Shown here in pieces: positions 1 through 64,000 of a stretch of DNA of 64,000 nt. Position 1 is the first letter of the stretch. Each line of letters opens with the position of its first letter. Under the pieces are notes generated by a model. It ran no database searches and was not told the DNA's origin. It worked only from the letters and a program-made list of their open reading frames with translations. The translations under genes and the position numbers were made by a program. This DNA comes from Burkholderiaceae bacterium (GTDB taxonomy: Bacteria; Pseudomonadota; Gammaproteobacteria; Burkholderiales; Burkholderiaceae_F), in contig JALHMQ010000001.1 in NCBI GenBank assembly GCA_022843955.1, forward strand, positions 372,001-436,000, given 5' to 3'.

Positions 1-11
1 ACTTGCGACTG

Positions 12-25
12 CTTGTCTATACAAG
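12..25. promoter_or_regulatory. HutC-type operator upstream of hutU
   Basis: CTTGTCTATACAAG is an inverted repeat with arms CTTGT and ACAAG around a 4-base centre. It matches the known HutC operator pattern of hut operons (CTTGTATATACAAG-like) at all but about one base. It ends 43 bases before the hutU start. HutC is a GntR-family repressor released by urocanate. No hutC gene lies in this window, so the regulator is presumably further left. Confidence 0.75.
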
Positions 26-68
26 TAGAGTCGACCGCATTCCAACCCGCCGACATCTGGGTGCATCC

Positions 69-1793
69 ATGAATGACCTGTCCACGCCTGCGGCGCAGGC
101 GCGTCCGGTGCGCGCGCCGCGCGGCACCACCATCTCCTGCGCGAACTGGCTGATCGAGGCGGCCTATCGCATGCTGCAGAACAACCTCGATCCCGAGGTG
201 GCCGAGAACCCGGATGCGCTGGTCGTCTATGGCGGCATCGGCAAGGCGGCGCGCGACTGGGCGAGCTTCGACGCCATCCTCGCCACCCTGCGCCGACTGC
301 GCGCCGACGAGACGTTGCTGATCCAGAGTGGCAAGCCGGTGGGCGTGTTCCCCACCCATGAGGATGCGCCGCGGGTGCTGATCGCCAATTCCAACCTGGT
401 GCCCAAGTGGGCGACCTGGGAGCACTTCGACGAACTCGATCGCAAGGGCCTGATGATGTACGGCCAGATGACGGCCGGCAGCTGGATCTACATCGGCAGC
501 CAGGGCATCGTGCAGGGCACCTACGAGACCTTCGTCGAAGCCGGTCGCCAGCACTATCCCGGCGCAACGCCCGGTGAAGACAGCGAATGGGCCGGCCGCT
601 GGATCCTCACCGCGGGCCTGGGTGGCATGGGCGGTGCGCAGCCGCTCGCCGCGACCTTTGCCGGTGCCTGTTCGCTCAACATCGAGTGCCAGCAAAGCCG
701 CATCGATTTCCGCCTGCGCTCGCGCTACCTGGACGAGCAGGCGCAGGATCTCGACGACGCACTGGCGCGCATCGCCCACTACACGTCGCGCAGGCAGGCG
801 GTGTCGATCGGCCTGCTCGGCAATGCGGCCGAGCTGCTGCCTGCGCTGGTCGATCGCGCGCGCGCCGGCGGACCGCGACCCGACCTCGTGACCGACCAGA
901 CCAGTGCCCATGATCTGGTCAACGGCTACCTGCCGGCCGGATGGAGCGTGAAGCAGTGGCACGCGGCGCAGGCCGACCCGACGCAGCACGCGGCGCTGCG
1001 CGCGGCGGCGGCGGCCAGCTGCGCCACCCATGTGCAAGCGATGCTCGAGTTCAAGTCAATGGGCGTGCCGACGGTGGACTACGGCAACAACATCCGGCAA
1101 GTGGCGTTCGATGCCGGGGTCAAGAACGCGTTCGACTTTCCCGGCTTTGTCCCGGCCTACATCCGGCCGCTGTTCTGCCGCGGCAAGGGGCCGTTCCGCT
1201 GGGTGGCGCTTTCGGGCGATCCGGAGGACATCCGCAAGACCGACGCCAAGATGAAGGAACTGTTCCCGCGGGACGCGCACCTGCACCGCTGGCTCGACAT
1301 GGCCGCCGAGCGGATTGCCTTCCAGGGGCTGCCGGCGCGCATCTGCTGGATCGGTCTCGGAGAGCGCCACCGCGCGGGTCTGGCGTTCAACGAGATGGTG
1401 CGCTCCGGCGAACTGAAGGCGCCGATCGTCATCGGTCGCGATCACCTCGATAGCGGCTCGGTCGCGTCGCCGAACCGCGAGACCGAAGCGATGCGCGACG
1501 GCAGCGATGCCGTGAGCGACTGGCCGCTGCTCAATGCGCTGCTCAACACCGCCGCGGGCGCGACCTGGGTCAGCCTGCACCACGGCGGCGGAGTCGGCAT
1601 GGGCTACTCGCAGCACGCCGGCGTGGTAATCGTGTGCGACGGATCCGAGGCGGCCGACCGGCGCATTGCACGCGTGCTGTGGAACGATCCGGCCACCGGG
1701 GTGATGCGCCACGCCGATGCAGGCTACGACGCGGCGCTCGACTGCGCGCGCGAGCAGGGACTCGACCTGCCGATGCTCACGGGAGCGCGCTGA
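69..1793 (+). CDS. hutU: urocanate hydratase
   Basis: Urocanate hydratase (urocanase), an NAD-dependent cytosolic enzyme that converts urocanate to imidazolone propionate, the second step of histidine degradation. The 574-residue product has the family length. Recognisable stretches include the N-terminal [13 protein letters not shown], the [13 protein letters not shown] and GKPVGVF segments, and the C-terminal [19 protein letters not shown] region. The frame stays open upstream to base 3, but that would place the hut operator inside the coding region, so ATG 69 is preferred although its ribosome binding site is weak. The stop overlaps the hutH start, implying translational coupling. Confidence 0.96.
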
Positions 1794-3334
1794 TGCAACT
1801 GCACCCCGGGGCGCTGACGCTCGGCGAGCTGCGCGCCATCCACGCCGGCGTGCTTCCCCTTTCGCTGGACCCGGGCGCACAGGCGGGCGTGCTCGCCAGT
1901 GCCGACGTGGTGCGCCGCGCGGCCGAGGGCCAGGCCGCCGTGTACGGCGTCAATACCGGCTTCGGCAAGCTGGCCAGCACGCGCATCAGCGCGGGCGATC
2001 TGGCCACGCTGCAGTTGAACCTGATTCGCTCGCACAGCGTGGGCGTAGGCGAGCCGCTGCCTGCGCCGGTGATTCGCCTGATGCTGGCGCTCAAGGCGGC
2101 CAGCCTGGCGCGCGGCTACTCGGGCGTGCGCCCGGTGGTGATCGACACGCTCGTCGCCGTGCATAACGCCGACCTTGTGCCGTGGGTGCCCAGCCAGGGA
2201 TCGGTGGGTGCCTCGGGCGATCTCGCGCCGCTGGCCCACATGACGCTCGCCTTGCTGGGTGAGGGGGAGTTCCTGCAGGACGGACGTCGCGTGCCAGCGT
2301 CGGCCGCGCTGCAGTCAGCTGGCATGGCGCCGCTGACGCTCGGCCCAAAGGAGGGGCTGGCGCTGATCAACGGCACCCAGACCAGCACCGCGCTGGCGCT
2401 GCACGCGTTGTTCACGTTCGAGCCGGTGCTGCAATCCGCACTGGTGATCGGCGCGCTGACGGTCGACGCGGCACGCGGCAGTGATGGACCGTTCGATCCA
2501 CGCATCCATCTGTTGCGCGGCCAGCCCGGGCAGATCGACGTGGCTGCGATCTACCGCGCGCTGCTGGCGGGCAGCCAGATTCGCGAGAGCCACCTGGAAG
2601 GCGACGACCGCGTGCAGGATCCGTACAGCTTGCGCTGCCAGCCGCAGGTGGTCGGCGCCAGCCTCGACCAGTTGCGCCACGCCGCCCAGGTCCTGCTGCG
2701 CGAAGCCAACGCCGTCACCGACAACCCGCTGGTTTTCGCCGCCGACAACACGATGATCTCGGGCGGCAACTTCCACGCCGAGCCGGTGGCGCTGGCCTGC
2801 GACGCGATGGCCACCGCGATCGCCGAGGTCGGTGCGATCGCCGAACGGCGCATCGCGATGCTGATCGACAGCCACGTGTCGCGCCTGCCGCCGTTTCTCA
2901 CGTCCAACGCGGGCTTGAACAGCGGCTTCATGATCGCCCACGTCACCGCGGCGTCGCTCGCCAGCGAGAACAAGTCGCTTGCGCATCCGGCCAGCGTCGA
3001 CAGCCTGCCCACCAGTGCCAACCAGGAGGACCACGTCAGCATGGCGACCTTTGCGGCGCGCCGGCTGCAGCCGATGATCGCCAACGTCGCGCACATTCTG
3101 GCGATCGAATGGCTGGCGGCGGCGCAAGGTATCGAGTTCCTGCGTCCGCTGCGCAGTTCGGCCGCAATCGAGGCCGCGCACGCGTTGCTGCGAACCGACT
3201 GTCCGCCGATGCCGCAGGACCGTTACCTGGCGCCCGACATTGCGCGCGCGGCGGCGAAGATCCATGAGGGTGCGCTGGCGCGCATCCTGGGCGATGTGCC
3301 GGCCCTGCCGGCGCTGCTGACACCGGCGGGCTGA
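1793..3334 (+). CDS. hutH: histidine ammonia-lyase
   Basis: Histidine ammonia-lyase deaminates L-histidine to trans-urocanate, the substrate of the HutU encoded just upstream. The 513-residue protein has the Ala140-Ser141-Gly142 triad in SVGASGDLAPLAHM, which cyclises to the MIO electrophile, plus YGVNTGFGKL near residue 51 and the SANQEDHVSM segment in the C-terminal half. The ATG overlaps the hutU stop (TGATG). The next gene downstream is convergent, 29 bases away, so the operon ends here. hutI, hutG, hutF and hutC are not in the window. Confidence 0.97.
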   Translation: MQLHPGALTLGELRAIHAGVLPLSLDPGAQAGVLASADVVRRAAEGQAAVYGVNTGFGKLASTRISAGDLATLQLNLIRSHSVGVGEPLPAPVIRLMLALKAASLARGYSGVRPVVIDTLVAVHNADLVPWVPSQGSVGASGDLAPLAHMTLALLGEGEFLQDGRRVPASAALQSAGMAPLTLGPKEGLALINGTQTSTALALHALFTFEPVLQSALVIGALTVDAARGSDGPFDPRIHLLRGQPGQIDVAAIYRALLAGSQIRESHLEGDDRVQDPYSLRCQPQVVGASLDQLRHAAQVLLREANAVTDNPLVFAADNTMISGGNFHAEPVALACDAMATAIAEVGAIAERRIAMLIDSHVSRLPPFLTSNAGLNSGFMIAHVTAASLASENKSLAHPASVDSLPTSANQEDHVSMATFAARRLQPMIANVAHILAIEWLAAAQGIEFLRPLRSSAAIEAAHALLRTDCPPMPQDRYLAPDIARAAAKIHEGALARILGDVPALPALLTPAG

Positions 3335-3363
3335 GCCGCTCCTGCCCGCTGCAGCTGCTTGCG

Positions 3364-5382
3364 CTATTGCTGCTGCGTTGCCAGGCGGCTGCGCGCCTGC
3401 GCGATCACCGCCTGCAGTGCCTCTGGTGCCACCGGCTTGACCAGATGGGCATCGACCCCGGCCTCCGCCGAGCGATGGCGGTCGGCGTCCTGGCCGAAGC
3501 CGGTCAGGGTGCAGATGAAGATGTGCTTGCCCCAGCTTTCGGCGCGCATCGCGCGGGTGGCCTCCAGCCCGCCCATGCGCGGCATCGACACGTCCATCAG
3601 CACCAGCGCCGGGCGGAAGTGTGCTGCCGCAGTCAGCGCATCGATGCCGTCGTGCGCCAGTTCGACGTCGTGGTTGAAGATGCGCAACAGCATCGCCAGG
3701 GTGTCGGCGGCATCGATGTTGTCGTCCACGACCAGCACACGCAAGCCGGCGGGGAGCGACGCACTGCGGCGGACGCCGCGGTCCTGTTGCTCGTTCTCCG
3801 GCGCCAACGGCAGGTTGACGGCGAAGCAGCTGCCGGTGCCGGGGCCACCGCTGTGCGCGGTCACCGAGCCGCCATGCATCTCGACCAGCGAGCGCACCAG
3901 GGCCAGGCCGATCCCGAGGCCGTTGGACGCGCGGGCACGCGGTTCGTTGAGCTGCGTGAAGATCTCGAACACGCGCGACAGCGAATCACGCGGCATGCCG
4001 ATGCCGTTGTCGGTGACGCTGATCCGCGCCGACTCGCCATCGCTGTGCGCGCGCAACTCGATGCGGCCGCCCGCCGGGGTGTAGCGCGCGGCATTGGCCA
4101 GCAGGTTGGAAATGACTTGCGCAATGCGCATCGGGTCGACGTCGAGCCACACCGGTTCGACCGGAAGATCGATGACCAGCTGATGGCCCGAGGCATCGAC
4201 GGTGGTGCGGCTGGATTCCACCGCGGCACCCACCACGTCGGCGAGGTTCACCCGTGCGCGGCGTAGATGCAGCTTGCCGCGCGTGATGCGGTTGACATCG
4301 AGCAGGTCGTCGATCAGGCGCACCAGCTGGTGAATCTGGCGTTCCATCACCTCGCGCACCGCGTCCACGCGCTGTGGCTCATCGCTGGCGTGCTTGAGGA
4401 CCTGCAGGGCATTGCTGATCGGCGCCAGCGGGTTGCGCAGTTCGTGCGCCAGAATCGCGAGGAACTCGTCCTTGCGCTGGTCCGACGTCAGCAGCGCCGC
4501 CTCGATGCGCTTGCGGTCGCTGACGTCGCGCAGCAGGCCGCTGAAGATGCGGCGTCCGCTCGCCAGCGGCGTTTCGCTGATCGCCACTTCCATCGGGAAC
4601 ATGGTGCCGTCGCGCTTGAGGCCGCGCACTTCGCGGCCGATGCCGATGACGCGCCGCTCGCCGGTGATCAGGTAACGCCGCAGGTAGCCATCGTGGGCGC
4701 CGCGGTCGGGCACGGGCATCAACATCGATACGTTGTGGCCCACCATCTCGCTGGCAGCCCAGCCGAACATGCGCTGAGCGGCTGGATTGGCGCTCTCCAT
4801 GATGCCGCGCTCGTTGATCGTGATCACGCCGTCGACCGCGGTGTCGACGATCGCCTTCAAGCGCAGCGTGGTCTCCTGGCGCTGCTGCTCGGCATGGTGA
4901 CGCGTGGTCACGTCGCGCTCGACGACGGCAAAGCCGCGTACCTCTGTGCCGCTGCGCAGCACCGTCAGTTCGCCCTCGGCCCAGTAGCGCGAGCCATCGG
5001 CACGGCGGCGGGCGAAATCGGAAACCCGTACGCCGGCCGCCGCCAAGTCCAGGTCGCGCTGTGGCTGTCCCGCCGCCGCCGCCTCTGGGGGATGAAGCTG
5101 GGCGTACGGCCGTCCCATCATCTGCTTGGCACCATAGCCAGTCATGCGTTCAGCGCCGGCGGTCCAGAATGCAACGGTGCCGTTGCGGTCGAGCAGATAG
5201 ACCGCATGGTCGCAAAGGCCGTCAAGCACCAGCGCGAGCGGTGAGACGTCGTGGTCGAGCGCGATGCCGCGCTCGACCACGTCGGCATCTGCGGCGGTGA
5301 CGCCTTTGCGCGGCACGCCATCCTGCGCTGAGGTCCGCGCGGATCGCACTGGCGGCGGTCGCGATGTGAGCCTGCTATCCAC
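3364..5382 (-). CDS. PAS-PAS hybrid histidine kinase with receiver
   Basis: A 672-residue sensor kinase with no membrane segment or signal peptide, so probably cytosolic. Order: an N-terminal PAS domain (about 45-165), a second PAS with PAC (about 175-290), HisKA with phospho-acceptor His313 in AILAHELRNPL, a HATPase domain with DNGIGMP and GLGIGLALV, and a C-terminal receiver with Asp597 in VLMDVSMP. The start is GTG; the site upstream is a poor ribosome binding sequence, so the exact N-terminus is uncertain. It lies downstream of, and in the same direction as, the phospholipase D-like gene with about 140 bases between. The signal is unknown; PAS domains suggest redox, light or small-molecule sensing. 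Confidence 0.88.
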   Translation of the reverse strand: MDSRLTSRPPPVRSARTSAQDGVPRKGVTAADADVVERGIALDHDVSPLALVLDGLCDHAVYLLDRNGTVAFWTAGAERMTGYGAKQMMGRPYAQLHPPEAAAAGQPQRDLDLAAAGVRVSDFARRRADGSRYWAEGELTVLRSGTEVRGFAVVERDVTTRHHAEQQRQETTLRLKAIVDTAVDGVITINERGIMESANPAAQRMFGWAASEMVGHNVSMLMPVPDRGAHDGYLRRYLITGERRVIGIGREVRGLKRDGTMFPMEVAISETPLASGRRIFSGLLRDVSDRKRIEAALLTSDQRKDEFLAILAHELRNPLAPISNALQVLKHASDEPQRVDAVREVMERQIHQLVRLIDDLLDVNRITRGKLHLRRARVNLADVVGAAVESSRTTVDASGHQLVIDLPVEPVWLDVDPMRIAQVISNLLANAARYTPAGGRIELRAHSDGESARISVTDNGIGMPRDSLSRVFEIFTQLNEPRARASNGLGIGLALVRSLVEMHGGSVTAHSGGPGTGSCFAVNLPLAPENEQQDRGVRRSASLPAGLRVLVVDDNIDAADTLAMLLRIFNHDVELAHDGIDALTAAAHFRPALVLMDVSMPRMGGLEATRAMRAESWGKHIFICTLTGFGQDADRHRSAEAGVDAHLVKPVAPEALQAVIAQARSRLATQQQ

Positions 5383-5526
5383 GTGAGGGCGGTAAATCGA
5401 TGACGCTGCGCGGGATTGCGGCAGCTATATGCGGCGCTATGGCAATTTGGCTGCCCGGCCCCGCCGTACGTTCTGCCCCAGGTCACCAGCCTTGACTCGG
5501 TTGGCTGGGTCGGGGTCGAGTCCCCT

Positions 5527-7032
5527 CTAGAGGAGGGGGCGCAGCGGCAGCACCTGCAGCAGCCTGACCTTGGCGCGCTTGGTGGCGGCCACGTGCCGAT
5601 CGGGCTCATCCGTCGCCGCGTTCCAGCTGCTGCCTGGCGCCATGTCGCGTTCGATCTGCGCCTGGACCGCCCGGGCCACGCCGGCGTCGTGGATGATCGC
5701 CCCCACCTCCGTGTTCAGGTTCTCGGAGCGCGGGTCGAGGTTGAACGTGCCGATGTACGCGACCTTCGAGTCCACCACGATGGTCTTCGAATGCAGCGAG
5801 AAGATTGGCGGTTCGCCGGCGAGGGCGGGGATGCGCTGCTGCATCTGCAGGCGTTGGACCTCGGCATCGGGTCGGTACTCGTAAATCTTCAGGCCCATGG
5901 CGAGCATTCGTTCGCGCTGGTTGCGGTAGCCCGAGAACGCCGGCAGATTGTCGGTCGAAGCGAGCGAGTTGGTGTTGATGCGCACCTCGACCCCGCGCGC
6001 TGCCACGGCCTGGAAGAGCGCCATCGAAGCGTCGGAGAACACCAGGTAGGGCGACTGGATCACGACGCTGTGCTGTGCGCTGCGAATCAGCCGCGCCAGA
6101 GCCGCCGTGGACTGGCCGCCGCCGCCCAGTCCTGCGCTGCCGTCGTTCTTGCCTGGCGCATCGCTGATGAACTCGACCTCGCACCAGACCATCGCGGCGG
6201 TAATGCGGTCAAACGATGTCGGCGTTGCATCGATCGCACTGCGCACCTCCGGAGCGAAGTTCTCCGGCGAGCGTGCGTAGGCGTGCAGATCGCGGTAGAT
6301 CTGCTGAATCTCGTCATCGGTGACCCTGACGTTCTTTTGCATCAGCCCGAGCCCGTCATACAGCTTTTCCACCGCCACCGACAGATCGCTGGCCCAGAAG
6401 CGCTCGAAGTTCTGCCGCACGGACTTCACCGCCTCGCCCAGCAGGGCCACGTCGCGGTCGCGGAAGTTGTAGCGGTGGTTGTAGTCGAAGTACTCGGCCG
6501 CCATGTTGCGGCCTCCGGTAATGGCGACCTTGCCGTCCACGACCATGGTCTTGTCATGCATGCGCTGGTTGACGGCACGAAAGCGCGTGACGACGTTGAT
6601 CACCCGCGTCATCAGCGGCACCCCCACCGACGTCAGCGGGTTGTAGATGCGGATGTCGACATTTGGATGCCTGGCCAGCGCCAGCAGCGACTTGTCCGGC
6701 GCATCGATCATCAGGTCGTCGACGATTACCCGCACCCGCACGCCGCGCTCGGCTGCGCGCAGCAGCGCCTCGGCCGCCAGGATGCCGATGTTGTCGGTGC
6801 TCCAGATGAAGTACTGGACCTCGATCGACTCGCGCGCGCTGTCCGCGAGCCAGGCCCGGCCCAGCAGCGCCTCGACGGGCGCCTCCAGCACATACACCCC
6901 GGTGCGGCCGGGATGCGCCTGCACCTGTGCATCGACGAGCGCCATCGACCCGGTGCGCGCGGGCGGCGCCGCCCACGCCGAACCCAGGCACAGGGTGAGG
7001 AGGCAGGCGACCAGCCAGCGCTGCACGGACAC
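5527..7032 (-). CDS. secreted phospholipase D / cardiolipin synthase-like protein
   Basis: A 501-residue phospholipase D superfamily protein with two HKD motifs: the first in HDKTMVVDGKVAITGGRN, the second in HSKTIVVDSKVAYIGTFN followed by LDPRSENLNTE. The N-terminus VSVQRWLVACLLTLCLGSAWA looks like a cleavable signal peptide, so export is likely. Start GTG 7032 is chosen because AGGAG lies ten bases upstream and it begins the signal peptide. The family includes cardiolipin synthases and periplasmic or outer-membrane-associated phosphodiesterases; the substrate is not readable. A second, different family member is at 29421-30713. Confidence 0.85.
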   Translation of the reverse strand: MSVQRWLVACLLTLCLGSAWAAPPARTGSMALVDAQVQAHPGRTGVYVLEAPVEALLGRAWLADSARESIEVQYFIWSTDNIGILAAEALLRAAERGVRVRVIVDDLMIDAPDKSLLALARHPNVDIRIYNPLTSVGVPLMTRVINVVTRFRAVNQRMHDKTMVVDGKVAITGGRNMAAEYFDYNHRYNFRDRDVALLGEAVKSVRQNFERFWASDLSVAVEKLYDGLGLMQKNVRVTDDEIQQIYRDLHAYARSPENFAPEVRSAIDATPTSFDRITAAMVWCEVEFISDAPGKNDGSAGLGGGGQSTAALARLIRSAQHSVVIQSPYLVFSDASMALFQAVAARGVEVRINTNSLASTDNLPAFSGYRNQRERMLAMGLKIYEYRPDAEVQRLQMQQRIPALAGEPPIFSLHSKTIVVDSKVAYIGTFNLDPRSENLNTEVGAIIHDAGVARAVQAQIERDMAPGSSWNAATDEPDRHVAATKRAKVRLLQVLPLRPLL

Positions 7033-7123
7033 GGTTTCGAGGCTCCTGAACGTTGATTGCGCTGTGTCCCCGGGGAAAGCGCGCGGCGCGAGGGTAGCGC
7101 AAGGGGCTTGACACTTCCCGGAA

Positions 7124-7156
7124 TTGGCAGGAAGCTGAATGCACTGTGTATACACA
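7124..7156 (+). promoter_or_regulatory. promoter with overlapping GntR-type operator
   Basis: TTGGCA (7124-7129) and TGTATA (7147-7152) form a sigma70-like promoter with a 17-base spacer. The -10 lies inside TGTGTATACACA (7145-7156), a perfect 12-base palindrome of the TGT-n-ACA type recognised by FadR/FCD regulators. The site sits 18 bases before the start of the GntR gene, an arrangement typical of autorepression. A further TTGACA at 7108 has no properly spaced -10. Confidence 0.6.
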
Positions 7157-7173
7157 ACGAATTCAAACGATCC

Positions 7174-7830
7174 ATGCGCCCCGATGACTTGACCACCAGC
7201 GCCTACGAGGCGTTGCGAACGGCGATCGAGCAGGCGGAACTGGCACCCGGTGATCCGCTGTACGAGGTCCATCTGGCTGAACGCTTGGGCATGAGTCGGA
7301 CCCCGGTGCGAGAGGCGCTGAAGCTTCTGGAGCGCGATGGCTTCATCGAGCAGCTGCCGTCACGCGGCTATGCGGTGCCGCGTCGCTCGCTCGACGATCT
7401 GCGCGAGTTCTTTGAACTGCGGGAGACACTCGAGGCAACGGCGACCCGATACGCCGCACTGCGCGCCACCCCCGCGGAGATCGAGCAGATCGAGAAGCTG
7501 TGCGAGCGCTACGCGCGCGAGCCGAACTGGGAGAAGTGGAACCTGATCGGCACCGAGTTTCACAACGTCATCATCAGTGCCGCTCGCAATGCGCGCCTGC
7601 GGGCGATCCTCATGTCGTTGAACGCGCAGATCGTGTTGTCGAGGCGCTCGGCGACCGGGGGCGAGCCCGAGCGTCGCAAACGAGCGATTGCCGACCATCT
7701 GGCGATCTGCGCCGCAATCAAGGCTCGCGATGCCCAGCTTGCCGAGCAGCTTGCCGCGGCCCATGTGCGCCGCGCTTATGAAGTGACGCTGTCGGCGTCG
7801 CAGTCGGCAGCCTTCGCCGCGGCGGCCTGA
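7174..7830 (+). CDS. GntR-family regulator (FCD subfamily)
   Basis: A 218-residue regulator: N-terminal winged helix (about 8-75, with LAERLGMSRTPVREALKLLERDGFI) followed by an all-helical FCD ligand domain (about 85-210). FCD domains bind carboxylate metabolites through conserved Asp/His residues. The frame continues upstream, but ATG 7174 starts the family-typical MRPDDLTTSAYEALR and leaves the promoter-operator at 7124-7156 free. The genes that follow encode a Bug receptor and an FAD oxidoreductase, so this is probably the local regulator of uptake and oxidation of an organic acid. Confidence 0.88.
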   Translation: MRPDDLTTSAYEALRTAIEQAELAPGDPLYEVHLAERLGMSRTPVREALKLLERDGFIEQLPSRGYAVPRRSLDDLREFFELRETLEATATRYAALRATPAEIEQIEKLCERYAREPNWEKWNLIGTEFHNVIISAARNARLRAILMSLNAQIVLSRRSATGGEPERRKRAIADHLAICAAIKARDAQLAEQLAAAHVRRAYEVTLSASQSAAFAAAA

Positions 7831-7906
7831 CGCGGCGTAACCATTTCTTAACCGGCGCGGCGCAACGCAGAGTGCTCCGACCGACCTACCTCAAGGGAGA
7901 CACCCC

Positions 7907-8872
7907 ATGAAGAAGATCCTCGTCGTCACTGCTTTGACGCTGGCCGCTGCCTGCGGCAGCGCCATGGCGCAGCAAAACTGGCCCACCAAGCCGATCAAGA
8001 TCATCGTGCCATTTCCGCCGGGACAGGCGTCCGACACGATTGCCCGCGTGGTGGGCGAGCGCATGTCGAAATCTTTGGGTCAACCGGTCATCGTGGAGAA
8101 CATCACCGGGGCGGGCGGCAACATCGGCAGCGACCGTGGCGCCAAGGCGGATCCCGACGGCTACACGCTCACCATGGCCACGGCGGCGCTGCCGATCAGC
8201 GCACTGGTCTACCGCAAGCTGCCGTTCAATGCGATCAAGGACTTCGCGCCGGTCACGCAGATGACCATCACGCCGCTGGTGCTCATCGCGGGGCCGGGCC
8301 TGCCCGCTCAGTCGGTGAAGGAACTGGTCACGCTTGCGAAGAAGGACCCGGGCAAGGTCACGTTCGCGTCGTCAGGGCAGGGTACGTCGCACCATTTGAG
8401 CGGCGAATTGTTCAAGACGCTCGCCGGCCTGGACATCTTGCATGTTCCGTACAAAGGCAGTTCCCAGGCCCATATCGACTTGATGAGCGGCACCGTGAAC
8501 ATGATGTTCGACAACATCGTGCCCGTCACCCCGCACATCAAGAGCGGCAAGCTCAAGGCGCTCGCGGTCACCACCAAGACGCGTGCCTCCACCTTGCCAG
8601 ACGTGCCGACCATGGCCGAGTCCGGCTACCCGGAGTTTGAAGCGGTTGCGTGGTTCGGCCTGCTGGCGCCAGCCGCAACACCGAAGCCGATCATCGATCG
8701 CCTGAACCGCGAAGCGGTGGCTGCCCTGACGGCGCCCGACATCAAGGAGAGGTTGACGGGGATGGGTGCGACCGTGGTCGCCGGCTCGCCCGACGAGTTC
8801 GCCGCGTTCTTCGCGCGCGAGTTTGCCAAGTGGGTGCCGATCGTCAAGCGTTCCAAGATCGAACTCGACTGA
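7907..8872 (+). CDS. Bug-family (TctC-like) periplasmic receptor
   Basis: A 321-residue extracytoplasmic receptor of the tripartite tricarboxylate transporter family. The signal peptide is MKKILVVTALTLAAACGSAMA, cleaved near residue 21. The mature part has the family features: WPTKPIKIIVPFPPGQASDTIARVV, GANIGS-like GGNIGSD, and DVPTMAESGYPEFEA. Strong ribosome binding site (AAGGGAG). No tctA/tctB membrane genes lie nearby, as is common for the expanded Bug family in Burkholderiales, so it probably works with membrane components encoded elsewhere. The ligand is unknown. Confidence 0.92.
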   Translation: MKKILVVTALTLAAACGSAMAQQNWPTKPIKIIVPFPPGQASDTIARVVGERMSKSLGQPVIVENITGAGGNIGSDRGAKADPDGYTLTMATAALPISALVYRKLPFNAIKDFAPVTQMTITPLVLIAGPGLPAQSVKELVTLAKKDPGKVTFASSGQGTSHHLSGELFKTLAGLDILHVPYKGSSQAHIDLMSGTVNMMFDNIVPVTPHIKSGKLKALAVTTKTRASTLPDVPTMAESGYPEFEAVAWFGLLAPAATPKPIIDRLNREAVAALTAPDIKERLTGMGATVVAGSPDEFAAFFAREFAKWVPIVKRSKIELD

Positions 8873-8900
8873 CCTCGGCACCGTCGACCCCTGCAACCCG

Positions 8901-8925
8901 GGGCGCCGCGCTGCACGCGGCGCCC
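8901..8925 (+). terminator. intercistronic GC hairpin
   Basis: GGGCGCCGCG and CGCGGCGCCC form a perfect 10-base-pair stem with the 5-base loop CTGCA. It sits between the Bug receptor stop (8872) and the oxidoreductase start (8946). There is no U-tract, so it is more likely an mRNA-stabilising or partial-termination element than a full terminator. Confidence 0.45.
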
Positions 8926-8945
8926 GACCGTACCAACGGAGCGAC

Positions 8946-10346
8946 ATGAACCACGCAGCAAAGCGCACCCTTACCGAACCGGCGCGCGAGATTCCGCTTT
9001 TGATGGAGGCCGACATCGTGGTGGTAGGTGGCGGTACCACCGGGCCACTGGCCGCGGTTTCCGCCGCGCGGCGCGGCAAGCGAGTCGTGATGATCGAGCG
9101 CTTTGGGTCGCTCGGCGGCAACCTGACGCTCGGTCTCAATACCAAGCCGTCCGGCGCGCTTGTGGGCGGGCTGCCGCTGGAGATTTGGAATCTGGCCCGC
9201 TCGGTGGGCGGGGCCGGGCCGGATTACATGGCAGTGGTCAAGACCGGTGGCGTGAAGATCGCCTCGCCCTGCGACCCGGAGATGATGAAGATCCTGCTGA
9301 CCCGTTTGTGCGTGGACAGCGGCGTACAGATTCTGTTCGAGACGTTCGTGTCGGGTCCGGTGACCGAAGGTGGGCGGGTGACCGGCGTGGTGATCGAAAG
9401 CAAGGCCGGGCGTCAGTTCATCGCGGCCCAGGTGGTCATCGATTGCTCTGCCGACGCCGACATCGCGGCCAAGGCAGGGGCGCCGTTCGTGATGGGCTCC
9501 GGCGAGGTCGACGCCGCGGCGCGCAAGATGCAGCCGGTGTCGATGTACTTCACGATGAACAAGGTCGACATCAAGCGCCTGGCCGACTGGGCGCGTACCT
9601 GTGACGACGTGCCTGCGCGGGCGATTCCCGCGACCGACGCGGGCCTGGCGTATGGGCTGTGGCTGACCGGATTCAACGGGTCGCTGCAGCAGTGGCAGAA
9701 GGACACCGGCATCAAGCTCCAGCGCGACAACATCACGCTCAAGACCGCGGACGGCCTGATGTACGTGAACGCGACGCGGGTGACCGGTGTCGATGTGTTC
9801 GATCCGAAGCAGTTCGCCGATGCGATCGTCGAGTGCTATCGCCAGATCGAGGGCGTGGCCCGCTACCTGCGCGAGCGGATTCCGGGTTTCGAGGGCGCCA
9901 GCATCGGGCAGATTGCGCCGGTGCTGGGGGTCCGCGAGACCCGCCACATCCTGGGCGAGTACACCCTGACCGGCGCGGACTCGACGCAGGGAACGCACTT
10001 CGACGACAGCATCGCCGCCGACGTGTCCGCGCTCGACATTCACGACCCCAAGGGCGCAGACGTGGACTTTCAAGGTCTGCGTCCCTACGAGATTCCGTAC
10101 CGCTGCCTGGTGCCGATGAACGTGGAGCAGTTGCTGGTGGCGGGCCGCTGCATCTCGGCCGACCACGCCGCCCATGCACGATCGCGAAACATGCCGGCAT
10201 GCATGGCGACCGGCCAGGCGGCAGGCATCGCCGCCGCGGTCGCCATCGACGAAGGGGTGCCTGTGCGCAAGGTGCCGATCGCGCGGGTGCAATCGATCCT
10301 GCGCGCGCTCGGCATGCCGCTGCACGCCGAAGAGATCGTGCAGTGA
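8946..10346 (+). CDS. FAD-dependent oxidoreductase
   Basis: A 466-residue flavoprotein of the FAD_oxidored class. The dinucleotide-binding motif VVVGGGTTGPLAAVSAARRG lies near residue 30, followed by a GSLGGNLTLGLNT segment. Near the C-terminus VAGRCISADHAAHARSRNMPACMATGQAAG is the second FAD-contact region. Start ATG 8946 follows GGAG; the frame extends further up but into the hairpin and the previous gene. Co-directional with the Bug receptor, so it may oxidise the imported compound. Substrate unknown. Confidence 0.88.
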   Translation: MNHAAKRTLTEPAREIPLLMEADIVVVGGGTTGPLAAVSAARRGKRVVMIERFGSLGGNLTLGLNTKPSGALVGGLPLEIWNLARSVGGAGPDYMAVVKTGGVKIASPCDPEMMKILLTRLCVDSGVQILFETFVSGPVTEGGRVTGVVIESKAGRQFIAAQVVIDCSADADIAAKAGAPFVMGSGEVDAAARKMQPVSMYFTMNKVDIKRLADWARTCDDVPARAIPATDAGLAYGLWLTGFNGSLQQWQKDTGIKLQRDNITLKTADGLMYVNATRVTGVDVFDPKQFADAIVECYRQIEGVARYLRERIPGFEGASIGQIAPVLGVRETRHILGEYTLTGADSTQGTHFDDSIAADVSALDIHDPKGADVDFQGLRPYEIPYRCLVPMNVEQLLVAGRCISADHAAHARSRNMPACMATGQAAGIAAAVAIDEGVPVRKVPIARVQSILRALGMPLHAEEIVQ

Positions 10347-10611
10347 CGCCGCGTTGCGGCTCTAGCGCGGGACGTCGCGCGCGTGCGCCAGCGGGGGGCG
10401 CACGCTTCTGTAGCGCGGATGAGGCAGTAGCGGCACAGATCGGCGGCGACCGCGACCGGGGTCGGCATGCCTTCGCCGTTCGCCACACGGCGAGACCGCG
10501 GCGAACCTAGCGGTTACCCCTCGTAACGACTGCCTCGTCGGCATGGCACGCGCCGTGGCCGTTGATTCGCCACGCGCGGTGCCACCGCGACGCCGAACCT
10601 ACGGAGGTCTC

Positions 10612-10821
10612 ATGTCCAGACGCTGGATCGCGGTCATCGCGCTTGCTGCAGGGGTGACGGGCTTGTCGGGCTGCATCGTCGTACCGGCGCACCCGGGCTA
10701 CTACCCGGGCCGCGTCATCAGTGGCCCAGGCCACTGGCGCGCGGCGCCACCGCCGCCGGTCTACGTGACGCCCTGGCCGTACTACCGTGATCGCCATGGG
10801 CGGCACTGGGAGCGCCGTTGA
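10612..10821 (+). CDS. small putative lipoprotein
   Basis: A 69-residue protein. The signal peptide MSRRWIAVIALAAGVTGLSGC ends in a lipobox (LSGC), predicting lipidation of Cys21. The short mature part is rich in Pro, Tyr and His, as in many small outer-membrane-associated lipoproteins. Start ATG 10612 has GGAGG seven bases upstream. Function unknown. Confidence 0.75.
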   Translation: MSRRWIAVIALAAGVTGLSGCIVVPAHPGYYPGRVISGPGHWRAAPPPPVYVTPWPYYRDRHGRHWERR

Positions 10822-10924
10822 CGTCGGCGGTCGATTGATCCATGCAGCGGGAGTGAACGGGTCAACGAAGCTGCGGCGTTTCGGTGTACTGTAGATAATC
10901 ACAGCTCACCGCCGAGCGCATCCG

Positions 10925-13027
10925 TTGTCTGCTGCATCTTTCGCCCGGGCCGCCACGGCGGCGACCCCCGGGCTCGACACACTTCTTGAACGCCTCAACC
11001 CTGAGCAGCGCGCCGCGGCGCGCCACGGCGAGTCGGGCGCAGACGCCGGCCCGCTGCTGATCATTGCCGGCGCCGGCTCGGGCAAGACCAACACGCTGGC
11101 GCATCGGGTCGGCTGCCTGATCGCCGGCGGGGTCGACCCACACGGCATCCTGCTGCTCACGTTCTCCCGGCGAGCGGCGCTGCAGATGACGCAGCGGGTC
11201 GAAGGCATCGTTGCCAAGCTCGATGAGCGGTGGGCGCGTATTGCCCATACCGTCCTGCCTTGGGCAGGCACCTTCCACGGCATCGGCGCCCGCCTGCTGC
11301 GCGAGTACGCACAGCGCTACGCGATGGATCCTGCGTTCACGATCCTGGACCGCGAAGATGCGGCCGACCTGATGAACCTGGTGCGCGCCGATCTGAAGCT
11401 CAGCGAGCGTGAGCAGCGCTTTCCGCTGAAGGCGACCTGTCTGGCGATCTATTCGGCCGTGGTCAATCGCCAGGTGACGCTCGAGCGCGTGCTGGCCGAG
11501 GACTTCCCCTGGTGCGTGGCGTGGCAGGCCGAACTGCGTGCGCTGTTCGCCGCGTACGTGCACGCCAAGCAGCGCCAGGGCGTGCTCGACTACGACGATC
11601 TGCTCCTTTACTGGGCGCACCTGCTCGCCGAACCCGCGCTGGCCACTGAGATGGGCCACCGCTTCAGCCACGTGCTGGTCGACGAGTACCAGGACACCAA
11701 CGCCCTGCAGGCGACGATCCTGCGCGGCCTGAAGCCGGACGGGCGGGGACTCACGGCGGTGGGCGACGATGCACAGGCGATCTACGCGTTCCGCGGCGCC
11801 ACGGTGCGCAACATCCTCGACTTCCCAACGCAGTTCACGCCGCCAGCACGGGTTGTCACGTTGACGCGCAACTATCGGTCGACGCAGCCCATCCTCGCTG
11901 CGACCAATGCAGTGATCGGCCTCGCCAGCGAGCGCTTCACCAAGGACCTGTGGAGCGAGCGCGGCTCGCAGGAGCGCCCGCGCATTGTCACCGTGGCCGA
12001 CGATGGCGACCAGGCGCACTATGTTGCCGAGCAGGTGCTGGCGCGGCGCGAGGCCGCAGTCGCGCTCAAGGCGCAGGCGGTCCTGTTCCGTGCGTCCAGC
12101 CACAGCGCGATGCTCGAACTGGAGCTGGTCCGGCGCAACATTCCTTACCTGAAATTCGGCGGGCTGAAGTTCCTCGAGGCGGCGCACGTGAAAGACGTGC
12201 TCGCCTTCCTGCGGCTGCTGGAGAATCCGCGCGACCGGATCGCCGGCTTTCGTGTCCTGCAGTTGCTTCCCGGGGTCGGGCCAAAGACGGCCAATCGAAT
12301 GCTCGATGCGCTGGCCGTGGCCACCGACGCCGCAGCGGCAGTCGAAGCGCTGTCGGCGCCCGCCGGTGGCGCGCTCGAATGGGCCCAGTTCGCCGCGACA
12401 TTTCGGTTGCTCGCTCGGCAGTCACCCGGCTGGCCAGCCGAACTCGAACTCGTCAGCCGCTGGTACGAGCCGCTGCTTCGGCAGCGGCATGACAATGCCG
12501 AGGTGCGCGAGGGCGACCTGCGCCAGCTGGAGGCGATTGCATCCGGCTATGCCTCGCGCGAGCGATTCCTCACCGAGCTCACGCTCGATCCGCCTGGGGC
12601 GACCAGCGATGATGCGGGCGTGCCGATGAAGGACGAGGACTACCTGATCCTGTCGACGATTCATTCGGCCAAAGGCCAGGAATGGCGCGCCGTGTATGTG
12701 CTCAACGCTGTCGACGGTTGCATCCCGTCCGACCTGGCCACCGGAACAACTGCCGAGATCGAGGAGGAACGGCGGCTGCTGTACGTCGCCATGACGCGCG
12801 CCAAGGACCACCTGACGATCATCGTGCCTCAGCGGTTTTATGTGCATCAGCAGGGCAGGCGCGGCGACCGACACGTGTATGCCGCCCGCACCCGCTTCAT
12901 TCCCGACGCGATTGCCGACCGCTTCGAGCTGAGCGGGTGGCCGCAGGTGGCGCCGGATGCTTCACCGTGCACGTCGCAGGCGGCTGCGATCGACCTGGCT
13001 GCGCGCATGCGCGGCATGTGGACCTGA
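10925..13027 (+). CDS. UvrD/Rep-type ATP-dependent DNA helicase
   Basis: A 700-residue superfamily 1A helicase (3'-5' family). All core motifs are visible: Walker A GAGSGKT at 49-55, Walker B VDEYQDTN at about 252-259, motif III QAIYAFRGA, motif IV LTRNYRST, motif V LSTIHSAKGQEW near 576, and motif VI VAMTRAKDHL. The length fits Rep/UvrD/PcrA enzymes that act in repair and replication restart. The start is given as TTG 10925 because no ATG or GTG precedes the core, and no clear ribosome binding site is present. Which paralogue this is cannot be decided here. Confidence 0.93.
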   Translation: MSAASFARAATAATPGLDTLLERLNPEQRAAARHGESGADAGPLLIIAGAGSGKTNTLAHRVGCLIAGGVDPHGILLLTFSRRAALQMTQRVEGIVAKLDERWARIAHTVLPWAGTFHGIGARLLREYAQRYAMDPAFTILDREDAADLMNLVRADLKLSEREQRFPLKATCLAIYSAVVNRQVTLERVLAEDFPWCVAWQAELRALFAAYVHAKQRQGVLDYDDLLLYWAHLLAEPALATEMGHRFSHVLVDEYQDTNALQATILRGLKPDGRGLTAVGDDAQAIYAFRGATVRNILDFPTQFTPPARVVTLTRNYRSTQPILAATNAVIGLASERFTKDLWSERGSQERPRIVTVADDGDQAHYVAEQVLARREAAVALKAQAVLFRASSHSAMLELELVRRNIPYLKFGGLKFLEAAHVKDVLAFLRLLENPRDRIAGFRVLQLLPGVGPKTANRMLDALAVATDAAAAVEALSAPAGGALEWAQFAATFRLLARQSPGWPAELELVSRWYEPLLRQRHDNAEVREGDLRQLEAIASGYASRERFLTELTLDPPGATSDDAGVPMKDEDYLILSTIHSAKGQEWRAVYVLNAVDGCIPSDLATGTTAEIEEERRLLYVAMTRAKDHLTIIVPQRFYVHQQGRRGDRHVYAARTRFIPDAIADRFELSGWPQVAPDASPCTSQAAAIDLAARMRGMWT

Positions 13028-13069
13028 GGCGGGCGACGCGTTAAGCCGTCGTCACGCGATGACTGCGCG

Positions 13070-13759
13070 ATGAGTCACCCACCAGCAGGCCAACTGCCTC
13101 GATACGGCGATCATGACTCGGTCTATCGCCGCCTGCGTGCGGGCGGTGCGTCCGGCTGGAGCAGCGACGACGAGTACGCCCGCATGCTTCGCTTGATCGA
13201 GCCCATCCTGCTGCCCGCCGACGCCCCATGTGAGCTGCTTGAGCTGGGCTGCGGTGCCGGCAATCTCGCGCTGCTGCTGGCCCGGCGCGGCGTGCGCGTC
13301 ACTGGCGTCGACATCTGCGCCACGGCGATCGGCTGGGCGACCGAACGGGCCGCGGCAGCCGGGATCGACGCCACGTTCATCGTCGACAACGTCATCGAAC
13401 TCGCGCACCTGCCAACAGCGGCGTTCGACACCGTAGTTGACGGGCACTGCCTGCACTGCCTTACCGGCGCTGACCGCGCGCGCTGCCTGTCAGCCGTGCG
13501 TCGCGTGCTGCGACCCGGCGGCCGGTCGGTGGTGCTGACGATGTGCGGCGAGGTACGCGATCCGGACCTGCTGCAGCAGTTCGACCCGGCGACGTCCACC
13601 CTGTACAGCGACGGCGTACCGATCCGTCATGTTGGTTCCGCCCAAAGCATCGTCGATGAGGTGGCGCGGGCCGGATTCTTGGTGCTGCGGATGCTGGTCG
13701 AACCGCGCCGTTCGGACGCAGAACAAGACGATCTTTTGATCCTGGCCGTTGCGCCGTGA
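13070..13759 (+). CDS. class I SAM-dependent methyltransferase
   Basis: A 229-residue protein with a Rossmann methyltransferase core: motif I LLELGCGAGNLALLLARRG near residue 53, VTGVDICATAI as motif II, and a DTVVDGHCLHCL segment. The later RVLRPGGRSVVLTMCGE is the post-III region typical of small-molecule methyltransferases. It follows the helicase by about 40 bases in the same direction. Acceptor unknown. Confidence 0.85.
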   Translation: MSHPPAGQLPRYGDHDSVYRRLRAGGASGWSSDDEYARMLRLIEPILLPADAPCELLELGCGAGNLALLLARRGVRVTGVDICATAIGWATERAAAAGIDATFIVDNVIELAHLPTAAFDTVVDGHCLHCLTGADRARCLSAVRRVLRPGGRSVVLTMCGEVRDPDLLQQFDPATSTLYSDGVPIRHVGSAQSIVDEVARAGFLVLRMLVEPRRSDAEQDDLLILAVAP

Positions 13760-13837
13760 CATCAGCCGGGTTGCGAACTGGGTGCGTTCGGCCGCTTGCG
13801 GTAACTTCCGCGCTCCGAACTGGAGCAAAAGATTCTC

Positions 13838-14086
13838 ATGACCGAGCCTGTTTCGCGGCCGACGCTGCCCGACCGCTTGTCCACTGATGCGCGCAGCCCG
13901 CACTACGTCGCCGCCGTGCTCGAGCACCACATCGGCGTGCGCCTGAATGGCAAGGATCGATCGGACGTCGAGGAGTACTGCGTCAGCGAAGGCTGGATCA
14001 AGGTGCCGGCCGGCAAGACCCTCGATCGGCGCGGCCGCCCGCTGCTGATCACGCTCAAGGGGCAGGTCGAGGCGTTCTATCGCTGA
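13838..14086 (+). CDS. DUF3297 family protein
   Basis: An 82-residue protein matching the conserved proteobacterial DUF3297 family from end to end: LPDRLSTDARSPHY, IGVRLNGKDRSDVEEYCVSEGWI, AGKTLDRRGRPL and the terminal KGQVEAFYR. Small, soluble and without signal peptide. The function of the family is not known. Confidence 0.85.
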   Translation: MTEPVSRPTLPDRLSTDARSPHYVAAVLEHHIGVRLNGKDRSDVEEYCVSEGWIKVPAGKTLDRRGRPLLITLKGQVEAFYR

Positions 14087-14438
14087 GCCGCACGCGGGAA
14101 GGAATCGTGAACAAGCGCCTTGAATTGGCGTACTTGATGCCCCCGGGAGCCTGCCGGTCGAGTTGCTGGATGATGGCGGCGGACTTCGCCGCGGCGACAT
14201 CCATGCGCTGCGCCCATTGCGCCTTCAACGAATAACGGCTGCGCTCGATCGAGCGGCCTGAGGCTGAGTCGCTCGTCCGTACCTGGCTTGGGCGCAACGA
14301 TTCGATCTCCGAAACACGTTCCAGAGGGTCGCCGTCAATAACAAATCGGCCGGGCCTGCGTCTTGCGTACCCGGCGTGGCGCGAACGCGGGGCAGATTGA
14401 ACTTGACCAATCGGTCAAACGAGATCAGGCTCCCGTCT
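14087..14438. other. 350-base intergenic region without a supported gene
   Basis: Short open frames exist on both strands but none has a convincing ribosome binding site or recognisable family. A minus-strand frame (14055-14297) contains YSLKAQWAQRMDVAAAKSAA, which looks protein-like, but it runs into the DUF3297 gene. It could be a gene remnant. The right end carries the TetR operator at 14403. Confidence 0.4.
14403..14418. promoter_or_regulatory. TetR-type operator upstream of tetR
   Basis: TTGACCAATCGGTCAA: arms TTGACC and GGTCAA around a 4-base centre, 20 bases before the TetR start. The pattern resembles NemR boxes (GACC-n4-GGTC), and an old yellow enzyme of the NemA type is encoded downstream. 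A related TTGACCA sequence occurs at 15107. Confidence 0.6.
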
Positions 14439-15050
14439 ATGTCTCGGGAAAAACTCTTCGACGATGCTGCCGTCCTCGAACGCGCAGCGGATTTGTTCGC
14501 TGCGCACGGCTATCAGGGGACGTCGCTCGCCATGCTCCTGGATGCCACCGGGCTCGGAAAGCAGAGCCTGTACAACAGCTTCGGCGACAAGCGGGCGCTC
14601 TATCTGAAGTCCATTGAATGCGCCGCTGCGCGTTATGCGTCGGTTCATGCTCGGATGGCACAGGCACGTGATGGCCGTGCAGCCGTCGCTGCATTCTTCA
14701 GTCAGCTGATCGGCCAGTGTGCGAGCAGCGATCCTGGGCGCAAGAGCTGCATTGTCAGTGCTGGACTGCTCGAGGGCATCGACGACGAAGTCATCGCTCA
14801 TCGGCTGCGGGATAAGTGGCTCGGGACCCATGAGTTGCTGCGCGCAGCTGTGGAGCGTGGACAAAAGGACGGGTCCATCCGCAGTCCGGAGCCGTCGGCG
14901 ACGCTGGCAGACCTGTTGCTCAGCGTGATGGGTGGCTTGCGCGTCAGCGCGCGCGCCCAGATCGAACCGTCCCGCTTGAAGCGAACCGTGGAGCTCGCGC
15001 TGGCGATGCTTGATCGTGTTGACGCGGGCGTGTCGAGTGACACCTCGTGA
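14439..15050 (+). CDS. TetR-family repressor
   Basis: A 203-residue regulator: N-terminal TetR helix-turn-helix (about 10-56, AADLFAAHGYQGTSLAMLLDATGLGKQSLYNSFGDK-like order of helices) and a C-terminal ligand domain of the TetR_C type containing GRKSCIVSAG with a cysteine, a feature of electrophile-sensing members. ATG 14439 lies just after the operator at 14403-14418, suggesting autoregulation. The genes that follow (dehydrogenase remnant, old yellow enzyme) suggest a NemR-like role in responding to reactive enones or electrophiles. Confidence 0.85.
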   Translation: MSREKLFDDAAVLERAADLFAAHGYQGTSLAMLLDATGLGKQSLYNSFGDKRALYLKSIECAAARYASVHARMAQARDGRAAVAAFFSQLIGQCASSDPGRKSCIVSAGLLEGIDDEVIAHRLRDKWLGTHELLRAAVERGQKDGSIRSPEPSATLADLLLSVMGGLRVSARAQIEPSRLKRTVELALAMLDRVDAGVSSDTS

Positions 15051-15070
15051 GGCCATGGCCTGCTTAGATG

Positions 15071-15096
15071 AAGCGCGCTTCCCGGCGCGCTTTTTT
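15071..15096 (+). terminator. rho-independent terminator after tetR
   Basis: AAGCGCGC and GCGCGCTT form an 8-base-pair stem with a loop of about six bases, followed by a run of T. It is 20 bases after the TetR stop and separates tetR from the enone reductase transcription unit. Confidence 0.8.
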
Positions 15097-15106
15097 CGGA
15101 GACAAA

Positions 15107-15123
15107 TTGACCATTTAGTCCAA
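15107..15123. promoter_or_regulatory. second candidate TetR operator
   Basis: TTGACCATTTAGTCCAA shares the TTGACCA half-site with the operator at 14403 and has an imperfect inverted partner (GAC/GTC around ATTTA). It sits between the tetR terminator and the next start at 15146, the right place to control the downstream unit. Confidence 0.45.
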
Positions 15124-15145
15124 ATACGCACACTGAGGTGAGGGC

Positions 15146-15313
15146 ATGAAGCAAGCACTTGAAGGCGTTGGCCAGCCCGAGCACGTGTCCGGCGTCGTGA
15201 GTTTTCTCGCTGGTCCCGTCGGTGTATGGACCACCGGCCAGGTCATCGACGCCAGCGGCGGCACCAAGCTTTTGTCCACACCCCTTCCACCACCCATGAT
15301 TCGGAGTCTCTGA
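15146..15313 (+). pseudogene. C-terminal remnant of a short-chain dehydrogenase
   Basis: The 55-residue frame encodes EGVGQPEHVSGVVSFLAG and VWTTGQVIDASGGTKL, the last conserved block of SDR-family reductases (normally about 250 residues). The cofactor-binding half and the YxxxK active site are missing. The ATG has a good ribosome binding site (GAGGTGAGG), so the fragment may still be translated. Its TGA overlaps the ATG of the old yellow enzyme (TGATG), so it could serve as a coupled leader. An internal deletion that kept the original promoter and start is the simplest origin. Confidence 0.7.
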
Positions 15314-16386
15314 TGCTCTTCCAGCCTTTTGTCACGCCTCATCTGCAACTCAAGAACCGCGTCGTCATGGCGCCCCTGACGCGTAGCCGCGCGGTCGATC
15401 ACAACACGCCCAACGCCCTGATGGCGGAGTATTACGGTCAGCGCGCCGGCGCGGGCCTGATCGTTACCGAGGGCACATCACCATCGCCCAACGGCCTGGG
15501 CTACCCACGCATCCCGGGTTTGTTCAACGCCGCCCAAGTTGAAGGTTGGCGTGCCGTCACGGAGGCCGTTCATCGCCGCGGCGCCAAGATCTTCGTGCAG
15601 CTGATGCACACCGGCCGCGTCGGTCACCAGGCCAATCTGCCCGCCGGCGCCGAGGTGCTCGGGCCGACGGACGTCGCGCTGCCGGGCGAGATGTACACCG
15701 ACACGCAGGGCATGCAGCCGCATACGCCGCCGCGGGCGATGACCACCGCCGACATCGCGCATGCCGTCGGCGAGTATGTCGCGGCCTCGAAGATGGCAAT
15801 CGCTGCCGGTTTCGATGGCGTCGAGCTGCACGCGGCCAACGGCTATCTGCTGGAGCAGTTTCTCAACGCCAACGTGAACACGCGCACCGATGAGTACGGC
15901 GGGGATGCGTCACGGCGCAATCGCCTGGTGCTCGAGGTGGCGCGTGCCGTCGTGGCGGCGATCGGCGCCTCGCGTGTTGGCATCCGGGTCTCGCCCTACG
16001 GCGCCTTCAATGCCACCGGCGCGTATGACGGCGTGGATGCGCAGTACCTTGCCTTGGCGCCGCAACTCGGTGCCATGTCACTCGCCTATCTGCATCTGGT
16101 CGATCACAGTTCGATGGGCGCACCGGAAGTGCCTGCCGCGTTCAAGGTGCAGCTTCGCGAGGCCTTCGGCGGCACGTTCATCGCCTCCGGCGGGCTCGAT
16201 CGGTCATCCGCGGAACTCGTGATCGGTGCGGGACGTGGTGATCTGGTGGCCTTTGGTCGCGCCTGGCTCGCCAACCCGGACCTCGTCGAGCGGATGCAGG
16301 CCGGGCTGCCACTGAACGCGCCCGATGCCTCGACGTTCTACACGGCCGGTGCCCAGGGCTACACCGACTATCCGCGCGCCGCGTAG
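15313..16386 (+). CDS. old yellow enzyme family NADH:flavin oxidoreductase
   Basis: A 357-residue FMN enzyme of the OYE family, reducing activated C=C bonds such as enones, maleimides or nitro compounds. Family marks: MAPLTRSRA near residue 20, FVQLMHTGRVGHQANLP near 97, GFDGVELHAANGYLLEQFL with the His-Ala-Ala-Asn substrate pair near 173, TDEYGGDASRRNRL, and the final VAFGRAWLANPDL. The start overlaps the stop of the SDR remnant. The neighbouring TetR gene and operators make this a NemRA-like locus. Confidence 0.94.
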   Translation: MLFQPFVTPHLQLKNRVVMAPLTRSRAVDHNTPNALMAEYYGQRAGAGLIVTEGTSPSPNGLGYPRIPGLFNAAQVEGWRAVTEAVHRRGAKIFVQLMHTGRVGHQANLPAGAEVLGPTDVALPGEMYTDTQGMQPHTPPRAMTTADIAHAVGEYVAASKMAIAAGFDGVELHAANGYLLEQFLNANVNTRTDEYGGDASRRNRLVLEVARAVVAAIGASRVGIRVSPYGAFNATGAYDGVDAQYLALAPQLGAMSLAYLHLVDHSSMGAPEVPAAFKVQLREAFGGTFIASGGLDRSSAELVIGAGRGDLVAFGRAWLANPDLVERMQAGLPLNAPDASTFYTAGAQGYTDYPRAA

Positions 16387-16446
16387 TGCGTCGACCCGCC
16401 TGGCCCGAACGCCCGCGCCAGCCGGGGCAGGGGGGTACAAGACGGT

Positions 16447-16473
16447 GCGCGCGCCACGTCGTGGGGCGCGCGC
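16447..16473 (+). other. GC-rich intergenic hairpin
   Basis: GCGCGCGCC (16447-16455) pairs with GGCGCGCGC (16465-16473). It lies 60 bases after the old yellow enzyme stop. There is no following U-tract, so it is at best a weak terminator; it may be an end-of-transcript structure. Confidence 0.35.
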
Positions 16474-16629
16474 CGCATCTGCAGGGGCGCTTGATAAAAC
16501 GTCATCCCTCCCGGTCACCCACACCCGGGATGGAGTGATTGGCAAGCCGCAGCCGGCGCGCGCACGCTGAGAGCCGCTGGGGATGGAGCAGAGGTACCGA
16601 GTGGTCCGGTGCCTGGGTCCAGGTGGTTG

Positions 16630-17697
16630 ATGATGCGCAGTACCACGCAGGTACGTTTCTGCCACGCGGCCGACGGCGTGCAACTCGCCTGGGAGAAGTT
16701 CGGCCACGGTGCGCCGATCGTGCGCGCGGCGTACTGGCTCACGCACATCGACCATGATTGGCGCAGCATCATCTGGCGCCCCTGGCTGGAAGCGTTCGGA
16801 AAGCGCGCAACACTGATCCGCTACGACCAGCGCGGCTGTGGCCTGTCCGACCGCAACGTCGCCGACATTTCCTTCAGCGTCTGGCTGCATGACCTCGAGA
16901 CCGTGGTCGATGCGGCTGGTGTGGCCCGCTTCACGCTGATGGGGATGTCGCAGGGGGCGTCGATCGCGATTGCATACGCGGTGCGCCACCCTGAGCGCGT
17001 GGCTCGTTTGATCATCTACGGTGGCTTCTATCAGGGCCGGCGCCGCCGCGGCCAGCCCGAGCAGGACGAAGAGGCTGACCTTCACGAGCGCGCGATTCGG
17101 CTCGGCTGGGGCCGCGAGAACCCGGCATTTCGCCAAATCTTCACCAGCCAGTTCATGGCGAACGCCAGCGCTGAGCAGCTCGCCGCATGGGACGAAATGC
17201 AGCGCCTGTCGTGCTCGGCCGAGACCGCCGCGCGCATCGTCACGAACACCCACCTGATCGATGTCACCGACTTGTTGCCGCAGGTACGCGTGCCAACCTT
17301 GGTGATGCACTCGACTCACGACGCCCGCGTCCCGTTCGAGCAGGGGCGCAAGATGGCGTCCTTGATTCCGGGTGCTCGGTTCGTGGCGCTCGAAAGCGCG
17401 GGTCACACGCTGCATCCGCAGGAGCCCGCGTTTGCCAGCTTCTTCGCCGAGGTCAGCGCATTCATTGCGGCCGACTCAGACGCGGTCCGTCTCCCGCTTC
17501 CCGGCCTCACCGCGCGTGAGCTTGAACTGTTGGAGCAACTGGCACGCGGCCACTCCAACGAGCAGATCGCCGCGACGCTGGGCATCAGCGAGAAGACCGT
17601 GCGCAACGTCGTCAGCCTGCTGTTCGACAAGCTCACTGTCCCGACCCGCGCAGCCGCCATCGTCAAGGCACGCGAAGCCGGCTTCGGTCGCTCCTGA
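16630..17697 (+). CDS. alpha/beta hydrolase fused to LuxR-type DNA-binding domain
   Basis: A 355-residue two-domain protein. Residues about 10-275 are an alpha/beta hydrolase: RYDQRGCGLSD, nucleophile elbow GMSQGAS with Ser107, an acid in STHDARVP and His in SAGHTLHP. Residues about 285-350 are a LuxR/FixJ helix-turn-helix: LTARELELLEQLARGHSNEQIAATLGISEKTVRNVVSLLFDKL. It could be a regulator that reads or hydrolyses a small ligand. ATG 16630 (or 16633) follows AGGTGG; the frame extends up to GTG 16609. The downstream methyltransferase gene, 130 bases on, may be its target or partner. Confidence 0.85.
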   Translation: MMRSTTQVRFCHAADGVQLAWEKFGHGAPIVRAAYWLTHIDHDWRSIIWRPWLEAFGKRATLIRYDQRGCGLSDRNVADISFSVWLHDLETVVDAAGVARFTLMGMSQGASIAIAYAVRHPERVARLIIYGGFYQGRRRRGQPEQDEEADLHERAIRLGWGRENPAFRQIFTSQFMANASAEQLAAWDEMQRLSCSAETAARIVTNTHLIDVTDLLPQVRVPTLVMHSTHDARVPFEQGRKMASLIPGARFVALESAGHTLHPQEPAFASFFAEVSAFIAADSDAVRLPLPGLTARELELLEQLARGHSNEQIAATLGISEKTVRNVVSLLFDKLTVPTRAAAIVKAREAGFGRS

Positions 17698-17827
17698 CGC
17701 AGCGCTCGATGCGGGCGGGACGCCAGTCCCGGCCGCGCCGCACGACGGCCGGCGCACGGGACGGCTGCCTCATGACGACGCGCGTCTGGCCGCAGACACT
17801 GACGACCTCGCTGCCAAGGAGGACCTC

Positions 17828-18901
17828 ATGGACACGGCAACCGCATCCCCGATCGACACCGATCGACTCAACGCCTTCGTGGGCCGCTTCGTCGGCGACC
17901 TCGGCGCTACCTTGCATGCTGGCATGGTGGTGATCGGCGAGCAACTCGGCTTGTATCGCGCGCTCAGCACGGGGCCGATGACGTCGCAGCAATTGGCACG
18001 GGCCACGGCCACCGATGAACGTTACGTGCGCGAGTGGCTGGCCTCGCAGGCAGCCGGCGGCTACGTTTGCTACAGCGCGCCGGACGGCACTTTCAGCCTT
18101 TCGCCGGAGCAGGCTCTGACGCTGGCGCAGGAGGACAGCCCGGCTTACCTGCCGGGCGCATTCCAGCTCGCGCTCGGCGCGCTCAAGGCGGTGCCGCGCA
18201 TCAGTGCGGCCTTTCGCAGCGGCGAAGGCATGGGCTGGCATGAGCACGACGCGGGCGTCTTCTGCGGCACCGAGAAGTTCTTCCGCCCGAGCTACGCGGC
18301 CAATCTGATCGGCAGCTGGCTGCCTGCGCTGGACGGCGTGGTGGAAAAGCTGGAGCGTGGCGCGCTGGTGGCCGACGTTGGCTGCGGTCATGGCTCCTCG
18401 ACCATCCTGATGGCGCAAGAGTTTCCGCGATCACTGTTCGTCGGCTTCGACTACCACGCGGCATCGGTCAACGCGGCGCAGCAACGCGCCGAGGATGCCG
18501 GGGTCGGCGCGCGCGTGCGCTTTGAGCAGGCCGCCGCCAAGACGTATCCGGGCCGGGACTACGACCTCGTCACGTTCTTCGACTGCCTGCACGACATGGG
18601 CGATCCGGCGGGCGCTGCCGAGCACGTGCGCGCGTCGCTCAAGGACGACGGCCACTGGATGATCGTCGAGCCGTTCGCCCATGACCGACTGGACGACAAC
18701 CTCAACCCGGTCGGGCGCGTGTTCTACTCAGCCTCGACCTTGCTGTGCACGCCCTGCTCACGCTCGCAGGAAGTGGCGCTGTGCCTGGGTGCACAAGCCG
18801 GCGAGGCGCGCCTGCGGTCAGTGGTCGGCGAGGGCGGCTTCAAGCGCTTTCGCCGGGTTGCGGAGACGCCGTTCAATCTGGTGTTCGAGGCGCGGCACTA
18901 G
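17828..18901 (+). CDS. SAM-dependent methyltransferase with N-terminal winged helix
   Basis: A 357-residue protein: an N-terminal winged-helix dimerisation-like domain (about 20-95, QQLARATATDERYVREWLASQAAGGYV) and a Rossmann methyltransferase core (about 170-300) with motif I VADVGCGHGSSTILMAQ and the DYDLVTFFDCLHDMGDP segment. It resembles small-molecule O/N/S-methyltransferases. ATG 17828 follows a strong AAGGAGG. Acceptor unknown; it may be coupled to the hydrolase-LuxR regulator just upstream. Confidence 0.88.
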   Translation: MDTATASPIDTDRLNAFVGRFVGDLGATLHAGMVVIGEQLGLYRALSTGPMTSQQLARATATDERYVREWLASQAAGGYVCYSAPDGTFSLSPEQALTLAQEDSPAYLPGAFQLALGALKAVPRISAAFRSGEGMGWHEHDAGVFCGTEKFFRPSYAANLIGSWLPALDGVVEKLERGALVADVGCGHGSSTILMAQEFPRSLFVGFDYHAASVNAAQQRAEDAGVGARVRFEQAAAKTYPGRDYDLVTFFDCLHDMGDPAGAAEHVRASLKDDGHWMIVEPFAHDRLDDNLNPVGRVFYSASTLLCTPCSRSQEVALCLGAQAGEARLRSVVGEGGFKRFRRVAETPFNLVFEARH

Positions 18902-18914
18902 GCTGCGCCGCGGA

Positions 18915-18966
18915 GCGCGTGCGGCCGCGGCAGCGTTCCGCGGTTGCACCGCCTGCGGCCACGCGC
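18915..18966. terminator. candidate bidirectional terminator hairpin
   Basis: GCGCGTGCGGCCGC (18915-18928) pairs with GCGGCCACGCGC (18955-18966) with a single bulged base. It lies between two convergent methyltransferase genes. No T-run follows on either side, so termination is only inferred from position. Confidence 0.35.
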
Positions 18967-19143
18967 GGCGCTCGCCGCAGAGCCGGCTTCCCGGCCGCTC
19001 GCGACCTGGCAGTACAACGGCATGGCAGGAACGGAGGCGCCAGCCCCTCGTAGCGAACGAGCTGACGTGTGAGCGACGTCGAGAACCAGTTGACTGCAGT
19101 CGAGATCTACGGCACCGACCGCTGGTGGACAAAGTGGCTTTGA

Positions 19144-20157
19144 TCAGCCGGCAAGCGGCGACTGCGAAGGGTCCGGTCGACGAGGACGCTTCACCTCAAC
19201 AGCGCTTGCATAAAGCCGGTCGAGGCGCTCCCGGCCGCTGCTCAGTTGGCGGGTTGCGATCCACTCGGCAACGGCTCGGCTCAAGCGACCGACGAAGCGC
19301 CGATAGGGATGGGCTGTCAGTAGGTGTGCGAGGTTGGTGTGTCGAGCAACCGAGCGCGCGATGCGCTCGTGGTTATCGGTCAGCGGCAAGTGGCTGTCCG
19401 ACGCGGCCGGGTCGGCGCGAAACACCGCAGTGAGGTTTCCGCCATCGTCGGACAGCGTGATGGCGTGTGTCTTCAACCCGAGACGAGCAGCCATTGCCTG
19501 CAACGTGACCGTGTTGAAGGTGTAAAGATGCGCCTCGTGAAATGAACTGCTGGGGGTCTGGCAGGTGGCTTCGACGTTCGGCACTTCCACCACGAGCAGG
19601 CCGTCAGGGGCCAACGCCCGACCCAGCTGGGCCAGCACCGACTTGGGGTCTTCCGTGTGCTCCAGCACATGCCAGATGGTGATGAGGTCGAAGCCGCCTT
19701 CGGGCAGGGTGGCATCGCCAATGAAGCCACGCGTGATGTTCAGCCCGTACTGGGCGGTTGCATAGCCGGCATAGCCCCGGTTGGGTTCGATGCCTTGTAT
19801 GTCGTGTCCGAGCTTTTGCAGCAGGTAGGCGAACTCGCCGCCGCCGCTGCCCACGTCAAGCACCCGCATCCGTGGCCGCAGGTGCGAGCGGATCTTCTCC
19901 AGCCTGGATAGCGCAACCTGTCCCGCCCGATGCACGTGCTTGGGCTTGGGTTCGAACGTGCCCTTGTAGGCGATCCGGTACTCATCCTCGTAGTACTGGC
20001 GGGCAGCGTGCGGCCGCGGATCGGACCAAACCAAGCCGCAGCTGCGGCAGCCCACCGTGCGCAGGGGCTCTCCGCTGCGGCTGCGCTGTGAAAGCACCGT
20101 CACCGTGGTGGACCCGCACAGATTGCAGGCGATGGTCGAAGTCAGGTCGTCTTGCAT
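19144..20157 (-). CDS. zinc-motif class I methyltransferase
   Basis: A 337-residue protein. An N-terminal zinc-ribbon (CNLCGS near residue 11 and CRSCGLVWSDPRP near 38) precedes a SAM core with motif I VLDVGSGGGEFAYLLQKLGH near 95 and FDLITIWHVLEHTEDP. This order is typical of C-methyltransferase/Methyltransf_13-23 proteins acting on sugars or polysaccharide precursors. Start ATG 20157 is taken because the next one, 20187, has no better ribosome binding site; the true start is uncertain. It lies downstream of the glucan synthase on the same strand, about 250 bases away. Confidence 0.82.
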   Translation of the reverse strand: MQDDLTSTIACNLCGSTTVTVLSQRSRSGEPLRTVGCRSCGLVWSDPRPHAARQYYEDEYRIAYKGTFEPKPKHVHRAGQVALSRLEKIRSHLRPRMRVLDVGSGGGEFAYLLQKLGHDIQGIEPNRGYAGYATAQYGLNITRGFIGDATLPEGGFDLITIWHVLEHTEDPKSVLAQLGRALAPDGLLVVEVPNVEATCQTPSSSFHEAHLYTFNTVTLQAMAARLGLKTHAITLSDDGGNLTAVFRADPAASDSHLPLTDNHERIARSVARHTNLAHLLTAHPYRRFVGRLSRAVAEWIATRQLSSGRERLDRLYASAVEVKRPRRPDPSQSPLAG

Positions 20158-20406
20158 GGCGCCGCATGAAAAGGGCTGCACCAACATGGCGCAGAGGCAG
20201 CGGATACTAATGCGAAGTGGGACGCCTGCGCTACGCGTTGCGCCATTGCCGGACGTTTTCACCCAAGCTGCTGCGCCTTCAGGCGTCTCAGGCTCATGCG
20301 GTTGCACTACCGCACCGTGCTTGCAGAGGGTTGACGGCAAAGGCGGTTCAAGCGGCTTCCGTCACGACGCCGAAGCGCCGTTCGCTCGGTTGGTCGAGGC
20401 GCGGTA

Positions 20407-23400
20407 CTAGCGGTCCGCGGCGCGAGCTGCCACAGCGCTGGCGGGCACATTCGCCGCGGGAAGGCGCACCTCGACGCGGTGATTCAGCCCGTCGTCCTGC
20501 AGCGGAACGCAAGCCTCGTTCTGCCGAAGGCCATCGACGAACACGTCGATACCGCTCACGTCAACCGCCCGCACGATCTCGATCTCGTAATGCGACCGAC
20601 CGTGGCGGTAGCTGATCGTGCAGCCCGGCCAGTGCGACGGCAGGCAGGGCGCAAGGGTGAGGCGGGCGCCGTGGGCGTCCGTCTGCAGCTGCAGCCCGAG
20701 CAGGGTCTCGATGATGAGGCGGTACATCCAGCCTGCTGACCCGGTGTACCAGCTCCAGCCGCCCCGTCCGGTGTGCGGAGCAACGCTGTAGATGTCGGCC
20801 GACATCACATAGGGCTCGACCTTGTACCGCGTCGCGTCGCGCGACGTGGCGCTGCGATTGACCGGATTGATCATGGTCGCGATCGACCAGGCGCGCTCGT
20901 GATCGCCCAGCGCGGCGAACGCCATCGCCATCCAGATGGCCGCATGCGTGTACTGGCCGCCGTTCTCCCGCACGCCAGGCAGGTAGCCCGCGATGTAGCC
21001 CGGGTTCGGTCCCTTCTGGTCGAACGGTGGGTCGAGGAGCAGGGCAATCTTCACATCCTGGCGCACGAGGCGAGTGTGGGCGGCGTCCATCGCCGAGCGC
21101 GCACGGTCGGCCGCCGCCACGCCGGACAGGACCGACCAGCTCTGCGCGATGGAGTCGATCTGGCACTCGACGTTGTCGGCCGACCCGAGCGCACTGCCAT
21201 CGTCGAAGTACGCACGCCGATACCACGCGCCATCCCAACCTTGCGCTTCAAGCTGCGCGTGCAGTTGTGCGCGTTCCTGCGTGCAGCGCAGCGCTGCGGC
21301 CTCGTCGCCGTGGCGGGTGGCCAGTGGACCGAAGCGCGCGAGCACCTCGCACAGGAAAAAGCCCAGCCACACGCTTTCGCCCTTGCCGGCATGGCCGATC
21401 AGGTTCATGCCGTCGTTCCAGTCACCGGTGCCCATCAGCGGCAGGCCGTGGACGCCGTAACGGAAACTGTGTTCGAGCGCCCGCCAGGCGTGCTGGTACA
21501 GGCTCTCGCTCACCGGCGACGGCATCGGCAGGTCGTAGTACGAGTCATCGGGCGGATTGACGGCACGCCCCTCGAGATACGGCACCGGTTGATCGAGCAC
21601 GGCGACATCACCGGTGGCGTCGACGTAGCGGGCCAGCGCCAGCGGCAGCCACAGGTAGTCGTCGGCGATGCGCGTGCGCACACCGCGACCCTGCGGCGGG
21701 TGCCACCAGTGCTGCACGTCGCCCTCGATGAACTGACGGCTGGCGCACAGCAACAGTTGTGCGCGCAGCAGCTGCGGCTGGCAGTGCACCAACGCCATCG
21801 TGTCCTGCAGCTGATCGCGGAAGCCGAACGCGCCGCCCGACTGGTAGTAGCCGCTGCGCGCCCAGAGGCGACAGGCGATCGTCTGATACAGCAGCCAGCC
21901 GTTGGCGAGCAGGTCCAAGGCGCGATCCGGCGTCTTGACCTGGACCGCGCCGAGGGTGTGGCGCCAGTGCCGCTTCACCTGATCGAGCGCCTGTGAACAG
22001 GCCGTCGATCCGCGGAACCGCTGCACCAGCTGGTCGGCCTCGTCGACACTGCGACCCATGCCGAGGCGGAACACGACCTGGCCTGTCTCTCCCACCCCCA
22101 GGTTCAGTGGCACCTGGATCGCCGCGCATGGGTCGAGCCCGGCACCGATACGCGCGCCGAGCCGCACGCGGCTCAGTGCAGCCGGCTGGCGCAGCGAGCC
22201 GTTGCGGCCGATGAACTCGGTGCGGTCGCAGGTGAAACTGCCGGCCGCACGCTGTGCCTCGTCCACATCGAAGAAGCCGATCCAGTCGCCATAGTCGTTG
22301 CTGAACGCGTTGCGCGCGTACAGCGCACCGCTGTCGGCACCGACTTCGGTGGCGATGTGCGGCACCGTCTTGGCGCGCAGATCGCCCAGCACCCACTCGA
22401 CGTAGCCGGTGGCACTGAGCTTGCGCGGACGGCCCGAGACGTTGGTGAGGCGCAGCGCCGAGAACTTCACTGCGGCGTCGAGCGCGACGAACAACGTCAG
22501 CTCCGCTCGCACGCCGTGCGAGACGTGCTCGAACACGCTGTAGCCGAAGCCATGCCGGGTCGTGAACACCGCCTCGGCCGGGTCGGGCAGACAGGGCAGG
22601 GAGGTCGGCGACCACACTTCGCCGGTCTCTTCGTCGCGCAGGTAGATCGCCTCGCCGGAGGCGTCGCCCACCGGATCGTTGTGCCAGGGGGTCAGGCGCA
22701 GCTCATGCGCGTTCTCGCACCACGTGTAGGCGCTGCCTGCTTCGGACACCACGCAGCCGAAGCGCGAATTGGCGAGCACGTTGACCCACGGCGCAGGTGG
22801 ACGCACACCGGGCGCTGGCGCGACCACGTACTCGCGACCATCGTCGCTGAAACCGCCGACACCGTTGGACGCAGGCGCCGCGATTCCGCGCTGTGGCCGG
22901 GTGGCCTCGCCTTCCGGCGCCACGTTGCGCCGCTCGACCGTGCGCGTGGGCACCAACGGGCCTGGGCGCAGCGTTCGCACCGGCGGACGATCGATCTGCT
23001 CGGCCAGGCTGCCGCGGTCGTCGCTGAAGACAGCACGCGCCACCGACTGCAACAGGATGCGATCCTCGTGTGCAATCTGCTCCACGTGGCGTACGAAGAT
23101 GCCGCCGGGCCGGTCGATCACGTGTGCCTCGACGCCGGCGGCGATCAGGCCGGTGATCTGTTCCTGCAGGCGGTGGCGATAGATGTCGCGTTCCTCGTTC
23201 CAGATCACCAGATCGACGGCGAGCCCTTTCAGCCGCCACCAGGCGTGGGCCTGCACCAGCTGCCGTGCCAGTTCGATGTTGTCGGCGTTGCCGATCTGCA
23301 GCAGCACGATCGGCAGATCGCCCGAGATCGCGTGGCCCCACAAACCTGACTGCGCGCGCCGATTGCGCATCAGCAGCGCGGCATCGGCGCGCCACCCTGG

Positions 23401-26400
23401 CTGCGTGTAGATCACCGCGCCGGCCAGCCGCGCGTACAACTGCGCGTCGGCATCGCTCGCGTTAAGTTGGCGCAGCACCACTTGCGCATGGGTCCACGCC
23501 AACTCGAACACGCGCTCGGCCAGTCCGCGGTCCTGGTACTTCTCGGCCAGTGCGACGCACGCGGTGCGGTTGGCCGCCGCGCCCATCACGATGTCGACGA
23601 TCACGCTCTGGTCTGGCGCCAGCGTGATCGCGCAGCGGCTGGCGGCTACCGGATCGAGCACCGGGCCGGCCGTGCCCGACAGCGGCCCGACCGTGCGCAT
23701 CGCCTGCGGCGAAGCGAGGTCGTTGCCGCGACCAATGAAGCGGGCGCGGTCGGTCTCGTGCGTGATCGCGCTGACCCGCCCGTCGTTGTTGCCGAGCGAA
23801 CGCACGCCATGCACGGCCATCAGCTGGAACATCCACGGCGTCTCGTCCTCCGGCGAGCGGCGGCGGCGCGTCCCCAGCACCACGGCGGGCCGATCGAGCA
23901 GCTCGGTCTGCACGAAAAGCTTGCTGAAGGCCGGATGCAGCGCGTCGGCCGGCGCCGTGGCGAGCACCATTTCGGTGTAGCTGGTGACTTCGATCGTGCG
24001 CCGCGACGAACTGCTGTTGGTGATGCGCAGCCGACGCAACTCGATGTCGTCTTCCGGCGAGACGACGATCTCGGTATGGGTGTCGATGCCAACGTCGCGT
24101 CGGCGAAATTCGGCGCGGCCTTCGCTGAAGATCGCTTCGTAGCGTTCGCCGCGGGTGTGGGTCGGCTGGTACGCAGTGGACCAGGTGTGACCTGAGGCTG
24201 TATCGCGCAGATAGCACAAGCTGCCCCAGTGGTCGCAGGTGGTGTCCTCACGCCAGCGCGTCAGCGCCAGGTCGTTCCAGCGGCTGTAGCCGCCACCGCC
24301 ACTGGTCACCATCACGTGGTAGCGGCCGTTCGACAGCAGCTGAACCTCGGGCGCGGCGGTGTCGGCGCCGCCGGCAATGATGCGGATCGGTGTCTGATCC
24401 GTCTCGGTCGCGCTGCGCGTGGCCGCGCGCTGGTCGAAGTCCGGCTGGAAGGTCACGGCACGCGGCACGCGCTCCTGCAGCAGCAGCAGGGTGGCCTGCA
24501 GGGCCGGGTCCGCCTCGAAGTACCGCTGCATCGGCCGCTCCAGCAGCAGGTGCGCCAGCGCCAGCAGGCCCATGCCTTGATGATGCGCCATGAACGAACG
24601 CACCACGGTGCTCTTCTGGCCGCGTGGCAGGCGCGCCGGGGTGAAGTCGATCGCCTCGTACAGCCCGTGGCGGCCGGCCGCGCCGATGGTGGCCAGTCGC
24701 TGCAGGTTCTCGCAGGCCTGCTCGGGCGACACCATGAGCGCCATCATCGACGCATACGGCGCCACGACAAGGTCGTCGGCAAGGCCCCGTTTCAGGCCCA
24801 GCCCGGGCACGCCGAACGCGCGGTACTGGTAGTTCAGCGCGGTGTCGAAGCCGTTGTAGCCCGACTCCGAGATGCCCCAGGGGACGCCCTGCTGGTCACC
24901 GAACTCGATCTGGCGCTGCACCGCGCCGCGGCAGGTCTGGTCGAGCAGCGTGTTCTCGTAGCTGGGCATCAGCAGCATCGGCATCAGGTACTCGAACATC
25001 GAGCCGCTCCAGGACAGCAGCACCGGCGTGCCGGCGGCGGACGTGAGCAGACGGCCGAGCGCGAACCAGCTTTCCTGCCCGATCTGACCCTGCGCAATCG
25101 CGACAAAGACGCCCAGGCGCGCTTCGGAGGCGAGCAGGTCGTAGTAGCCCGTGTCGACGCGGCGCTCCTCGACGTTGTAGCCGATCGTCATCAGATGTCG
25201 TGCGTCGTCGTACAGGAAGCTTTGCTCCATGTGGGCCAGCGCACCGGCACGGGCGGCGGTATCCGCCAGCGCGCGCAGCATTGAACGAGCATGGTCGCCC
25301 GCCTTCGATCCCGCTGCCGCGCCCAACGCAAGCTGGCGCAAAGTCGGCATCGGCATGCCACTGACCACCTCGGCGTCATCCGGCAGGACGGCGTTCAGCT
25401 CGGCGTGACCGGCGCCACACTGCACGCGCAGCAAGTTCGCCCAGCTGCTGATCTCGGCCTGCACCGCGTCGGCCTTGGCCACCGCCGCGAGGTCCACGTC
25501 GACCGCCGCGCCGATCGCCGCGGCACCGGAATCGAGCGCAGCCAGCATGGCGCGCCACTCGGCGCGGGCGGAGGGTGGCCTGGCGCGGTATCGGTCCAGC
25601 ACCTGCACGAAGCTCGTCAGCGACTCCGACAGTGCGGCGGGCTGGGCCTGCAGGGGAGCGAGTGCTTCGAGCAGCACGCCGAAGGTGTCGTGCACGCCTT
25701 CGCGCCAACCGCGTGCCAGCACCGGTTCATCGGCGAGCGCCAGAAGTCCGGCGCGCAGCGTGAGCAACTGTCCGGCGAGGTTGCCGCTGTCGACGGTCGA
25801 GACGTAATGCGGGCGCAGGGGCGCCAGCGTCTGTGTGTCGTACCAGTTGTAGAAGTGGCCGCGGAACCGCTGCATGCGCTGCATCGTTGCCAGCGCGGCG
25901 TCCATCCGTGCAATCAGCTGGCCGGTCCCGAGGTAACCGAAGCCGCGTGCGGTCAGCCCCGCCAGCAGGGCGAAGCCCATGTTGGTCGGCGAGGTGCGAT
26001 GTGCGACGCGCGCCACCGGATGTTCCTGCACGTTATCCGGCGGCAGGTGGTTGTCGGTCGCACCGACATGCGCCTCGAAGAATGCCCAGGTGCGCCGCGC
26101 CAGTCGGCGCAGGAAGACGGTCTGGGCAGCGGTCAGTCCGGCGCGCGGTCGACGCACCGGCGAATCGAGCGCCCACACCAGCAGCGGTGACGCAAACCAA
26201 AGCAGCAACAGCGGCAACGCCGCCGGCAGCGCCAGGGGCCGCAGCAGCGACAGGCCGGCCGCGCAGGTCACCGCCAGGATCGGACCGAACGCCAGTCGCA
26301 TCGCGCTGTGAAGAAGATCATCCACGCTCCCGGGCCGCGTGTGTGTGACAACGTCCGCCGAGGGTCGCCACTCCAGCATCCGGCGCCCCGACCAAAGCAC

Positions 26401-29220
26401 GCGCCACAGCGTGCGGCCGACGGCGGCCACGCTATAAGCCGCCTCGAACGGCAGGCAGGCGAGCGACTGCAGGACCTGGACCAGCAGCCGCTGCGCTTGC
26501 TGCCACAGCGGCGCATGCGCGGCGGTGGGCTCCTCGGAGCGCATCTGCTGCAGCGGCCGGCGCAGCCATGCGGTCAAGGTCGAGGCGACCGGCACCAGCG
26601 CCACGATGATGACCCCGTACAGCGTCCACCGGCCCGGCTCGGGCAGCAGCGCCCAGGCGGTCAGCAGCAGCAGCAGCAGGGCGGGCGGGACCAGGCTGCG
26701 GCGCAGGTTGTCGAGGATCTTCGCGCGCGACAATGCCGACAGCGGATTGCGCGGGCGACCGGGGAGCGAGTGCAGGCGCGGCAGCAGCCAGCCGAGCAGT
26801 TGCCAGTCGCCCCGGATCCAGCGATAGCGACGCGCGACGTCGGCACCATAGGTGGCCGGTGCATCCTCGATCAGTTCGACATCACTGAGCAGGCCGCAGC
26901 GCGCATAGGCGCCCTCGAGCAGGTCGTGGCTCAAGATGCGGTTCTCAGGCAGGCGCTCGGAAAGGGCGCGCTCAAAGGCATCGACGTCATAGATGCCCTT
27001 GCCGATGAACGATCCTTCGCCGAACAGATCCTGGTAGACGTCGGAGACGGCGCGGGTGTACGGATCGATCCCGGGTTCGCCCCCATGCAGTCGCGCATAG
27101 CCCGAGCGGTTGGTGCTCGGCAGGCTGGGCGCCAGGCGCGGCTGCAGGATGCCGTAGCCCTCGACCACGATGTCGGCAGACTTGCCGCTGCCGAAACGCG
27201 GCCGGTTCAGCGGGTGCGCCATGGTCGCCACCATCTGCGCCGCAGCGCCGCGCGGCAACTGGGTGTCGGTGTCGAGCGTGATCACGTATCGCACGGCCGA
27301 CAGCCACAGGGTTTCGCCGACGATGCGCGCGAAGCAGTCGTCCGGCCCGGCACCGGCGCGCCCCCGCAGCAGCGCGTTCAGGTCGGCGAGCTTGCCGCGC
27401 TTGCGCTCGTAGCCCATCCACACGCGTTCGCGCGCGTTCCAGCGGCGTGGCCGGTGAAACAGGTAGAACGTGGTCCGGCTGGTCGGATCGCCTGCCTGCG
27501 CGTACTTGTCGTTCAGCGCCTCGATGCGGGCAGCGGCCAGGTCGACGAATGCGGCGTCGGTCGGCAAGTGCTCTTCGGCGGCGTCGTGCAGGTCGGTCAG
27601 CAGGCCGAAATGCAGATTGGCGTCGCGATTGGCCAGGTAGCGAACCTCGAGCGCCTCGACCAGCGATTCGATCCCCGTGACGCTGCCGAGCATGGTCGGC
27701 ACCACCACCAGCGTGCGCGATTCGGTGGCGATGCCGAAACTGAAATCGCGCCGCGGCAGCGGCTGCGGCGCGACCCACAACGTGACCAGCCAGTTGACCA
27801 GTGCCACGGCGAGGTGGCTGGCTGCCAGCAGCAGCACCAAAGCGATCGCCGCTTCAGCCCACCCTGGCCACGCCAGTTGGGCGTGCAGGCGCAGCAGCGG
27901 TGCCGCGCCAATGGCCAGCGTGCCGAGCACGATGGCGCCACCGTACAGCGGCAGCGCGCGCGCCCGGCAGGCACGGGACCAGCGCAGGGTGAACCGCGCG
28001 CGCGCGCCGACCGCACGCTCCAGGTCGATCCGTCCGGCATCCAGCAGGTAGTAGCCGACGTGGGTCCGCCGGGCATCGTCGGTGCTTGCGGGAGCCGCCG
28101 TCGCCAGTTCGATGGCGACGCGCGCCACGTCGGGTTCGGTGCAGGTCGCGCTCTTGGCAATGAACTCGACCACGTGCCGATAGCGATCGCGCGTGCCGAA
28201 GTCCATCTGCGCGTACACCCCGCTCGGATCGCCACGCAGGGTCTGCTCGACGCTGCTCAGCGTCTCGACGAACTCGCGCCAATCGGTGGTGGCGAGCAGG
28301 CGCAGGCTGACGATGCTGTTGCTGACCGACACCTGGTTGGCCGCCTGCTGCTGACCTTCGATCCGCACCATCTGCTCGATGGTCACGCCAGCATCGGCCA
28401 GGCGTTGCTCCATCCAGGTCAGCGGCAAGGCGAGGGCGGCGCCGCGACCCTGCAGCGCGCGCGCGAACTCAGCCACGAACGCGCTGGTCAACGGTGGCTC
28501 GGAGCGCGCCATGTCGGCCACCACGAGGATCAGGTCGCTCGGTATGGCCTCGGCCACCGCGATCATGTTGTCGGCCCAGACGCCGGCGGTGGCCCGCTGC
28601 GCGTGCGCCAGATGCACGCGTGCCGCGACCCGACGCAGGTTCTCGATCAGCGCGAGCCGCAACATGATCGGAATCGCCCACAACTCGCCCAAGAGCAGCG
28701 GATGGAGCGATTGATATGCGGCAATGAAGCGGCTGAGCGTGCTGCGCCCGACCTGGCCGTCGCCGTGCGCCACCAGTTGCAGCGCGAGGTCGTAGACGCG
28801 GGGCACGCCGGCCGCGCGCCCCCCGCCGGCCGCCATGGCCAGTCGCGGCAGCTCACGACTGTAGCCGCGCGGCAGGTGCCGGCGCGCAGTCTGGATTTCT
28901 TCCGCGATGAGATAGAAGTTGTCGAGCAGCCATTCGGCCGCCGGCGACAGTCGGCTCTTGTCCGCAATTTCGGCGGTCAGGCGCTTGGCGAGATCGGCGA
29001 GGACACGCTCGTTCGCGGCCAGCCGCGCCAGCAGGCGGTCCGGCACGACCTTGCGCTCGAGCACGTGGATGGCTGCCAGGTGCCGTCCGTGCGCGGTCAT
29101 CTGGTCGGCGCTGAAGAGCTCAGCGCGCAGCGGCTCCTCTGCGGTTACCGGCGTATCGCGATCTGCCAGAGCCCGGATTTTCTGCCACCACGGAAGAACT
29201 TCACTCGTCCTATGCAGCAT
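20407..29220 (-). CDS. ndvB: cyclic beta-1,2-glucan synthase (NdvB/ChvB type)
   Basis: A 2937-residue membrane enzyme, close to the about 2830 residues of ChvB, that makes periplasmic cyclic beta-1,2-glucan from UDP-glucose. Order: N-terminal helical region; membrane segments about 430-480; glycosyltransferase core with VITLDTDTQLPRG near 647 and RWIRGDWQLLGWLLP near 798; further membrane segments about 843-885 and 974-1016; glucoamylase-like domain about 1035-1500 (TSPTNMGFALLAGL, SWSGSMFEYLMP, WGISESGYNGFD); two GT36-type beta domains near 1630-1900 and 2145-2400; GH94 phosphorylase-like domain with GGAFGFRDQLQDTMAL and catalytic-type GDWNDGMNLIG near 2600. Membrane export partner NdvA/ChvA is not seen nearby. 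No frameshift despite the great length. Confidence 0.95.
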   Translation of the reverse strand: MLHRTSEVLPWWQKIRALADRDTPVTAEEPLRAELFSADQMTAHGRHLAAIHVLERKVVPDRLLARLAANERVLADLAKRLTAEIADKSRLSPAAEWLLDNFYLIAEEIQTARRHLPRGYSRELPRLAMAAGGGRAAGVPRVYDLALQLVAHGDGQVGRSTLSRFIAAYQSLHPLLLGELWAIPIMLRLALIENLRRVAARVHLAHAQRATAGVWADNMIAVAEAIPSDLILVVADMARSEPPLTSAFVAEFARALQGRGAALALPLTWMEQRLADAGVTIEQMVRIEGQQQAANQVSVSNSIVSLRLLATTDWREFVETLSSVEQTLRGDPSGVYAQMDFGTRDRYRHVVEFIAKSATCTEPDVARVAIELATAAPASTDDARRTHVGYYLLDAGRIDLERAVGARARFTLRWSRACRARALPLYGGAIVLGTLAIGAAPLLRLHAQLAWPGWAEAAIALVLLLAASHLAVALVNWLVTLWVAPQPLPRRDFSFGIATESRTLVVVPTMLGSVTGIESLVEALEVRYLANRDANLHFGLLTDLHDAAEEHLPTDAAFVDLAAARIEALNDKYAQAGDPTSRTTFYLFHRPRRWNARERVWMGYERKRGKLADLNALLRGRAGAGPDDCFARIVGETLWLSAVRYVITLDTDTQLPRGAAAQMVATMAHPLNRPRFGSGKSADIVVEGYGILQPRLAPSLPSTNRSGYARLHGGEPGIDPYTRAVSDVYQDLFGEGSFIGKGIYDVDAFERALSERLPENRILSHDLLEGAYARCGLLSDVELIEDAPATYGADVARRYRWIRGDWQLLGWLLPRLHSLPGRPRNPLSALSRAKILDNLRRSLVPPALLLLLLTAWALLPEPGRWTLYGVIIVALVPVASTLTAWLRRPLQQMRSEEPTAAHAPLWQQAQRLLVQVLQSLACLPFEAAYSVAAVGRTLWRVLWSGRRMLEWRPSADVVTHTRPGSVDDLLHSAMRLAFGPILAVTCAAGLSLLRPLALPAALPLLLLWFASPLLVWALDSPVRRPRAGLTAAQTVFLRRLARRTWAFFEAHVGATDNHLPPDNVQEHPVARVAHRTSPTNMGFALLAGLTARGFGYLGTGQLIARMDAALATMQRMQRFRGHFYNWYDTQTLAPLRPHYVSTVDSGNLAGQLLTLRAGLLALADEPVLARGWREGVHDTFGVLLEALAPLQAQPAALSESLTSFVQVLDRYRARPPSARAEWRAMLAALDSGAAAIGAAVDVDLAAVAKADAVQAEISSWANLLRVQCGAGHAELNAVLPDDAEVVSGMPMPTLRQLALGAAAGSKAGDHARSMLRALADTAARAGALAHMEQSFLYDDARHLMTIGYNVEERRVDTGYYDLLASEARLGVFVAIAQGQIGQESWFALGRLLTSAAGTPVLLSWSGSMFEYLMPMLLMPSYENTLLDQTCRGAVQRQIEFGDQQGVPWGISESGYNGFDTALNYQYRAFGVPGLGLKRGLADDLVVAPYASMMALMVSPEQACENLQRLATIGAAGRHGLYEAIDFTPARLPRGQKSTVVRSFMAHHQGMGLLALAHLLLERPMQRYFEADPALQATLLLLQERVPRAVTFQPDFDQRAATRSATETDQTPIRIIAGGADTAAPEVQLLSNGRYHVMVTSGGGGYSRWNDLALTRWREDTTCDHWGSLCYLRDTASGHTWSTAYQPTHTRGERYEAIFSEGRAEFRRRDVGIDTHTEIVVSPEDDIELRRLRITNSSSSRRTIEVTSYTEMVLATAPADALHPAFSKLFVQTELLDRPAVVLGTRRRRSPEDETPWMFQLMAVHGVRSLGNNDGRVSAITHETDRARFIGRGNDLASPQAMRTVGPLSGTAGPVLDPVAASRCAITLAPDQSVIVDIVMGAAANRTACVALAEKYQDRGLAERVFELAWTHAQVVLRQLNASDADAQLYARLAGAVIYTQPGWRADAALLMRNRRAQSGLWGHAISGDLPIVLLQIGNADNIELARQLVQAHAWWRLKGLAVDLVIWNEERDIYRHRLQEQITGLIAAGVEAHVIDRPGGIFVRHVEQIAHEDRILLQSVARAVFSDDRGSLAEQIDRPPVRTLRPGPLVPTRTVERRNVAPEGEATRPQRGIAAPASNGVGGFSDDGREYVVAPAPGVRPPAPWVNVLANSRFGCVVSEAGSAYTWCENAHELRLTPWHNDPVGDASGEAIYLRDEETGEVWSPTSLPCLPDPAEAVFTTRHGFGYSVFEHVSHGVRAELTLFVALDAAVKFSALRLTNVSGRPRKLSATGYVEWVLGDLRAKTVPHIATEVGADSGALYARNAFSNDYGDWIGFFDVDEAQRAAGSFTCDRTEFIGRNGSLRQPAALSRVRLGARIGAGLDPCAAIQVPLNLGVGETGQVVFRLGMGRSVDEADQLVQRFRGSTACSQALDQVKRHWRHTLGAVQVKTPDRALDLLANGWLLYQTIACRLWARSGYYQSGGAFGFRDQLQDTMALVHCQPQLLRAQLLLCASRQFIEGDVQHWWHPPQGRGVRTRIADDYLWLPLALARYVDATGDVAVLDQPVPYLEGRAVNPPDDSYYDLPMPSPVSESLYQHAWRALEHSFRYGVHGLPLMGTGDWNDGMNLIGHAGKGESVWLGFFLCEVLARFGPLATRHGDEAAALRCTQERAQLHAQLEAQGWDGAWYRRAYFDDGSALGSADNVECQIDSIAQSWSVLSGVAAADRARSAMDAAHTRLVRQDVKIALLLDPPFDQKGPNPGYIAGYLPGVRENGGQYTHAAIWMAMAFAALGDHERAWSIATMINPVNRSATSRDATRYKVEPYVMSADIYSVAPHTGRGGWSWYTGSAGWMYRLIIETLLGLQLQTDAHGARLTLAPCLPSHWPGCTISYRHGRSHYEIEIVRAVDVSGIDVFVDGLRQNEACVPLQDDGLNHRVEVRLPAANVPASAVAARAADR

Positions 29221-29420
29221 CTAACGAGGACCTTCTGTAGGGCACACGGCAACCGCGGACAATCACCTTACTCCTGTCGGCGCTGCCTGGGCGGCTCGCA
29301 CGCTGTCGACACCATCACGGCAAGATCGATGCCAAGGGGTCAGCGCGACGTACGCGATCGACCGCTTGCGCAATCCAAATGGTTGACCAAGCCCGGTGCG
29401 GCGCGTTCCTTCTGTCGGGC

Positions 29421-30713
29421 CTACAGTTGCGAGCCGATCTGGCCAGCCATCCATTCGACGATGCGCTCGCGCCACGGCCGGCTTTGCCATTCCTCGAGGG
29501 TGATGCGGCGGGAGCGCCGCAGGTCGTCCTCGAAGATCGCCACCTGACGTTGTGCGAAGCGGGCGTCGAGCACGTTCAGGTTCGCTTCGTCGTTGACCGC
29601 GAACGAGCGGTTGTCGAAGTTGGTGGAGCCCACCGACACCCACAGTTCATCGACGATCATCACCTTGCAGTGATACATCGCCGGCATGTACTCATGGATC
29701 TCCGCGCCCGCCTCCAGCAGCCTGCCCCAGCGTGCACGCGACGCACGGCGCACTACCGCAACATCCATCAGCGGGCCGGGCACGATGATCTGCACCTTTA
29801 CGCCGCGCGCCCGTGCCGCAACGAGGGTGTCGATGGCCACATCGTCCGGCACGAAGTACGACATCGACAGCCGAGGGCTGCGAGTTGCCGATGCCAGCGA
29901 CAGCAGGTACATCAGCTGCATGCTTTCGGAGCCGCCGCCCGGAGAACTCATGAACATCTGCGCCTGCATGTTGCCGCCTTCCCCGGCGACCGGCGACAGG
30001 GGAGGGAAGTAGTCATCACCGTAAGGCACGTTGCCGGTGGCCTGGACCCAGTTGTCGAGGAACGCCGCCTGCAGTTGCGCCACCACCGGCCCTTCGACGC
30101 GAAAGTGCGTATCTCTCCACTGTTCCGGGTTGTCGGCATCCCCGCGCCATTGATCGGCAATGCCAACCCCGCCGGTAAATCCGATCCGGCCGTCGACGAC
30201 GAGCAGCTTGCGGTGCGTGCGATTGTTCACCCGGTCCAGACCATGCCAGTGGGGCTTGTTGTAGCGCGTGACTTCGACGCCAGCCGCCTGCAACTGTTCG
30301 ATGTAGGCGGTATCGATGCGGTTGCTGCCGACCCAGTCGAGCAGGACATGGACCTTGACCCCGGCGCGAGCCCGCTCCGCAAGTGCGGTCGCGAAGCGAC
30401 TCCCGATCTCCCCCGACCAGTAGATGTATGTCTCCATCGCGATCGATTGGCGTGCCGAGTTGATCGCATCCAGCATGGCCGGAAAGATGCGTTCGCCGTT
30501 GACGAGTGCCTCGACGCGGTTGCCACCAACGAGCGGCGGGCCCAGTAGGTGGCCCAATGTGCGCGCGAACTGCGGCGAGTCGACAGCGTGCTGGTGTGGA
30601 AGCTTCCAGTCGATCTGCTTGTCGCCGAGCGAGAGGTTCATCACAAGCAGCGTTGCGAGCAGCGTCAGGCCACCTGCAACCAAACCGACGATGACCGGCC
30701 TGCGCTTGCGCAT
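29421..30713 (-). CDS. cardiolipin synthase-like phospholipase D protein
   Basis: A 430-residue membrane-anchored enzyme with an N-terminal transmembrane segment (VIVGLVAGGLTLLATLLVM) and two HKD motifs: THRKLLVVDGRIGFTGG and YHCKVMIVDELWVSVGSTNFDNRS. METYIYWSGEIG precedes the first catalytic block, as in ClsB/ClsC. Likely reaction: phosphatidyl transfer to form cardiolipin or a related lipid. It is about 200 bases upstream of, and co-directional with, the glucan synthase. Distinct from the signal-peptide PLD at 5527. Confidence 0.86.
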   Translation of the reverse strand: MRKRRPVIVGLVAGGLTLLATLLVMNLSLGDKQIDWKLPHQHAVDSPQFARTLGHLLGPPLVGGNRVEALVNGERIFPAMLDAINSARQSIAMETYIYWSGEIGSRFATALAERARAGVKVHVLLDWVGSNRIDTAYIEQLQAAGVEVTRYNKPHWHGLDRVNNRTHRKLLVVDGRIGFTGGVGIADQWRGDADNPEQWRDTHFRVEGPVVAQLQAAFLDNWVQATGNVPYGDDYFPPLSPVAGEGGNMQAQMFMSSPGGGSESMQLMYLLSLASATRSPRLSMSYFVPDDVAIDTLVAARARGVKVQIIVPGPLMDVAVVRRASRARWGRLLEAGAEIHEYMPAMYHCKVMIVDELWVSVGSTNFDNRSFAVNDEANLNVLDARFAQRQVAIFEDDLRRSRRITLEEWQSRPWRERIVEWMAGQIGSQL

Positions 30714-30894
30714 TGCTCCACCTCTTCGCTGGCAGCATCAATGCAATTCGCGTTCCGCCGGACTCGCGGCAAGCCTTGCGGGTGCGCGCGTAAGCGAAGA
30801 CGACGTCGGCACGTGGCGGGCCGGCTTCTCCCGATCGTCGCGTTCCCGCGCTTGGCGTGCGCCCGTCGGCCTGGTCCTCGGCGACTGGCGTGGC

Positions 30895-31947
30895 CTAGCG
30901 CCGCAGCGCCTGCACCACGCGGCGCACGAAGCCTGCCGCCTGGTCACCGTCCATCCAACGAGTGACGACCACGGCGCGGTGGTCCGGCTCGATCCACACC
31001 GTGTGTCCGCCCGCACCGAACATGAACCAGCTGTTGCGAGCTGCCTCCGCGAACAATCGTCCATCGCCATTGAGCCAGGTGAGCCAGCCGTAGAACGGCG
31101 CCTGCACGCACGGCGCATGCATGCGCTGCACCCAATCGCGCGGTATGACCTGGCGATCGCCGTGGGCACCACCGTCTAGCAACAACTGGCCAATGCGCGC
31201 CTGGTCACGCGCGCTGATGCTCACGCCACCGCCCCAGTGCGTGCCGCCTGGCACCGACTGCGTGCGGCGGCCGCCGATCTCGACCCAGGCGTCGTCGTAG
31301 CCCTCCCACTTGAAGTCGCGTCCGGCACCGATCGGCTGCAACACGTTCTCGGCGAACACCTCAGGCAGGGGCCGCGCGAACAGGTGCAGCAGCGCCAGCG
31401 ACAACTGGTTGATCCGAACGTCGTTGTATTCCCAGTAGCTGCCTGGCGCGCGCAACGGACGCAGGTCGCCTTTCCTGCCGGTGGGAGGCGTTGGGTCGAA
31501 GGAGACCCGGCGATAGTGCTCGACCTGGTCAGGCATGCCGAAGCACTCGCCCTGCCACTCGCTGGTCTGCGTCAGCAGGTGCGCCCAGGTGATCGACCGG
31601 TTGTGGGCCGAATCGAATCCGATTCCCGGCAGCCGATCGCTGACGCGATCATCCGGCTCGAGCAAGCCGCGCCCATGCGCGATGCCTGCGAGCAGCGCGA
31701 GGTAGGTCTTGGCGACGCTGAAGGTCTGGTCGGCGCGGTCTGGCTCGCCCCAGCGGGCGACCTCTTCATCGCCGACCCGGATCACGCCCGAGACGCCGCC
31801 GCGCGGGTGCACCGGTCCGCGCAGTGCGTTGAACGGCGGTGGGTCATCGTGGTGCACGCCCCAGTGCGCGAGGTCGGTGGCCGGATCGCGCGGCCAGGCG
31901 ATCTCGTGCGCCTGCGCGAAAGCGATGGCTTCGTCGAAATTCGTCAT
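30895..31947 (-). CDS. serine hydrolase of the beta-lactamase class C family
   Basis: A 350-residue penicillin-binding-protein-like hydrolase without signal peptide, so cytosolic. The SxxK pair is Ser77-Lys80 (SVAK), the YxN-type motif is Tyr174-Asn175 (YND), and a C-terminal FGAGGHTVWI holds the third motif (His-Thr-Val in place of KTG). Such proteins act as esterases or D-aminopeptidases more often than as beta-lactamases. Substrate unknown. Confidence 0.85.
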   Translation of the reverse strand: MTNFDEAIAFAQAHEIAWPRDPATDLAHWGVHHDDPPPFNALRGPVHPRGGVSGVIRVGDEEVARWGEPDRADQTFSVAKTYLALLAGIAHGRGLLEPDDRVSDRLPGIGFDSAHNRSITWAHLLTQTSEWQGECFGMPDQVEHYRRVSFDPTPPTGRKGDLRPLRAPGSYWEYNDVRINQLSLALLHLFARPLPEVFAENVLQPIGAGRDFKWEGYDDAWVEIGGRRTQSVPGGTHWGGGVSISARDQARIGQLLLDGGAHGDRQVIPRDWVQRMHAPCVQAPFYGWLTWLNGDGRLFAEAARNSWFMFGAGGHTVWIEPDHRAVVVTRWMDGDQAAGFVRRVVQALRR

Positions 31948-32072
31948 GGCGCTGATGATGCCAGCGCCACCCGAGGACTCGAACAGGGGTGCCCAGGAGA
32001 CAAGAGCGCGCCTACTCGGTCACACCCACGCAACTGCGCTTCGCGGCCCAGGCCGGCCGATCCGCCCCTCTA

Positions 32073-32095
32073 CGCCAGTTTCAGCGCAACTGGCG
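32073..32095 (-). terminator. hairpin at the end of the Ku-HTH/TPR unit
   Basis: CGCCAGTT and AACTGGCG form a perfect 8-base-pair stem with a 7-base loop, directly after the stop of the HTH-TPR gene (minus strand, 32097). No U-tract follows, so it may be a weak terminator or transcript-end structure. Confidence 0.45.
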
Positions 32096-32096
32096 G

Positions 32097-32933
32097 TCAC
32101 GAGTCCATCCGCAGTCGCCGCGCCTGGTTGGCGTGCCGTGCCGCTGCCTGCGCATCCCCGGTCTCAATGCAGCACAGGGCGAGGTTATGGTGCGCATCGG
32201 CAAACAGCGGATCGATCCGCAGCGCTGCGGTGTAGCTTTCGCGCGCCTGCGCGTGCGCGCCCAGAGCCTGCAACGCGACCCCGTGGTTGAAGTGCAGCAT
32301 CACCGCGTCCGGCAGGTGTATCAATCCCTCCTGATAGACGGTGAGCGCCTCGGGCAGTCGACCGGCGTCGTGCAGCAGCACACCCAGGTTCAAATAGGCG
32401 TCCTCGCGCAGCGGCTCCTCGTCCAGCAGGCTGCGATAGACCGCAGCCGCCGCATCGCGGTCGGTCGCCTCGAGCAGCAAAGCTCGCTCGAACGGGTCGA
32501 TGATCGGTTCCGCCGGGCGGCTCTGCTTCCATGCGGTCGACACCACCACGCGCGCCACCGTTGCTGACTGCTCGTCAAAGCTCAGCAGCCATTGGCCGGA
32601 CTCTGCATCCCACAGGCGACCGTCCGGCTCGACCACCACCAGGCGGGCACCCAGCGCCCGCAGGCGGCGACCGGCCGAGGCGCGCAACAGCGCGCTGCGT
32701 CCGGTACGCAGCGAACGCCTGACTGCGGTAGCGGGCAGGGCGGCCACGGTGCGCAGGGTGGCCAGGTCGGCAAAGGTGAACAGCAGATCATCATGGCGCG
32801 CCGCACCGATCGGGCTCACCGCGATCACGCCGGCGCGTGCCAGTGCCGATACCGTGGCGGGCGCCAGCCCGACGATGCGACTGGCTTGCCGCAGCGAGAA
32901 CGCCACGCTGACCAACCGATAGGAATCTAACAA
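32097..32933 (-). CDS. MerR-like HTH protein with TPR repeats
   Basis: A 278-residue protein. Residues about 10-75 look like a MerR-type helix-turn-helix (FSLRQASRIVGLAPATVSALARAGVI). The middle (about 85-150) includes VVVEPDGRLWDAESGQWLL. Residues about 165-275 are TPR repeats (EDAYLNLGVLLHDAGRLPEAL, VMLHFNHGVALQALGAHAQA, ADAHHNLALCCIETGDAQAA). The listed start is TTG 32933; GTG 32906 is an alternative that starts at the HTH. It follows the Ku gene by eight bases in the same direction, so it is probably co-transcribed with Ku. Confidence 0.75.
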   Translation of the reverse strand: MLDSYRLVSVAFSLRQASRIVGLAPATVSALARAGVIAVSPIGAARHDDLLFTFADLATLRTVAALPATAVRRSLRTGRSALLRASAGRRLRALGARLVVVEPDGRLWDAESGQWLLSFDEQSATVARVVVSTAWKQSRPAEPIIDPFERALLLEATDRDAAAAVYRSLLDEEPLREDAYLNLGVLLHDAGRLPEALTVYQEGLIHLPDAVMLHFNHGVALQALGAHAQARESYTAALRIDPLFADAHHNLALCCIETGDAQAAARHANQARRLRMDS

Positions 32934-32941
32934 GAGGGGAA

Positions 32942-33880
32942 TCAGGCAGCCTTGCGAGCCTTCTTGCGCGCGGGCGCTTTCTTGGCGGCGCGCTTGTCAT
33001 CAGCCGACAGCGCGCGGTCGGTGTCTTCGTCCTGTGCAGCGGCGGCTCGCTCGCGCGCTGGGGTGGCCTTAGTGGCCGGCTTGGCTGGCGCGCGACGCGG
33101 GGCCGCGGGTCCCGACCGCAGGCTGGCGCGCAGCGCTTCCATGATGTCGATGACCTGAGCCCCGCCTGGTGCGACGGGTGCTTCCGGCGCGGTGATCTGC
33201 TGACCGTCGACCTTCTTCTGGATCTGCGCCTCGATGCGCTCCTTGACCTCGTCCTTGTACTGGGTGGGATCGAAGCGCTCGCCGGTGATCGAATCGATCA
33301 GTTGCGCGGCCAGCGCCAGTTCCTTGTCGGCCACCTTGGCCTCGGGCACCTCGATGTCGGCGATCGGGCGCACCTCGTCTGCGTAAAGGAGGGTCTGCAT
33401 CACGAGGCCTTGCTCGACCACCCGCAGCGTGACCAGGTACTGCTTGCCGCGCGCCGCCCAGCGACCGATGGCGGAACGGCCGGCGCGTCGCATCGCTTCG
33501 GCCAGCAGGCGGTAGGGCTTGGCGCCCCCCTTGTCTGGACCGAGGTAGTAGGTCTTCTCGTAGTAGACCGGGTCGATCGTCTCGGCCGGCACGAACTCGG
33601 TGATCTCGATCATGCCGCTGGACTGCTCGTCGAGCGTGTCGAGTTCCTCCTTGGTGAAGGTGACGAACTGATCCTTCGATACCTCGAAGCCCTTGATCAG
33701 TTCGTCGCGCGGCACCTCTTTGTCCTCCGCGACGCAGCGGTAGACCTGCCGTACGCGGGAGCCGCACTGATGCAGGAAGTTGAAGTGGATGCCGGCCTTG
33801 GCTTCGGTCGCCCCGAAGAGCTTGACGGGGATCGTGACCAGGCCGAAGGAGACGTTGACGGCTTGCAGGGCGCGCGGCAT
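32942..33880 (-). CDS. ku: Ku DNA end-binding protein (NHEJ)
   Basis: A 312-residue bacterial Ku. The homodimeric ring binds DNA ends and recruits the ligase LigD in non-homologous end joining. The core begins MPRALQAVNVSFGLVTIPVKLF and contains FNFLHQCGSRVRQVYRC, KTYYLGPDKGGAKPYRLLAEAM and LTLRVVEQGLVMQTLLYADEVR. The last about 50 residues are rich in Lys, Ala and Arg, a basic tail that binds DNA in several Ku proteins. ATG 33880 follows GAGGAG. No ligD is present in the window. Confidence 0.95.
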   Translation of the reverse strand: MPRALQAVNVSFGLVTIPVKLFGATEAKAGIHFNFLHQCGSRVRQVYRCVAEDKEVPRDELIKGFEVSKDQFVTFTKEELDTLDEQSSGMIEITEFVPAETIDPVYYEKTYYLGPDKGGAKPYRLLAEAMRRAGRSAIGRWAARGKQYLVTLRVVEQGLVMQTLLYADEVRPIADIEVPEAKVADKELALAAQLIDSITGERFDPTQYKDEVKERIEAQIQKKVDGQQITAPEAPVAPGGAQVIDIMEALRASLRSGPAAPRRAPAKPATKATPARERAAAAQDEDTDRALSADDKRAAKKAPARKKARKAA

Positions 33881-33953
33881 GGCGGCTCCTCGGAACGTTC
33901 GACTGTTGGCAGCGGCAACCGTCGTGCCGCACGGTTCGCCGGGTGCAGTTGCG

Positions 33954-33973
33954 TTCGTCTGCGTACAGACGAA
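33954..33973. promoter_or_regulatory. palindrome in the Ku/cupin divergent promoter region
   Basis: TTCGTCTGCGTACAGACGAA has perfect 8-base arms with a 4-base centre. It lies 74 bases upstream of the Ku start and 115 bases upstream of the cupin start, where an operator would act on either gene. The protein that binds it is unknown. Confidence 0.45.
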
Positions 33974-34087
33974 GTGCGGCGTCAGCAGTAAGTTGATCCG
34001 CATGAAGGCGGCGCCTTGCGCCGTGGGTCGCTTGAGAAACCGCAGCGCATGGCGACGTCGCCGGCTTGGCCGATCACTGGAGCTGCG

Positions 34088-34480
34088 ATGAAGGGTTACG
34101 TACAGAACATCGAGACCATTGCCACGAACAATGACGACTTCCGCCGCGTTCTGCATACGGCAAGGAACTGTCAGCTCGTCGTCATGTCGTTGAAGCCCAA
34201 GGAGGAGATCGGCGCCGAGGTTCATCAGCTCGACCAGTTCTTTCGGGTCGAGCAAGGATCGGGTGAAGTGGTGCTCGACGGCGTCCGAACCGCGATTCAG
34301 GCAGGTTTTGCCGTGGTCGTTCCCGCCGGTGCCCGGCACAACATCATCAACACCGGGACCGAGCCCCTGAAGCTCTACACGATCTACGCACCGCCCAACC
34401 ATCGGGACGGCGTAGTCCACCGCACGCGTGCAGACGCAGAGGCCGACACCGAGCACTTCGACGGCAAGACGTCGGCGTGA
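34088..34480 (+). CDS. small cupin-domain protein
   Basis: A 130-residue single-domain cupin. Motif 1 is degenerate (EIGAEVHQLDQFFRVEQGSGEV, with one His and the trailing Glu), and motif 2 is VVVPAGARHNIINTG. Such proteins bind a metal and often act as isomerases, dioxygenases or storage-type sensors. ATG 34088 is chosen over upstream in-frame starts because it begins the conserved MKGYVQNIE segment. Divergent from Ku. Function unknown. Confidence 0.8.
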   Translation: MKGYVQNIETIATNNDDFRRVLHTARNCQLVVMSLKPKEEIGAEVHQLDQFFRVEQGSGEVVLDGVRTAIQAGFAVVVPAGARHNIINTGTEPLKLYTIYAPPNHRDGVVHRTRADAEADTEHFDGKTSA

Positions 34481-34636
34481 TGATGGTTCGACGGTTCGGT
34501 GCGGTTGCGTTTACATCGGCCCGCATTGCGAGTGCCCACGCCCCGATGTTTTGTCGTCGATTCCACCGCCGCGTGCCCCATGACCCCAAGTAGTAGTCAA
34601 GCAGCGGGACACACCTCCGATCAACAGGCAGGCGCC

Positions 34637-35326
34637 ATGCGACACAGCGAGAAGCATCGAACTCATCGGACCGGCTGGCTCCGTGCTGCCGTCCTCGGCG
34701 CGAACGACGGCATCGTATCGACGGCCAGCCTTGTCTTGGGTGTGGCTGCAGCTGGCGCGGATACCAAGGGCGTTCTGGTTGCAGGCGTCGCCGGGCTTGT
34801 CGCCGGCGCCATGTCAATGGCCGCGGGCGAGTACGTCTCGGTCAGTTCGCAAGCCGATACCGAGCGGGCGGATCTGGCCCGGGAGAGCAAGGAATTGGCG
34901 GCGAATCCGGCGCAGGAGCACGCAGAGCTGACGGCCATCTACGCCAAGCGTGGACTCGATGAAACCCTGGCGTCGAGCGTCGCGACCCAGTTGATGAAGC
35001 ATGATGCACTGGCCGCACATGCGCGCGATGAGCTCGGCATCTCGGACACGCTCGCCGCCAAACCCGTGCAAGCCGCATTGTCCTCGGCGGGTACGTTTGC
35101 AGTCGGGGCAGCGCTTCCGATTCTGATGGTCCTCTTGCTTCCAGCCACGCTACTCATGTGGGGTCTGGCCGGCAGCGCTCTGTGCTTTCTTGCGTTGCTG
35201 GGCCTTCTGGCGGCACGCGCAGGAGGGTCACCTGTGGTTCCGTCCATTACGCGCGTGACGTTCTGGGGTGCGATGGCGATGGCATTGACCGCAGGCGTCG
35301 GAGCGCTCTTTGGCGTGGTCGCTTGA
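34637..35326 (+). CDS. VIT1/CCC1-family metal transporter
   Basis: A 229-residue membrane protein of the VIT family (Fe2+/Mn2+ transport in homologues). The family signature GANDGIVSTASLVLGVAAAG is followed by VAGLVAGAMSMAAGEYVSVSSQADTE, a cytosolic helical metal-binding region, and C-terminal membrane segments (PILMVLLLPATLLMWGLAG, LCFLALLGLLAARAG, MAMALTAGVGALFGVV). ATG 34637 follows AGGCAGG; ATG 34580 has no ribosome binding site. Confidence 0.9.
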   Translation: MRHSEKHRTHRTGWLRAAVLGANDGIVSTASLVLGVAAAGADTKGVLVAGVAGLVAGAMSMAAGEYVSVSSQADTERADLARESKELAANPAQEHAELTAIYAKRGLDETLASSVATQLMKHDALAAHARDELGISDTLAAKPVQAALSSAGTFAVGAALPILMVLLLPATLLMWGLAGSALCFLALLGLLAARAGGSPVVPSITRVTFWGAMAMALTAGVGALFGVVA

Positions 35327-35536
35327 GGTCTGTGGCGCCACCCAATTCGGCGCCTGAACCTGCCGCATTCATGGCTCGACCGGCCCGATGGGCTGAACGA
35401 TCGATTCGTCCCATGTTCGCCACCGCACAGACGCCAGGCTGCGCGGCTGTCACGGTGCGACTCGCGTCACCCTGAGGGGTGAGGGTTGTGCTGCGCCCAC
35501 CCTTGGCGCCGCCCCCAGGACGCAGGAGATCGCCTC

Positions 35537-37288
35537 ATGCCCGAAGCCGGAACCGCTGCCACCCCGGCCGGCCAGACCCAGGCTGCGCTGGCCAGCGCAG
35601 AGATCCAGCGCGAAGCGGCGCTGCTCAAGACCGGCGCGCTGCAGACGGCCATCCTGAACAGCGCCAACTTCTCCAGCATCGCCACCGACGAGCGAGGCGT
35701 GATCCAGATCTTCAACGTGGGCGCCGAGCGCATGCTGGGCTATGCGGCCGCGGAGGTCATCAACCGCATCACGCCAGCCGACATCTCCGACCCGAACGAA
35801 CTGGTGGCTCGCGCGCAGGCGCTCAGCATGGAACTGGCCACGCCGATCAGGCCGGGCTTCGAAGCGCTGGTGTTCAAGGCACGCCGCGGCATCGAGGATG
35901 TCTATGAGCTCACCTACATCTGCAAGGACGGCAGCCGGCTGCCGGCGGTGGTGTCGGTGACGGCGCTGCAGGACGCGGACGCAATCATCATCGGCTATCT
36001 GCTGATCGGCACCGACAACACGGCGCGGCAGCAGGCCGAAGCTGAGCGCACGCGACTGGACGGGGTGCTGCAGGAACAGCACCTCGAACTGAGCAAGGCC
36101 AAGCAGGCGGCCGAGCAGGCCAACTTGGCCAAGTCGGACTTCCTGTCCTGCATGAGCCATGAGCTGCGGTCGCCGCTGAATGCCATCCTCGGTTTTGCAC
36201 AGCTGATGGACACCGGTGAACCTGTGCCCACCGCGGCGCAGAAGGACAGCATCGATCAGATCCTGCAAGCGGGCTGGTACCTGCTGACGCTGATCAATGA
36301 GGTCCTGGACCTGGCACTCATCGAATCGGGCAAGCTGTCGCTGTCACCCGAGCCGATGGCGCTGGCCGAACTGCTGGCCGATTGCCAGGCCATGATCGAG
36401 CCGCAGGCCGCGGCCAGCGGCATTGAAGTGCACTTTCCGACGCCGCAGCATGCATGGCTGGTGCGCGCCGATCGCACGCGCGTCAAGCAGGTGCTGGTGA
36501 ACCTGCTGTCCAACGCCATCAAGTACAACCGCGTCGGCGGCCGCGTCGACGTCAGCTGCACGACCGTGGACGCGGCCTACACCCGCATCAGCGTGCAAGA
36601 CACCGGCGACGGCCTGCCGCCCGGCAAGCTGGCGCAGCTGTTCCAGCCGTTCAATCGGCTCGGTCAGGAGGTCGGGGCGCAGGAAGGCACAGGCATCGGC
36701 CTGGTGGTGTGCAAGCGCCTGGTGGAGCTGATGGACGGCCGCATCGGCGTGGAGAGCACCGTCGGCGTGGGCAGCGTGTTCTGGTTCGAGCTGGAAACGA
36801 CCGAGGCCGTGCAGGCCCACGGCAATGCCGCCGACCGGGCGCGGCTGGTGCAGGCGCCGGCGCTGACCGGCACCGCGGTGCGCACGCTGCTTTGCGTGGA
36901 AGACAACCCGGCCAACCTCAAGCTGGTGGAACGGCTGCTGGCGCGACGCAGCGACATCCGGCTGATCAGCGCGCGTGATGGCCAGCGCGGCGTGGATCTG
37001 GCGCGTGCCGTTCTGCCCGATGTGATCCTGATGGACATCAACCTGCCGGGCATCAGCGGCCTGCTCGCCTTGCGCCTGCTGCGCGAAAGCGCATTGACCG
37101 CGCACATCCCGGTGGTAGCGCTCAGCGCCAACGCGATGTCGCGCGACATCGAAAAGGGGCTGGCCGCAGGCTTTTTCCGCTATCTCACCAAACCGATCAA
37201 GGTAGGTGAGTTCATGGACACGCTGGACCTGGCGCTCAAGTACGCACAGGGACGAGCGGACGCCGACCACGCCAAGGAGACCTCGTGA
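35537..37288 (+). CDS. PAS hybrid histidine kinase with receiver
   Basis: A 583-residue cytosolic kinase: PAS domain (about 40-165, IATDERGVIQIFNVGAERMLGY), a coiled linker, HisKA with His208 in FLSCMSHELRSPLNAIL, HATPase (VKQVLVNLLSNAIKYN, GTGIGLVVCKRLVELM), and a receiver with Asp500 in VILMDINLPG. ATG 35537 follows AGGAGA. Its stop overlaps the GTG of the next gene, so the kinase and response regulator are made together. Different in sequence from the kinase at 3364. Confidence 0.9.
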   Translation: MPEAGTAATPAGQTQAALASAEIQREAALLKTGALQTAILNSANFSSIATDERGVIQIFNVGAERMLGYAAAEVINRITPADISDPNELVARAQALSMELATPIRPGFEALVFKARRGIEDVYELTYICKDGSRLPAVVSVTALQDADAIIIGYLLIGTDNTARQQAEAERTRLDGVLQEQHLELSKAKQAAEQANLAKSDFLSCMSHELRSPLNAILGFAQLMDTGEPVPTAAQKDSIDQILQAGWYLLTLINEVLDLALIESGKLSLSPEPMALAELLADCQAMIEPQAAASGIEVHFPTPQHAWLVRADRTRVKQVLVNLLSNAIKYNRVGGRVDVSCTTVDAAYTRISVQDTGDGLPPGKLAQLFQPFNRLGQEVGAQEGTGIGLVVCKRLVELMDGRIGVESTVGVGSVFWFELETTEAVQAHGNAADRARLVQAPALTGTAVRTLLCVEDNPANLKLVERLLARRSDIRLISARDGQRGVDLARAVLPDVILMDINLPGISGLLALRLLRESALTAHIPVVALSANAMSRDIEKGLAAGFFRYLTKPIKVGEFMDTLDLALKYAQGRADADHAKETS

Positions 37289-38121
37289 AGCAGCTTGAGC
37301 AAGAGATCCTCGCCGCCCGCATCCTGATCGTTGACGACCAGGCGGCCAACGTGCACCTGCTGCAACGGCTGCTGGGTGAAGCCGGACATCTGAACGCGAC
37401 CTCGACCATGGACCCGCTGCAGGTCTGTGCCATGCACCGCGAACATGACTACGACCTGATCCTGCTGGACCTGCAGATGCCGGTGATGGACGGCTTCCAG
37501 GTCATGGCAGCGTTGCAGGCAGGCGCGGCCGACATGTATCTGCCCGTGATCGTGCTCACGGCCCAGCCCGGGCACAAGCTGCGCGCGCTGCAGGCCGGTG
37601 CGCGGGACTTCCTCAGCAAGCCGTTCGACCTGCTGGAGGTCAAGACGCGCATCCGCAACATGCTGATCGCGCGGCTGCTGTTCCGCCGGCTGGAGGCCCA
37701 TAACCAGTTGCTGGAGCACACCGTGCAACTGCGCACCGCCGAACTGCGTGAAAGCGAGGCGCGCTACCGCAGCCTGACGGAGCTGGCGTCCGACTGGTAC
37801 TGGGAGCAGGACGAGAGCGGCGCGTTTACCAAGGTGAGCGGTCCGGTGCTGGAGATGCTTGGCCTGAGCGTCGACACGCTGGCCGGTGCACCTGCAGCCG
37901 ACCCGGACGATGGCTGGAACGTGGCCGAGCGCACGTGGTTGCGCAACACCATCGCGGCACGCCAGCCTTTCCTCGACTACATCTTCAGCCGCACCTGCGG
38001 CGATGGTCGCGTGCTGCAGTACCGCGTCAGCGGCGAGCCCATGTTCAATCAGGCGTGTCGCTTCGTCGGCTATCGGGGCGTGGGCGTCGAGATCACACGC
38101 TGGCCGCCCCGTGGCGACTGA
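37285..38121 (+). CDS. response regulator receiver with PAS domain
   Basis: A 278-residue protein: receiver domain (about 10-125, phospho-acceptor Asp62 in LILLDLQMPVMDGF), a coiled-coil linker near 140-158 and a C-terminal PAS domain (about 160-270, TELASDWYWEQDESGAFTKVSG to GYRGVGVEITRW). There is no output domain. In relatives, this receiver-PAS unit often continues into a kinase or GGDEF domain, so the gene may be a natural truncation or an adaptor. The GTG overlaps the kinase stop. Confidence 0.82.
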   Translation: MKQLEQEILAARILIVDDQAANVHLLQRLLGEAGHLNATSTMDPLQVCAMHREHDYDLILLDLQMPVMDGFQVMAALQAGAADMYLPVIVLTAQPGHKLRALQAGARDFLSKPFDLLEVKTRIRNMLIARLLFRRLEAHNQLLEHTVQLRTAELRESEARYRSLTELASDWYWEQDESGAFTKVSGPVLEMLGLSVDTLAGAPAADPDDGWNVAERTWLRNTIAARQPFLDYIFSRTCGDGRVLQYRVSGEPMFNQACRFVGYRGVGVEITRWPPRGD

Positions 38122-38125
38122 GCTC

Positions 38126-38875
38126 ATGGAAAGATCAACGGCCCATCCCAGCCAGAACCATCTGCTGGCCGCGCTGCCCGGACACGAGTTCGAGCCGCTC
38201 GCAGCGCACCTGGAACGCGTATCGCTGAAGCTTGGGGAGGTGCTGTACGAACCCGGCCGCACCCTGCAGTACGCCTACTTTCCGACCAGCGCAGTGGTGT
38301 CGCTGCACTACGTCACCGTCAGCGGTGCGGCAGCCGAAACCGCCGGGGTGGGGCGTGAGGGTCTGGTCGGCATTGCGCTCTTCATGGGCGGCCGGACCAT
38401 GCCGGGTGCGGCGACGGTGCAGACCGCTGGCGTGGCCTACCGCCTCGACCGCGTCCGACTGCAAAACGCCTTCGAAGAGGGTGGCCTGCTGCAAAACCTG
38501 CTGCTGCGCTACACGCAGGTCCTGATCACGCAGATGTCACTGACGGCCGCCTGCAACCGACATCACTCGATCGAGCAGCAGCTCAGCCGCTGGCTGCTGC
38601 TGACGCTGGACCGCCTGCCGGCAGGCGAGCTGGTCATGACCCAGGAGCTGGTGGCCAGCATGCTGGGCGTGCGCCGAGAGAGCGTCACTGAAGCGGCTCG
38701 CCGCCTGCAGCACATGGGCTACATCCAGTCGCGTCGAGGCCACATTGCGGTGGTCGATCGTGCGGGCCTGGAGTCGCGTTCCTGCGAGTGCTATGGCGTG
38801 GTCAAGGTGGAACTGAGCCGGCTGATGTGCGATGTGCGCTACCGGCAGGAGATGCCGGCAGCGCATGGTGCCTAG
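38126..38875 (+). CDS. Crp/Fnr-family regulator
   Basis: A 249-residue regulator with an N-terminal cyclic-nucleotide-binding fold (about 15-140) and a C-terminal Crp-type HTH (ELVMTQELVASMLGVRRESVTEAARRLQHMGYIQSRRG). The canonical cAMP-contact Arg-Ser pair is not evident, and it lacks an N-terminal four-Cys cluster, so it is neither Crp nor Fnr proper. It follows the receiver-PAS gene within four bases and is probably the output of the same signalling unit. Start ATG 38126 or GTG 38111. Confidence 0.85.
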   Translation: MERSTAHPSQNHLLAALPGHEFEPLAAHLERVSLKLGEVLYEPGRTLQYAYFPTSAVVSLHYVTVSGAAAETAGVGREGLVGIALFMGGRTMPGAATVQTAGVAYRLDRVRLQNAFEEGGLLQNLLLRYTQVLITQMSLTAACNRHHSIEQQLSRWLLLTLDRLPAGELVMTQELVASMLGVRRESVTEAARRLQHMGYIQSRRGHIAVVDRAGLESRSCECYGVVKVELSRLMCDVRYRQEMPAAHGA

Positions 38876-38889
38876 GCCATCACTCCATC

Positions 38890-38917
38890 GCCTGGCGGCC
38901 GCCAGGCCCCTTCGGGG
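38890..38917 (+). terminator. two hairpins after the signalling operon
   Basis: GCCTGGCGGCCGCCAGGC is a perfect 18-base palindrome, immediately followed by CCCCTTCGGGG. Both lie 15-40 bases after the Crp-like stop. No U-tract follows. The rest of the interval to 39171 shows no supported gene. Confidence 0.4.
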
Positions 38918-39171
38918 CGCGTTCGACTCTCCTGCCGTTGCTCGGTTGTCTGGGCACCTGGTTGCCCTTGCCCGCGCTGCCGCGTAATGGCTCGGCGCGC
39001 CCGTGAGCCGCACCCAGCGCGCCCGTCACGTGCCGAGCGGACTGACCGCCCAACGCATCAGGGCGACAGCCGCGAGGATCGCAGCCGCGCCCGGACAGCA
39101 CCCGTGGATGCATCGTCATGGACGCGCGCCTGCTGCGGCGTTTCGATGTGCCGCGCCCATGCTTGTGCGGT

Positions 39172-39555
39172 TCAGCTGTGCGCGCGCGAGCGGCTCAGCA
39201 GGTAGACCAGCGCCATCAGCGCGGCGCCGGCGCCGGCCGCGATCAGCACGGCCTTGACGGGTTCTTCCTTGATGTAGTTGACCGTGCTGTCCGAGCCATG
39301 TCGGACCGATTCACCCACGCGGTGCGAGCCCTCTCGGATGACGTCAAGACCGCGATGCGCCATCGTGCTCGCCTGCTCGGCGGCGCGGTTGAGCATGGGG
39401 GCGGTTTCGTGGCGCATGTCCTGCACGCCACTGGCAAGGCTGTCGAACGCCTGATTGGTCACACGTTGGGTGGACCGGATGGCCTGATCAGCCGACTGGG
39501 CGGCCTGATCGACGAGGCGGTTGCTGGTTGCGGTAGGAAGTGTGGTGGCGACCAT
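39172..39555 (-). CDS. YqjD/ElaB-like (DUF883-type) membrane protein
   Basis: A 127-residue protein with a long amphipathic helical N-terminus (repeated QAAQSADQAIRSTQ, AAEQASTMAH) and one C-terminal membrane segment (AVLIAAGAGAALMALVYLLS) ending in basic residues. The layout matches the ElaB/YqjD family, tail-anchored proteins that associate with ribosomes in stationary phase. ATG 39555 follows AAGGA. It lies downstream of the DUF1328 gene in the same direction, a pairing seen in stress-response loci. Confidence 0.72.
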   Translation of the reverse strand: MVATTLPTATSNRLVDQAAQSADQAIRSTQRVTNQAFDSLASGVQDMRHETAPMLNRAAEQASTMAHRGLDVIREGSHRVGESVRHGSDSTVNYIKEEPVKAVLIAAGAGAALMALVYLLSRSRAHS

Positions 39556-39632
39556 GGCGAAGTCCTTCAATGTGGGTGAAAGTGCAAGCCGGTCGCATCG
39601 ATTGCTTCCGGGTTGGGCAAGGCTGTCCCGGA

Positions 39633-39797
39633 CTAGCCGCTGCGGCGCAGTCCGAAAACGAAGCTGACCAAAGCGAGGATCAGGAAGACGAAGAACAAGA
39701 TCTTGGCGATCCCGGCGGCGCTGGCAGCAATGCCACCGAAGCCGAGAAGTGCGGCGATCAACGCGATGACCAAGAAGACGACGGCGTAGTGGAGCAT
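39633..39797 (-). CDS. DUF1328 small membrane protein (YtjA family)
   Basis: A 54-residue protein made of two membrane helices: [20 protein letters not shown] and the following [20 protein letters not shown]. This is the DUF1328/YtjA pattern end to end. ATG 39797 follows AGGAG at the usual distance. Function unknown; homologues are often stress-induced. Confidence 0.85.
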
Positions 39798-40243
39798 CGT
39801 GGAACTCCTGGTGAGTCGAGCGACAACTCGCGCGTAACAAAACCGGACCCGCCTGAGTCGCATCCCGGCGGCGTGCCTATCGATCAGGATGAAGGCTAGG
39901 CGCGCTCGGCTGCGCCGTCTGTTCGCAAGCGCACGAATGGAGAAGGGAACATGCACCGCCTTGCAAACCATCGTCGTTCCGAAGACGCGCACGAACGTGA
40001 TCGATGGTCGTACCAACGGTGATCCAAGCCCTCCGCTCGGCTCCAGCGCGCCCTTGATCAGGCGTCGACAATGGCCCTGAGCCTGCCAAGCCACTGTTGT
40101 CGCCTGGGATGGCAGTACGAGAAGAAGCGAGAACTTGACCTAAGTAAACTTAAGTTGCCCAAGTCGATTCACAATGGGTCCGTTTCCCGTTAGCCAGAAC
40201 GCTGCAGACGAGTATCGCAAGCAGCGACTGCCAGGAGGCGGTC
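39798..40243. other. intergenic region with AT-rich palindromes
   Basis: No supported gene in 446 bases between divergent units. Near the right end is an AT-rich patch unusual for this GC-rich DNA. It contains TAAGTAAACTTA (40141-40152) and the overlapping perfect palindrome AACTTAAGTT (40147-40156), about 90 bases before the hemerythrin start. This could be a promoter or operator. Confidence 0.4.
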
Positions 40244-40645
40244 ATGCCGTTGTTGAGGTGGGGTCCAGAGCACTCTGTCCGAGTGAGGCCCATCGATGAG
40301 CAGCACAAAAAGTTGATGGGTTCAGTCAACAAGCTGTGCGAAGTCATCGTCGAGTCGAAGGACGTCGCGGCAATGAACCGCTCATTGGACGAACTCGTGG
40401 CAAACGCCCGCCTGCACTTTCTCGAAGAGCAGGCACGACATCGCGCGCAGCAGCAGCGGCTCGCGGAAGCCATACTGGAGTTCAGGCGGCATAGCGAAGC
40501 GCAATCGCCTCTCGCCACGACCCAGTTCATTCACTTCCTGCGCGACTGGCTTCACACGTACATCGAAGTTTCCCAGGCAGCGCTCGAACTTGAGTTGCGC
40601 GACGCGCAGAACGACCGGTTCTCCGTCACTGCGCATGCCGCTTAG
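40244..40645 (+). CDS. hemerythrin-like protein with degenerate iron site
   Basis: A 133-residue four-helix protein aligned to bacteriohemerythrins: WGPEHSVRVRPIDEQHKKLMGSVNKL, then HFLEEQ, then LRDWLHTYIEVSQ. Functional hemerythrins bind two irons through five His and two acidic residues. Here the first-helix His and the HFxxEE pair are kept, but the HxxxH pair of helix C is reduced to one His and the C-terminal HxxxxD reads YIEVS. Oxygen binding is therefore doubtful; a structural or signalling role is possible. Confidence 0.78.
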   Translation: MPLLRWGPEHSVRVRPIDEQHKKLMGSVNKLCEVIVESKDVAAMNRSLDELVANARLHFLEEQARHRAQQQRLAEAILEFRRHSEAQSPLATTQFIHFLRDWLHTYIEVSQAALELELRDAQNDRFSVTAHAA

Positions 40646-40659
40646 AAGCTTGAGACTGC

Positions 40660-41370
40660 CTCTCGTTGCTCCGAAGCGGTTGGCAAGACCCGTGAGGAAC
40701 GAGGTGGACGGCCGCCGCCTGCGCGTGGGCGCCAGCATTGGCGTGGCCGCGCTGGCACGGGATCAATGACGGCGACGCGCTGCTGATGCGCCCCGACGCC
40801 GCGCTCTGGCCTGGCACTGTCGGTCAACGTGTCCCGCTGCAACTGCGCGACCGCGGGTTCGCCGCGCAGGTGCGGCGCACGTTGCAGGAGTCCGGACTCG
40901 CGCCGGGCCAGCTGGAAATGGAGATCACCGAGTCGGTGTTCATGGACGACGCCGAGGGCGCACTGGCGCAACTGCACGAGCTGCGCGGCCTGGGCGTTCG
41001 CGTGGCGCTCGACGACTTCGGCACGGGCTACTCGTCGCTCGCCTACCTGCGCCGGTTCCCGTTCGACACGCTGAAGATCGATCGCGCCTTCATCCACGAG
41101 ATCCCGATACGAAAAGACGCCCGCGCGATCGTGCATACGATCGCGCAACTGGCCACCACGCTCGGCATCCGCACCGTGTGCGAGGGCGTGGAAAGCCATC
41201 CGCAGCTCGACGCACTGCGCAGTTCAGGCTGCGACGAAGCGCAGGGGTACCTGTTCGCCGAGCCGCGGCCACTCGACGCTTTCCTCGCCTTGGTCGCCGC
41301 CTGGCAGCCTGGGGGCGACGTCGAGGTCCCGGCGCCGTTGCTGCCGCGTCGGCCAACGCTCCTGCACTAG
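40660..41370 (+). pseudogene. GGDEF-EAL remnant
   Basis: Pieces of a cyclic-di-GMP enzyme are spread over three frames. RNEVDGRRLRVGASIGVA is the end of a GGDEF domain. A frame change follows, then INDGDALLMRPDAAL. LALSVNVS is in a third frame, and then PLQLRDRGF continues into a long EAL C-terminal half (EMEITESVFMDD, ALDDFGTGYSSLAYL, DTLKIDRAFI, VCEGVESHPQ, QGYLFAEPRP). The GGDEF signature itself and the EAL-LVRW start are absent. The remaining EAL part could be expressed from 40738 but would lack the catalytic Glu. Confidence 0.75.
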
Positions 41371-41501
41371 CAATGCTGTGTTCTGGGCGCTGGCGGACGC
41401 AACAGACCTCGCAACGGTCCGGCCCCGTTCAAGCACGCGAGCCTCGACCGCCTGCACATCCGCGGTGAGCAGCACAGGGCCCGGCTTGACGTTCGTCAGG
41501 C

Positions 41502-41888
41502 CTATCCCCGCAGCACCAACACCGCTTCGACCTCGAACTGCGCGCCCTTGGGCAGGCTCGCCACGCCGATCGTCGATCGTGCCGGGTACGGTTGCGGCAT
41601 CACTTCGGCCATGATCTCGTTGACCTTGGCGAACTTGGCGAGGTCGGTAAGGAACAGGGTCAGCTTCACCGCGTCAGCCAATGTGCCTCCGCTCGCCAGT
41701 GCCACCGCCGCGAGGTTCTTGAAGGACTGGCGCACCTGAGCCTCGAAGTCCTGACTGACGAGTTCCTTGGTCTGCGGGTCGAGCCCAAGCTGGCCCGACA
41801 GGAACACCACCAGCCCGGTCTTCACCGCTTGCGAATAGGGGCCGATCGCCGGCGGCGCGTCAGCTGTCGTCACGATTGTCTTGTTCAT
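41502..41888 (-). CDS. RidA (YjgF/YER057c) family protein
   Basis: A 128-residue trimeric-type enamine/imine deaminase family member: IGPYSQAVKTGLVVFLSGQLGLDP, VRQSFKNLAAVALASGGTLADAVKLTLFLTDL and the C-terminal YPARSTIGVASLPKGAQFEVEAVLV with the conserved Arg that anchors the substrate carboxylate. Such enzymes remove reactive 2-aminoacrylate or act in specific catabolic pathways. ATG 41888 follows GGAGAGGAAG. Upstream, on the same strand, lies a metallo-hydrolase gene. Confidence 0.93.
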   Translation of the reverse strand: MNKTIVTTADAPPAIGPYSQAVKTGLVVFLSGQLGLDPQTKELVSQDFEAQVRQSFKNLAAVALASGGTLADAVKLTLFLTDLAKFAKVNEIMAEVMPQPYPARSTIGVASLPKGAQFEVEAVLVLRG

Positions 41889-41925
41889 CTTCCTCTCCAA
41901 CTGTCGTCAGAAACCGTCGAGTCAA

Positions 41926-42774
41926 TCACGCCGCCACGGCGAGGCGACTGAAGCGCGTCAGGGCGCCGGAGGCCAGATCGACCTCGTCGCCCGGGGCCAG
42001 TGCCAACACGGTGGCCTTGGGCACCGCGCGCTGCACGGCATCGACGAACTCGCCCCATGGTCGCGACTGCACGCCCATCATCTTGTGAAAATACTCGTGC
42101 GGCGGGTAGAGCAGCACGAGCCCCGGGTCGATCGCGGCGGCGCCGCGCGCCAGATCCGTCACGAAATCCAGCTGCATTCCACCCAGCAGCACGTCGGTCG
42201 GCAGCGAGCGTCCGAGCGCATGGATTTCGGCGTCGGTCATCTTGCTGTTGAAGCCCTCGTTGTAGTTCATGATCGTGGGGCCACCCTGCACCGCGACGTG
42301 AAAGCCGGTGTACGGCGAGTAGAACGGCGCGCGTGTGGCGCTGGACATCGCCCAGGACAGTTGCGTCGCATTGCCATGAAACACGGCTTTTGACAGCGCC
42401 TTCCACAGGTTGATGTCGCGGTGCTTCCACAGGAACGCACTGATCGCGTAGCCCGGCACGCTGACCGACTCGCCTGCCTCCAGCGGGTTGAGCCGGCCGG
42501 CCGCGATCCGGCCACGCCACTTGAGGAAGCCAATCGTGCTGGGTGAGCCGAACGCCTGTGCGCCGGTCGCTCGCAACAAGGGCGGCACGTCGAGAAAGTG
42601 CTCTTCGTGGCCATGTGTCACGCACACGTACCTGGCGTGCGAGAAATCCGTCTGCTCGAACCACTGCGCGCCGCAGTAGTGGCGCCAGAACGGGTCGAAG
42701 AACAACGCCCCGTGGGCACTCTCGATCGACAGCGCCGACCAGCCGTAGTAGCGCACCCGTACCGATGATTCCAT
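41926..42774 (-). CDS. MBL-fold (UlaG-like) metallo-hydrolase
   Basis: A 282-residue protein of the metallo-beta-lactamase fold. The metal motif THGHEEHFLD is an HxHxxH site in which the usual Asp of HxHxDH is Glu. A short upstream FFDPFWRHYCG matches the UlaG/RomA group. A C-terminal His segment (LLYPPHEYFHKMMG) could complete the site. ATG 42774 follows GGAGA. It lies between RidA and the TRAP receptor on the same strand, so probably a catabolic operon. Substrate unknown. Confidence 0.78.
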   Translation of the reverse strand: MESSVRVRYYGWSALSIESAHGALFFDPFWRHYCGAQWFEQTDFSHARYVCVTHGHEEHFLDVPPLLRATGAQAFGSPSTIGFLKWRGRIAAGRLNPLEAGESVSVPGYAISAFLWKHRDINLWKALSKAVFHGNATQLSWAMSSATRAPFYSPYTGFHVAVQGGPTIMNYNEGFNSKMTDAEIHALGRSLPTDVLLGGMQLDFVTDLARGAAAIDPGLVLLYPPHEYFHKMMGVQSRPWGEFVDAVQRAVPKATVLALAPGDEVDLASGALTRFSRLAVAA

Positions 42775-42853
42775 TCGCGTCTCCGTTGTTTGACTGCTGT
42801 CCCTGGCTGCCACGCAGAAGACTGCGTGAGCGGCCAGCTGACTCAGGTTGTCG

Positions 42854-43984
42854 TCACGCCGCGACCGGGCCGCGCGGGAAGAAGTGGCGGTAGGCCATCT
42901 CCGAGTTGACCGTGACTTCGTCCGCCCAGAAGACGACCCGGCGTGCCCACGTGCGCTGCGAATCCACGACCTTGGCGAACAGCGGATTCTCGCCCGAGAA
43001 CTTCTGGACCACGCCGTCCCAAGCCTTCAACTGCGCATCGAGAATGGCCGGCGGCGTCTTGATCGCGCGCACGCCCTGTTTGGTCTGCAGCTCGATGTAG
43101 TCGGTCGACATGCGATCCATCGCCTTCCATGACATTTCTGCGCTGCAGGCGTCCGCCGCCACCCGCATCACCGACTTCAGGTCGGCGGGGAGCGCCTCGA
43201 AACGCTTGCTGTTGACCATCAGCTCGAACACGTTGTTGGCCATATGGAAGCTGCGCTGGTAGTAGAACTTCGCCACGTCGGGAAAGCCCAGCAGCCGGTC
43301 GCCCGTGGCGTTGGCGAACTCCGCCGCGTCGAGCACGCCGCGGTCCAGGGCCGGCACGATATCTCCCGGGGCCATCTGCACGGGCGACATGCCGAGGGCC
43401 GCCATCATCGGTACCGCGAGCCCGGCAGTGCGGTACTTCACACCCTTGAGATCTGCCAGGGTCCGGATCTCCTTCTTGAACCAGCCCAGGGGTTCCGTGG
43501 GGACCGGGCCGTACATGAAGCTGTGAATGTTCAGGCGCGCCGCCGCTTGGATCTCGGCGTAGAGCTTGTCGCCCCCACCGTGCTGGATCCAGCCCAGCAA
43601 CTGATTGGCATCCATGCCGAAGTTGGGTCCCGCGCCATACAGGCCGAACGCCGTGTTCTTGCCGAACCAGAACCCGGGTACGGCGTGGCCGCCGTCGAGC
43701 GTGCCGCTGCTCACCGCTTCGACGACCTGCAGGCCGCCAACTACGGTGCCCGCCGGCAGCATTTGAATCTGCAGGCGCCCGCCGCTGATCTCGCCCACCT
43801 TCTTGGCGTAGTCGGTTGCAAACTCGTGAAAGATGTCCTTGGCCGGCCAGGCGCTCTGCATGCGAAGCGCGATGGGCGCTTGCGCGCGAACGACGGCAGG
43901 TGCCGCAACGGCGGTGACGCCGACCAGCGCGGCCGTGCGCAGGAAGCGTCGCTTGGCCGCGGTCTTGCTTGTGGCATTGGTCAT
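42854..43984 (-). CDS. TRAP transporter solute receptor (DctP family)
   Basis: A 376-residue periplasmic receptor with a Tat-type signal (KRRFLRTAALVGVTAVAAPAVVRAQ). The mature protein has the TRAP-T order: LRMQSAWPAKDIFHEFATDYAKKV, GGRLQIQMLPAGTVVGGLQVVEAV and the PLGWFKKEIRTLADLKGVKYRT block containing the carboxylate-binding Arg. ATG 43984 follows AAGGGG. The membrane subunits (DctQ/DctM) are not in the window, so it depends on components elsewhere. First gene of the leftward unit with the MBL hydrolase and RidA. Confidence 0.9.
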   Translation of the reverse strand: MTNATSKTAAKRRFLRTAALVGVTAVAAPAVVRAQAPIALRMQSAWPAKDIFHEFATDYAKKVGEISGGRLQIQMLPAGTVVGGLQVVEAVSSGTLDGGHAVPGFWFGKNTAFGLYGAGPNFGMDANQLLGWIQHGGGDKLYAEIQAAARLNIHSFMYGPVPTEPLGWFKKEIRTLADLKGVKYRTAGLAVPMMAALGMSPVQMAPGDIVPALDRGVLDAAEFANATGDRLLGFPDVAKFYYQRSFHMANNVFELMVNSKRFEALPADLKSVMRVAADACSAEMSWKAMDRMSTDYIELQTKQGVRAIKTPPAILDAQLKAWDGVVQKFSGENPLFAKVVDSQRTWARRVVFWADEVTVNSEMAYRHFFPRGPVAA

Positions 43985-44067
43985 GGAAACCCCTTGGCAT
44001 GAGTGGGAAGTGGTGGGCGGTCGATGTGACGCCGCGGACTGGAGCACTAGCGAGGACCGTGCCAAGT

Positions 44068-44195
44068 GTTTCCGATTTGGAAACTTGTGGAAACGGCTCT
44101 TCCTGCGTTTCTTCTGCTCTTTCTCAGTGCAAGAACGCACCGATTGATCGCAAACGACGGTTTCCGTTGCACGATTGTGTTTCCTTTCTAGAAAC
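44068..44195. promoter_or_regulatory. array of GTTTCC/GGAAAC half-sites
   Basis: GTTTCC or its complement occurs at 44068, 44079, 44089, 44160 and 44179, and a partial GAAAC at 44191. The first pair forms GTTTCC-n5-GGAAAC; the last pair forms GTTTCC-n6-GAAAC. Starts are spaced about 10-11 bases within each group, so they fall on one face of the helix. The array lies between the divergent TRAP receptor and DJ-1/PfpI genes. The XRE-cupin regulator encoded nearby is the obvious candidate binder. Confidence 0.6.
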
Positions 44196-44243
44196 AAGAC
44201 CTGCTGGCTCGATGCGGCGACGCGCAGCCTGATGGAGGCTCCG

Positions 44244-44876
44244 GTGAAGTTTGGATTCGTCATGTACCCGGGCGTCGAGCCCATCGATCTGGCGGCCGTG
44301 GGCGTGCTCTCGATGGCACGCCGCATCGAGCCCGCGTTGTCATTTGCGCTGGTAGCCGCGAGTGCGGCGCCGGTGGTGTTCAGCAACGGCCTGCGCGTGC
44401 TGCCTGATCACACGTTCGGCGCGGCGCCGGCGTTCGACGTGCTGCTGCTGCCTGGGGGACCCGGCTGGGTCGCGGCGCGTGGGGACGAGGGGCTGCTCGC
44501 CTACTTGCGCGGCGCCACGCCACCCGCGCGACTGGTCACGTTGTGCACGGGCGCCATGATTGCCGCTGCGGCTGGCCTGTTGGATGGCAAGACCGTGACG
44601 ACCAAGGTGGAAGCGGCGCCGGGCGAGACGCCGCCGATCGAGATCCTGGCGCGTGAGCATCCGGTGATCGCCCGCCATGCACTGCTGGTGGACACCGGAC
44701 AGGTGATCAGCGGCGGCGGCGTGTCGCTGTGCATCGACACCGTGCTGTATGTCCTGGAGCAGGCACTCGGTCCGGACAAGACGGCGGAGATCGCCCGCGT
44801 TCTCGAGTACAGCGCGGCACGCCGGGCGAATGCGCAGCGGCTGCCGATCGTGCAAACCGTGGGGGCGGCGGCATGA
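44244..44876 (+). CDS. DJ-1/PfpI-family protein
   Basis: A 210-residue class I glutamine-amidotransferase-like protein. The nucleophile elbow is VTLCTGAMIAAAAGLLDGKTVTT with Cys in LCTGA, preceded by LLLPGGPGW. It resembles the DJ-1/PfpI and isonitrile hydratase group. GTG 44244 is preferred because GGAGG lies five bases before it; ATG 44232 is an in-frame alternative with no ribosome binding site. Its stop overlaps the next start (ATGA), so it is coupled with the XRE-cupin regulator. Confidence 0.85.
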   Translation: MKFGFVMYPGVEPIDLAAVGVLSMARRIEPALSFALVAASAAPVVFSNGLRVLPDHTFGAAPAFDVLLLPGGPGWVAARGDEGLLAYLRGATPPARLVTLCTGAMIAAAAGLLDGKTVTTKVEAAPGETPPIEILAREHPVIARHALLVDTGQVISGGGVSLCIDTVLYVLEQALGPDKTAEIARVLEYSAARRANAQRLPIVQTVGAAA

Positions 44877-45517
44877 GCACCGCTCAACGCGCCAAACCAA
44901 CGCGGCCCAAGTCTGCGCCAGCCCCTGCGCGCAAGGTTGAAGCCAGCGCCCTCGACAAGCTGGGCGCGCGCATCCAGCACTGTCGCAGCAAGCAACAGCT
45001 GACGCTCGAGGGACTGGCCGAGCTGTCGGGGCTGTCCAAAGGCTATCTGTCGCGCATCGAGAACGGTTTGCAGACGCCGCCGCTCGGCACCCTGATCCGC
45101 ATCGCCGGTGCGCTCAACGCCGATGTCACTTCGCTGATCAATGGTGAGGGCACGCACGGCGCGCCCGCCTCACCGTTCGTATCGATCGTGCGGAAGACAG
45201 AGCGCTCGCCAGTGATCCGGGGCGCCTCCGCGTTCGGCTACGACTATGCCAGCCTGATCGGCGGCAACGTCACCGCCAAGATGGAAGCGTTCCTGTTCAC
45301 TTTCCCCAGCAACATCGACAAGTACGTCTTCTTCGAACACGACGGCGAAGAGTTTCTGTTCATCCTGAGCGGTCGTGTGGAGTGGCAGATCGGCCATGAG
45401 CGGCATCTGCTGGAGGCGGGCGATGCGGTGTACTTCGACGCACGATTGCCGCATCGGGGCAGGGCGCTGGATGGCGAGGCGAGCGCGCTGGTAGTGGCAC
45501 ATCGAGCCGGCGGTTAG
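44873..45517 (+). CDS. XRE-cupin transcriptional regulator
   Basis: A 214-residue regulator: XRE helix-turn-helix (about 22-80, LGARIQHCRSKQQLTLEGLAELSGLSKGYLSRIENG) and a C-terminal cupin (about 130-205, EHDGEEFLFILSGRVEWQIGHERHLLEAGDAVYFDARLPHRGRA). Cupin XREs typically bind small ligands and repress catabolic or uptake genes. It is coupled to the PfpI gene and probably acts on the GTTTCC array in the upstream divergent promoter region. Confidence 0.9.
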   Translation: MSTAQRAKPTRPKSAPAPARKVEASALDKLGARIQHCRSKQQLTLEGLAELSGLSKGYLSRIENGLQTPPLGTLIRIAGALNADVTSLINGEGTHGAPASPFVSIVRKTERSPVIRGASAFGYDYASLIGGNVTAKMEAFLFTFPSNIDKYVFFEHDGEEFLFILSGRVEWQIGHERHLLEAGDAVYFDARLPHRGRALDGEASALVVAHRAGG

Positions 45518-45690
45518 TGGGCCAAGGGCCTGTTGGAGTACCTGCACGTGATGATGCCGTTCGACGATCCGAGCAAGCTCGATGAGGCGCAGAAGCCTGC
45601 TGTTGCCGCCTACATGCTGGTGCGCAACGGCAACCTTGCTGCCGCGACGTCTCGCTGCCCGTCGGCGGCAGCGGCGCGGCGATCAAGTGA
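45518..45690 (+). pseudogene. C-terminal cytochrome c remnant
   Basis: Directly after the XRE-cupin stop the sequence encodes AKGLLEYLHVMMPFDDPSKLDEAQ and VAAYMLVRNGNLAA, the C-terminal helix region of class I c-type cytochromes. After a one-base frame change the end reads SLPVGGSGAAIK and a stop. No haem-binding CxxCH or start codon is present, so this is only a fragment. Confidence 0.65.
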
Positions 45691-45695
45691 TGCCT

Positions 45696-45721
45696 AGCCT
45701 GCTGCCCGCGGGCAGCAGGCT
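45696..45721. repeat. 26-base perfect palindrome
   Basis: Arms AGCCTGCTGCCCG and CGGGCAGCAGGCT abut with no spacer. As RNA it would form an 11-base-pair stem with a CGCG loop. No T-run follows. It lies six bases after the cytochrome remnant and may be the former terminator of that gene. Confidence 0.55.
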
Positions 45722-45784
45722 GATCGGACCACCAGCCGATGTCTCGTCGCGCGGCGGCGGCGCGGCGAGGTGTGCTGCGCATCC

Positions 45785-46100
45785 CTAGACCCGCGATGCT
45801 TGCCTTCGAGAACCCAGCGAGGAGCCGCTCCTCGGCCCCTGCTCAAAATCGCTGATGGTCACTGCCAGATCGGACAGCGGACCTACCAGCGCGTTGGGTC
45901 GATCGGAACGGCAGGCGGCGACGTAGTCGAGCGGCAGAATGCTCGGGCGGGACTTCACGATCTGCAGGCGGCCGCTTTCAATGTCTTTGCGATGAAAGTC
46001 GCGCGGCAAGAAGCGCATGCCGCTCCACGCACGTCGATCCGACCCAGACCGAGCGCTGCGCCACGAACTTGGGGCCACGCCGCACCACTGGGCAGCGATC
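45785..46100 (-). pseudogene. C-terminal LysR-regulator remnant
   Basis: Minus-strand frame ending at 45785 reads GMRFLPRDFHRKDIESGRLQ and SRPSILPLDYVAACRSDRPNALVGPLSDLAVTISDF, the end of a LysR substrate-binding domain. Upstream the match breaks into other frames and the HTH half is missing. No ribosome binding site or plausible start. The remaining bases to 46198 show no gene. Confidence 0.65.
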
Positions 46101-46198
46101 GATGGTCGTCGTCCCTGGCCTGCGTTTCACCAGTGGCAGGGGATCTGCAGCGTGATCATGGGGCCCGTTCGTTCGACCGCACGACATCCCCGAGGACA

Positions 46199-46936
46199 TC
46201 AGCGCTTGAGCCACGCCTCGAGCGCCGGCGCGAGCGCAGTGCTGGCGCGGTTACGCGCCGCGGCCAGGCTGCCCAGTTGTGCCTTGGGCAGTCGCAGGCG
46301 CACCAGCATCTCGGCCAGCGCCACCGCCGCGGTCGCGCCGTCGATCAGCGGCACCAGCACGGTCGACTGAACCGGGGCCGCGTGTCCGGCGAACACCGCG
46401 CCCGCCAACACGATGGCTTCCGCACCGTGGTGAGCCAAGCGCTCGCAGTGCTCGCGCAGCGCCTCGCGTGCGTCCAGCGGTCTGCTCAGGAAGTCCTGCG
46501 GGGTGAGGGTCAGCGCCTCCACCACGGGGACGCGGCTCGAAAATCCGTGGTGCGCGATCAGTTCCGCGTACATCGGCACCATGCGAGGGCCGAGCGTGAG
46601 CAGCGCGGCGCGGCGTGACACCAGCGTCGCGGTGATCAATGCCGCTTCGGTCAGCCCGACCACCGGCACGTCGAGCGCCTCACGCAGTGCGTCGAGCGCG
46701 GTGTCGAGCGACACCGCCAGCACCAGCGCGTCATACGGCTGCGGCTGCGTGAGCGCGGCCTGCAGCGCGGCATGGGCAGCAATGGCATTCTCGGTGCGCG
46801 TGCCGATCACGGCGGCACCGAACTCGCCGGTGGCCTCGACGATCTCGGTGCCCGGCAGCGCGCAGGCGCGGGCGCTGGCAGCGACCTGCGCCGTGATGGC
46901 AGGCGTGGTGTTGGGATTGAGCAGCAGCAGTCGCAT
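46199..46936 (-). CDS. hydantoin racemase-like Asp/Glu racemase
   Basis: A 245-residue member of the Asp/Glu/hydantoin racemase superfamily, close to HyuE in length and in its start MRLLLLNPNTT. The family usually uses two Cys; here neither is clear (LAVSLDTALDALREAL and IVLAGAVFAG occupy the expected places, with Ser and Ala). Racemase activity is therefore uncertain. The start overlaps the stop of the truncated deacetylase by one base, implying coupling. Placed by context in the hydantoin/ureide block. Confidence 0.8.
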   Translation of the reverse strand: MRLLLLNPNTTPAITAQVAASARACALPGTEIVEATGEFGAAVIGTRTENAIAAHAALQAALTQPQPYDALVLAVSLDTALDALREALDVPVVGLTEAALITATLVSRRAALLTLGPRMVPMYAELIAHHGFSSRVPVVEALTLTPQDFLSRPLDAREALREHCERLAHHGAEAIVLAGAVFAGHAAPVQSTVLVPLIDGATAAVALAEMLVRLRLPKAQLGSLAAARNRASTALAPALEAWLKR

Positions 46937-47442
46937 CACAGTCCCCGCGCCCGCCAGTGGCGGGCAATCGCATCGCGGCGGGCGATCCACACGCCGCCGC
47001 GGCTGCGCATGTGGTGCAGGATGGTGCGCAGCGCGCCGATGCGCGCCGGGCGACCCAGCATGCGCAGGTGCAGGCCGACCGACATCATCTTCGGCTGCGT
47101 CGCGCCTTCTTCCCACAAGGTGTCGAAGGCGTCGATCACGTAGCCGGCGAAATCGCTCGCCCGCACGAAGCGGTGGGTGTGTTGGAACTGCATGTCGTTG
47201 GTGTCGAAGGCGTAGGGAAGGAGAACGTAAGGTGTATCGCCGTGGCCGCCGCGCGAAAGCGTCACTGGCAGGTCGTTGCCGCAGAGGTCGCTGTCACACA
47301 GAAAGCCGGCGGCGCGCAGCAGCCTTCGCGTGTTCGGGCTGCTGGCCGAGCGGGTATGCCAGCCGACCGGCCGCGTGCCGCAGGCAACCTCGATCGCATT
47401 GATCGTGCGGCCGATCGCATGCGTTTCATCATCCTCGTCCAT
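46936..47442 (-). CDS. N-terminally truncated PuuE-like deacetylase
   Basis: A 168-residue frame that aligns with the C-terminal half of the neighbouring full-length protein at 53018: RPVGWHTRSASSPNTRRLLRAAG, YAFDTNDMQF, EEGATQPKMMSVGLHLRMLGRPARIGALR. About 140 residues with the first catalytic motifs are missing. The same C-terminal half in PuuE allantoinases carries GLHxRxxGRPAR. It may be inactive, a partner subunit or a recent remnant. ATG 47442 has no clear ribosome binding site. Confidence 0.7.
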   Translation of the reverse strand: MDEDDETHAIGRTINAIEVACGTRPVGWHTRSASSPNTRRLLRAAGFLCDSDLCGNDLPVTLSRGGHGDTPYVLLPYAFDTNDMQFQHTHRFVRASDFAGYVIDAFDTLWEEGATQPKMMSVGLHLRMLGRPARIGALRTILHHMRSRGGVWIARRDAIARHWRARGL

Positions 47443-47572
47443 GCGCGCGTGCGTTCTCGCAAGTTGTGTGCCATTGGGCAGGGCAGCGCAAGGGCGCAGG
47501 TCGCCGCGTGGGCGGGCGGCGTGATGCGATACCGACGGTCCCGCATTGACTCAAGACAGATCGACGTGGGCG

Positions 47573-47620
47573 AGTCGACCTAAAACTCGACCTGAGACTC
47601 GACCTGAGACTCGACCCAAG
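47573..47620. repeat. 12-base tandem repeat, four units
   Basis: Units AGTCGACCTAAA, ACTCGACCTGAG, ACTCGACCTGAG and ACTCGACCCAAG in direct succession, with a degenerate ACGTGACCT after them. Lies between the truncated deacetylase and the AMDase-like gene. A slippage-prone repeat; no CRISPR features (no spacers). Confidence 0.8.
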
Positions 47621-47643
47621 ACGTGACCTCCGCACCTTTCTGC

Positions 47644-48393
47644 CTAAGCGAGATCGAACAGACGGCCCCAACCACGCACGCGGCGCGCATCCACGCCGGC
47701 GGCGCGCAGCGCACCCCAGGCGGCGGTCGCCACGGAATCCAGCAGCAGTGCGCCGCTGCGCTGTTCGAAGTCGGCCGCCAGGGCGGCGCCGTCCATGTTG
47801 GTACACAGGACCATCACGGCCTGCGGACTGGCCTGCGCAACGTCATCGAGCATGCGGTCGATCACCGCGGGCTCGATGGTGGAGAAGTCGAAGTTGACGC
47901 TGATGCCGGCGTGGCGCTCGGCCACGCACTCGAACCCGGCGCGCGCGAAGTTGGCGACGATCGCCCGCTGCACGTCATCGGTGTAGGGCGACACCAGGCC
48001 AAAGCGCCGCACGCCGGCCAGGTGCATCGCCTCCACCATCGCCAGCACGGAAGACGACGCCCGGATGCCGGTGCGCTCCTCGATCGCGCGACACAGCGAT
48101 ACATCACGGTCGAAGCCGAGCCAGCCAGCCGAAGTGCCGTTCCAGCAGATCGCCTGGCAATGGGCGTCGGCCAGCAGGTCGGCGGCCGCCAGCATGGGCG
48201 CCATGTCGAACTGCCCCAGCGCGTCGGCGCCGAGCGCGATCTGGGTGACGCGAAAGCGGCCGGCGTGCACGCTGACCTCGGGCAGCCCGGCGAGCATCCG
48301 CGCGCTGACCGGCTCCAGGGTGGTGTTGGACGAGGGCGTCAGCATCCCGAGCAGGATGCGGTCGCGCTTGAATGACGCTGAGGCAGCAGACAT
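47644..48393 (-). CDS. AMDase/maleate isomerase-like racemase-superfamily enzyme
   Basis: A 249-residue protein of the Asp/Glu racemase superfamily, closest by eye to arylmalonate decarboxylase and maleate cis-trans isomerase: LGMLTPSSNTTLEP near residue 15, WNGTSAGW at 84-91, SSSVLAMVEAMHLAGVRRFGLVSPYTDDV, LCTNMDG with Cys197, and the final RGWGRLFD. The first catalytic Cys of racemases is Gly86 here, as Gly74 is in AMDase (MGTSLSFYRG). The second Cys is kept. The predicted activity is decarboxylation or isomerisation of an activated dicarboxylate, not racemisation. Six bases downstream of the GntR gene, same strand. Confidence 0.82.
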   Translation of the reverse strand: MSAASASFKRDRILLGMLTPSSNTTLEPVSARMLAGLPEVSVHAGRFRVTQIALGADALGQFDMAPMLAAADLLADAHCQAICWNGTSAGWLGFDRDVSLCRAIEERTGIRASSSVLAMVEAMHLAGVRRFGLVSPYTDDVQRAIVANFARAGFECVAERHAGISVNFDFSTIEPAVIDRMLDDVAQASPQAVMVLCTNMDGAALAADFEQRSGALLLDSVATAAWGALRAAGVDARRVRGWGRLFDLA

Positions 48394-48399
48394 GGTGTG

Positions 48400-49179
48400 T
48401 CAGGTCAGGGCGGCGGCGAGGTCGACTTCGATCTCCTCGTCGCCGCTGAGGTCCAGGTGATGTTCGACGTGGTTCAGGTGCTCGACCATCAGCGCTGCCA
48501 CGCGGCGCGCATCGCCGTCGGCGATCGCATCGGCGATCTCACCGTGCTCCTCGCCCAGGCAGGACGGCTTGGCCGGCTTGTCGTACAGGGCAATGATCAG
48601 GCAGGTGAGGGACGCCAGTTCGCGCAGCGTCTTGGCGAGCAGCGCATTGCCCGCCAGCTCGGCCAGCAGGATGTGGAACTCGCCGGACAGCCGCACGATC
48701 AGGCGCGCGTCGTTGGCAGCGCGCGCCTTGCGCTCGGCGGTGACGTGCCGGCGCAGCTGTGCCACGGCGCCACGGCGGTCGGGCTGGCGCGCCAGGCGCA
48801 TTGCGATGCCGGGCTCGATGAGCCGGCGCGCCTCGAACACGTCACGCGCCTGCTCGATCGTGGGCTGGGTGACAAAAGCACCGCGGTTTGGCTCCAAAGT
48901 GACGAGGCCTTCGTGTGCCAGTCGCGGCAGCACCGCGCGAACGCGGGCGCGCGATACCCCAAAGATCGCAGCCAGCCCTTCCTCGCCGAGCTTGGTTCCC
49001 GGCGGCAGCCGGTGTTCGAAGATCGCCGTCATCAAGCGGTCGTAGATGCCGTCGTCGGCGGCGGCTGGCACGGGGGCGGTACGCCGCTTGGTCACCAGGC
49101 TGGTGCTGCGTGGCGCCGGCTTGGTGCGTCTGGCTGCGCTCCTGGTGCGCGCAATGCGCGCGTTTGGCTGGGTCTTCAT
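48400..49179 (-). CDS. GntR-family regulator (FCD subfamily) of the ureide block
   Basis: A 259-residue regulator with a basic N-terminal extension (about 1-40, rich in Arg/Lys/Thr), a GntR winged helix (about 43-108, LAAIFGVSRARVRAVLPRLAHEGLV) and an FCD domain (about 115-245, RRLIEPGIA to MVEHLNHVEHHL). Divergent from the hydantoinase gene; the shared 160-base region contains TTGGCGCCAA at 49204. It is the only regulator in the block and is the likely binder of that palindrome. Confidence 0.9.
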   Translation of the reverse strand: MKTQPNARIARTRSAARRTKPAPRSTSLVTKRRTAPVPAAADDGIYDRLMTAIFEHRLPPGTKLGEEGLAAIFGVSRARVRAVLPRLAHEGLVTLEPNRGAFVTQPTIEQARDVFEARRLIEPGIAMRLARQPDRRGAVAQLRRHVTAERKARAANDARLIVRLSGEFHILLAELAGNALLAKTLRELASLTCLIIALYDKPAKPSCLGEEHGEIADAIADGDARRVAALMVEHLNHVEHHLDLSGDEEIEVDLAAALT

Positions 49180-49203
49180 GGTTGGCTACAGTCTTTAGCA
49201 GAA

Positions 49204-49233
49204 TTGGCGCCAACCCGATGGTCGGCTGGCGCC
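49204..49233. promoter_or_regulatory. candidate GntR operator pair
   Basis: TTGGCGCCAA (49204-49213) is a perfect 10-base palindrome. A second TGGCGCC starts at 49227, 22 bases (two turns) after the first. Both are in the divergent region between gntR (start 49179) and the hydantoinase (start 49340). The same motif with 23-base spacing recurs at 58430-58461. Confidence 0.6.
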
Positions 49234-49339
49234 GTCCGTGACGGCAATCGAAGGGTGGATTGTCCAGCCGACCCAGGTGCGGCCGGCGGTCCCAAGCTGA
49301 AGTGTCCAGCAATGGCCCGGATTTTGCGAAACAGCCCGC

Positions 49340-50758
49340 ATGAGCACATCCTTTGATCTGGTCATCCGCAATGCCCTTGCCGTGACGGCGGCCGACACGC
49401 AACAGGCTGACATCGGCATCCGCCAGGGCCGCATCGTGGCACTGGGCGAGGGTCTGGGCGCCGGCGCGCGCGAGATCGACGCTGCGGGGCGCCATGTGAC
49501 GCCGGGCGGCGTCGACGGTCACTGTCATCTGGACCAGCCGATGCCGCCGCCGGTGAAAATGGCCGACGACTTCATCACCGGCACCCGCTCGGCGGCCTGC
49601 GGCGGCACCACCACCGTGATCCCGTTCGCGGCACAGGAGAAGGGCAGTTCTCTGCGCGCTGCCGTGGAGGACTACCACCGCCGGGCCGACGGCAAGGCGA
49701 GCGTCGATTACGCCTTTCACCTGATCGTCAGCGACCCGACTCCCACGGTGCTCAACGATGAACTGCCGGCGCTGATCGATGCCGGCTACACCTCGTTCAA
49801 GCTGTACATGACCTATGAGGACCTGAAGCTCGACGACGGCCAGGTGCTCGATGTGCTCGATGTGGCGCGCCGCCACGGCGCGATGGCGATGATCCATGCC
49901 GAAAACAGCGACTGCATCGAGTGGCTGACCCGTCGCCTGGAAGCCGCCGGCCGCACCGCGCCGCGCTGGCACGCGCACGCGCGGCCGATGCTGGTGGAGC
50001 GCGAAGCCACCCACCGCGCGATCGCGCTGTCGCAACTGGTGGATGTGCCGATCCTGATCGTGCACGTCTCCGGCCGCGAGGCGGTGGAGCAGATTCGCTG
50101 GGGACGCGCGCATGGCCTGTCGATCTTCGCCGAGACCTGCCCGCAGTACCTGTTCCTCACGGCGGAGGATCTTGGCATCGACAACAGCTACATGGGCGCG
50201 CGCTGCGTGTGCAGCCCGCCGCCGCGCGACAAGGCCAACCAGGAGGTGATCTGGGACGGCCTGCGTGACGACCTGTTCACCGTGTTCTCCTCCGACCACG
50301 CGCCGTTTCGCTGGGACACACCCGACGGCAAGCACCCCGGCGGCAAGGAGGTACCGTTCCGCCACATTCCCAACGGCATTCCGGGCATCGAGACGCGCTT
50401 GCCGCTGCTGTACTCCGAAGGCGTGCTGACCGGGCGCATCAGCATCAACCGCTACGTCGAACTGACCTCCACCAACCCGGCCAAGGCCTACGGGCTGCAT
50501 CCGCGCAAGGGCACCATCGCGGTGGGCGCCGATGCCGACCTCGTGATCTGGGACGAGAAGGAGGTCGTGATCGACAACGATCGCCTGCACCATAACGTCG
50601 ACTACACGCCCTATGAAGGCATGAAGCTCGGCGCCTGGCCGGCGCTGACGCTGCTGCGCGGCCAGGTGGTGTGGGACGGCACGCGCTTCACCGGCGCGGT
50701 GGGGCAGGGTCAGTTCCTCGCCTGCGGCAAGCCGACCCTGGTGCCGCAGCGCCGCTGA
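49340..50758 (+). CDS. D-hydantoinase / dihydropyrimidinase
   Basis: A 472-residue cyclic-amidase of the hydantoinase/dihydropyrimidinase family, a two-zinc enzyme that opens hydantoins or dihydropyrimidines to N-carbamoyl acids. Visible ligands: His61 and His63 in VDGHCHLDQ, carbamylated-type Lys154 in FKLYMTYED, His186 in MIHAENSD, His242 in VHVSGREAVE and Asp319 in SSDHAPF. The length is normal. Transcribed divergently from gntR and followed 24 bases later by the amidase gene. Confidence 0.95.
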   Translation: MSTSFDLVIRNALAVTAADTQQADIGIRQGRIVALGEGLGAGAREIDAAGRHVTPGGVDGHCHLDQPMPPPVKMADDFITGTRSAACGGTTTVIPFAAQEKGSSLRAAVEDYHRRADGKASVDYAFHLIVSDPTPTVLNDELPALIDAGYTSFKLYMTYEDLKLDDGQVLDVLDVARRHGAMAMIHAENSDCIEWLTRRLEAAGRTAPRWHAHARPMLVEREATHRAIALSQLVDVPILIVHVSGREAVEQIRWGRAHGLSIFAETCPQYLFLTAEDLGIDNSYMGARCVCSPPPRDKANQEVIWDGLRDDLFTVFSSDHAPFRWDTPDGKHPGGKEVPFRHIPNGIPGIETRLPLLYSEGVLTGRISINRYVELTSTNPAKAYGLHPRKGTIAVGADADLVIWDEKEVVIDNDRLHHNVDYTPYEGMKLGAWPALTLLRGQVVWDGTRFTGAVGQGQFLACGKPTLVPQRR

Positions 50759-50782
50759 CCTGGGCGCATCGACGTCGTCACT

Positions 50783-52177
50783 GTGACTGAACTCTGGCGT
50801 CTGTCGGCCGCGGACCTGGCGCGCGCGTACCGGCGCGGAGATACCGATCCACTTGCGGTGTTCGACGCGGTGATGGCACGCATCGCGGCGGTCAACCCGC
50901 AGCTCAACGCGATCATCGAGTTCAATCCGGATGCGCGGGCGGACGCGGAACGCAGCGCGCAGCGCATCGCGCGCGGTGCGCCGCTCGGCCTGCTCGACGG
51001 CGTGCCGGTGTCGATCAAGGACAGCATCCTGATGGCCGGGCTGCCGTGTCGCTGGGGCAGCCGGCGCTATGCGGATTTCGTGCCGCCTGCCGACGAGCTG
51101 CCGGTGGCGCGCCTGCGCGCCGCGGGGGCGGTGCTGCTGGGCAAGACCAACGTGCCGGAGTTCACGCTCGAAGGCTTCACCACCAATCCGCTGTTCGGCA
51201 CCACGCGCAACCCATGGGACACGCGGCTCACCCCCGGCGGCTCCTCCGGTGGCGCGGTGGCCGCGGTCGCCAGCGGCTGCGGCCCGCTCGCTCTCGGCAC
51301 CGACGGCGGCGGCTCCATCCGCCGGCCCGCCGCGCACGCGGGGCTGGTCGGACTCAAGCCCTCGATCGGCCGCGTGGCGCGCGGGCCGAGCCTGCCGGCC
51401 ACGCTGCTCGACATGGAAGTGATCGGGCCGATGGCACGCACGGTGAAAGACATCACACTCGCGATGAGCGTGATCGGCCAGCCCGCGCTGGCCGACCGCC
51501 GCAGCCAGCTCGCCGCCGATCCGCGTCCGCCGCACCGCCCGCTGCGGCTGCGCTATGTGCGCCGCTTGGGCGACGCGCCGGTCGATCCGGCGATCCTCGC
51601 CAGCACCGATGCCGCGGCGCGTGCGTTGGCCGCGCTCGGGATCGAAGTCGATGAAGGTCCGCTGCCGGTCGACCCGGCACCGATCGTCGAGATCTGGCCC
51701 ACGCTGGGGCAAACTGGTGCGGCCTATGCCGCGTCGACCCGACCGGGCCGCGACGAGGACCTTGGCCCGTCGATCCGTGCGATGGTCGAGGCAGGCCGTG
51801 CGATACCCGCCTCCGCCTATGCCGCGGCGATTGCGCGCATCGAGGCGTTCCGGCGCGACATGACGCTCGCGTTCGAGCAGATCGACTTCGTGATGACGCC
51901 GTCGATCGCCGCACAGCCGTGGCCGGCGGATGAGCTGTTCCCGCCGGTGATCGACGGTCAGCCGGTCGGGCCGCGCGGGCATGCGGTGTTCACCGCCTGG
52001 GTCAATGCCTGCGGCCATCCGGGGCTTGCGCTGCCGTCGGCGCCGGGGCCCGACGGCATGCCGATCGGCTTTCAGCTGGTCGGCCGCTTTGGCGCTGACG
52101 ATCTTCTGCTCGATCTTGGGCGCAAGTTCGAAGCAGCCCAGCCGTGGGCGCAGCGCTGGCCGTCGCTCGGCATCTAG
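50783..52177 (+). CDS. amidase-signature hydrolase
   Basis: A 464-residue amidase of the AS family with the Ser-cisSer-Lys triad visible: Lys79 in VSIKDS, Ser154 in PGGSSGG and Ser178 in GGGSIRRP. The family includes GatA, AtzF (allophanate hydrolase) and many aryl-amidases. GTG start after a weak ribosome binding site, 24 bases after the hydantoinase stop. As no HyuC-type decarbamoylase is present in the block, this enzyme may take that step on the N-carbamoyl product; this is inference. Confidence 0.92.
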   Translation: MTELWRLSAADLARAYRRGDTDPLAVFDAVMARIAAVNPQLNAIIEFNPDARADAERSAQRIARGAPLGLLDGVPVSIKDSILMAGLPCRWGSRRYADFVPPADELPVARLRAAGAVLLGKTNVPEFTLEGFTTNPLFGTTRNPWDTRLTPGGSSGGAVAAVASGCGPLALGTDGGGSIRRPAAHAGLVGLKPSIGRVARGPSLPATLLDMEVIGPMARTVKDITLAMSVIGQPALADRRSQLAADPRPPHRPLRLRYVRRLGDAPVDPAILASTDAAARALAALGIEVDEGPLPVDPAPIVEIWPTLGQTGAAYAASTRPGRDEDLGPSIRAMVEAGRAIPASAYAAAIARIEAFRRDMTLAFEQIDFVMTPSIAAQPWPADELFPPVIDGQPVGPRGHAVFTAWVNACGHPGLALPSAPGPDGMPIGFQLVGRFGADDLLLDLGRKFEAAQPWAQRWPSLGI

Positions 52178-52218
52178 TCCTGGTCGGCATTGCGAGCAGT
52201 GCGCACACGGCGCGCTGT

Positions 52219-52962
52219 TCAAACCGCGAACCTCACCTGCGCGCTGCCCACGCCGGCAAAGCGCGCCACCACGCTGGCCCCGGTAGGCACCGGCAGCATC
52301 CCGCACCAGCTGCCGGTGGTGACGATGTCCCCCGCGCGCAGCGGCACGCGCGCGGTGGCGTGGGTCAGGAACCAGGGCAGCAGCAGGCGGGGGTCGCGCA
52401 GCGGATGGCTGCCGACGCCGCTGAACGCGACGGCGCCGTCCACCCACACCTCACAGGTCAGGGCGGGATAGTCGATCGCGCCCGGCGCCACGCCCGCTGC
52501 TCCGACCACGAGGCCCGCGTTCGACAGCGAATCGGCCAGCTTCCCCAGCGGTGAGGCAGCGCCCTCGGCCAGTCGCGTGTCGCACACCTCGATCGTCACC
52601 AGCACGCGGTCGAAGGCCTCGGCCAGCGTCAAGCCGGCAGCCTGCGCGGCGTCGATGTCGCGCGCCACGCGGAACGCGACCTCGGCCTCGACCGAGAGCG
52701 CGGTCACGGGCCCATCGATCCAGCGCGCCGGGCTCGGCAGCACGCGCAGGGGCGGGATCGGGGAAGCGAGCGGCGTCTCGTCATGGGTGGCAGCGCCGAC
52801 CTTCCAGTGCGTTACGCGCTGGCCGGCGAGCGCCTGGGTCACGGCCCATTGCACGTCATAGGCAGCAGCGGCGTCGCGCGGGCCGTCGCCCGCTGAATCG
52901 GTGATCGGCTGCCGCGCCTGGCGGGCGGCAAGCAGGCGTTGCGCGAAACCGAGAGCGGTCAT
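52219..52962 (-). CDS. MhpD-like hydratase/decarboxylase (FAH superfamily)
   Basis: A 247-residue protein of the 2-keto-4-pentenoate hydratase/4-oxalocrotonate decarboxylase group: AAAYDVQWAVTQALAGQRVTHWKVGA, LSVEAEVAFRVARDI with the metal Glu-x-Glu, and DIVTTGSWCGMLPVPTG. The family binds Mg2+ and acts on 2-oxo acids. It closes the leftward unit that begins with the ABC importer and includes the deacetylase and amidohydrolase. In this setting it may process the carbon skeleton left after ring opening. Confidence 0.85.
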   Translation of the reverse strand: MTALGFAQRLLAARQARQPITDSAGDGPRDAAAAYDVQWAVTQALAGQRVTHWKVGAATHDETPLASPIPPLRVLPSPARWIDGPVTALSVEAEVAFRVARDIDAAQAAGLTLAEAFDRVLVTIEVCDTRLAEGAASPLGKLADSLSNAGLVVGAAGVAPGAIDYPALTCEVWVDGAVAFSGVGSHPLRDPRLLLPWFLTHATARVPLRAGDIVTTGSWCGMLPVPTGASVVARFAGVGSAQVRFAV

Positions 52963-53017
52963 CTCAGCCGGCCGGACAAGAGATCAGCGCGGAGGCGCAC
53001 CAGCACGTGTTGATGCA

Positions 53018-53935
53018 TCAGGCGGGTGGGCAATGCATGCGCCAGTGGCGCGCAATATCACCGCGCCGCGCCAGCCACGCGCCGTCGCGCGTGCGCAGGT
53101 GGTCGAGGATCAGGCGCAGCGCACCGATGCGCGCCGGGCGGCCGATGATGCGCGAATGCAGGCCGATCGTCATCATGCGCGGCGCGTGCGCACCTTCGGC
53201 CCACAGCGTGTCGTAGGCGGCGCACACGTAGTGCGCGAAGTCCTCGGCCTGCACGAACGCATGGCTGTCGAAGAAGCGCATGTCGTTGGTGTCGAAGGCG
53301 TAGGGCAGGACCAGGTGCGGCTTGCCTGCCACCGAGACGTAGTGCGGACAGTCGTCGTCGTAGCTGTCGGAGTCGTACTCGACGCCGGCTTCCACCAACA
53401 GCCGGCGGGTGTTGACCGAGGCCGAGGCGCGCGTGTGCCAGCCGCGCGGCCGCTCGCCCCAGTGGTGCTCGATGCTCGTCAGCGTGCGGGCGATCACCGC
53501 GCGCTCGGCCGCCTCGTCCATGCCCGAGTGTGCTTCCCAGCGCCAGCCATGCGCGGTGATCTCGAAGCCGCGCTCGCGCGCATCGGCGCCGACCCAGGGA
53601 GCTGCTTCCAGCGCTCGGCCGCAGACGTTCAGCGTCAGGCCGACGCCAGCGGCGTGCAGCAGGTTCGTCACCCGCCAGTAGCCGGCCCGCGCGCCATACG
53701 CGAAGTGGCTCGTCATGTTGAGATCCGGCGCGCCGGCAAGATCGCGCTTGACCTCGTGCACCGATTCGTTTCGTTCGTCACCGTGGCTCAAGGCGAACTG
53801 AGCGCCTTCTTCGACGTTGAGCACGAAGGAGACTGCAACGCGCGCGGCCTGCGGCCAGCGCAGCGCCGGATAGCGGCCGGCGTAGCCGCGCAGCGCGGCG
53901 TCGCCACCGGGCGGGGGATAGGTCGGCGCGGTCAT
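53018..53935 (-). CDS. PuuE-type polysaccharide deacetylase-fold hydrolase
   Basis: A 305-residue protein matching the PuuE allantoinase group of the polysaccharide deacetylase superfamily: WPQAARVAVSFVLNVEEGAQ, FEITAHGWRW (metal-type His), RPRGWHTRASASVNTRRLL, YDSDSYDDDCPHYV, YAFDTNDMRF and MMTIGLHSRIIGRPARIGALR. PuuE opens the hydantoin ring of allantoin without a metal cofactor. Start ATG 53935 or GTG 53947. The truncated paralogue at 46936 shares its C-terminal half. The actual substrate need not be allantoin. Confidence 0.85.
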   Translation of the reverse strand: MTAPTYPPPGGDAALRGYAGRYPALRWPQAARVAVSFVLNVEEGAQFALSHGDERNESVHEVKRDLAGAPDLNMTSHFAYGARAGYWRVTNLLHAAGVGLTLNVCGRALEAAPWVGADARERGFEITAHGWRWEAHSGMDEAAERAVIARTLTSIEHHWGERPRGWHTRASASVNTRRLLVEAGVEYDSDSYDDDCPHYVSVAGKPHLVLPYAFDTNDMRFFDSHAFVQAEDFAHYVCAAYDTLWAEGAHAPRMMTIGLHSRIIGRPARIGALRLILDHLRTRDGAWLARRGDIARHWRMHCPPA

Positions 53936-53994
53936 CACGCCCGTCACGTTCGCAGCCAGCTTCCCAGCGATCGGATGCGCCGCCGCACTCGAGC

Positions 53995-55497
53995 TCAGCC
54001 GACCCGCGCCGGGAAGGTCGGCGTGGCAAGGGCCATCGTTTCGCAGCGCTTGTAGACCTCGGCCATCACGCGGTGGATCGGCGCGACACTGGCTTCGGCT
54101 GCCTCATAGGTCGGCACCAGCGCTTCCACCGCGGCGGCAATGCGCCGCACCAGCGCCTGCTCGTCCATCCGCGTGAGCTTGCCGTCGGCGATCACGCGCT
54201 CGCCTTCGACCCAGACGTCGCTCAATCCCTGGCCGCGCTCGCCGTAGACGAGCTGGCGCAGCGGATCGTGCAGCGGCACGAAAGCCGGCGCATCGGTGCG
54301 GTAGGCGACGAAGTCGGCGATCTTCCCAACCTCGATCGTGCCGAGGTCCTTGTCCAGCCCCAGCGCCCGCGCACCGCCGAGGCTCGCCGCGCGGTACGCC
54401 TCCTGCGCGGTCAGCCAGCGCTCGTAGTTGGTGTCGCGTACCTTGGACAGCGCCGCCGCGCTGCCGACGGAGTTGAGCATGCTGCAGGTGAAGGTGGCGC
54501 AGCAGCCATCGCTGCCCATGCTGACGTTGATGCCGGCATCCAGGTACTCGCGTACCGGCGCCACGCCGGAGCCGATCATCAGGTTGCTCCACGGGTTGTG
54601 CTGCACCGAGGTGCCGGTGTCGGCCAGCATCTTCACTTCATCGGTGTTGGCCCAGACCACATGGATCAGCGAGGTCTTGGGTCCGAGGAAGCCCAAGTCG
54701 TGCAGGTGCTTGATCATCGTCTTGCCGTAGAACAGCTGGCCCGTGATCACCTGCAGGCGCGTCTCCTGCACGTGGGTCACCACGGGGAGATCCAGATCAC
54801 GCGCCATCGCCCGCACGGCCGTCAGGAACTCCGGCGTGCAGCGCTGCGGCGCCGAGGCCGACGCGATCACCGACACGCGGCTGCTGTTCGGGTGACGTTT
54901 CTGCGCCAGCTGCCGCGTGGTGGCGAGGATCTCGTCCGGGTCGGGCCGCGGCAGCGCGCGCATGCGCGCATGCTCTTCCGGCGTGACGAAGTCGGCGACG
55001 AACGGAAAGTTGTCGATGATCGGCCGGTCCATCATCGCGAAGCCCTGGAACGCGCGGATGCCCAGGTCCTCGTAGGCCTGCAGGCTGCCTTCGATCATCT
55101 CGTGATTGACGAAGTTGCCGAGCGTCATGTCGTCCAGCACGCCGGTGGAGCCGGTGCGCAGGCTCTCCAGCGCGGAGACCATGGTGCGCAGGTACGACTG
55201 CTCGCGATTCAGTGGCACCGGCAGCGGTGTGCGCACGTAGTGCATCCACAGCTCGAGCGGCAGGTTCTCGGTGCGACCCTTCTGGAATCCCTCGTGCGAG
55301 TGGTAGTGGCTGTTGATCATGCCGGGTGCGAGCAGGCGGCCGGACAGGTCGATCACCGCGGCATCGCGGATGGTGCCGGCCGGCTCGATCGCGGCGATGC
55401 GCCGGTCCTTGATCAGCACGTCCAGCGGGCGACGGTGGTCGCAGGCAAGGGTCTCGCCAACGAGGGCGATGCAGTTGCGCAGGACGGTGGCGGTCAT
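53995..55497 (-). CDS. ATZ/TRZ-type amidohydrolase (deaminase)
   Basis: A 500-residue metal-dependent amidohydrolase of the cytosine/guanine deaminase and atrazine chlorohydrolase branch. Ligands: His-x-His in MINSHYHSHE, His in THVQETR, His in HVVWAN and Asp in GSDGCCATF. A conserved GAxALGLDKDLGTIEVGKIADFV closes the barrel. The frame stays open upstream into the permease region, but ATG 55497 begins the typical MTATVLRNCIALVG and lies 18 bases after the permease stop. Predicted role: removing an amino or chloro group from a heterocycle before ring opening. Confidence 0.9.
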   Translation of the reverse strand: MTATVLRNCIALVGETLACDHRRPLDVLIKDRRIAAIEPAGTIRDAAVIDLSGRLLAPGMINSHYHSHEGFQKGRTENLPLELWMHYVRTPLPVPLNREQSYLRTMVSALESLRTGSTGVLDDMTLGNFVNHEMIEGSLQAYEDLGIRAFQGFAMMDRPIIDNFPFVADFVTPEEHARMRALPRPDPDEILATTRQLAQKRHPNSSRVSVIASASAPQRCTPEFLTAVRAMARDLDLPVVTHVQETRLQVITGQLFYGKTMIKHLHDLGFLGPKTSLIHVVWANTDEVKMLADTGTSVQHNPWSNLMIGSGVAPVREYLDAGINVSMGSDGCCATFTCSMLNSVGSAAALSKVRDTNYERWLTAQEAYRAASLGGARALGLDKDLGTIEVGKIADFVAYRTDAPAFVPLHDPLRQLVYGERGQGLSDVWVEGERVIADGKLTRMDEQALVRRIAAAVEALVPTYEAAEASVAPIHRVMAEVYKRCETMALATPTFPARVG

Positions 55498-55514
55498 GGG
55501 TGGGTCCAGGGTGA

Positions 55515-56375
55515 TCAGCGAAGGTGACGCGAGATGCCGACCAGCCGCTCCATCACCACGATGGCAATGACGGTAACCGAGATCAGCACGCCGGAAACAG
55601 CGGCGGTGCGCACGTCGAGGTTGGACTCGACGTTGTGCCACAGGCGGATCGGCAGCATCTCGCTGCGCGCATCCGATAGAAAGAGCGAGATCGCCACGTT
55701 GTCGAACGAGGCCATGAAGGCGATGAAGGCGCCGGCGGCCACGCCGGGCAGCACCAGCGGCAGCGTGATCGTGCGGAACGCGAAGATCGGCCGCGCGCCC
55801 AGGCTGCGGGCGCTTTGCAGCAGCACCGGGTCCATCTGCAGCAGGCTGGCGATGGTGGTGCGCAGGATGTAGGGCGTGGTGATCGCCACGTGGCCGATCA
55901 CCAGCGTCGAGAACGACAGCCCGACACCGATCACGTTGAAGGTCATCAGCAGCGCCAGACCCAATGCCAGCGTCGGCAGCATCAGCGGCGACATGAACAC
56001 CGAGTCCGCCAGCTTGGCCCAGGTGGAGGTCTGCCGCGCCAGCGCCAGCGCTGCCGCCACGGCAAGCAGGGTGGACATGCCGGTGGCCAGCAGCGCCACC
56101 TGCACGCTCAGGCGGGCCGCCTTCCAGATCTCCGGCGACTGCGTGAACAAGGCCTCGTACCAGCGCAGCGAGTAGCCCGGCGGCGGGAACTTCAGCGAGA
56201 AGCCGTTGGTGAACGACGTGATCAGCACCACCACCGTGGGCGCCACCAGCAGCAGGACGGCGCTGGCGGCCAGCAACCCGAACACGAGGTTGAACGAGCC
56301 GCGCTCGATGCGACCGGCCCAACCCGGCCGGCGCAGGGCGACCGGCGCCAGCGCGCGCTCGAAGCTGCTAGCCAT
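55515..56375 (-). CDS. ABC transporter permease (PotC-like)
   Basis: A 286-residue inner-membrane permease with about six membrane segments and the EAA-loop SARSLGARPIFAFRTITLPLVLPG that contacts the ATPase. It belongs to the spermidine/putrescine/thiamine class of importers. The start overlaps the PotB-like stop by eight bases. Together with the next two genes and the receptor at 58684 it forms a complete importer. Confidence 0.9.
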   Translation of the reverse strand: MASSFERALAPVALRRPGWAGRIERGSFNLVFGLLAASAVLLLVAPTVVVLITSFTNGFSLKFPPPGYSLRWYEALFTQSPEIWKAARLSVQVALLATGMSTLLAVAAALALARQTSTWAKLADSVFMSPLMLPTLALGLALLMTFNVIGVGLSFSTLVIGHVAITTPYILRTTIASLLQMDPVLLQSARSLGARPIFAFRTITLPLVLPGVAAGAFIAFMASFDNVAISLFLSDARSEMLPIRLWHNVESNLDVRTAAVSGVLISVTVIAIVVMERLVGISRHLR

Positions 56376-57255
56376 GGACGAACCCCTTGCTGCGGCGACC
56401 CAGCAGATTGACGAACGTCACGATCACCAGCACCGACACCAGCAGCGCCATGGCGATGGTCGCCGCGAACGGATAGTTGTTGGCCTGCACCGCCTGCTGG
56501 TACATGTAGTAGGGCATGAACAGCTGCTGACCGCCGCCCACCAGCGTCTGCGTGACAAAGGCCGACACCGCGGCGGCGAACACCAGCAGGCAGCCGGCCA
56601 GCAGCCCCGGCATCGACAGCGGCAGGGTGACCTGGACGAACGTGCGCCAGCGCCCGGCGCCCAGGGCGCGCGAGGCGTGCGCCAGATTGGGATCGATGTT
56701 GCCGAGCGCGGTGATCAGCGGCAGCACCATCAGCGCCATCTCGATCTGTGCCAGCGCGACCGCGACCGCGCCCGGCGTGTAAAGCAGCTTCAGCGGCGCC
56801 TCGATCCAGCCGAGATCGAGCAGCGCGCTGTTGATGATGCCCTGCCGTCCCAGGATCACGATCCACGCGAACGTGCGCACCACCGCGCTGGTCAAGAGCG
56901 GCAGCAGGATCAGAAAGATCAGCAGCTGCTGCACCCGACGCGACGACACCGAGTACAGATACGCGAGCGGATAGCCGATCAGCACCGTCAGCAGCGTGAC
57001 CTGCGCGCCCAGCAGCAGCGTGTTGCCGAGCACGCGCCAGTTGAAGGCATCGCCGAAGAACTTGAGGTACTGGTCGAGGCCACGGGTGGTGAGCTGCGAG
57101 TCCTGGTGCAGGCTGACGAAGGCCAGCATCAGCAGCGGCAAGGCGACGAAGACGACGAAGAACAGCGCCAGCGGCAGCGCCAGCAAGGCGTCGCGCTGCG
57201 GCATGCGGCCGATGGGTGCCGCTGCTGCGGGGGCTGCGACGACTGCCGCGCTCAT
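56368..57255 (-). CDS. ABC transporter permease (PotB-like)
   Basis: A 295-residue permease with six membrane segments, starting LLALPLALFFVVFVALPLLMLAF, and the EAA loop HASRALGAGRWRTFVQVTLPLSMPG. ATG 57255 overlaps the ATPase stop (57252), which fixes the start; the open frame above it is a by-product of high GC. Partner of the PotC-like permease. Confidence 0.9.
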   Translation of the reverse strand: MSAAVVAAPAAAAPIGRMPQRDALLALPLALFFVVFVALPLLMLAFVSLHQDSQLTTRGLDQYLKFFGDAFNWRVLGNTLLLGAQVTLLTVLIGYPLAYLYSVSSRRVQQLLIFLILLPLLTSAVVRTFAWIVILGRQGIINSALLDLGWIEAPLKLLYTPGAVAVALAQIEMALMVLPLITALGNIDPNLAHASRALGAGRWRTFVQVTLPLSMPGLLAGCLLVFAAAVSAFVTQTLVGGGQQLFMPYYMYQQAVQANNYPFAATIAMALLVSVLVIVTFVNLLGRRSKGFVHG

Positions 57256-58430
57256 GTGGCGAACACGGCAACCGCAGCGTCCTCGGCCAGGCCGACGCGC
57301 ACCGCGCTGCCCGGCGGGAGTCGGGCGCCGCGACCGGTGCGCGCGGTGGTTACCTTGATCGGCGTGCCGTCGGCAAGCTCGAGCTCCTGGACCACGGTCG
57401 GTCCGAGCGGCAGCACCATGCGCACGGTGGCCGGCAGGCCCTCGGATCCGTCCGCCGGATGCAGCACCCAATGCTCGGGCCGCACCGAGAGCACGGCGTT
57501 GCCGGTGCGCGAACACGGCCGCGCCGCAGCCAGATGCAGTTCCCCGCCGACGGCTGGAAGGAATGCAGCCTGGCCGGCGCCCATCTGCAGGCGGCCGCGG
57601 ATCAGGTTGGCGCTGCCGATGAACTGGGCCACGAACAGGCTGTCCGGGTGGTCGTAGATCGACTCAGGCGGCGCGAACTGTTCCACGCGGCCGGCGTCCA
57701 TCACCGCCACGCGGTCGGCCATGCTGAGCGCCTCCTCCTGGTCGTGGGTCACCATGATGGTGGTGATGGCGAGCTCACGCTGAATGCGCTTGACCTCGAT
57801 CTGCATGTCCAGGCGCAGGTTCTTGTCGAGCGCGGCGAACGGCTCGTCCAGCAGCAGCACGCGCGGGGCGACCGCCAGGGTGCGCGCCAGCGCGACCCGC
57901 TGCTGCTGCCCGCCGGAGAGCTCGCGCGGGTAGCGCGCGCGCAGTGCGTCCATCTTCACCAGCGCCAGCATGCGCTCGACCGTGGCCGCGATCTGTGCCG
58001 CGGGCGTGCCGCGGGCGCGCAGCCCGTACGCCACGTTCTGCTGCACCGTCATGTGCGGAAACAGCGCGTAGTTCTGGAACACGATGCCGGCGCCGCGCTC
58101 GTTGGGGGGCAGCGCATCGACGGCGCTGCCGTCCACCTGCACGTGCCCCTCGGTCTGCCGCAGCAGGCCGGCAACGATGCGCAGCAGCGTGGTCTTGCCG
58201 CACCCGGACGGGCCGAGCAGCGCCACCAGCTCTCCCGGGGCCACCTGCAGCGAGACGTCGTCGACCGCCAGCGCCCCGCCGTAGCGATGACTGATGCGCG
58301 CGAGCGCCAGCGCCGCGCCCGCGCCGGCCGCCGGGACGGTAGCGGGCAGGGCGGCAGGGTGAGCGGCCGGGTGAGCGGCCGGGTGAGCGGACAAGTAAGC
58401 GGCCGGGTCAGCCTCAGGGTTTCTTTTCAT
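57252..58430 (-). CDS. ABC transporter ATP-binding subunit (PotA-like)
   Basis: A 392-residue ATPase: Walker A GPSGCGKTT, Q-loop FQNYALFPHM, signature LSGGQQQR, Walker B VLLLDEPFAALD, H-loop VTHDQEEAL, then a C-terminal TOBE-type domain (SVRPEHWVLHP). The N-terminus before the ATPase carries Ala-His-Pro-Ala repeats from a 12-base tandem repeat. ATG 58430 lies inside a TGGCGCCA palindrome, so the operator overlaps the start region. ATG 58508 is a possible longer start without support. Confidence 0.9.
   Translation of the reverse strand: MKRNPEADPAAYLSAHPAAHPAAHPAALPATVPAAGAGAALALARISHRYGGALAVDDVSLQVAPGELVALLGPSGCGKTTLLRIVAGLLRQTEGHVQVDGSAVDALPPNERGAGIVFQNYALFPHMTVQQNVAYGLRARGTPAAQIAATVERMLALVKMDALRARYPRELSGGQQQRVALARTLAVAPRVLLLDEPFAALDKNLRLDMQIEVKRIQRELAITTIMVTHDQEEALSMADRVAVMDAGRVEQFAPPESIYDHPDSLFVAQFIGSANLIRGRLQMGAGQAAFLPAVGGELHLAAARPCSRTGNAVLSVRPEHWVLHPADGSEGLPATVRMVLPLGPTVVQELELADGTPIKVTTARTGRGARLPPGSAVRVGLAEDAAVAVFAT
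58357..58416. repeat. 12-base tandem repeat in the PotA-like N-terminus
   Basis: Five units of GGGTGAGCGGCC type, the first two identical, then decaying (GGGTGAGCGGAC, AAGTAAGCGGCC, GGGTCAGCCTCA). Read on the minus strand they encode Ala-His-Pro-Ala-like repeats just after the ATG. Copy number probably varies between strains and lengthens or shortens the disordered leader without a frameshift. Confidence 0.8.
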
Positions 58431-58503
58431 GGCGCCAAGGCAATGAATGGTTTGGCGCCAATGCACAAGATTCATGCCACCAAAATGCGGGGTCAGCGGC
58501 GCC
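58430..58503. promoter_or_regulatory. candidate GntR operator cluster
   Basis: TGGCGCCA at 58430, TTGGCGCCAA at 58452 and GGCGCCA at 58498. GGCGCC cores start at 58431, 58454 and 58498, that is 23 and 44 bases apart, close to two and four helical turns. Region between the divergent importer operon (ATPase start 58430) and the receptor (start 58684). Same motif and spacing as at 49204-49233. Confidence 0.6.
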
Positions 58504-58683
58504 ATCACGCACCAGCCAGGGTCGCATTCCGCTCAGAGCGCACCAAGCCGGCGAGCTTGTGCACTGTGCGGACGCATGGCGCGGGAGCGAGAGCGCCCCC
58601 CCGCGCTCTTGCGGTGGGATGGCATGGACCTTGCGGCCGCCCGTTGTGCAGTCTTCGTCCACTCCCGAGCACAAGGAACAGGT

Positions 58684-59739
58684 ATGCACAAGGTTGATAC
58701 GTCACGTCGACAGCTTATCCAGGGCATCGCGGCCGGCAGCGCGTTGGCGGCAGGTGGCCTCCTGCCCGCGGCTCACGCCACCGGCACGATTGCCGCCACC
58801 ACCTATCCGGGCGCCTGGGAGACCTCGCACCGGCAGTACCTGATCCCGGCGTTCCAGGCGGCCACCAAGGGGTCGGTGAACCTGGTCGCTTCGCTGGCCG
58901 TCGATACGGTCTCGCGCATCGTCGCCAGCAAGAACAATCCGCCGTTCGACGTCGTGATCCTCGACGAAGGCCCGTACCTGAATGCCTTGCAGCACGACAT
59001 CTTCGAGAAGATCCCGGTCGACAAGGTGCCAAACCTGAAGGACATTCCGGCGCGCTTCATCGACCCGCGCGGCCTGGGCGTGTTCGCCTCGGCGCAGGTG
59101 TTCGGCATTGCCTACAACAGCGAGAAGATCAAGACCCCGCCCAAGTCATGGAATGACCTGCTCAAGTCCGAGTTCAAGGGCCGCGTCGGCCTGGTGGGCC
59201 TGGGCTCCACGCTCGGCTCCGCATGGATGGTGGAACTGGCCAAACTGCGCGGCGGCTCGGAGGAGAACCTGGACCCCGGCTTTGACTTCATCAAGCAGCT
59301 GATGCCCAACGTCGGCGCGGTGGCCCCCAACCCGGGTGCGCTGGCCACGCTGTTCCAGCAGGGCCAGATCGACATCTCCGTGCACTACAGCAACAACGTC
59401 GGCGACCTGCAGGCGCGTGGCGTGCCGATCGCGCTGGCGCGACCCGACACCGGCTGGTCACTGGTGCTGGCCTGCTTCAACATCATCAAGAACACCAAGA
59501 ACCTGGACCTGGCGGCGGCCTACATCAACGCCGCCATCAGCCCCGATGTGCAGACCAAGATGGCCGACGCGCCGTTCTTCGTGGTGCCGACCAACGGCAA
59601 GGCGATCGTCTCCAAGGGCCTGCAGCAATACGGCAAGAGCGTCGCCGACATGGAGAAGTACAACCGCGTGGACTGGGCCAAGCTCAATCCGCGCCGCCAG
59701 GCGATGATCGAGCGCTTCAATCGGGAGGTGAAGGTTTAG
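58684..59739 (+). CDS. ABC transporter solute-binding protein (PotD-like)
   Basis: A 351-residue periplasmic receptor with a Tat-like signal (SRRQLIQGIAAGSALAAGGLLPAAHA). The mature protein follows the PotD/FbpA fold: TTYPGAWETSHRQYLIPAFQ, FDVVILDEGPYLNAL, GLGVFASAQVFGIAYNSEKIKTPPKSWNDLL, and ends in the hinge region with RRQAMIERFN. ATG 58684 follows AAGGAACAGG. Divergent from the ATPase/permease unit it serves. Ligand unknown; family members bind polyamines, thiamine, iron or small heterocycles. Confidence 0.9.
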   Translation: MHKVDTSRRQLIQGIAAGSALAAGGLLPAAHATGTIAATTYPGAWETSHRQYLIPAFQAATKGSVNLVASLAVDTVSRIVASKNNPPFDVVILDEGPYLNALQHDIFEKIPVDKVPNLKDIPARFIDPRGLGVFASAQVFGIAYNSEKIKTPPKSWNDLLKSEFKGRVGLVGLGSTLGSAWMVELAKLRGGSEENLDPGFDFIKQLMPNVGAVAPNPGALATLFQQGQIDISVHYSNNVGDLQARGVPIALARPDTGWSLVLACFNIIKNTKNLDLAAAYINAAISPDVQTKMADAPFFVVPTNGKAIVSKGLQQYGKSVADMEKYNRVDWAKLNPRRQAMIERFNREVKV

Positions 59740-59745
59740 TCGGAA

Positions 59746-59792
59746 CGGCGGCGGGGGGTGTCGCCTGTTCCCGCGACAGCCTTTCGCCGCCG
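59746..59792. terminator. compound hairpin between convergent units
   Basis: Outer arms CGGCGGCG (59746-59753) and CGCCGCCG (59785-59792), inner arms TGTCGC (59759-59764) and GCGACA (59773-59778). Lies seven bases after the receptor stop and ahead of the convergent livF end at 59931. No T-run, so termination is inferred from position. Confidence 0.45.
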
Positions 59793-59930
59793 CGTAGCGG
59801 GACGCGGCAGGGACCACATCCAGGGTCTCTCGCTCGACAGACCTGAACGCCGCGAAGACTCATTGAAACGCGGTCGTCATCAACCCGTACAGCGATGGCA
59901 GCCAACACTCAATAGTCGCCGACACGCGAT

Positions 59931-60665
59931 TCAGACCACGTTCAAGGCAGTCCGACCGTCTTCCGTGGAAACGCCAAGAAGCCTTTGCTGCAGTTGCTTA
60001 TCTCGCGCAAGTTCAGAGCTCGGCAGGATGCGATCAATCCGTCCGTTCACCATGACAGCGACAGAAGTTGCCACTTCGACGGCAACGGACAGATTCTGCT
60101 CAATGAGCAACAAAGAGATGTTCCCCTCGCGCAGCATCGTCTTCAGCGTTCGGACAATCAGATCGACCATGAGCGGCGCCAAACCTTCGGTCGGCTCGTC
60201 CATGATCAACAAGCGAGGATTGCAGAGCAACGCACGCCCGATCGCGAGCATCTGTTGTTCACCACCAGACAAGGCCGCACCGTAGTTGGCCCGCCGCTCC
60301 AGGAGGCGAGGGAACAACTCGTAGATTCGATCGCGCGTCCACCTGACCGCGCTTCCACGGCGTTCGACAAGACGCAGGTGCTCGTCGACGGTCAGGCTCG
60401 GAAAAATCCGCCGACCTTGAGGAACGAGGCTGATGCCACGCGACGCGATCTGATGCGGCTGGCGCCCCGCAATCTCAGTTCCGTCAAAAAGCACGCTGCC
60501 CGCTGTCACGGGCGCCATGCCCATGATCGCGTGGCAAAGCGTGGTCTTGCCCATCCCATTGCGCCCGACGACAGCGAGCGGCTGGTCGCCGACATCCAGC
60601 GTGACGCCATGCAGGATTCGGCTCTTGCCGTACTGAACCTCCAGCGCGCGGGCTTGCAGCAGCAT
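59931..60665 (-). CDS. livF: branched-chain amino acid ABC transporter ATPase LivF
   Basis: A 244-residue ATPase of the LivF type: Walker A VGRNGMGKTT, RRIFPSLTVDEHL, signature ALSGGEQQMLAIGRAL, Walker B LLIMDEPTEGLAPLMVD and ending EDGRTALNV. Together with LivG it powers the Liv/HAA importer. Two bases separate it from livG. Last gene of the leftward operon. Confidence 0.93.
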   Translation of the reverse strand: MLLQARALEVQYGKSRILHGVTLDVGDQPLAVVGRNGMGKTTLCHAIMGMAPVTAGSVLFDGTEIAGRQPHQIASRGISLVPQGRRIFPSLTVDEHLRLVERRGSAVRWTRDRIYELFPRLLERRANYGAALSGGEQQMLAIGRALLCNPRLLIMDEPTEGLAPLMVDLIVRTLKTMLREGNISLLLIEQNLSVAVEVATSVAVMVNGRIDRILPSSELARDKQLQQRLLGVSTEDGRTALNVV

Positions 60666-60667
60666 TG

Positions 60668-61411
60668 TCAGTGACCCACGTTGCCAAGATAGATCGACCG
60701 GACCAGCGGACTTGCCGCTGTCTCCTGCGGAGAACCTTCGAACACCACGGCGCCCTCATGCATCACTGTGACGCGGTCCGCAACCTGCAGCGCGACATCC
60801 ATGTCGTGCTCGATCAGCAAGACCGTAACGTCCTTCGGCAAGGTGCGCAGCATCGCAACCAGCGCCGGCCGCTCAAGGGGCGAGAGACCGGCGGCCGGCT
60901 CATCAAGCAGCAGGAGTCGCGGCTTGCCAGCCAGTGCCATGCCGATCTCGAGCTCGCGCTGCTCCCCATGACTGAGTTCACTGGCCATCAGCTCTATTCG
61001 CTCACTCAGGCCGACCTTCTCCGCTAGCTCGTGACTGAGCAAACGATGCGCGTCACCGCCTCGAGGCAATCGCAGGCTGAAACGGAACCGCTCGACTCCG
61101 CGCACTGCCAAGTAGAGGTTATCTAGAACGCTCAGATTGCTCAGCACTCGTGACGCTTGATAGGTTCTCGAAATGCCGAGCCGAGTGCGACTGTAGGCAG
61201 GCAAGCGGGTAATGTCCGCGCCAAAGAACTGGAGCGTGCCCCGCGTGGGCGGAAAGTCTCCGGCAATGACGTTGAAAAGCGACGTCTTGCCTGCACCGTT
61301 GGTGCCCAAAATGGCGCGACGCTCACCAGGTTCGATCTTGAACGAGACGTCACGGACAGCGACAAGGGCCCCAAACGCTTTGGTGACGCCACTGATACCG
61401 AGAGCAGTCAT
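60668..61411 (-). CDS. livG: branched-chain amino acid ABC transporter ATPase LivG
   Basis: A 247-residue ATPase of the LivG type: Walker A GTNGAGKTS, GISRTYQASRVLSNLSVLDNLYLA, signature ELSHGEQRELEIGMALAGKPRLLLLDEPAAGLSP and H-loop LLIEHDMDVA. LSHGEQ instead of LSGGQ is normal in this subgroup. ATG 61411 overlaps the LivH stop by four bases. Confidence 0.93.
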   Translation of the reverse strand: MTALGISGVTKAFGALVAVRDVSFKIEPGERRAILGTNGAGKTSLFNVIAGDFPPTRGTLQFFGADITRLPAYSRTRLGISRTYQASRVLSNLSVLDNLYLAVRGVERFRFSLRLPRGGDAHRLLSHELAEKVGLSERIELMASELSHGEQRELEIGMALAGKPRLLLLDEPAAGLSPLERPALVAMLRTLPKDVTVLLIEHDMDVALQVADRVTVMHEGAVVFEGSPQETAASPLVRSIYLGNVGH

Positions 61412-62268
61412 GCGGGGCGACCGAGCAGTCCGTAAGGACGCCAGGCCAGCACTGCGACCATGATCACGAATGAAATGACAACCGAGTACGTTGGAAAGTA
61501 CGCAAGTCCCACTTGCTCGGCCAAGCCAACCAGCAGGGCGCCGATCGCGGCCCCCGGAATGCTGCCCATTCCACCAACGATGACCACGACCAGCGAGGAG
61601 AGCAGGTAGCGGGCATCCTCCCCGGGCGCAATCGAAAGCGCGGAACTGCCGACCACTCCTGCCAGTCCGACAAGCGCTGAGCCAAGGCCAAAGACCAACA
61701 ACGAAACGCGTGTGAGGTTGATGCCAAGTGCGCCGAGCATCTGGCGGTCGTCGACTCCCGCCCGGATGATGATGCCAAAACGAGTGCGCTGCATCAGAAG
61801 CCACAGGCCAACATAGAGCGCTATGGCGAAGCCGATCAGCGCCAGCCGAAAGATCGGATAGCCGCCAACGATAGGAAGCGGCAGGCCTCCATAGAGCAGC
61901 TCCGGAACCTCAAACTGATAGCTCAAGCCGCCATAGCGCGCCAACAGGAGATCCGCTGCGATGATAGAAAGGCCGATGGTGACAAGCGCTTGGCGAAGAT
62001 CCTGACCTTGGTACCGGTCAAGTATGAAGAAGTGCATCGCCACCCCAACCAACGCGGCCCCGATCGCTCCGCCGAAGAGGGCCAGGAACCAGTAGCCCGT
62101 CATCGTCGCGACGTCGTAGCCGATGTAGGCGCCAATCAGATACAAGGACCCGTGCGCTAGGTTGACCACGCGCATCATCCCGAATATCAAGGTGAAACCG
62201 CTCGCGACGATGAAGTAGAGCGCGGCAAGCGTTATGCCGTTCATCATCGCGAGCAGAAAGAGCTTCAC
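61408..62268 (-). CDS. livH: branched-chain amino acid ABC transporter permease LivH
   Basis: A 286-residue permease with about eight membrane segments: MMNGITLAALYFIVASGFTLIFG at the start, RVVNLAHGSLYLIGAYIGY, RTRFGIIIRAGVDDRQMLGALGIN (the LivH-type cytosolic loop), VVIVGGMGSIPGAAIGALLVGLAEQ. Overlaps livK stop and livG start, so tightly coupled in the operon. Confidence 0.93.
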   Translation of the reverse strand: MKLFLLAMMNGITLAALYFIVASGFTLIFGMMRVVNLAHGSLYLIGAYIGYDVATMTGYWFLALFGGAIGAALVGVAMHFFILDRYQGQDLRQALVTIGLSIIAADLLLARYGGLSYQFEVPELLYGGLPLPIVGGYPIFRLALIGFAIALYVGLWLLMQRTRFGIIIRAGVDDRQMLGALGINLTRVSLLVFGLGSALVGLAGVVGSSALSIAPGEDARYLLSSLVVVIVGGMGSIPGAAIGALLVGLAEQVGLAYFPTYSVVISFVIMVAVLAWRPYGLLGRPA

Positions 62269-63512
62269 GGGCAGGACGGGTTATCGCGGCTCGGCACACC
62301 ACGGGCGACAAACGCATCGCGCGGTTGGCCCAGCGTTTGGTTGACACTCGGAATTACCTTGAGCGGGCGGTTGTACAGCGAACCGTCAGCACGTCGAGCC
62401 ACTTCCGTCACGTAGATGTTGGCGATCGCCTGCCGGTTCTCGTCAAGACGCACCGGCCCGTATGCCGTATCCAGCTTGACAGCGGCAAGCGCCTGCCGGA
62501 ACTTCGCCTGATCGCCGCTGAGGTCACCGTTCACTTGGTTCAGTGCTGCGAGCACAGCCTTGGTGGCGACGTAGTAGCCGTAGTACGGAGCCGACGGCGA
62601 CGACAGTGCGTTGGGGAAACGCTTCTTGTACTTAGCAACGTAGTCGCGATACACCTGAGTATCAATCTCATCCGCCACCATGTGGGCTGATGGTATGCCG
62701 ACCAGCCGCCGCTGGAAGGGGCCCTTGGAACTCAGCACCGTTTGATCGACGACGTTGGAACCTGCGATCAAGGGCTGCGAAGCGCCGGACTGGTCATACT
62801 GCGTCAGGAAGTTGACTGCGTCAGCTCCGCCCAACATTACGTACACGGCGTCGGCCTTCGCCGGAATGCGCGCAATCGACGAACTGAAATCCTTGGTTCC
62901 CATGGGCACCCAGATTTTCTCGATTACCTTGCCGCCTTTGGCGCAGAACTCGGTCATGAAGCCCAAGACCTGCGTATAGCCGAAGGAGTAGTCGCCAGCG
63001 ACCACTGCCACGTTGCGGTAGCGCTTGGTGTCATAGGCAAAGGTACCCAGACCGGCTTGCCACTGCGCGCCATCAGTGCTGAAGCGGAAAAAGTTCGATG
63101 CCGGCGAGACGAGTGTCGTTTCCTGCGCTGCCGAGAATCCGTTGACGAATGTTCGGGTCGGAACGGACTTGGCGTACTCCTTGATCGCCAGGCCCTCACC
63201 GCCGGACATCGGGCCAATGAGGATGTCGACCTTGTCTTGCTCGATGAGCTTGCGCGCTTTGGTCAAGGCGACGTCGGGGCGCCCGTCCGAAGATTCTTTG
63301 ATCCACTCAATCTTGCGCCCACCCGCCGTGTAATTGGCTTCCTCGAGCGCAAGTTCCATCGCTCGGAAGGCTTCTTGGCCCAAGACAACAAAGGGGCCAT
63401 CCAGCGTTGCCAGCCCGCCGATGCGCACGGTGCCCTGTGCGTATGCCGATACAGAAAACGCCGCTGCGATGCTTGCGGCAGCCGCGATGCGACCAAGTTT
63501 TCGACCAACCAT
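62265..63512 (-). CDS. livK: branched-chain amino acid ABC transporter substrate-binding protein
   Basis: A 415-residue periplasmic receptor of the LivK/amide-binding type. Signal peptide MVGRKLGRIAAAASIAAAFSVSAYA. Then VRIGGLATLDGPFVVLGQEAFRAMELALEEAN, VDILIGPMSGGEGLAIKEYA, VPTRTFVNGFSAAQE and APYYGYYVATKAVLAALNQ. ATG 63512 follows GAGGAG. Close relatives transport short-chain amides, urea or aromatic acids, so the ligand need not be a branched-chain amino acid. Confidence 0.92.
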   Translation of the reverse strand: MVGRKLGRIAAAASIAAAFSVSAYAQGTVRIGGLATLDGPFVVLGQEAFRAMELALEEANYTAGGRKIEWIKESSDGRPDVALTKARKLIEQDKVDILIGPMSGGEGLAIKEYAKSVPTRTFVNGFSAAQETTLVSPASNFFRFSTDGAQWQAGLGTFAYDTKRYRNVAVVAGDYSFGYTQVLGFMTEFCAKGGKVIEKIWVPMGTKDFSSSIARIPAKADAVYVMLGGADAVNFLTQYDQSGASQPLIAGSNVVDQTVLSSKGPFQRRLVGIPSAHMVADEIDTQVYRDYVAKYKKRFPNALSSPSAPYYGYYVATKAVLAALNQVNGDLSGDQAKFRQALAAVKLDTAYGPVRLDENRQAIANIYVTEVARRADGSLYNRPLKVIPSVNQTLGQPRDAFVARGVPSRDNPSCP

Positions 63513-63543
63513 GTGTGATCTCCTCATTTTAAGTTAACACGCC

Positions 63544-64000
63544 TTACTGTCTTGGTGTAACAACAACTCCTCCTAAGTTCGTCCGGTCACCGCGCATCCG
63601 CCGCCAGAGGCCAGATAGACCGTCCGGCGACAACATCACGATGACGAGGAAGACGAAGCCGATGAGCGAGTTGAAGCGCTCGTTGCCGACCAGGTCGACA
63701 GCGAAGATCTGAATCAACACATACGTCAGCGCGCCGATGAATGCGCCGCGAGGATGGCCGAGTCCGCCGATGACTGCAGCGATCAGCACGCTGACCGTCG
63801 CTGTCATTCCGATGGATCCTGGGGAGATTCCGCCGTGGTACCAAAGCGCGAGAACTCCCCCGACCGCCGCGATGAATCCTGCTACGCCGTAGGCTGCCAC
63901 CTGGTGCCACGTCACCCTGTAGCCCAGCGAAGTCATCCTTCGGGGATCGTCGCGGATACCCTGAATCACCAGACCGAAGGGTGTGCGAACCAAGTAGATC
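63544..64000 (-). CDS. livM: branched-chain amino acid ABC transporter permease LivM (partial)
   Basis: The C-terminal about 150 residues of a LivM permease: TPFGLVIQGIRDDPRRMTSLGYRV, a loop conserved in the family, then AAYGVAGFIAAVGGVLALWYHGGISPGSIG, VIGGLGHPRGAFIGALTYVLIQIFA and FLVIVMLSPDGLSGL. The frame is open to the window end at 64000, so the start lies outside. About 30 bases upstream of livK in the same direction. Confidence 0.93.
   Translation of the reverse strand, partial: IYLVRTPFGLVIQGIRDDPRRMTSLGYRVTWHQVAAYGVAGFIAAVGGVLALWYHGGISPGSIGMTATVSVLIAAVIGGLGHPRGAFIGALTYVLIQIFAVDLVGNERFNSLIGFVFLVIVMLSPDGLSGLWRRMRGDRTNLGGVVVTPRQ

Follow-up and report, generated by a model that had tools for sequence, protein, structure and literature searches.

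Regulators of the XRE-cupin type are common and act as local switches of metabolic gene clusters, but operators have been defined for few of them. The window (the whole stretch of DNA analysed, 64,000 nucleotides) contains a dense array of the hexamer GTTTCC, or GGAAAC on the opposite strand, in the gap between two divergent genes next to a gene for such a regulator. The questions raised by this locus are whether the array is an operator and, if so, whether the neighbouring XRE-cupin protein is the one that reads it. The genes around the array are as follows:

41502..41900, minus strand: RidA-family gene downstream of dctP, on the same strand (PF01042, E=1.5e-36)
41926..42813, minus strand: weakly metallo-beta-lactamase-like gene between dctP and ridA (PF12706, E=8.8e-4, below the family cut-off)
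42854..43984, minus strand: dctP, TRAP-type solute-binding protein, 376 aa (PF03480, E=1.1e-38); proposed target
44232..44876, plus strand: pfpI, DJ-1/PfpI-family protein, 214 aa (PF01965, E=8.5e-11); proposed target
44873..45517, plus strand: XRE-cupin regulator P0003, 214 aa, HTH (HTH_31/HTH_3) plus Cupin_2

The names that the initial annotation had given to the three genes at the array (TRAP receptor, PfpI and XRE-cupin) agreed with the domain matches PF03480, PF01965 and HTH plus Cupin_2. The start codon of the P0003 gene overlaps the stop codon of pfpI (ATGA). On the other side of the gap, the RidA-family gene at 41502..41900 is possibly part of the dctP transcript. Past the regulator, at 46199-50758 of the window, there are Asp/Glu/hydantoin racemase, arylmalonate decarboxylase-like, GntR/FCD regulator and amidohydrolase genes, which suggests that this region serves the breakdown of cyclic amides or similar compounds.

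Two palindromes and additional half-sites make up the array

All five full copies of the hexamer described initially were verified in the sequence, with starts at 44068 (+), 44079 (-), 44089 (-), 44160 (+) and 44179 (+), as was the partial copy, GAAAC, at 44191-44195. Start-to-start spacings in the array are 11, 10, 71, 19 and 12 bp; the description of neighbouring copies as 10-12 bases apart is correct for 11, 10 and 12 and fails for the step from 44160 to 44179 (19). Two perfect 17-bp palindromes (44068-44084 and 44179-44195), which together take up three full copies and the partial one, had been overlooked. The elements of the gap are listed below:

43985..43990, minus strand: further GGAAAC copy, adjoining the dctP start codon; missed in the initial annotation
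44068..44084, no strand: palindrome O1, GTTTC-N7-GAAAC (GTTTCCGATTTGGAAAC), dctP side; proposed operator dyad, centre 44076
44089..44094, minus strand: extra half-site GGAAAC, 10 bp past the second half of O1
44160..44165, plus strand: extra half-site GTTTCC, 19 bp ahead of the first half of O2
44179..44195, no strand: palindrome O2, GTTTC-N7-GAAAC (GTTTCCTTTCTAGAAAC), pfpI side, including the partial copy at 44191-44195; proposed operator dyad, centre 44187

O1 and the half-site at 44089 form a triple, GTTTCC-N5-GGAAAC-N4-GGAAAC. Read toward its own gene, each group runs GTTTCC, GTTTCC, GAAAC, and the two groups are mirror images on either side of the gap's midpoint. As functional units, the two palindromes with their extra half-sites are more plausible than single hexamers at even spacing.

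Local clustering of the hexamer and rarity of the palindrome

We shuffled the 247-bp intergenic region 43985-44231 20,000 times with dinucleotides preserved. No shuffle had five copies within 128 bp, in agreement with the earlier statement that such density is beyond chance; none contained two GTTTC-N7-GAAAC palindromes, and 18 contained one. GGAAAC/GTTTCC showed the strongest local clustering of all hexamers in the 64 kb (score 1.6e-6; next, 1.2e-3). Its total in the window was ordinary, 19 copies vs 14.8 expected, a count reached by 21 of 100 shuffles; the excess is therefore purely local. The gap is AT-richer than the window as a whole (GC 56% vs 67%), and base composition or chance might on that ground be held responsible for the array. 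The 0/20,000 result and the recurrence of the word outside the window, assessed against a reversed-word control (see below), refute this explanation, and we regard it as practically excluded.

In the 5.54-Mb genome, exact GTTTC-N7-GAAAC occurs at three places, two of them in the array, and the reversed control at none. The third place was rejected as a cluster-linked site: it lies inside a 466-aa ORF unconnected to the cluster. GGAAAC-N4-GGAAAC has a single occurrence in the genome, at the array. With one mismatch allowed, the palindrome showed no genome-wide excess (44 places vs 71 for the reversed control), so its count does not support a large regulon.

The word recurs between dctP and pfpI at other loci

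The order dctP(-)/pfpI(+)/xre-cupin(+) was found at ten other distinct loci (L010, L011, L013, L063, L064, L065, L066, L070, L071 and L072), the last six of which come from one second genus, of another family than the window. The initial annotation had proposed looking for the same hexamer array at homologous loci and would have taken its absence from orthologous promoter regions as a refutation; the array withstood this check. Among the 11 dctP/pfpI intergenic regions (window included), GGAAAC was the top hexamer, with 29 copies vs 2.29 expected from shuffles and at least one copy in every region (11/11); in this count several gap borders were placed by eye, with errors of at most a few tens of nucleotides at the dctP end.

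The palindrome was kept at a subset of these loci. On the pfpI side, exact GTTTC-N7-GAAAC was present in the window and in all six second-genus loci (6/10 other loci); on the dctP side, the same six (6/10) had a counterpart with one mismatch, GTATC-N7-GAAAC. Two palindromes with at most one mismatch were found in 7 of the 11 regions vs 0 of 22,000 shuffled regions, 296 of which had at least one. The N7 palindrome was absent from L010, L011, L013 and L063 (4/11), all of which retain GGAAAC on the dctP side. On the pfpI side, a GTTTCC and a GGAAAC separated by 22-23 bp lie close to the pfpI start in L010 and L011, L013 has one GTTTCC, and L063 has no hexamer copy.

In the second genus there is also a near-invariant block between the dctP promoter and the start codon (L066:577-668, minus strand, and the same stretch in L064, L065, L070, L071 and L072). 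It has a GGTTGT...ACAACC inverted repeat (GGGACAGGTTGTT ... AACAATACAACC) and could be either a leader structure or the site of another protein; no compensatory changes were seen.

The regulator was present in 6 of 21 genomes of the second genus. The pfpI-side palindrome pattern, GTTTCNTTTNNGGAAAC, was found in 8 of the 21: all six that carry the regulator and 2 of the 15 that lack it. One of the two regulator-less matches (L104) lies inside a long ORF for a transporter-like protein and the other (L109) within a 246-codon stop-free frame, as judged by locus centring; neither locus had a match to any of nine query proteins. The window's own genome has a second P0003 homologue (contig 16, L102) with no hexamer cluster upstream; two GTTTCC copies 16 bp apart are found at the 3' end of that gene (4672-4693). 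In G040 and G041, the two relatives from the window's own genus, the only XRE homologues are stand-alone ones, and these have no hexamer clusters.

Copies accompany homologous regulators in different gene sets

Around P0003 homologues (L014, L011, L016, L091-L099 and the window), the recurring neighbours are dctP or an MFS transporter part, a ChrR-type cupin, RidA and PfpI, in varying combinations. The triple GTTTCC-N5-GGAAAC-N4-GGAAAC is also found in Cupriavidus plantarum (L014) and C. pampae (L015), where it precedes genes for RidA, MOSC, ferredoxin reductase and XRE-cupin proteins, in this order; the XRE-cupin protein encoded there is 46-47% identical to P0003. The exact triple occurred in 2 of 398 Cupriavidus-family genomes, each time at the regulator's own cluster, and its reversed controls in none. 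Both genomes are among the at least 12 of the 398 in which a homologue of P0003 reached E<=1e-40. At the loci of the other ten, copies precede MFS, ChrR-type cupin, XRE, pfpI or ridA genes (10/10), and not every gap carries copies. L090, from the same genus as the Cupriavidus loci, has a triple array with N5 in place of N4. A search of the genus for triples with a second gap of 3-4 bases, a pattern that leaves out the L090 gap (5), returned the same 2 of 60 and added nothing. L090 also has a second hexamer group directly upstream of its MFS gene (1013-1136; forward copies at 1013 and 1067, reverse copies at 1109, 1119 and 1131, spacings 10 and 12), outside the gaps of the 23-locus count below. 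Among 399 genomes of the order, the exact triple was found in two, the window and G351; the G351 match lies inside an unrelated pilin-like ORF and was taken as chance rather than as an operator.

We counted the word at 23 loci with homologous regulators, window excluded, and tolerated slight overlap between gene matches. GGAAAC was present in 79 copies in 9,860 intergenic bp vs 4.7 expected from base composition, and in 45 copies in 59,601 bp of coding DNA. The reversed word, CAAAGG, gave 4 intergenic and 21 coding copies, and the best other of 60 letter permutations gave 21. After removal of three near-identical loci, 65 intergenic and 40 coding GGAAAC copies remained in 20 loci. The loci share descent and are not independent trials, and these count statistics overstate the evidence. 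Homologue counts from the genome searches are lower bounds, with up to 7 first-look candidates scored per genome in the large searches. Outside the 23 loci are the contig-edge loci L005 and L012, the stand-alone homologues L006/L100, L007/L101 and L009/L102, and L008, L040 and L067-L069, as well as the distant homologues L017-L058 (26-37% identity, L040 apart), which were screened for the hexamer and the exact palindrome.

In the non-redundant locus set (window included), copies were found in the gaps dctP/pfpI (11/11), MFS/ridA (2/2), cupin/MFS (4/4), MFS/XRE (4/4), MFS(-)/cupin(+) (2/2), cupin/XRE (2/2), MFS/pfpI (1/1), XRE/pfpI (3/6) and MOSC/reductase (1/2). No copies were found in pfpI/XRE (0/10), reductase/XRE (0/2) or cupin(-)/dctP(-) (0/1), or in the two remaining gaps of L016. 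The copies thus track gaps in which a promoter is expected, and they are missing where pfpI and XRE form a single unit. In the window and at 22 of the 23 other loci, the hexamer lies in gaps within the gene cluster of the regulator itself. The exception, L016, in which pfpI lies beside a 50% identical XRE-cupin gene, has no hexamer in any gap and is a plain miss. As far as sequence comparison can tell, the strength of the evidence is the recurrence of the word across different gene sets; the presence of the same word in the corresponding intergenic DNA of other homologous-regulator loci favours the initial view of the array as an operator-like element tied to the XRE-cupin protein.

Promoter overlap at related loci and helical spacing

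At all ten other dctP/pfpI loci, the dctP-side GTTTCC is positioned 4 or 5 bases after TTGACN, that is, in a promoter-like spacer. In the second genus, the imperfect half GATAC is part of a -10-like GATACT, which may be the reason for the one mismatch there. In the window the TTGAC element is missing, and a scan of the intergenic region found no sigma-70-like promoter, so promoter overlap at this locus is presumed from the others. A scan of the same region for terminator-like sites was also empty.

The array had been described as helically phased, and spacings across loci do favour about 10.5 bp. For 27 adjacent spacings of at most 70 bp, vector strength peaked at 10.25-10.5 bp and was 0.68 at 10.5, a value as high as which was found in 0 of 20,000 uniform draws. 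When the window was excluded and each spacing and orientation was counted once (19 values), it was 0.62, reached by 6 of 20,000 draws. Inverted and direct pairs are in the same phase and divergent (RF) pairs fit worse (0.44); some spacings, such as 13, 14, 19 and 26, are off the helical phase. The distance between the two groups gave a different result. The initial annotation saw in it a layout that would favour looping between two operator clusters. The dyad distances are 111 bp in the window (O1 to O2) and 118, 118, 119, 119, 120 and 129 bp in the six second-genus loci, or 10.6-12.3 turns at 10.5 bp. Looping is left without specific support, since no whole number of turns is kept and four dctP/pfpI loci have no second palindrome.

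The XRE-cupin protein

All domains of P0003 scored above cut-off, with an N-terminal HTH (HTH_31, E=2.1e-11; HTH_3, E=6.9e-11) and a C-terminal cupin (Cupin_2, E=1.3e-13). In an alignment of 23 homologues, K56, Y58, S60, I62 and N64 of the HTH and H156, E160 and H194 of the cupin were invariant. Stand-alone homologues have much of the same HTH, so this domain alone does not yet account for specificity. The AlphaFold monomer model had a pLDDT of 77.6 and a pTM of 0.49, with low confidence in the linker and the domain arrangement. Its best Foldseek match was the solved structure of the HTH-cupin protein 1y9q of Vibrio cholerae (E 3.5e-11), which P0003 also matched in sequence over the HTH (E 4.9e-6). 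Whole-chain TM-scores to 1y9q were low (0.31/0.36), because the relative placement of the domains differs or was wrongly modelled. The P0003 HTH also matched chains of SinR (E about 1e-5), a protein not known to have a cupin domain. NCBIfam did not place P0003 as SinR: the best match was PRK08154, far below cut-off, and SlrR scored 24.5 bits vs a cut-off of 250.

A proposed mechanism and its alternatives

Judged by these sequence patterns, the array quite probably contains operators for two divergent promoters and is recognised by the XRE-cupin protein, which would repress both dctP and its own operon. The half-site would be GTTTCC and the strong unit the inverted pair GTTTC-N7-GAAAC, with O1 serving dctP and O2 serving pfpI-xre. 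A dimer would sit on each palindrome through its two HTH domains, and the extra half-sites, at a distance of roughly one or two turns of the helix, would bring more subunits to the same face of the DNA and raise occupancy by cooperative filling. In its ligand-free state, the regulator would occupy the promoters and hold down substrate uptake (dctP) and pfpI-xre, itself included; binding of a metabolite to the cupin domain would free them. We infer, in particular, that this XRE-cupin protein is the binder, that it represses rather than activates, that it binds as a dimer and fills further sites cooperatively, and that a ligand releases it.

The array could instead be a real operator of a regulator encoded elsewhere, with the XRE-cupin gene merely adjacent. 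The XRE-cupin locus L016, with no hexamer in its gaps, fits that view. However, the hexamer accompanies XRE-cupin genes across TRAP (dctP), MFS/cupin and ridA gene sets, copies lie in the regulator's own promoter gap (MFS/XRE and cupin/XRE, each without exception), and both exact-triple genomes of the 398 fall within those with a close homologue; we consider an outside regulator rather unlikely. It is also conceivable that P0003 activates one promoter, or represses one and activates the other, and in the window, where no promoter could be placed by the scan relative to O1 and O2, an upstream activator position is possible. At ten other loci, however, GTTTCC falls in the spacer that separates a -35-like from a -10-like element of dctP. 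Moreover, the available part of one report describes eight XRE-cupin proteins of P. aeruginosa as exclusive inhibitors (PMC7901475), and that of another describes DbuR as a repressor (PMC12724383). Activation by the same protein is unlikely on this evidence.

That one oligomer bridges both groups into a repression loop is likewise improbable in our judgement. Two dyads do lie on one intergenic DNA in 7 of the 11 dctP/pfpI loci, and looping has been proposed for the XRE protein SinR, whose multi-copy sites extend over 80-100 bp in the part of the study available (PMC3163267). But dyad distances of 111-129 bp (10.6-12.3 turns) do not keep a whole number, the second palindrome is absent in 4 of 11 loci, and the groups would serve two promoters, which would account for the pair without a loop. 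Hairpins in RNA or single-stranded DNA, as parts of a leader or attenuator, are a very unlikely source of the inverted repeats: direct-order hexamers, from which no hairpin arises, are also kept at other loci, the dctP-side copy is inside the promoter and upstream of any transcript start in ten loci, and the window region gave no terminator-like site. What speaks for hairpins is that strand 44060-44200 folds somewhat better than its shuffles (z -2.2, 2/200 as good, DNA parameters).

Beyond the proposed repression from O1 and O2 by P0003, we suggest tentatively, and with more doubt than conviction, that the code recognised by this XRE-cupin subgroup is helical and flexible. Its units might be individual GTTTCC half-sites, irrespective of orientation, that share one face of the DNA at whole-turn spacings (about 10-11, 20-22, 30-32 and 62-64 bp), with a multivalent protein, tetrameric or larger, binding the differing layouts found in gene clusters of the TRAP, MFS, cupin and ridA types. 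Should the helical layout prove functional, these loci provide a natural series of half-site spacings and a test of how far a multivalent XRE protein tolerates different arrangements. The word can be traced through dctP/TRAP, MFS, ChrR-type cupin, ridA and pfpI sets and predicts the regulon of an undescribed XRE-cupin subgroup; it supplies targets for gel-shift assays and may aid the search for the substrate of these clusters.

Comparison with known regulators

In the literature searched, we found no description of a GTTTCC word for an XRE-cupin regulator and no report of a helical half-site grammar for this class; most subscription papers were outside its scope, which makes this weak evidence of novelty. 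The locus resembles those of PsdR, PauR, ErfA and DbuR, as far as the available parts of the reports go, in the order of HTH and cupin, in the position of the regulator beside its presumed targets and in the palindromic form of the sites (PMC7901475, PMC12724383, PMC10965056). Pseudomonas XRE-cupin regulators are described there as local, exclusive inhibitors of transcription with palindromic sites (PMC7901475). The two predicted sites, GTTTC-N7-GAAAC of 17 bp, fall within the palindrome length of about 15-25 bp that is expected of XRE-cupin operators, and would be bound accordingly. DbuR of P. putida has, in the portion of the report at hand, a 20-bp palindrome, AATTCTCATATATTAGAATT, over the -10 element, and also regulates an operon with a Rid-family gene (PMC12724383). 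The overlap of site and promoter known from the Pseudomonas proteins, so far as it is described in those parts, is matched in the ten other dctP/pfpI loci and is presumed for the window.

In other respects the array differs from those systems. PsdR, with the site TTAAG-N5-CTTAA (PMC10965056), and DbuR have single palindromes in the available descriptions, whereas the present word, GTTTCC with N7, recurs in copies of varying number and orientation at helical spacings. The layout is closer to that of SinR of Bacillus subtilis. According to the part of the study available, the SinR word GTTCTYT is present in multiple copies and varied orientations over 80-100 bp per promoter, with an inverted pair bound best (PMC3163267). 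Similarly, the word described here is found in 1-4 copies per promoter gap, in FF, RR, FR and RF orders at other loci. The words themselves differ, GTTTCC in the array vs GTTCTYT, as given in the same part of that study, for SinR, a tetrameric XRE repressor.
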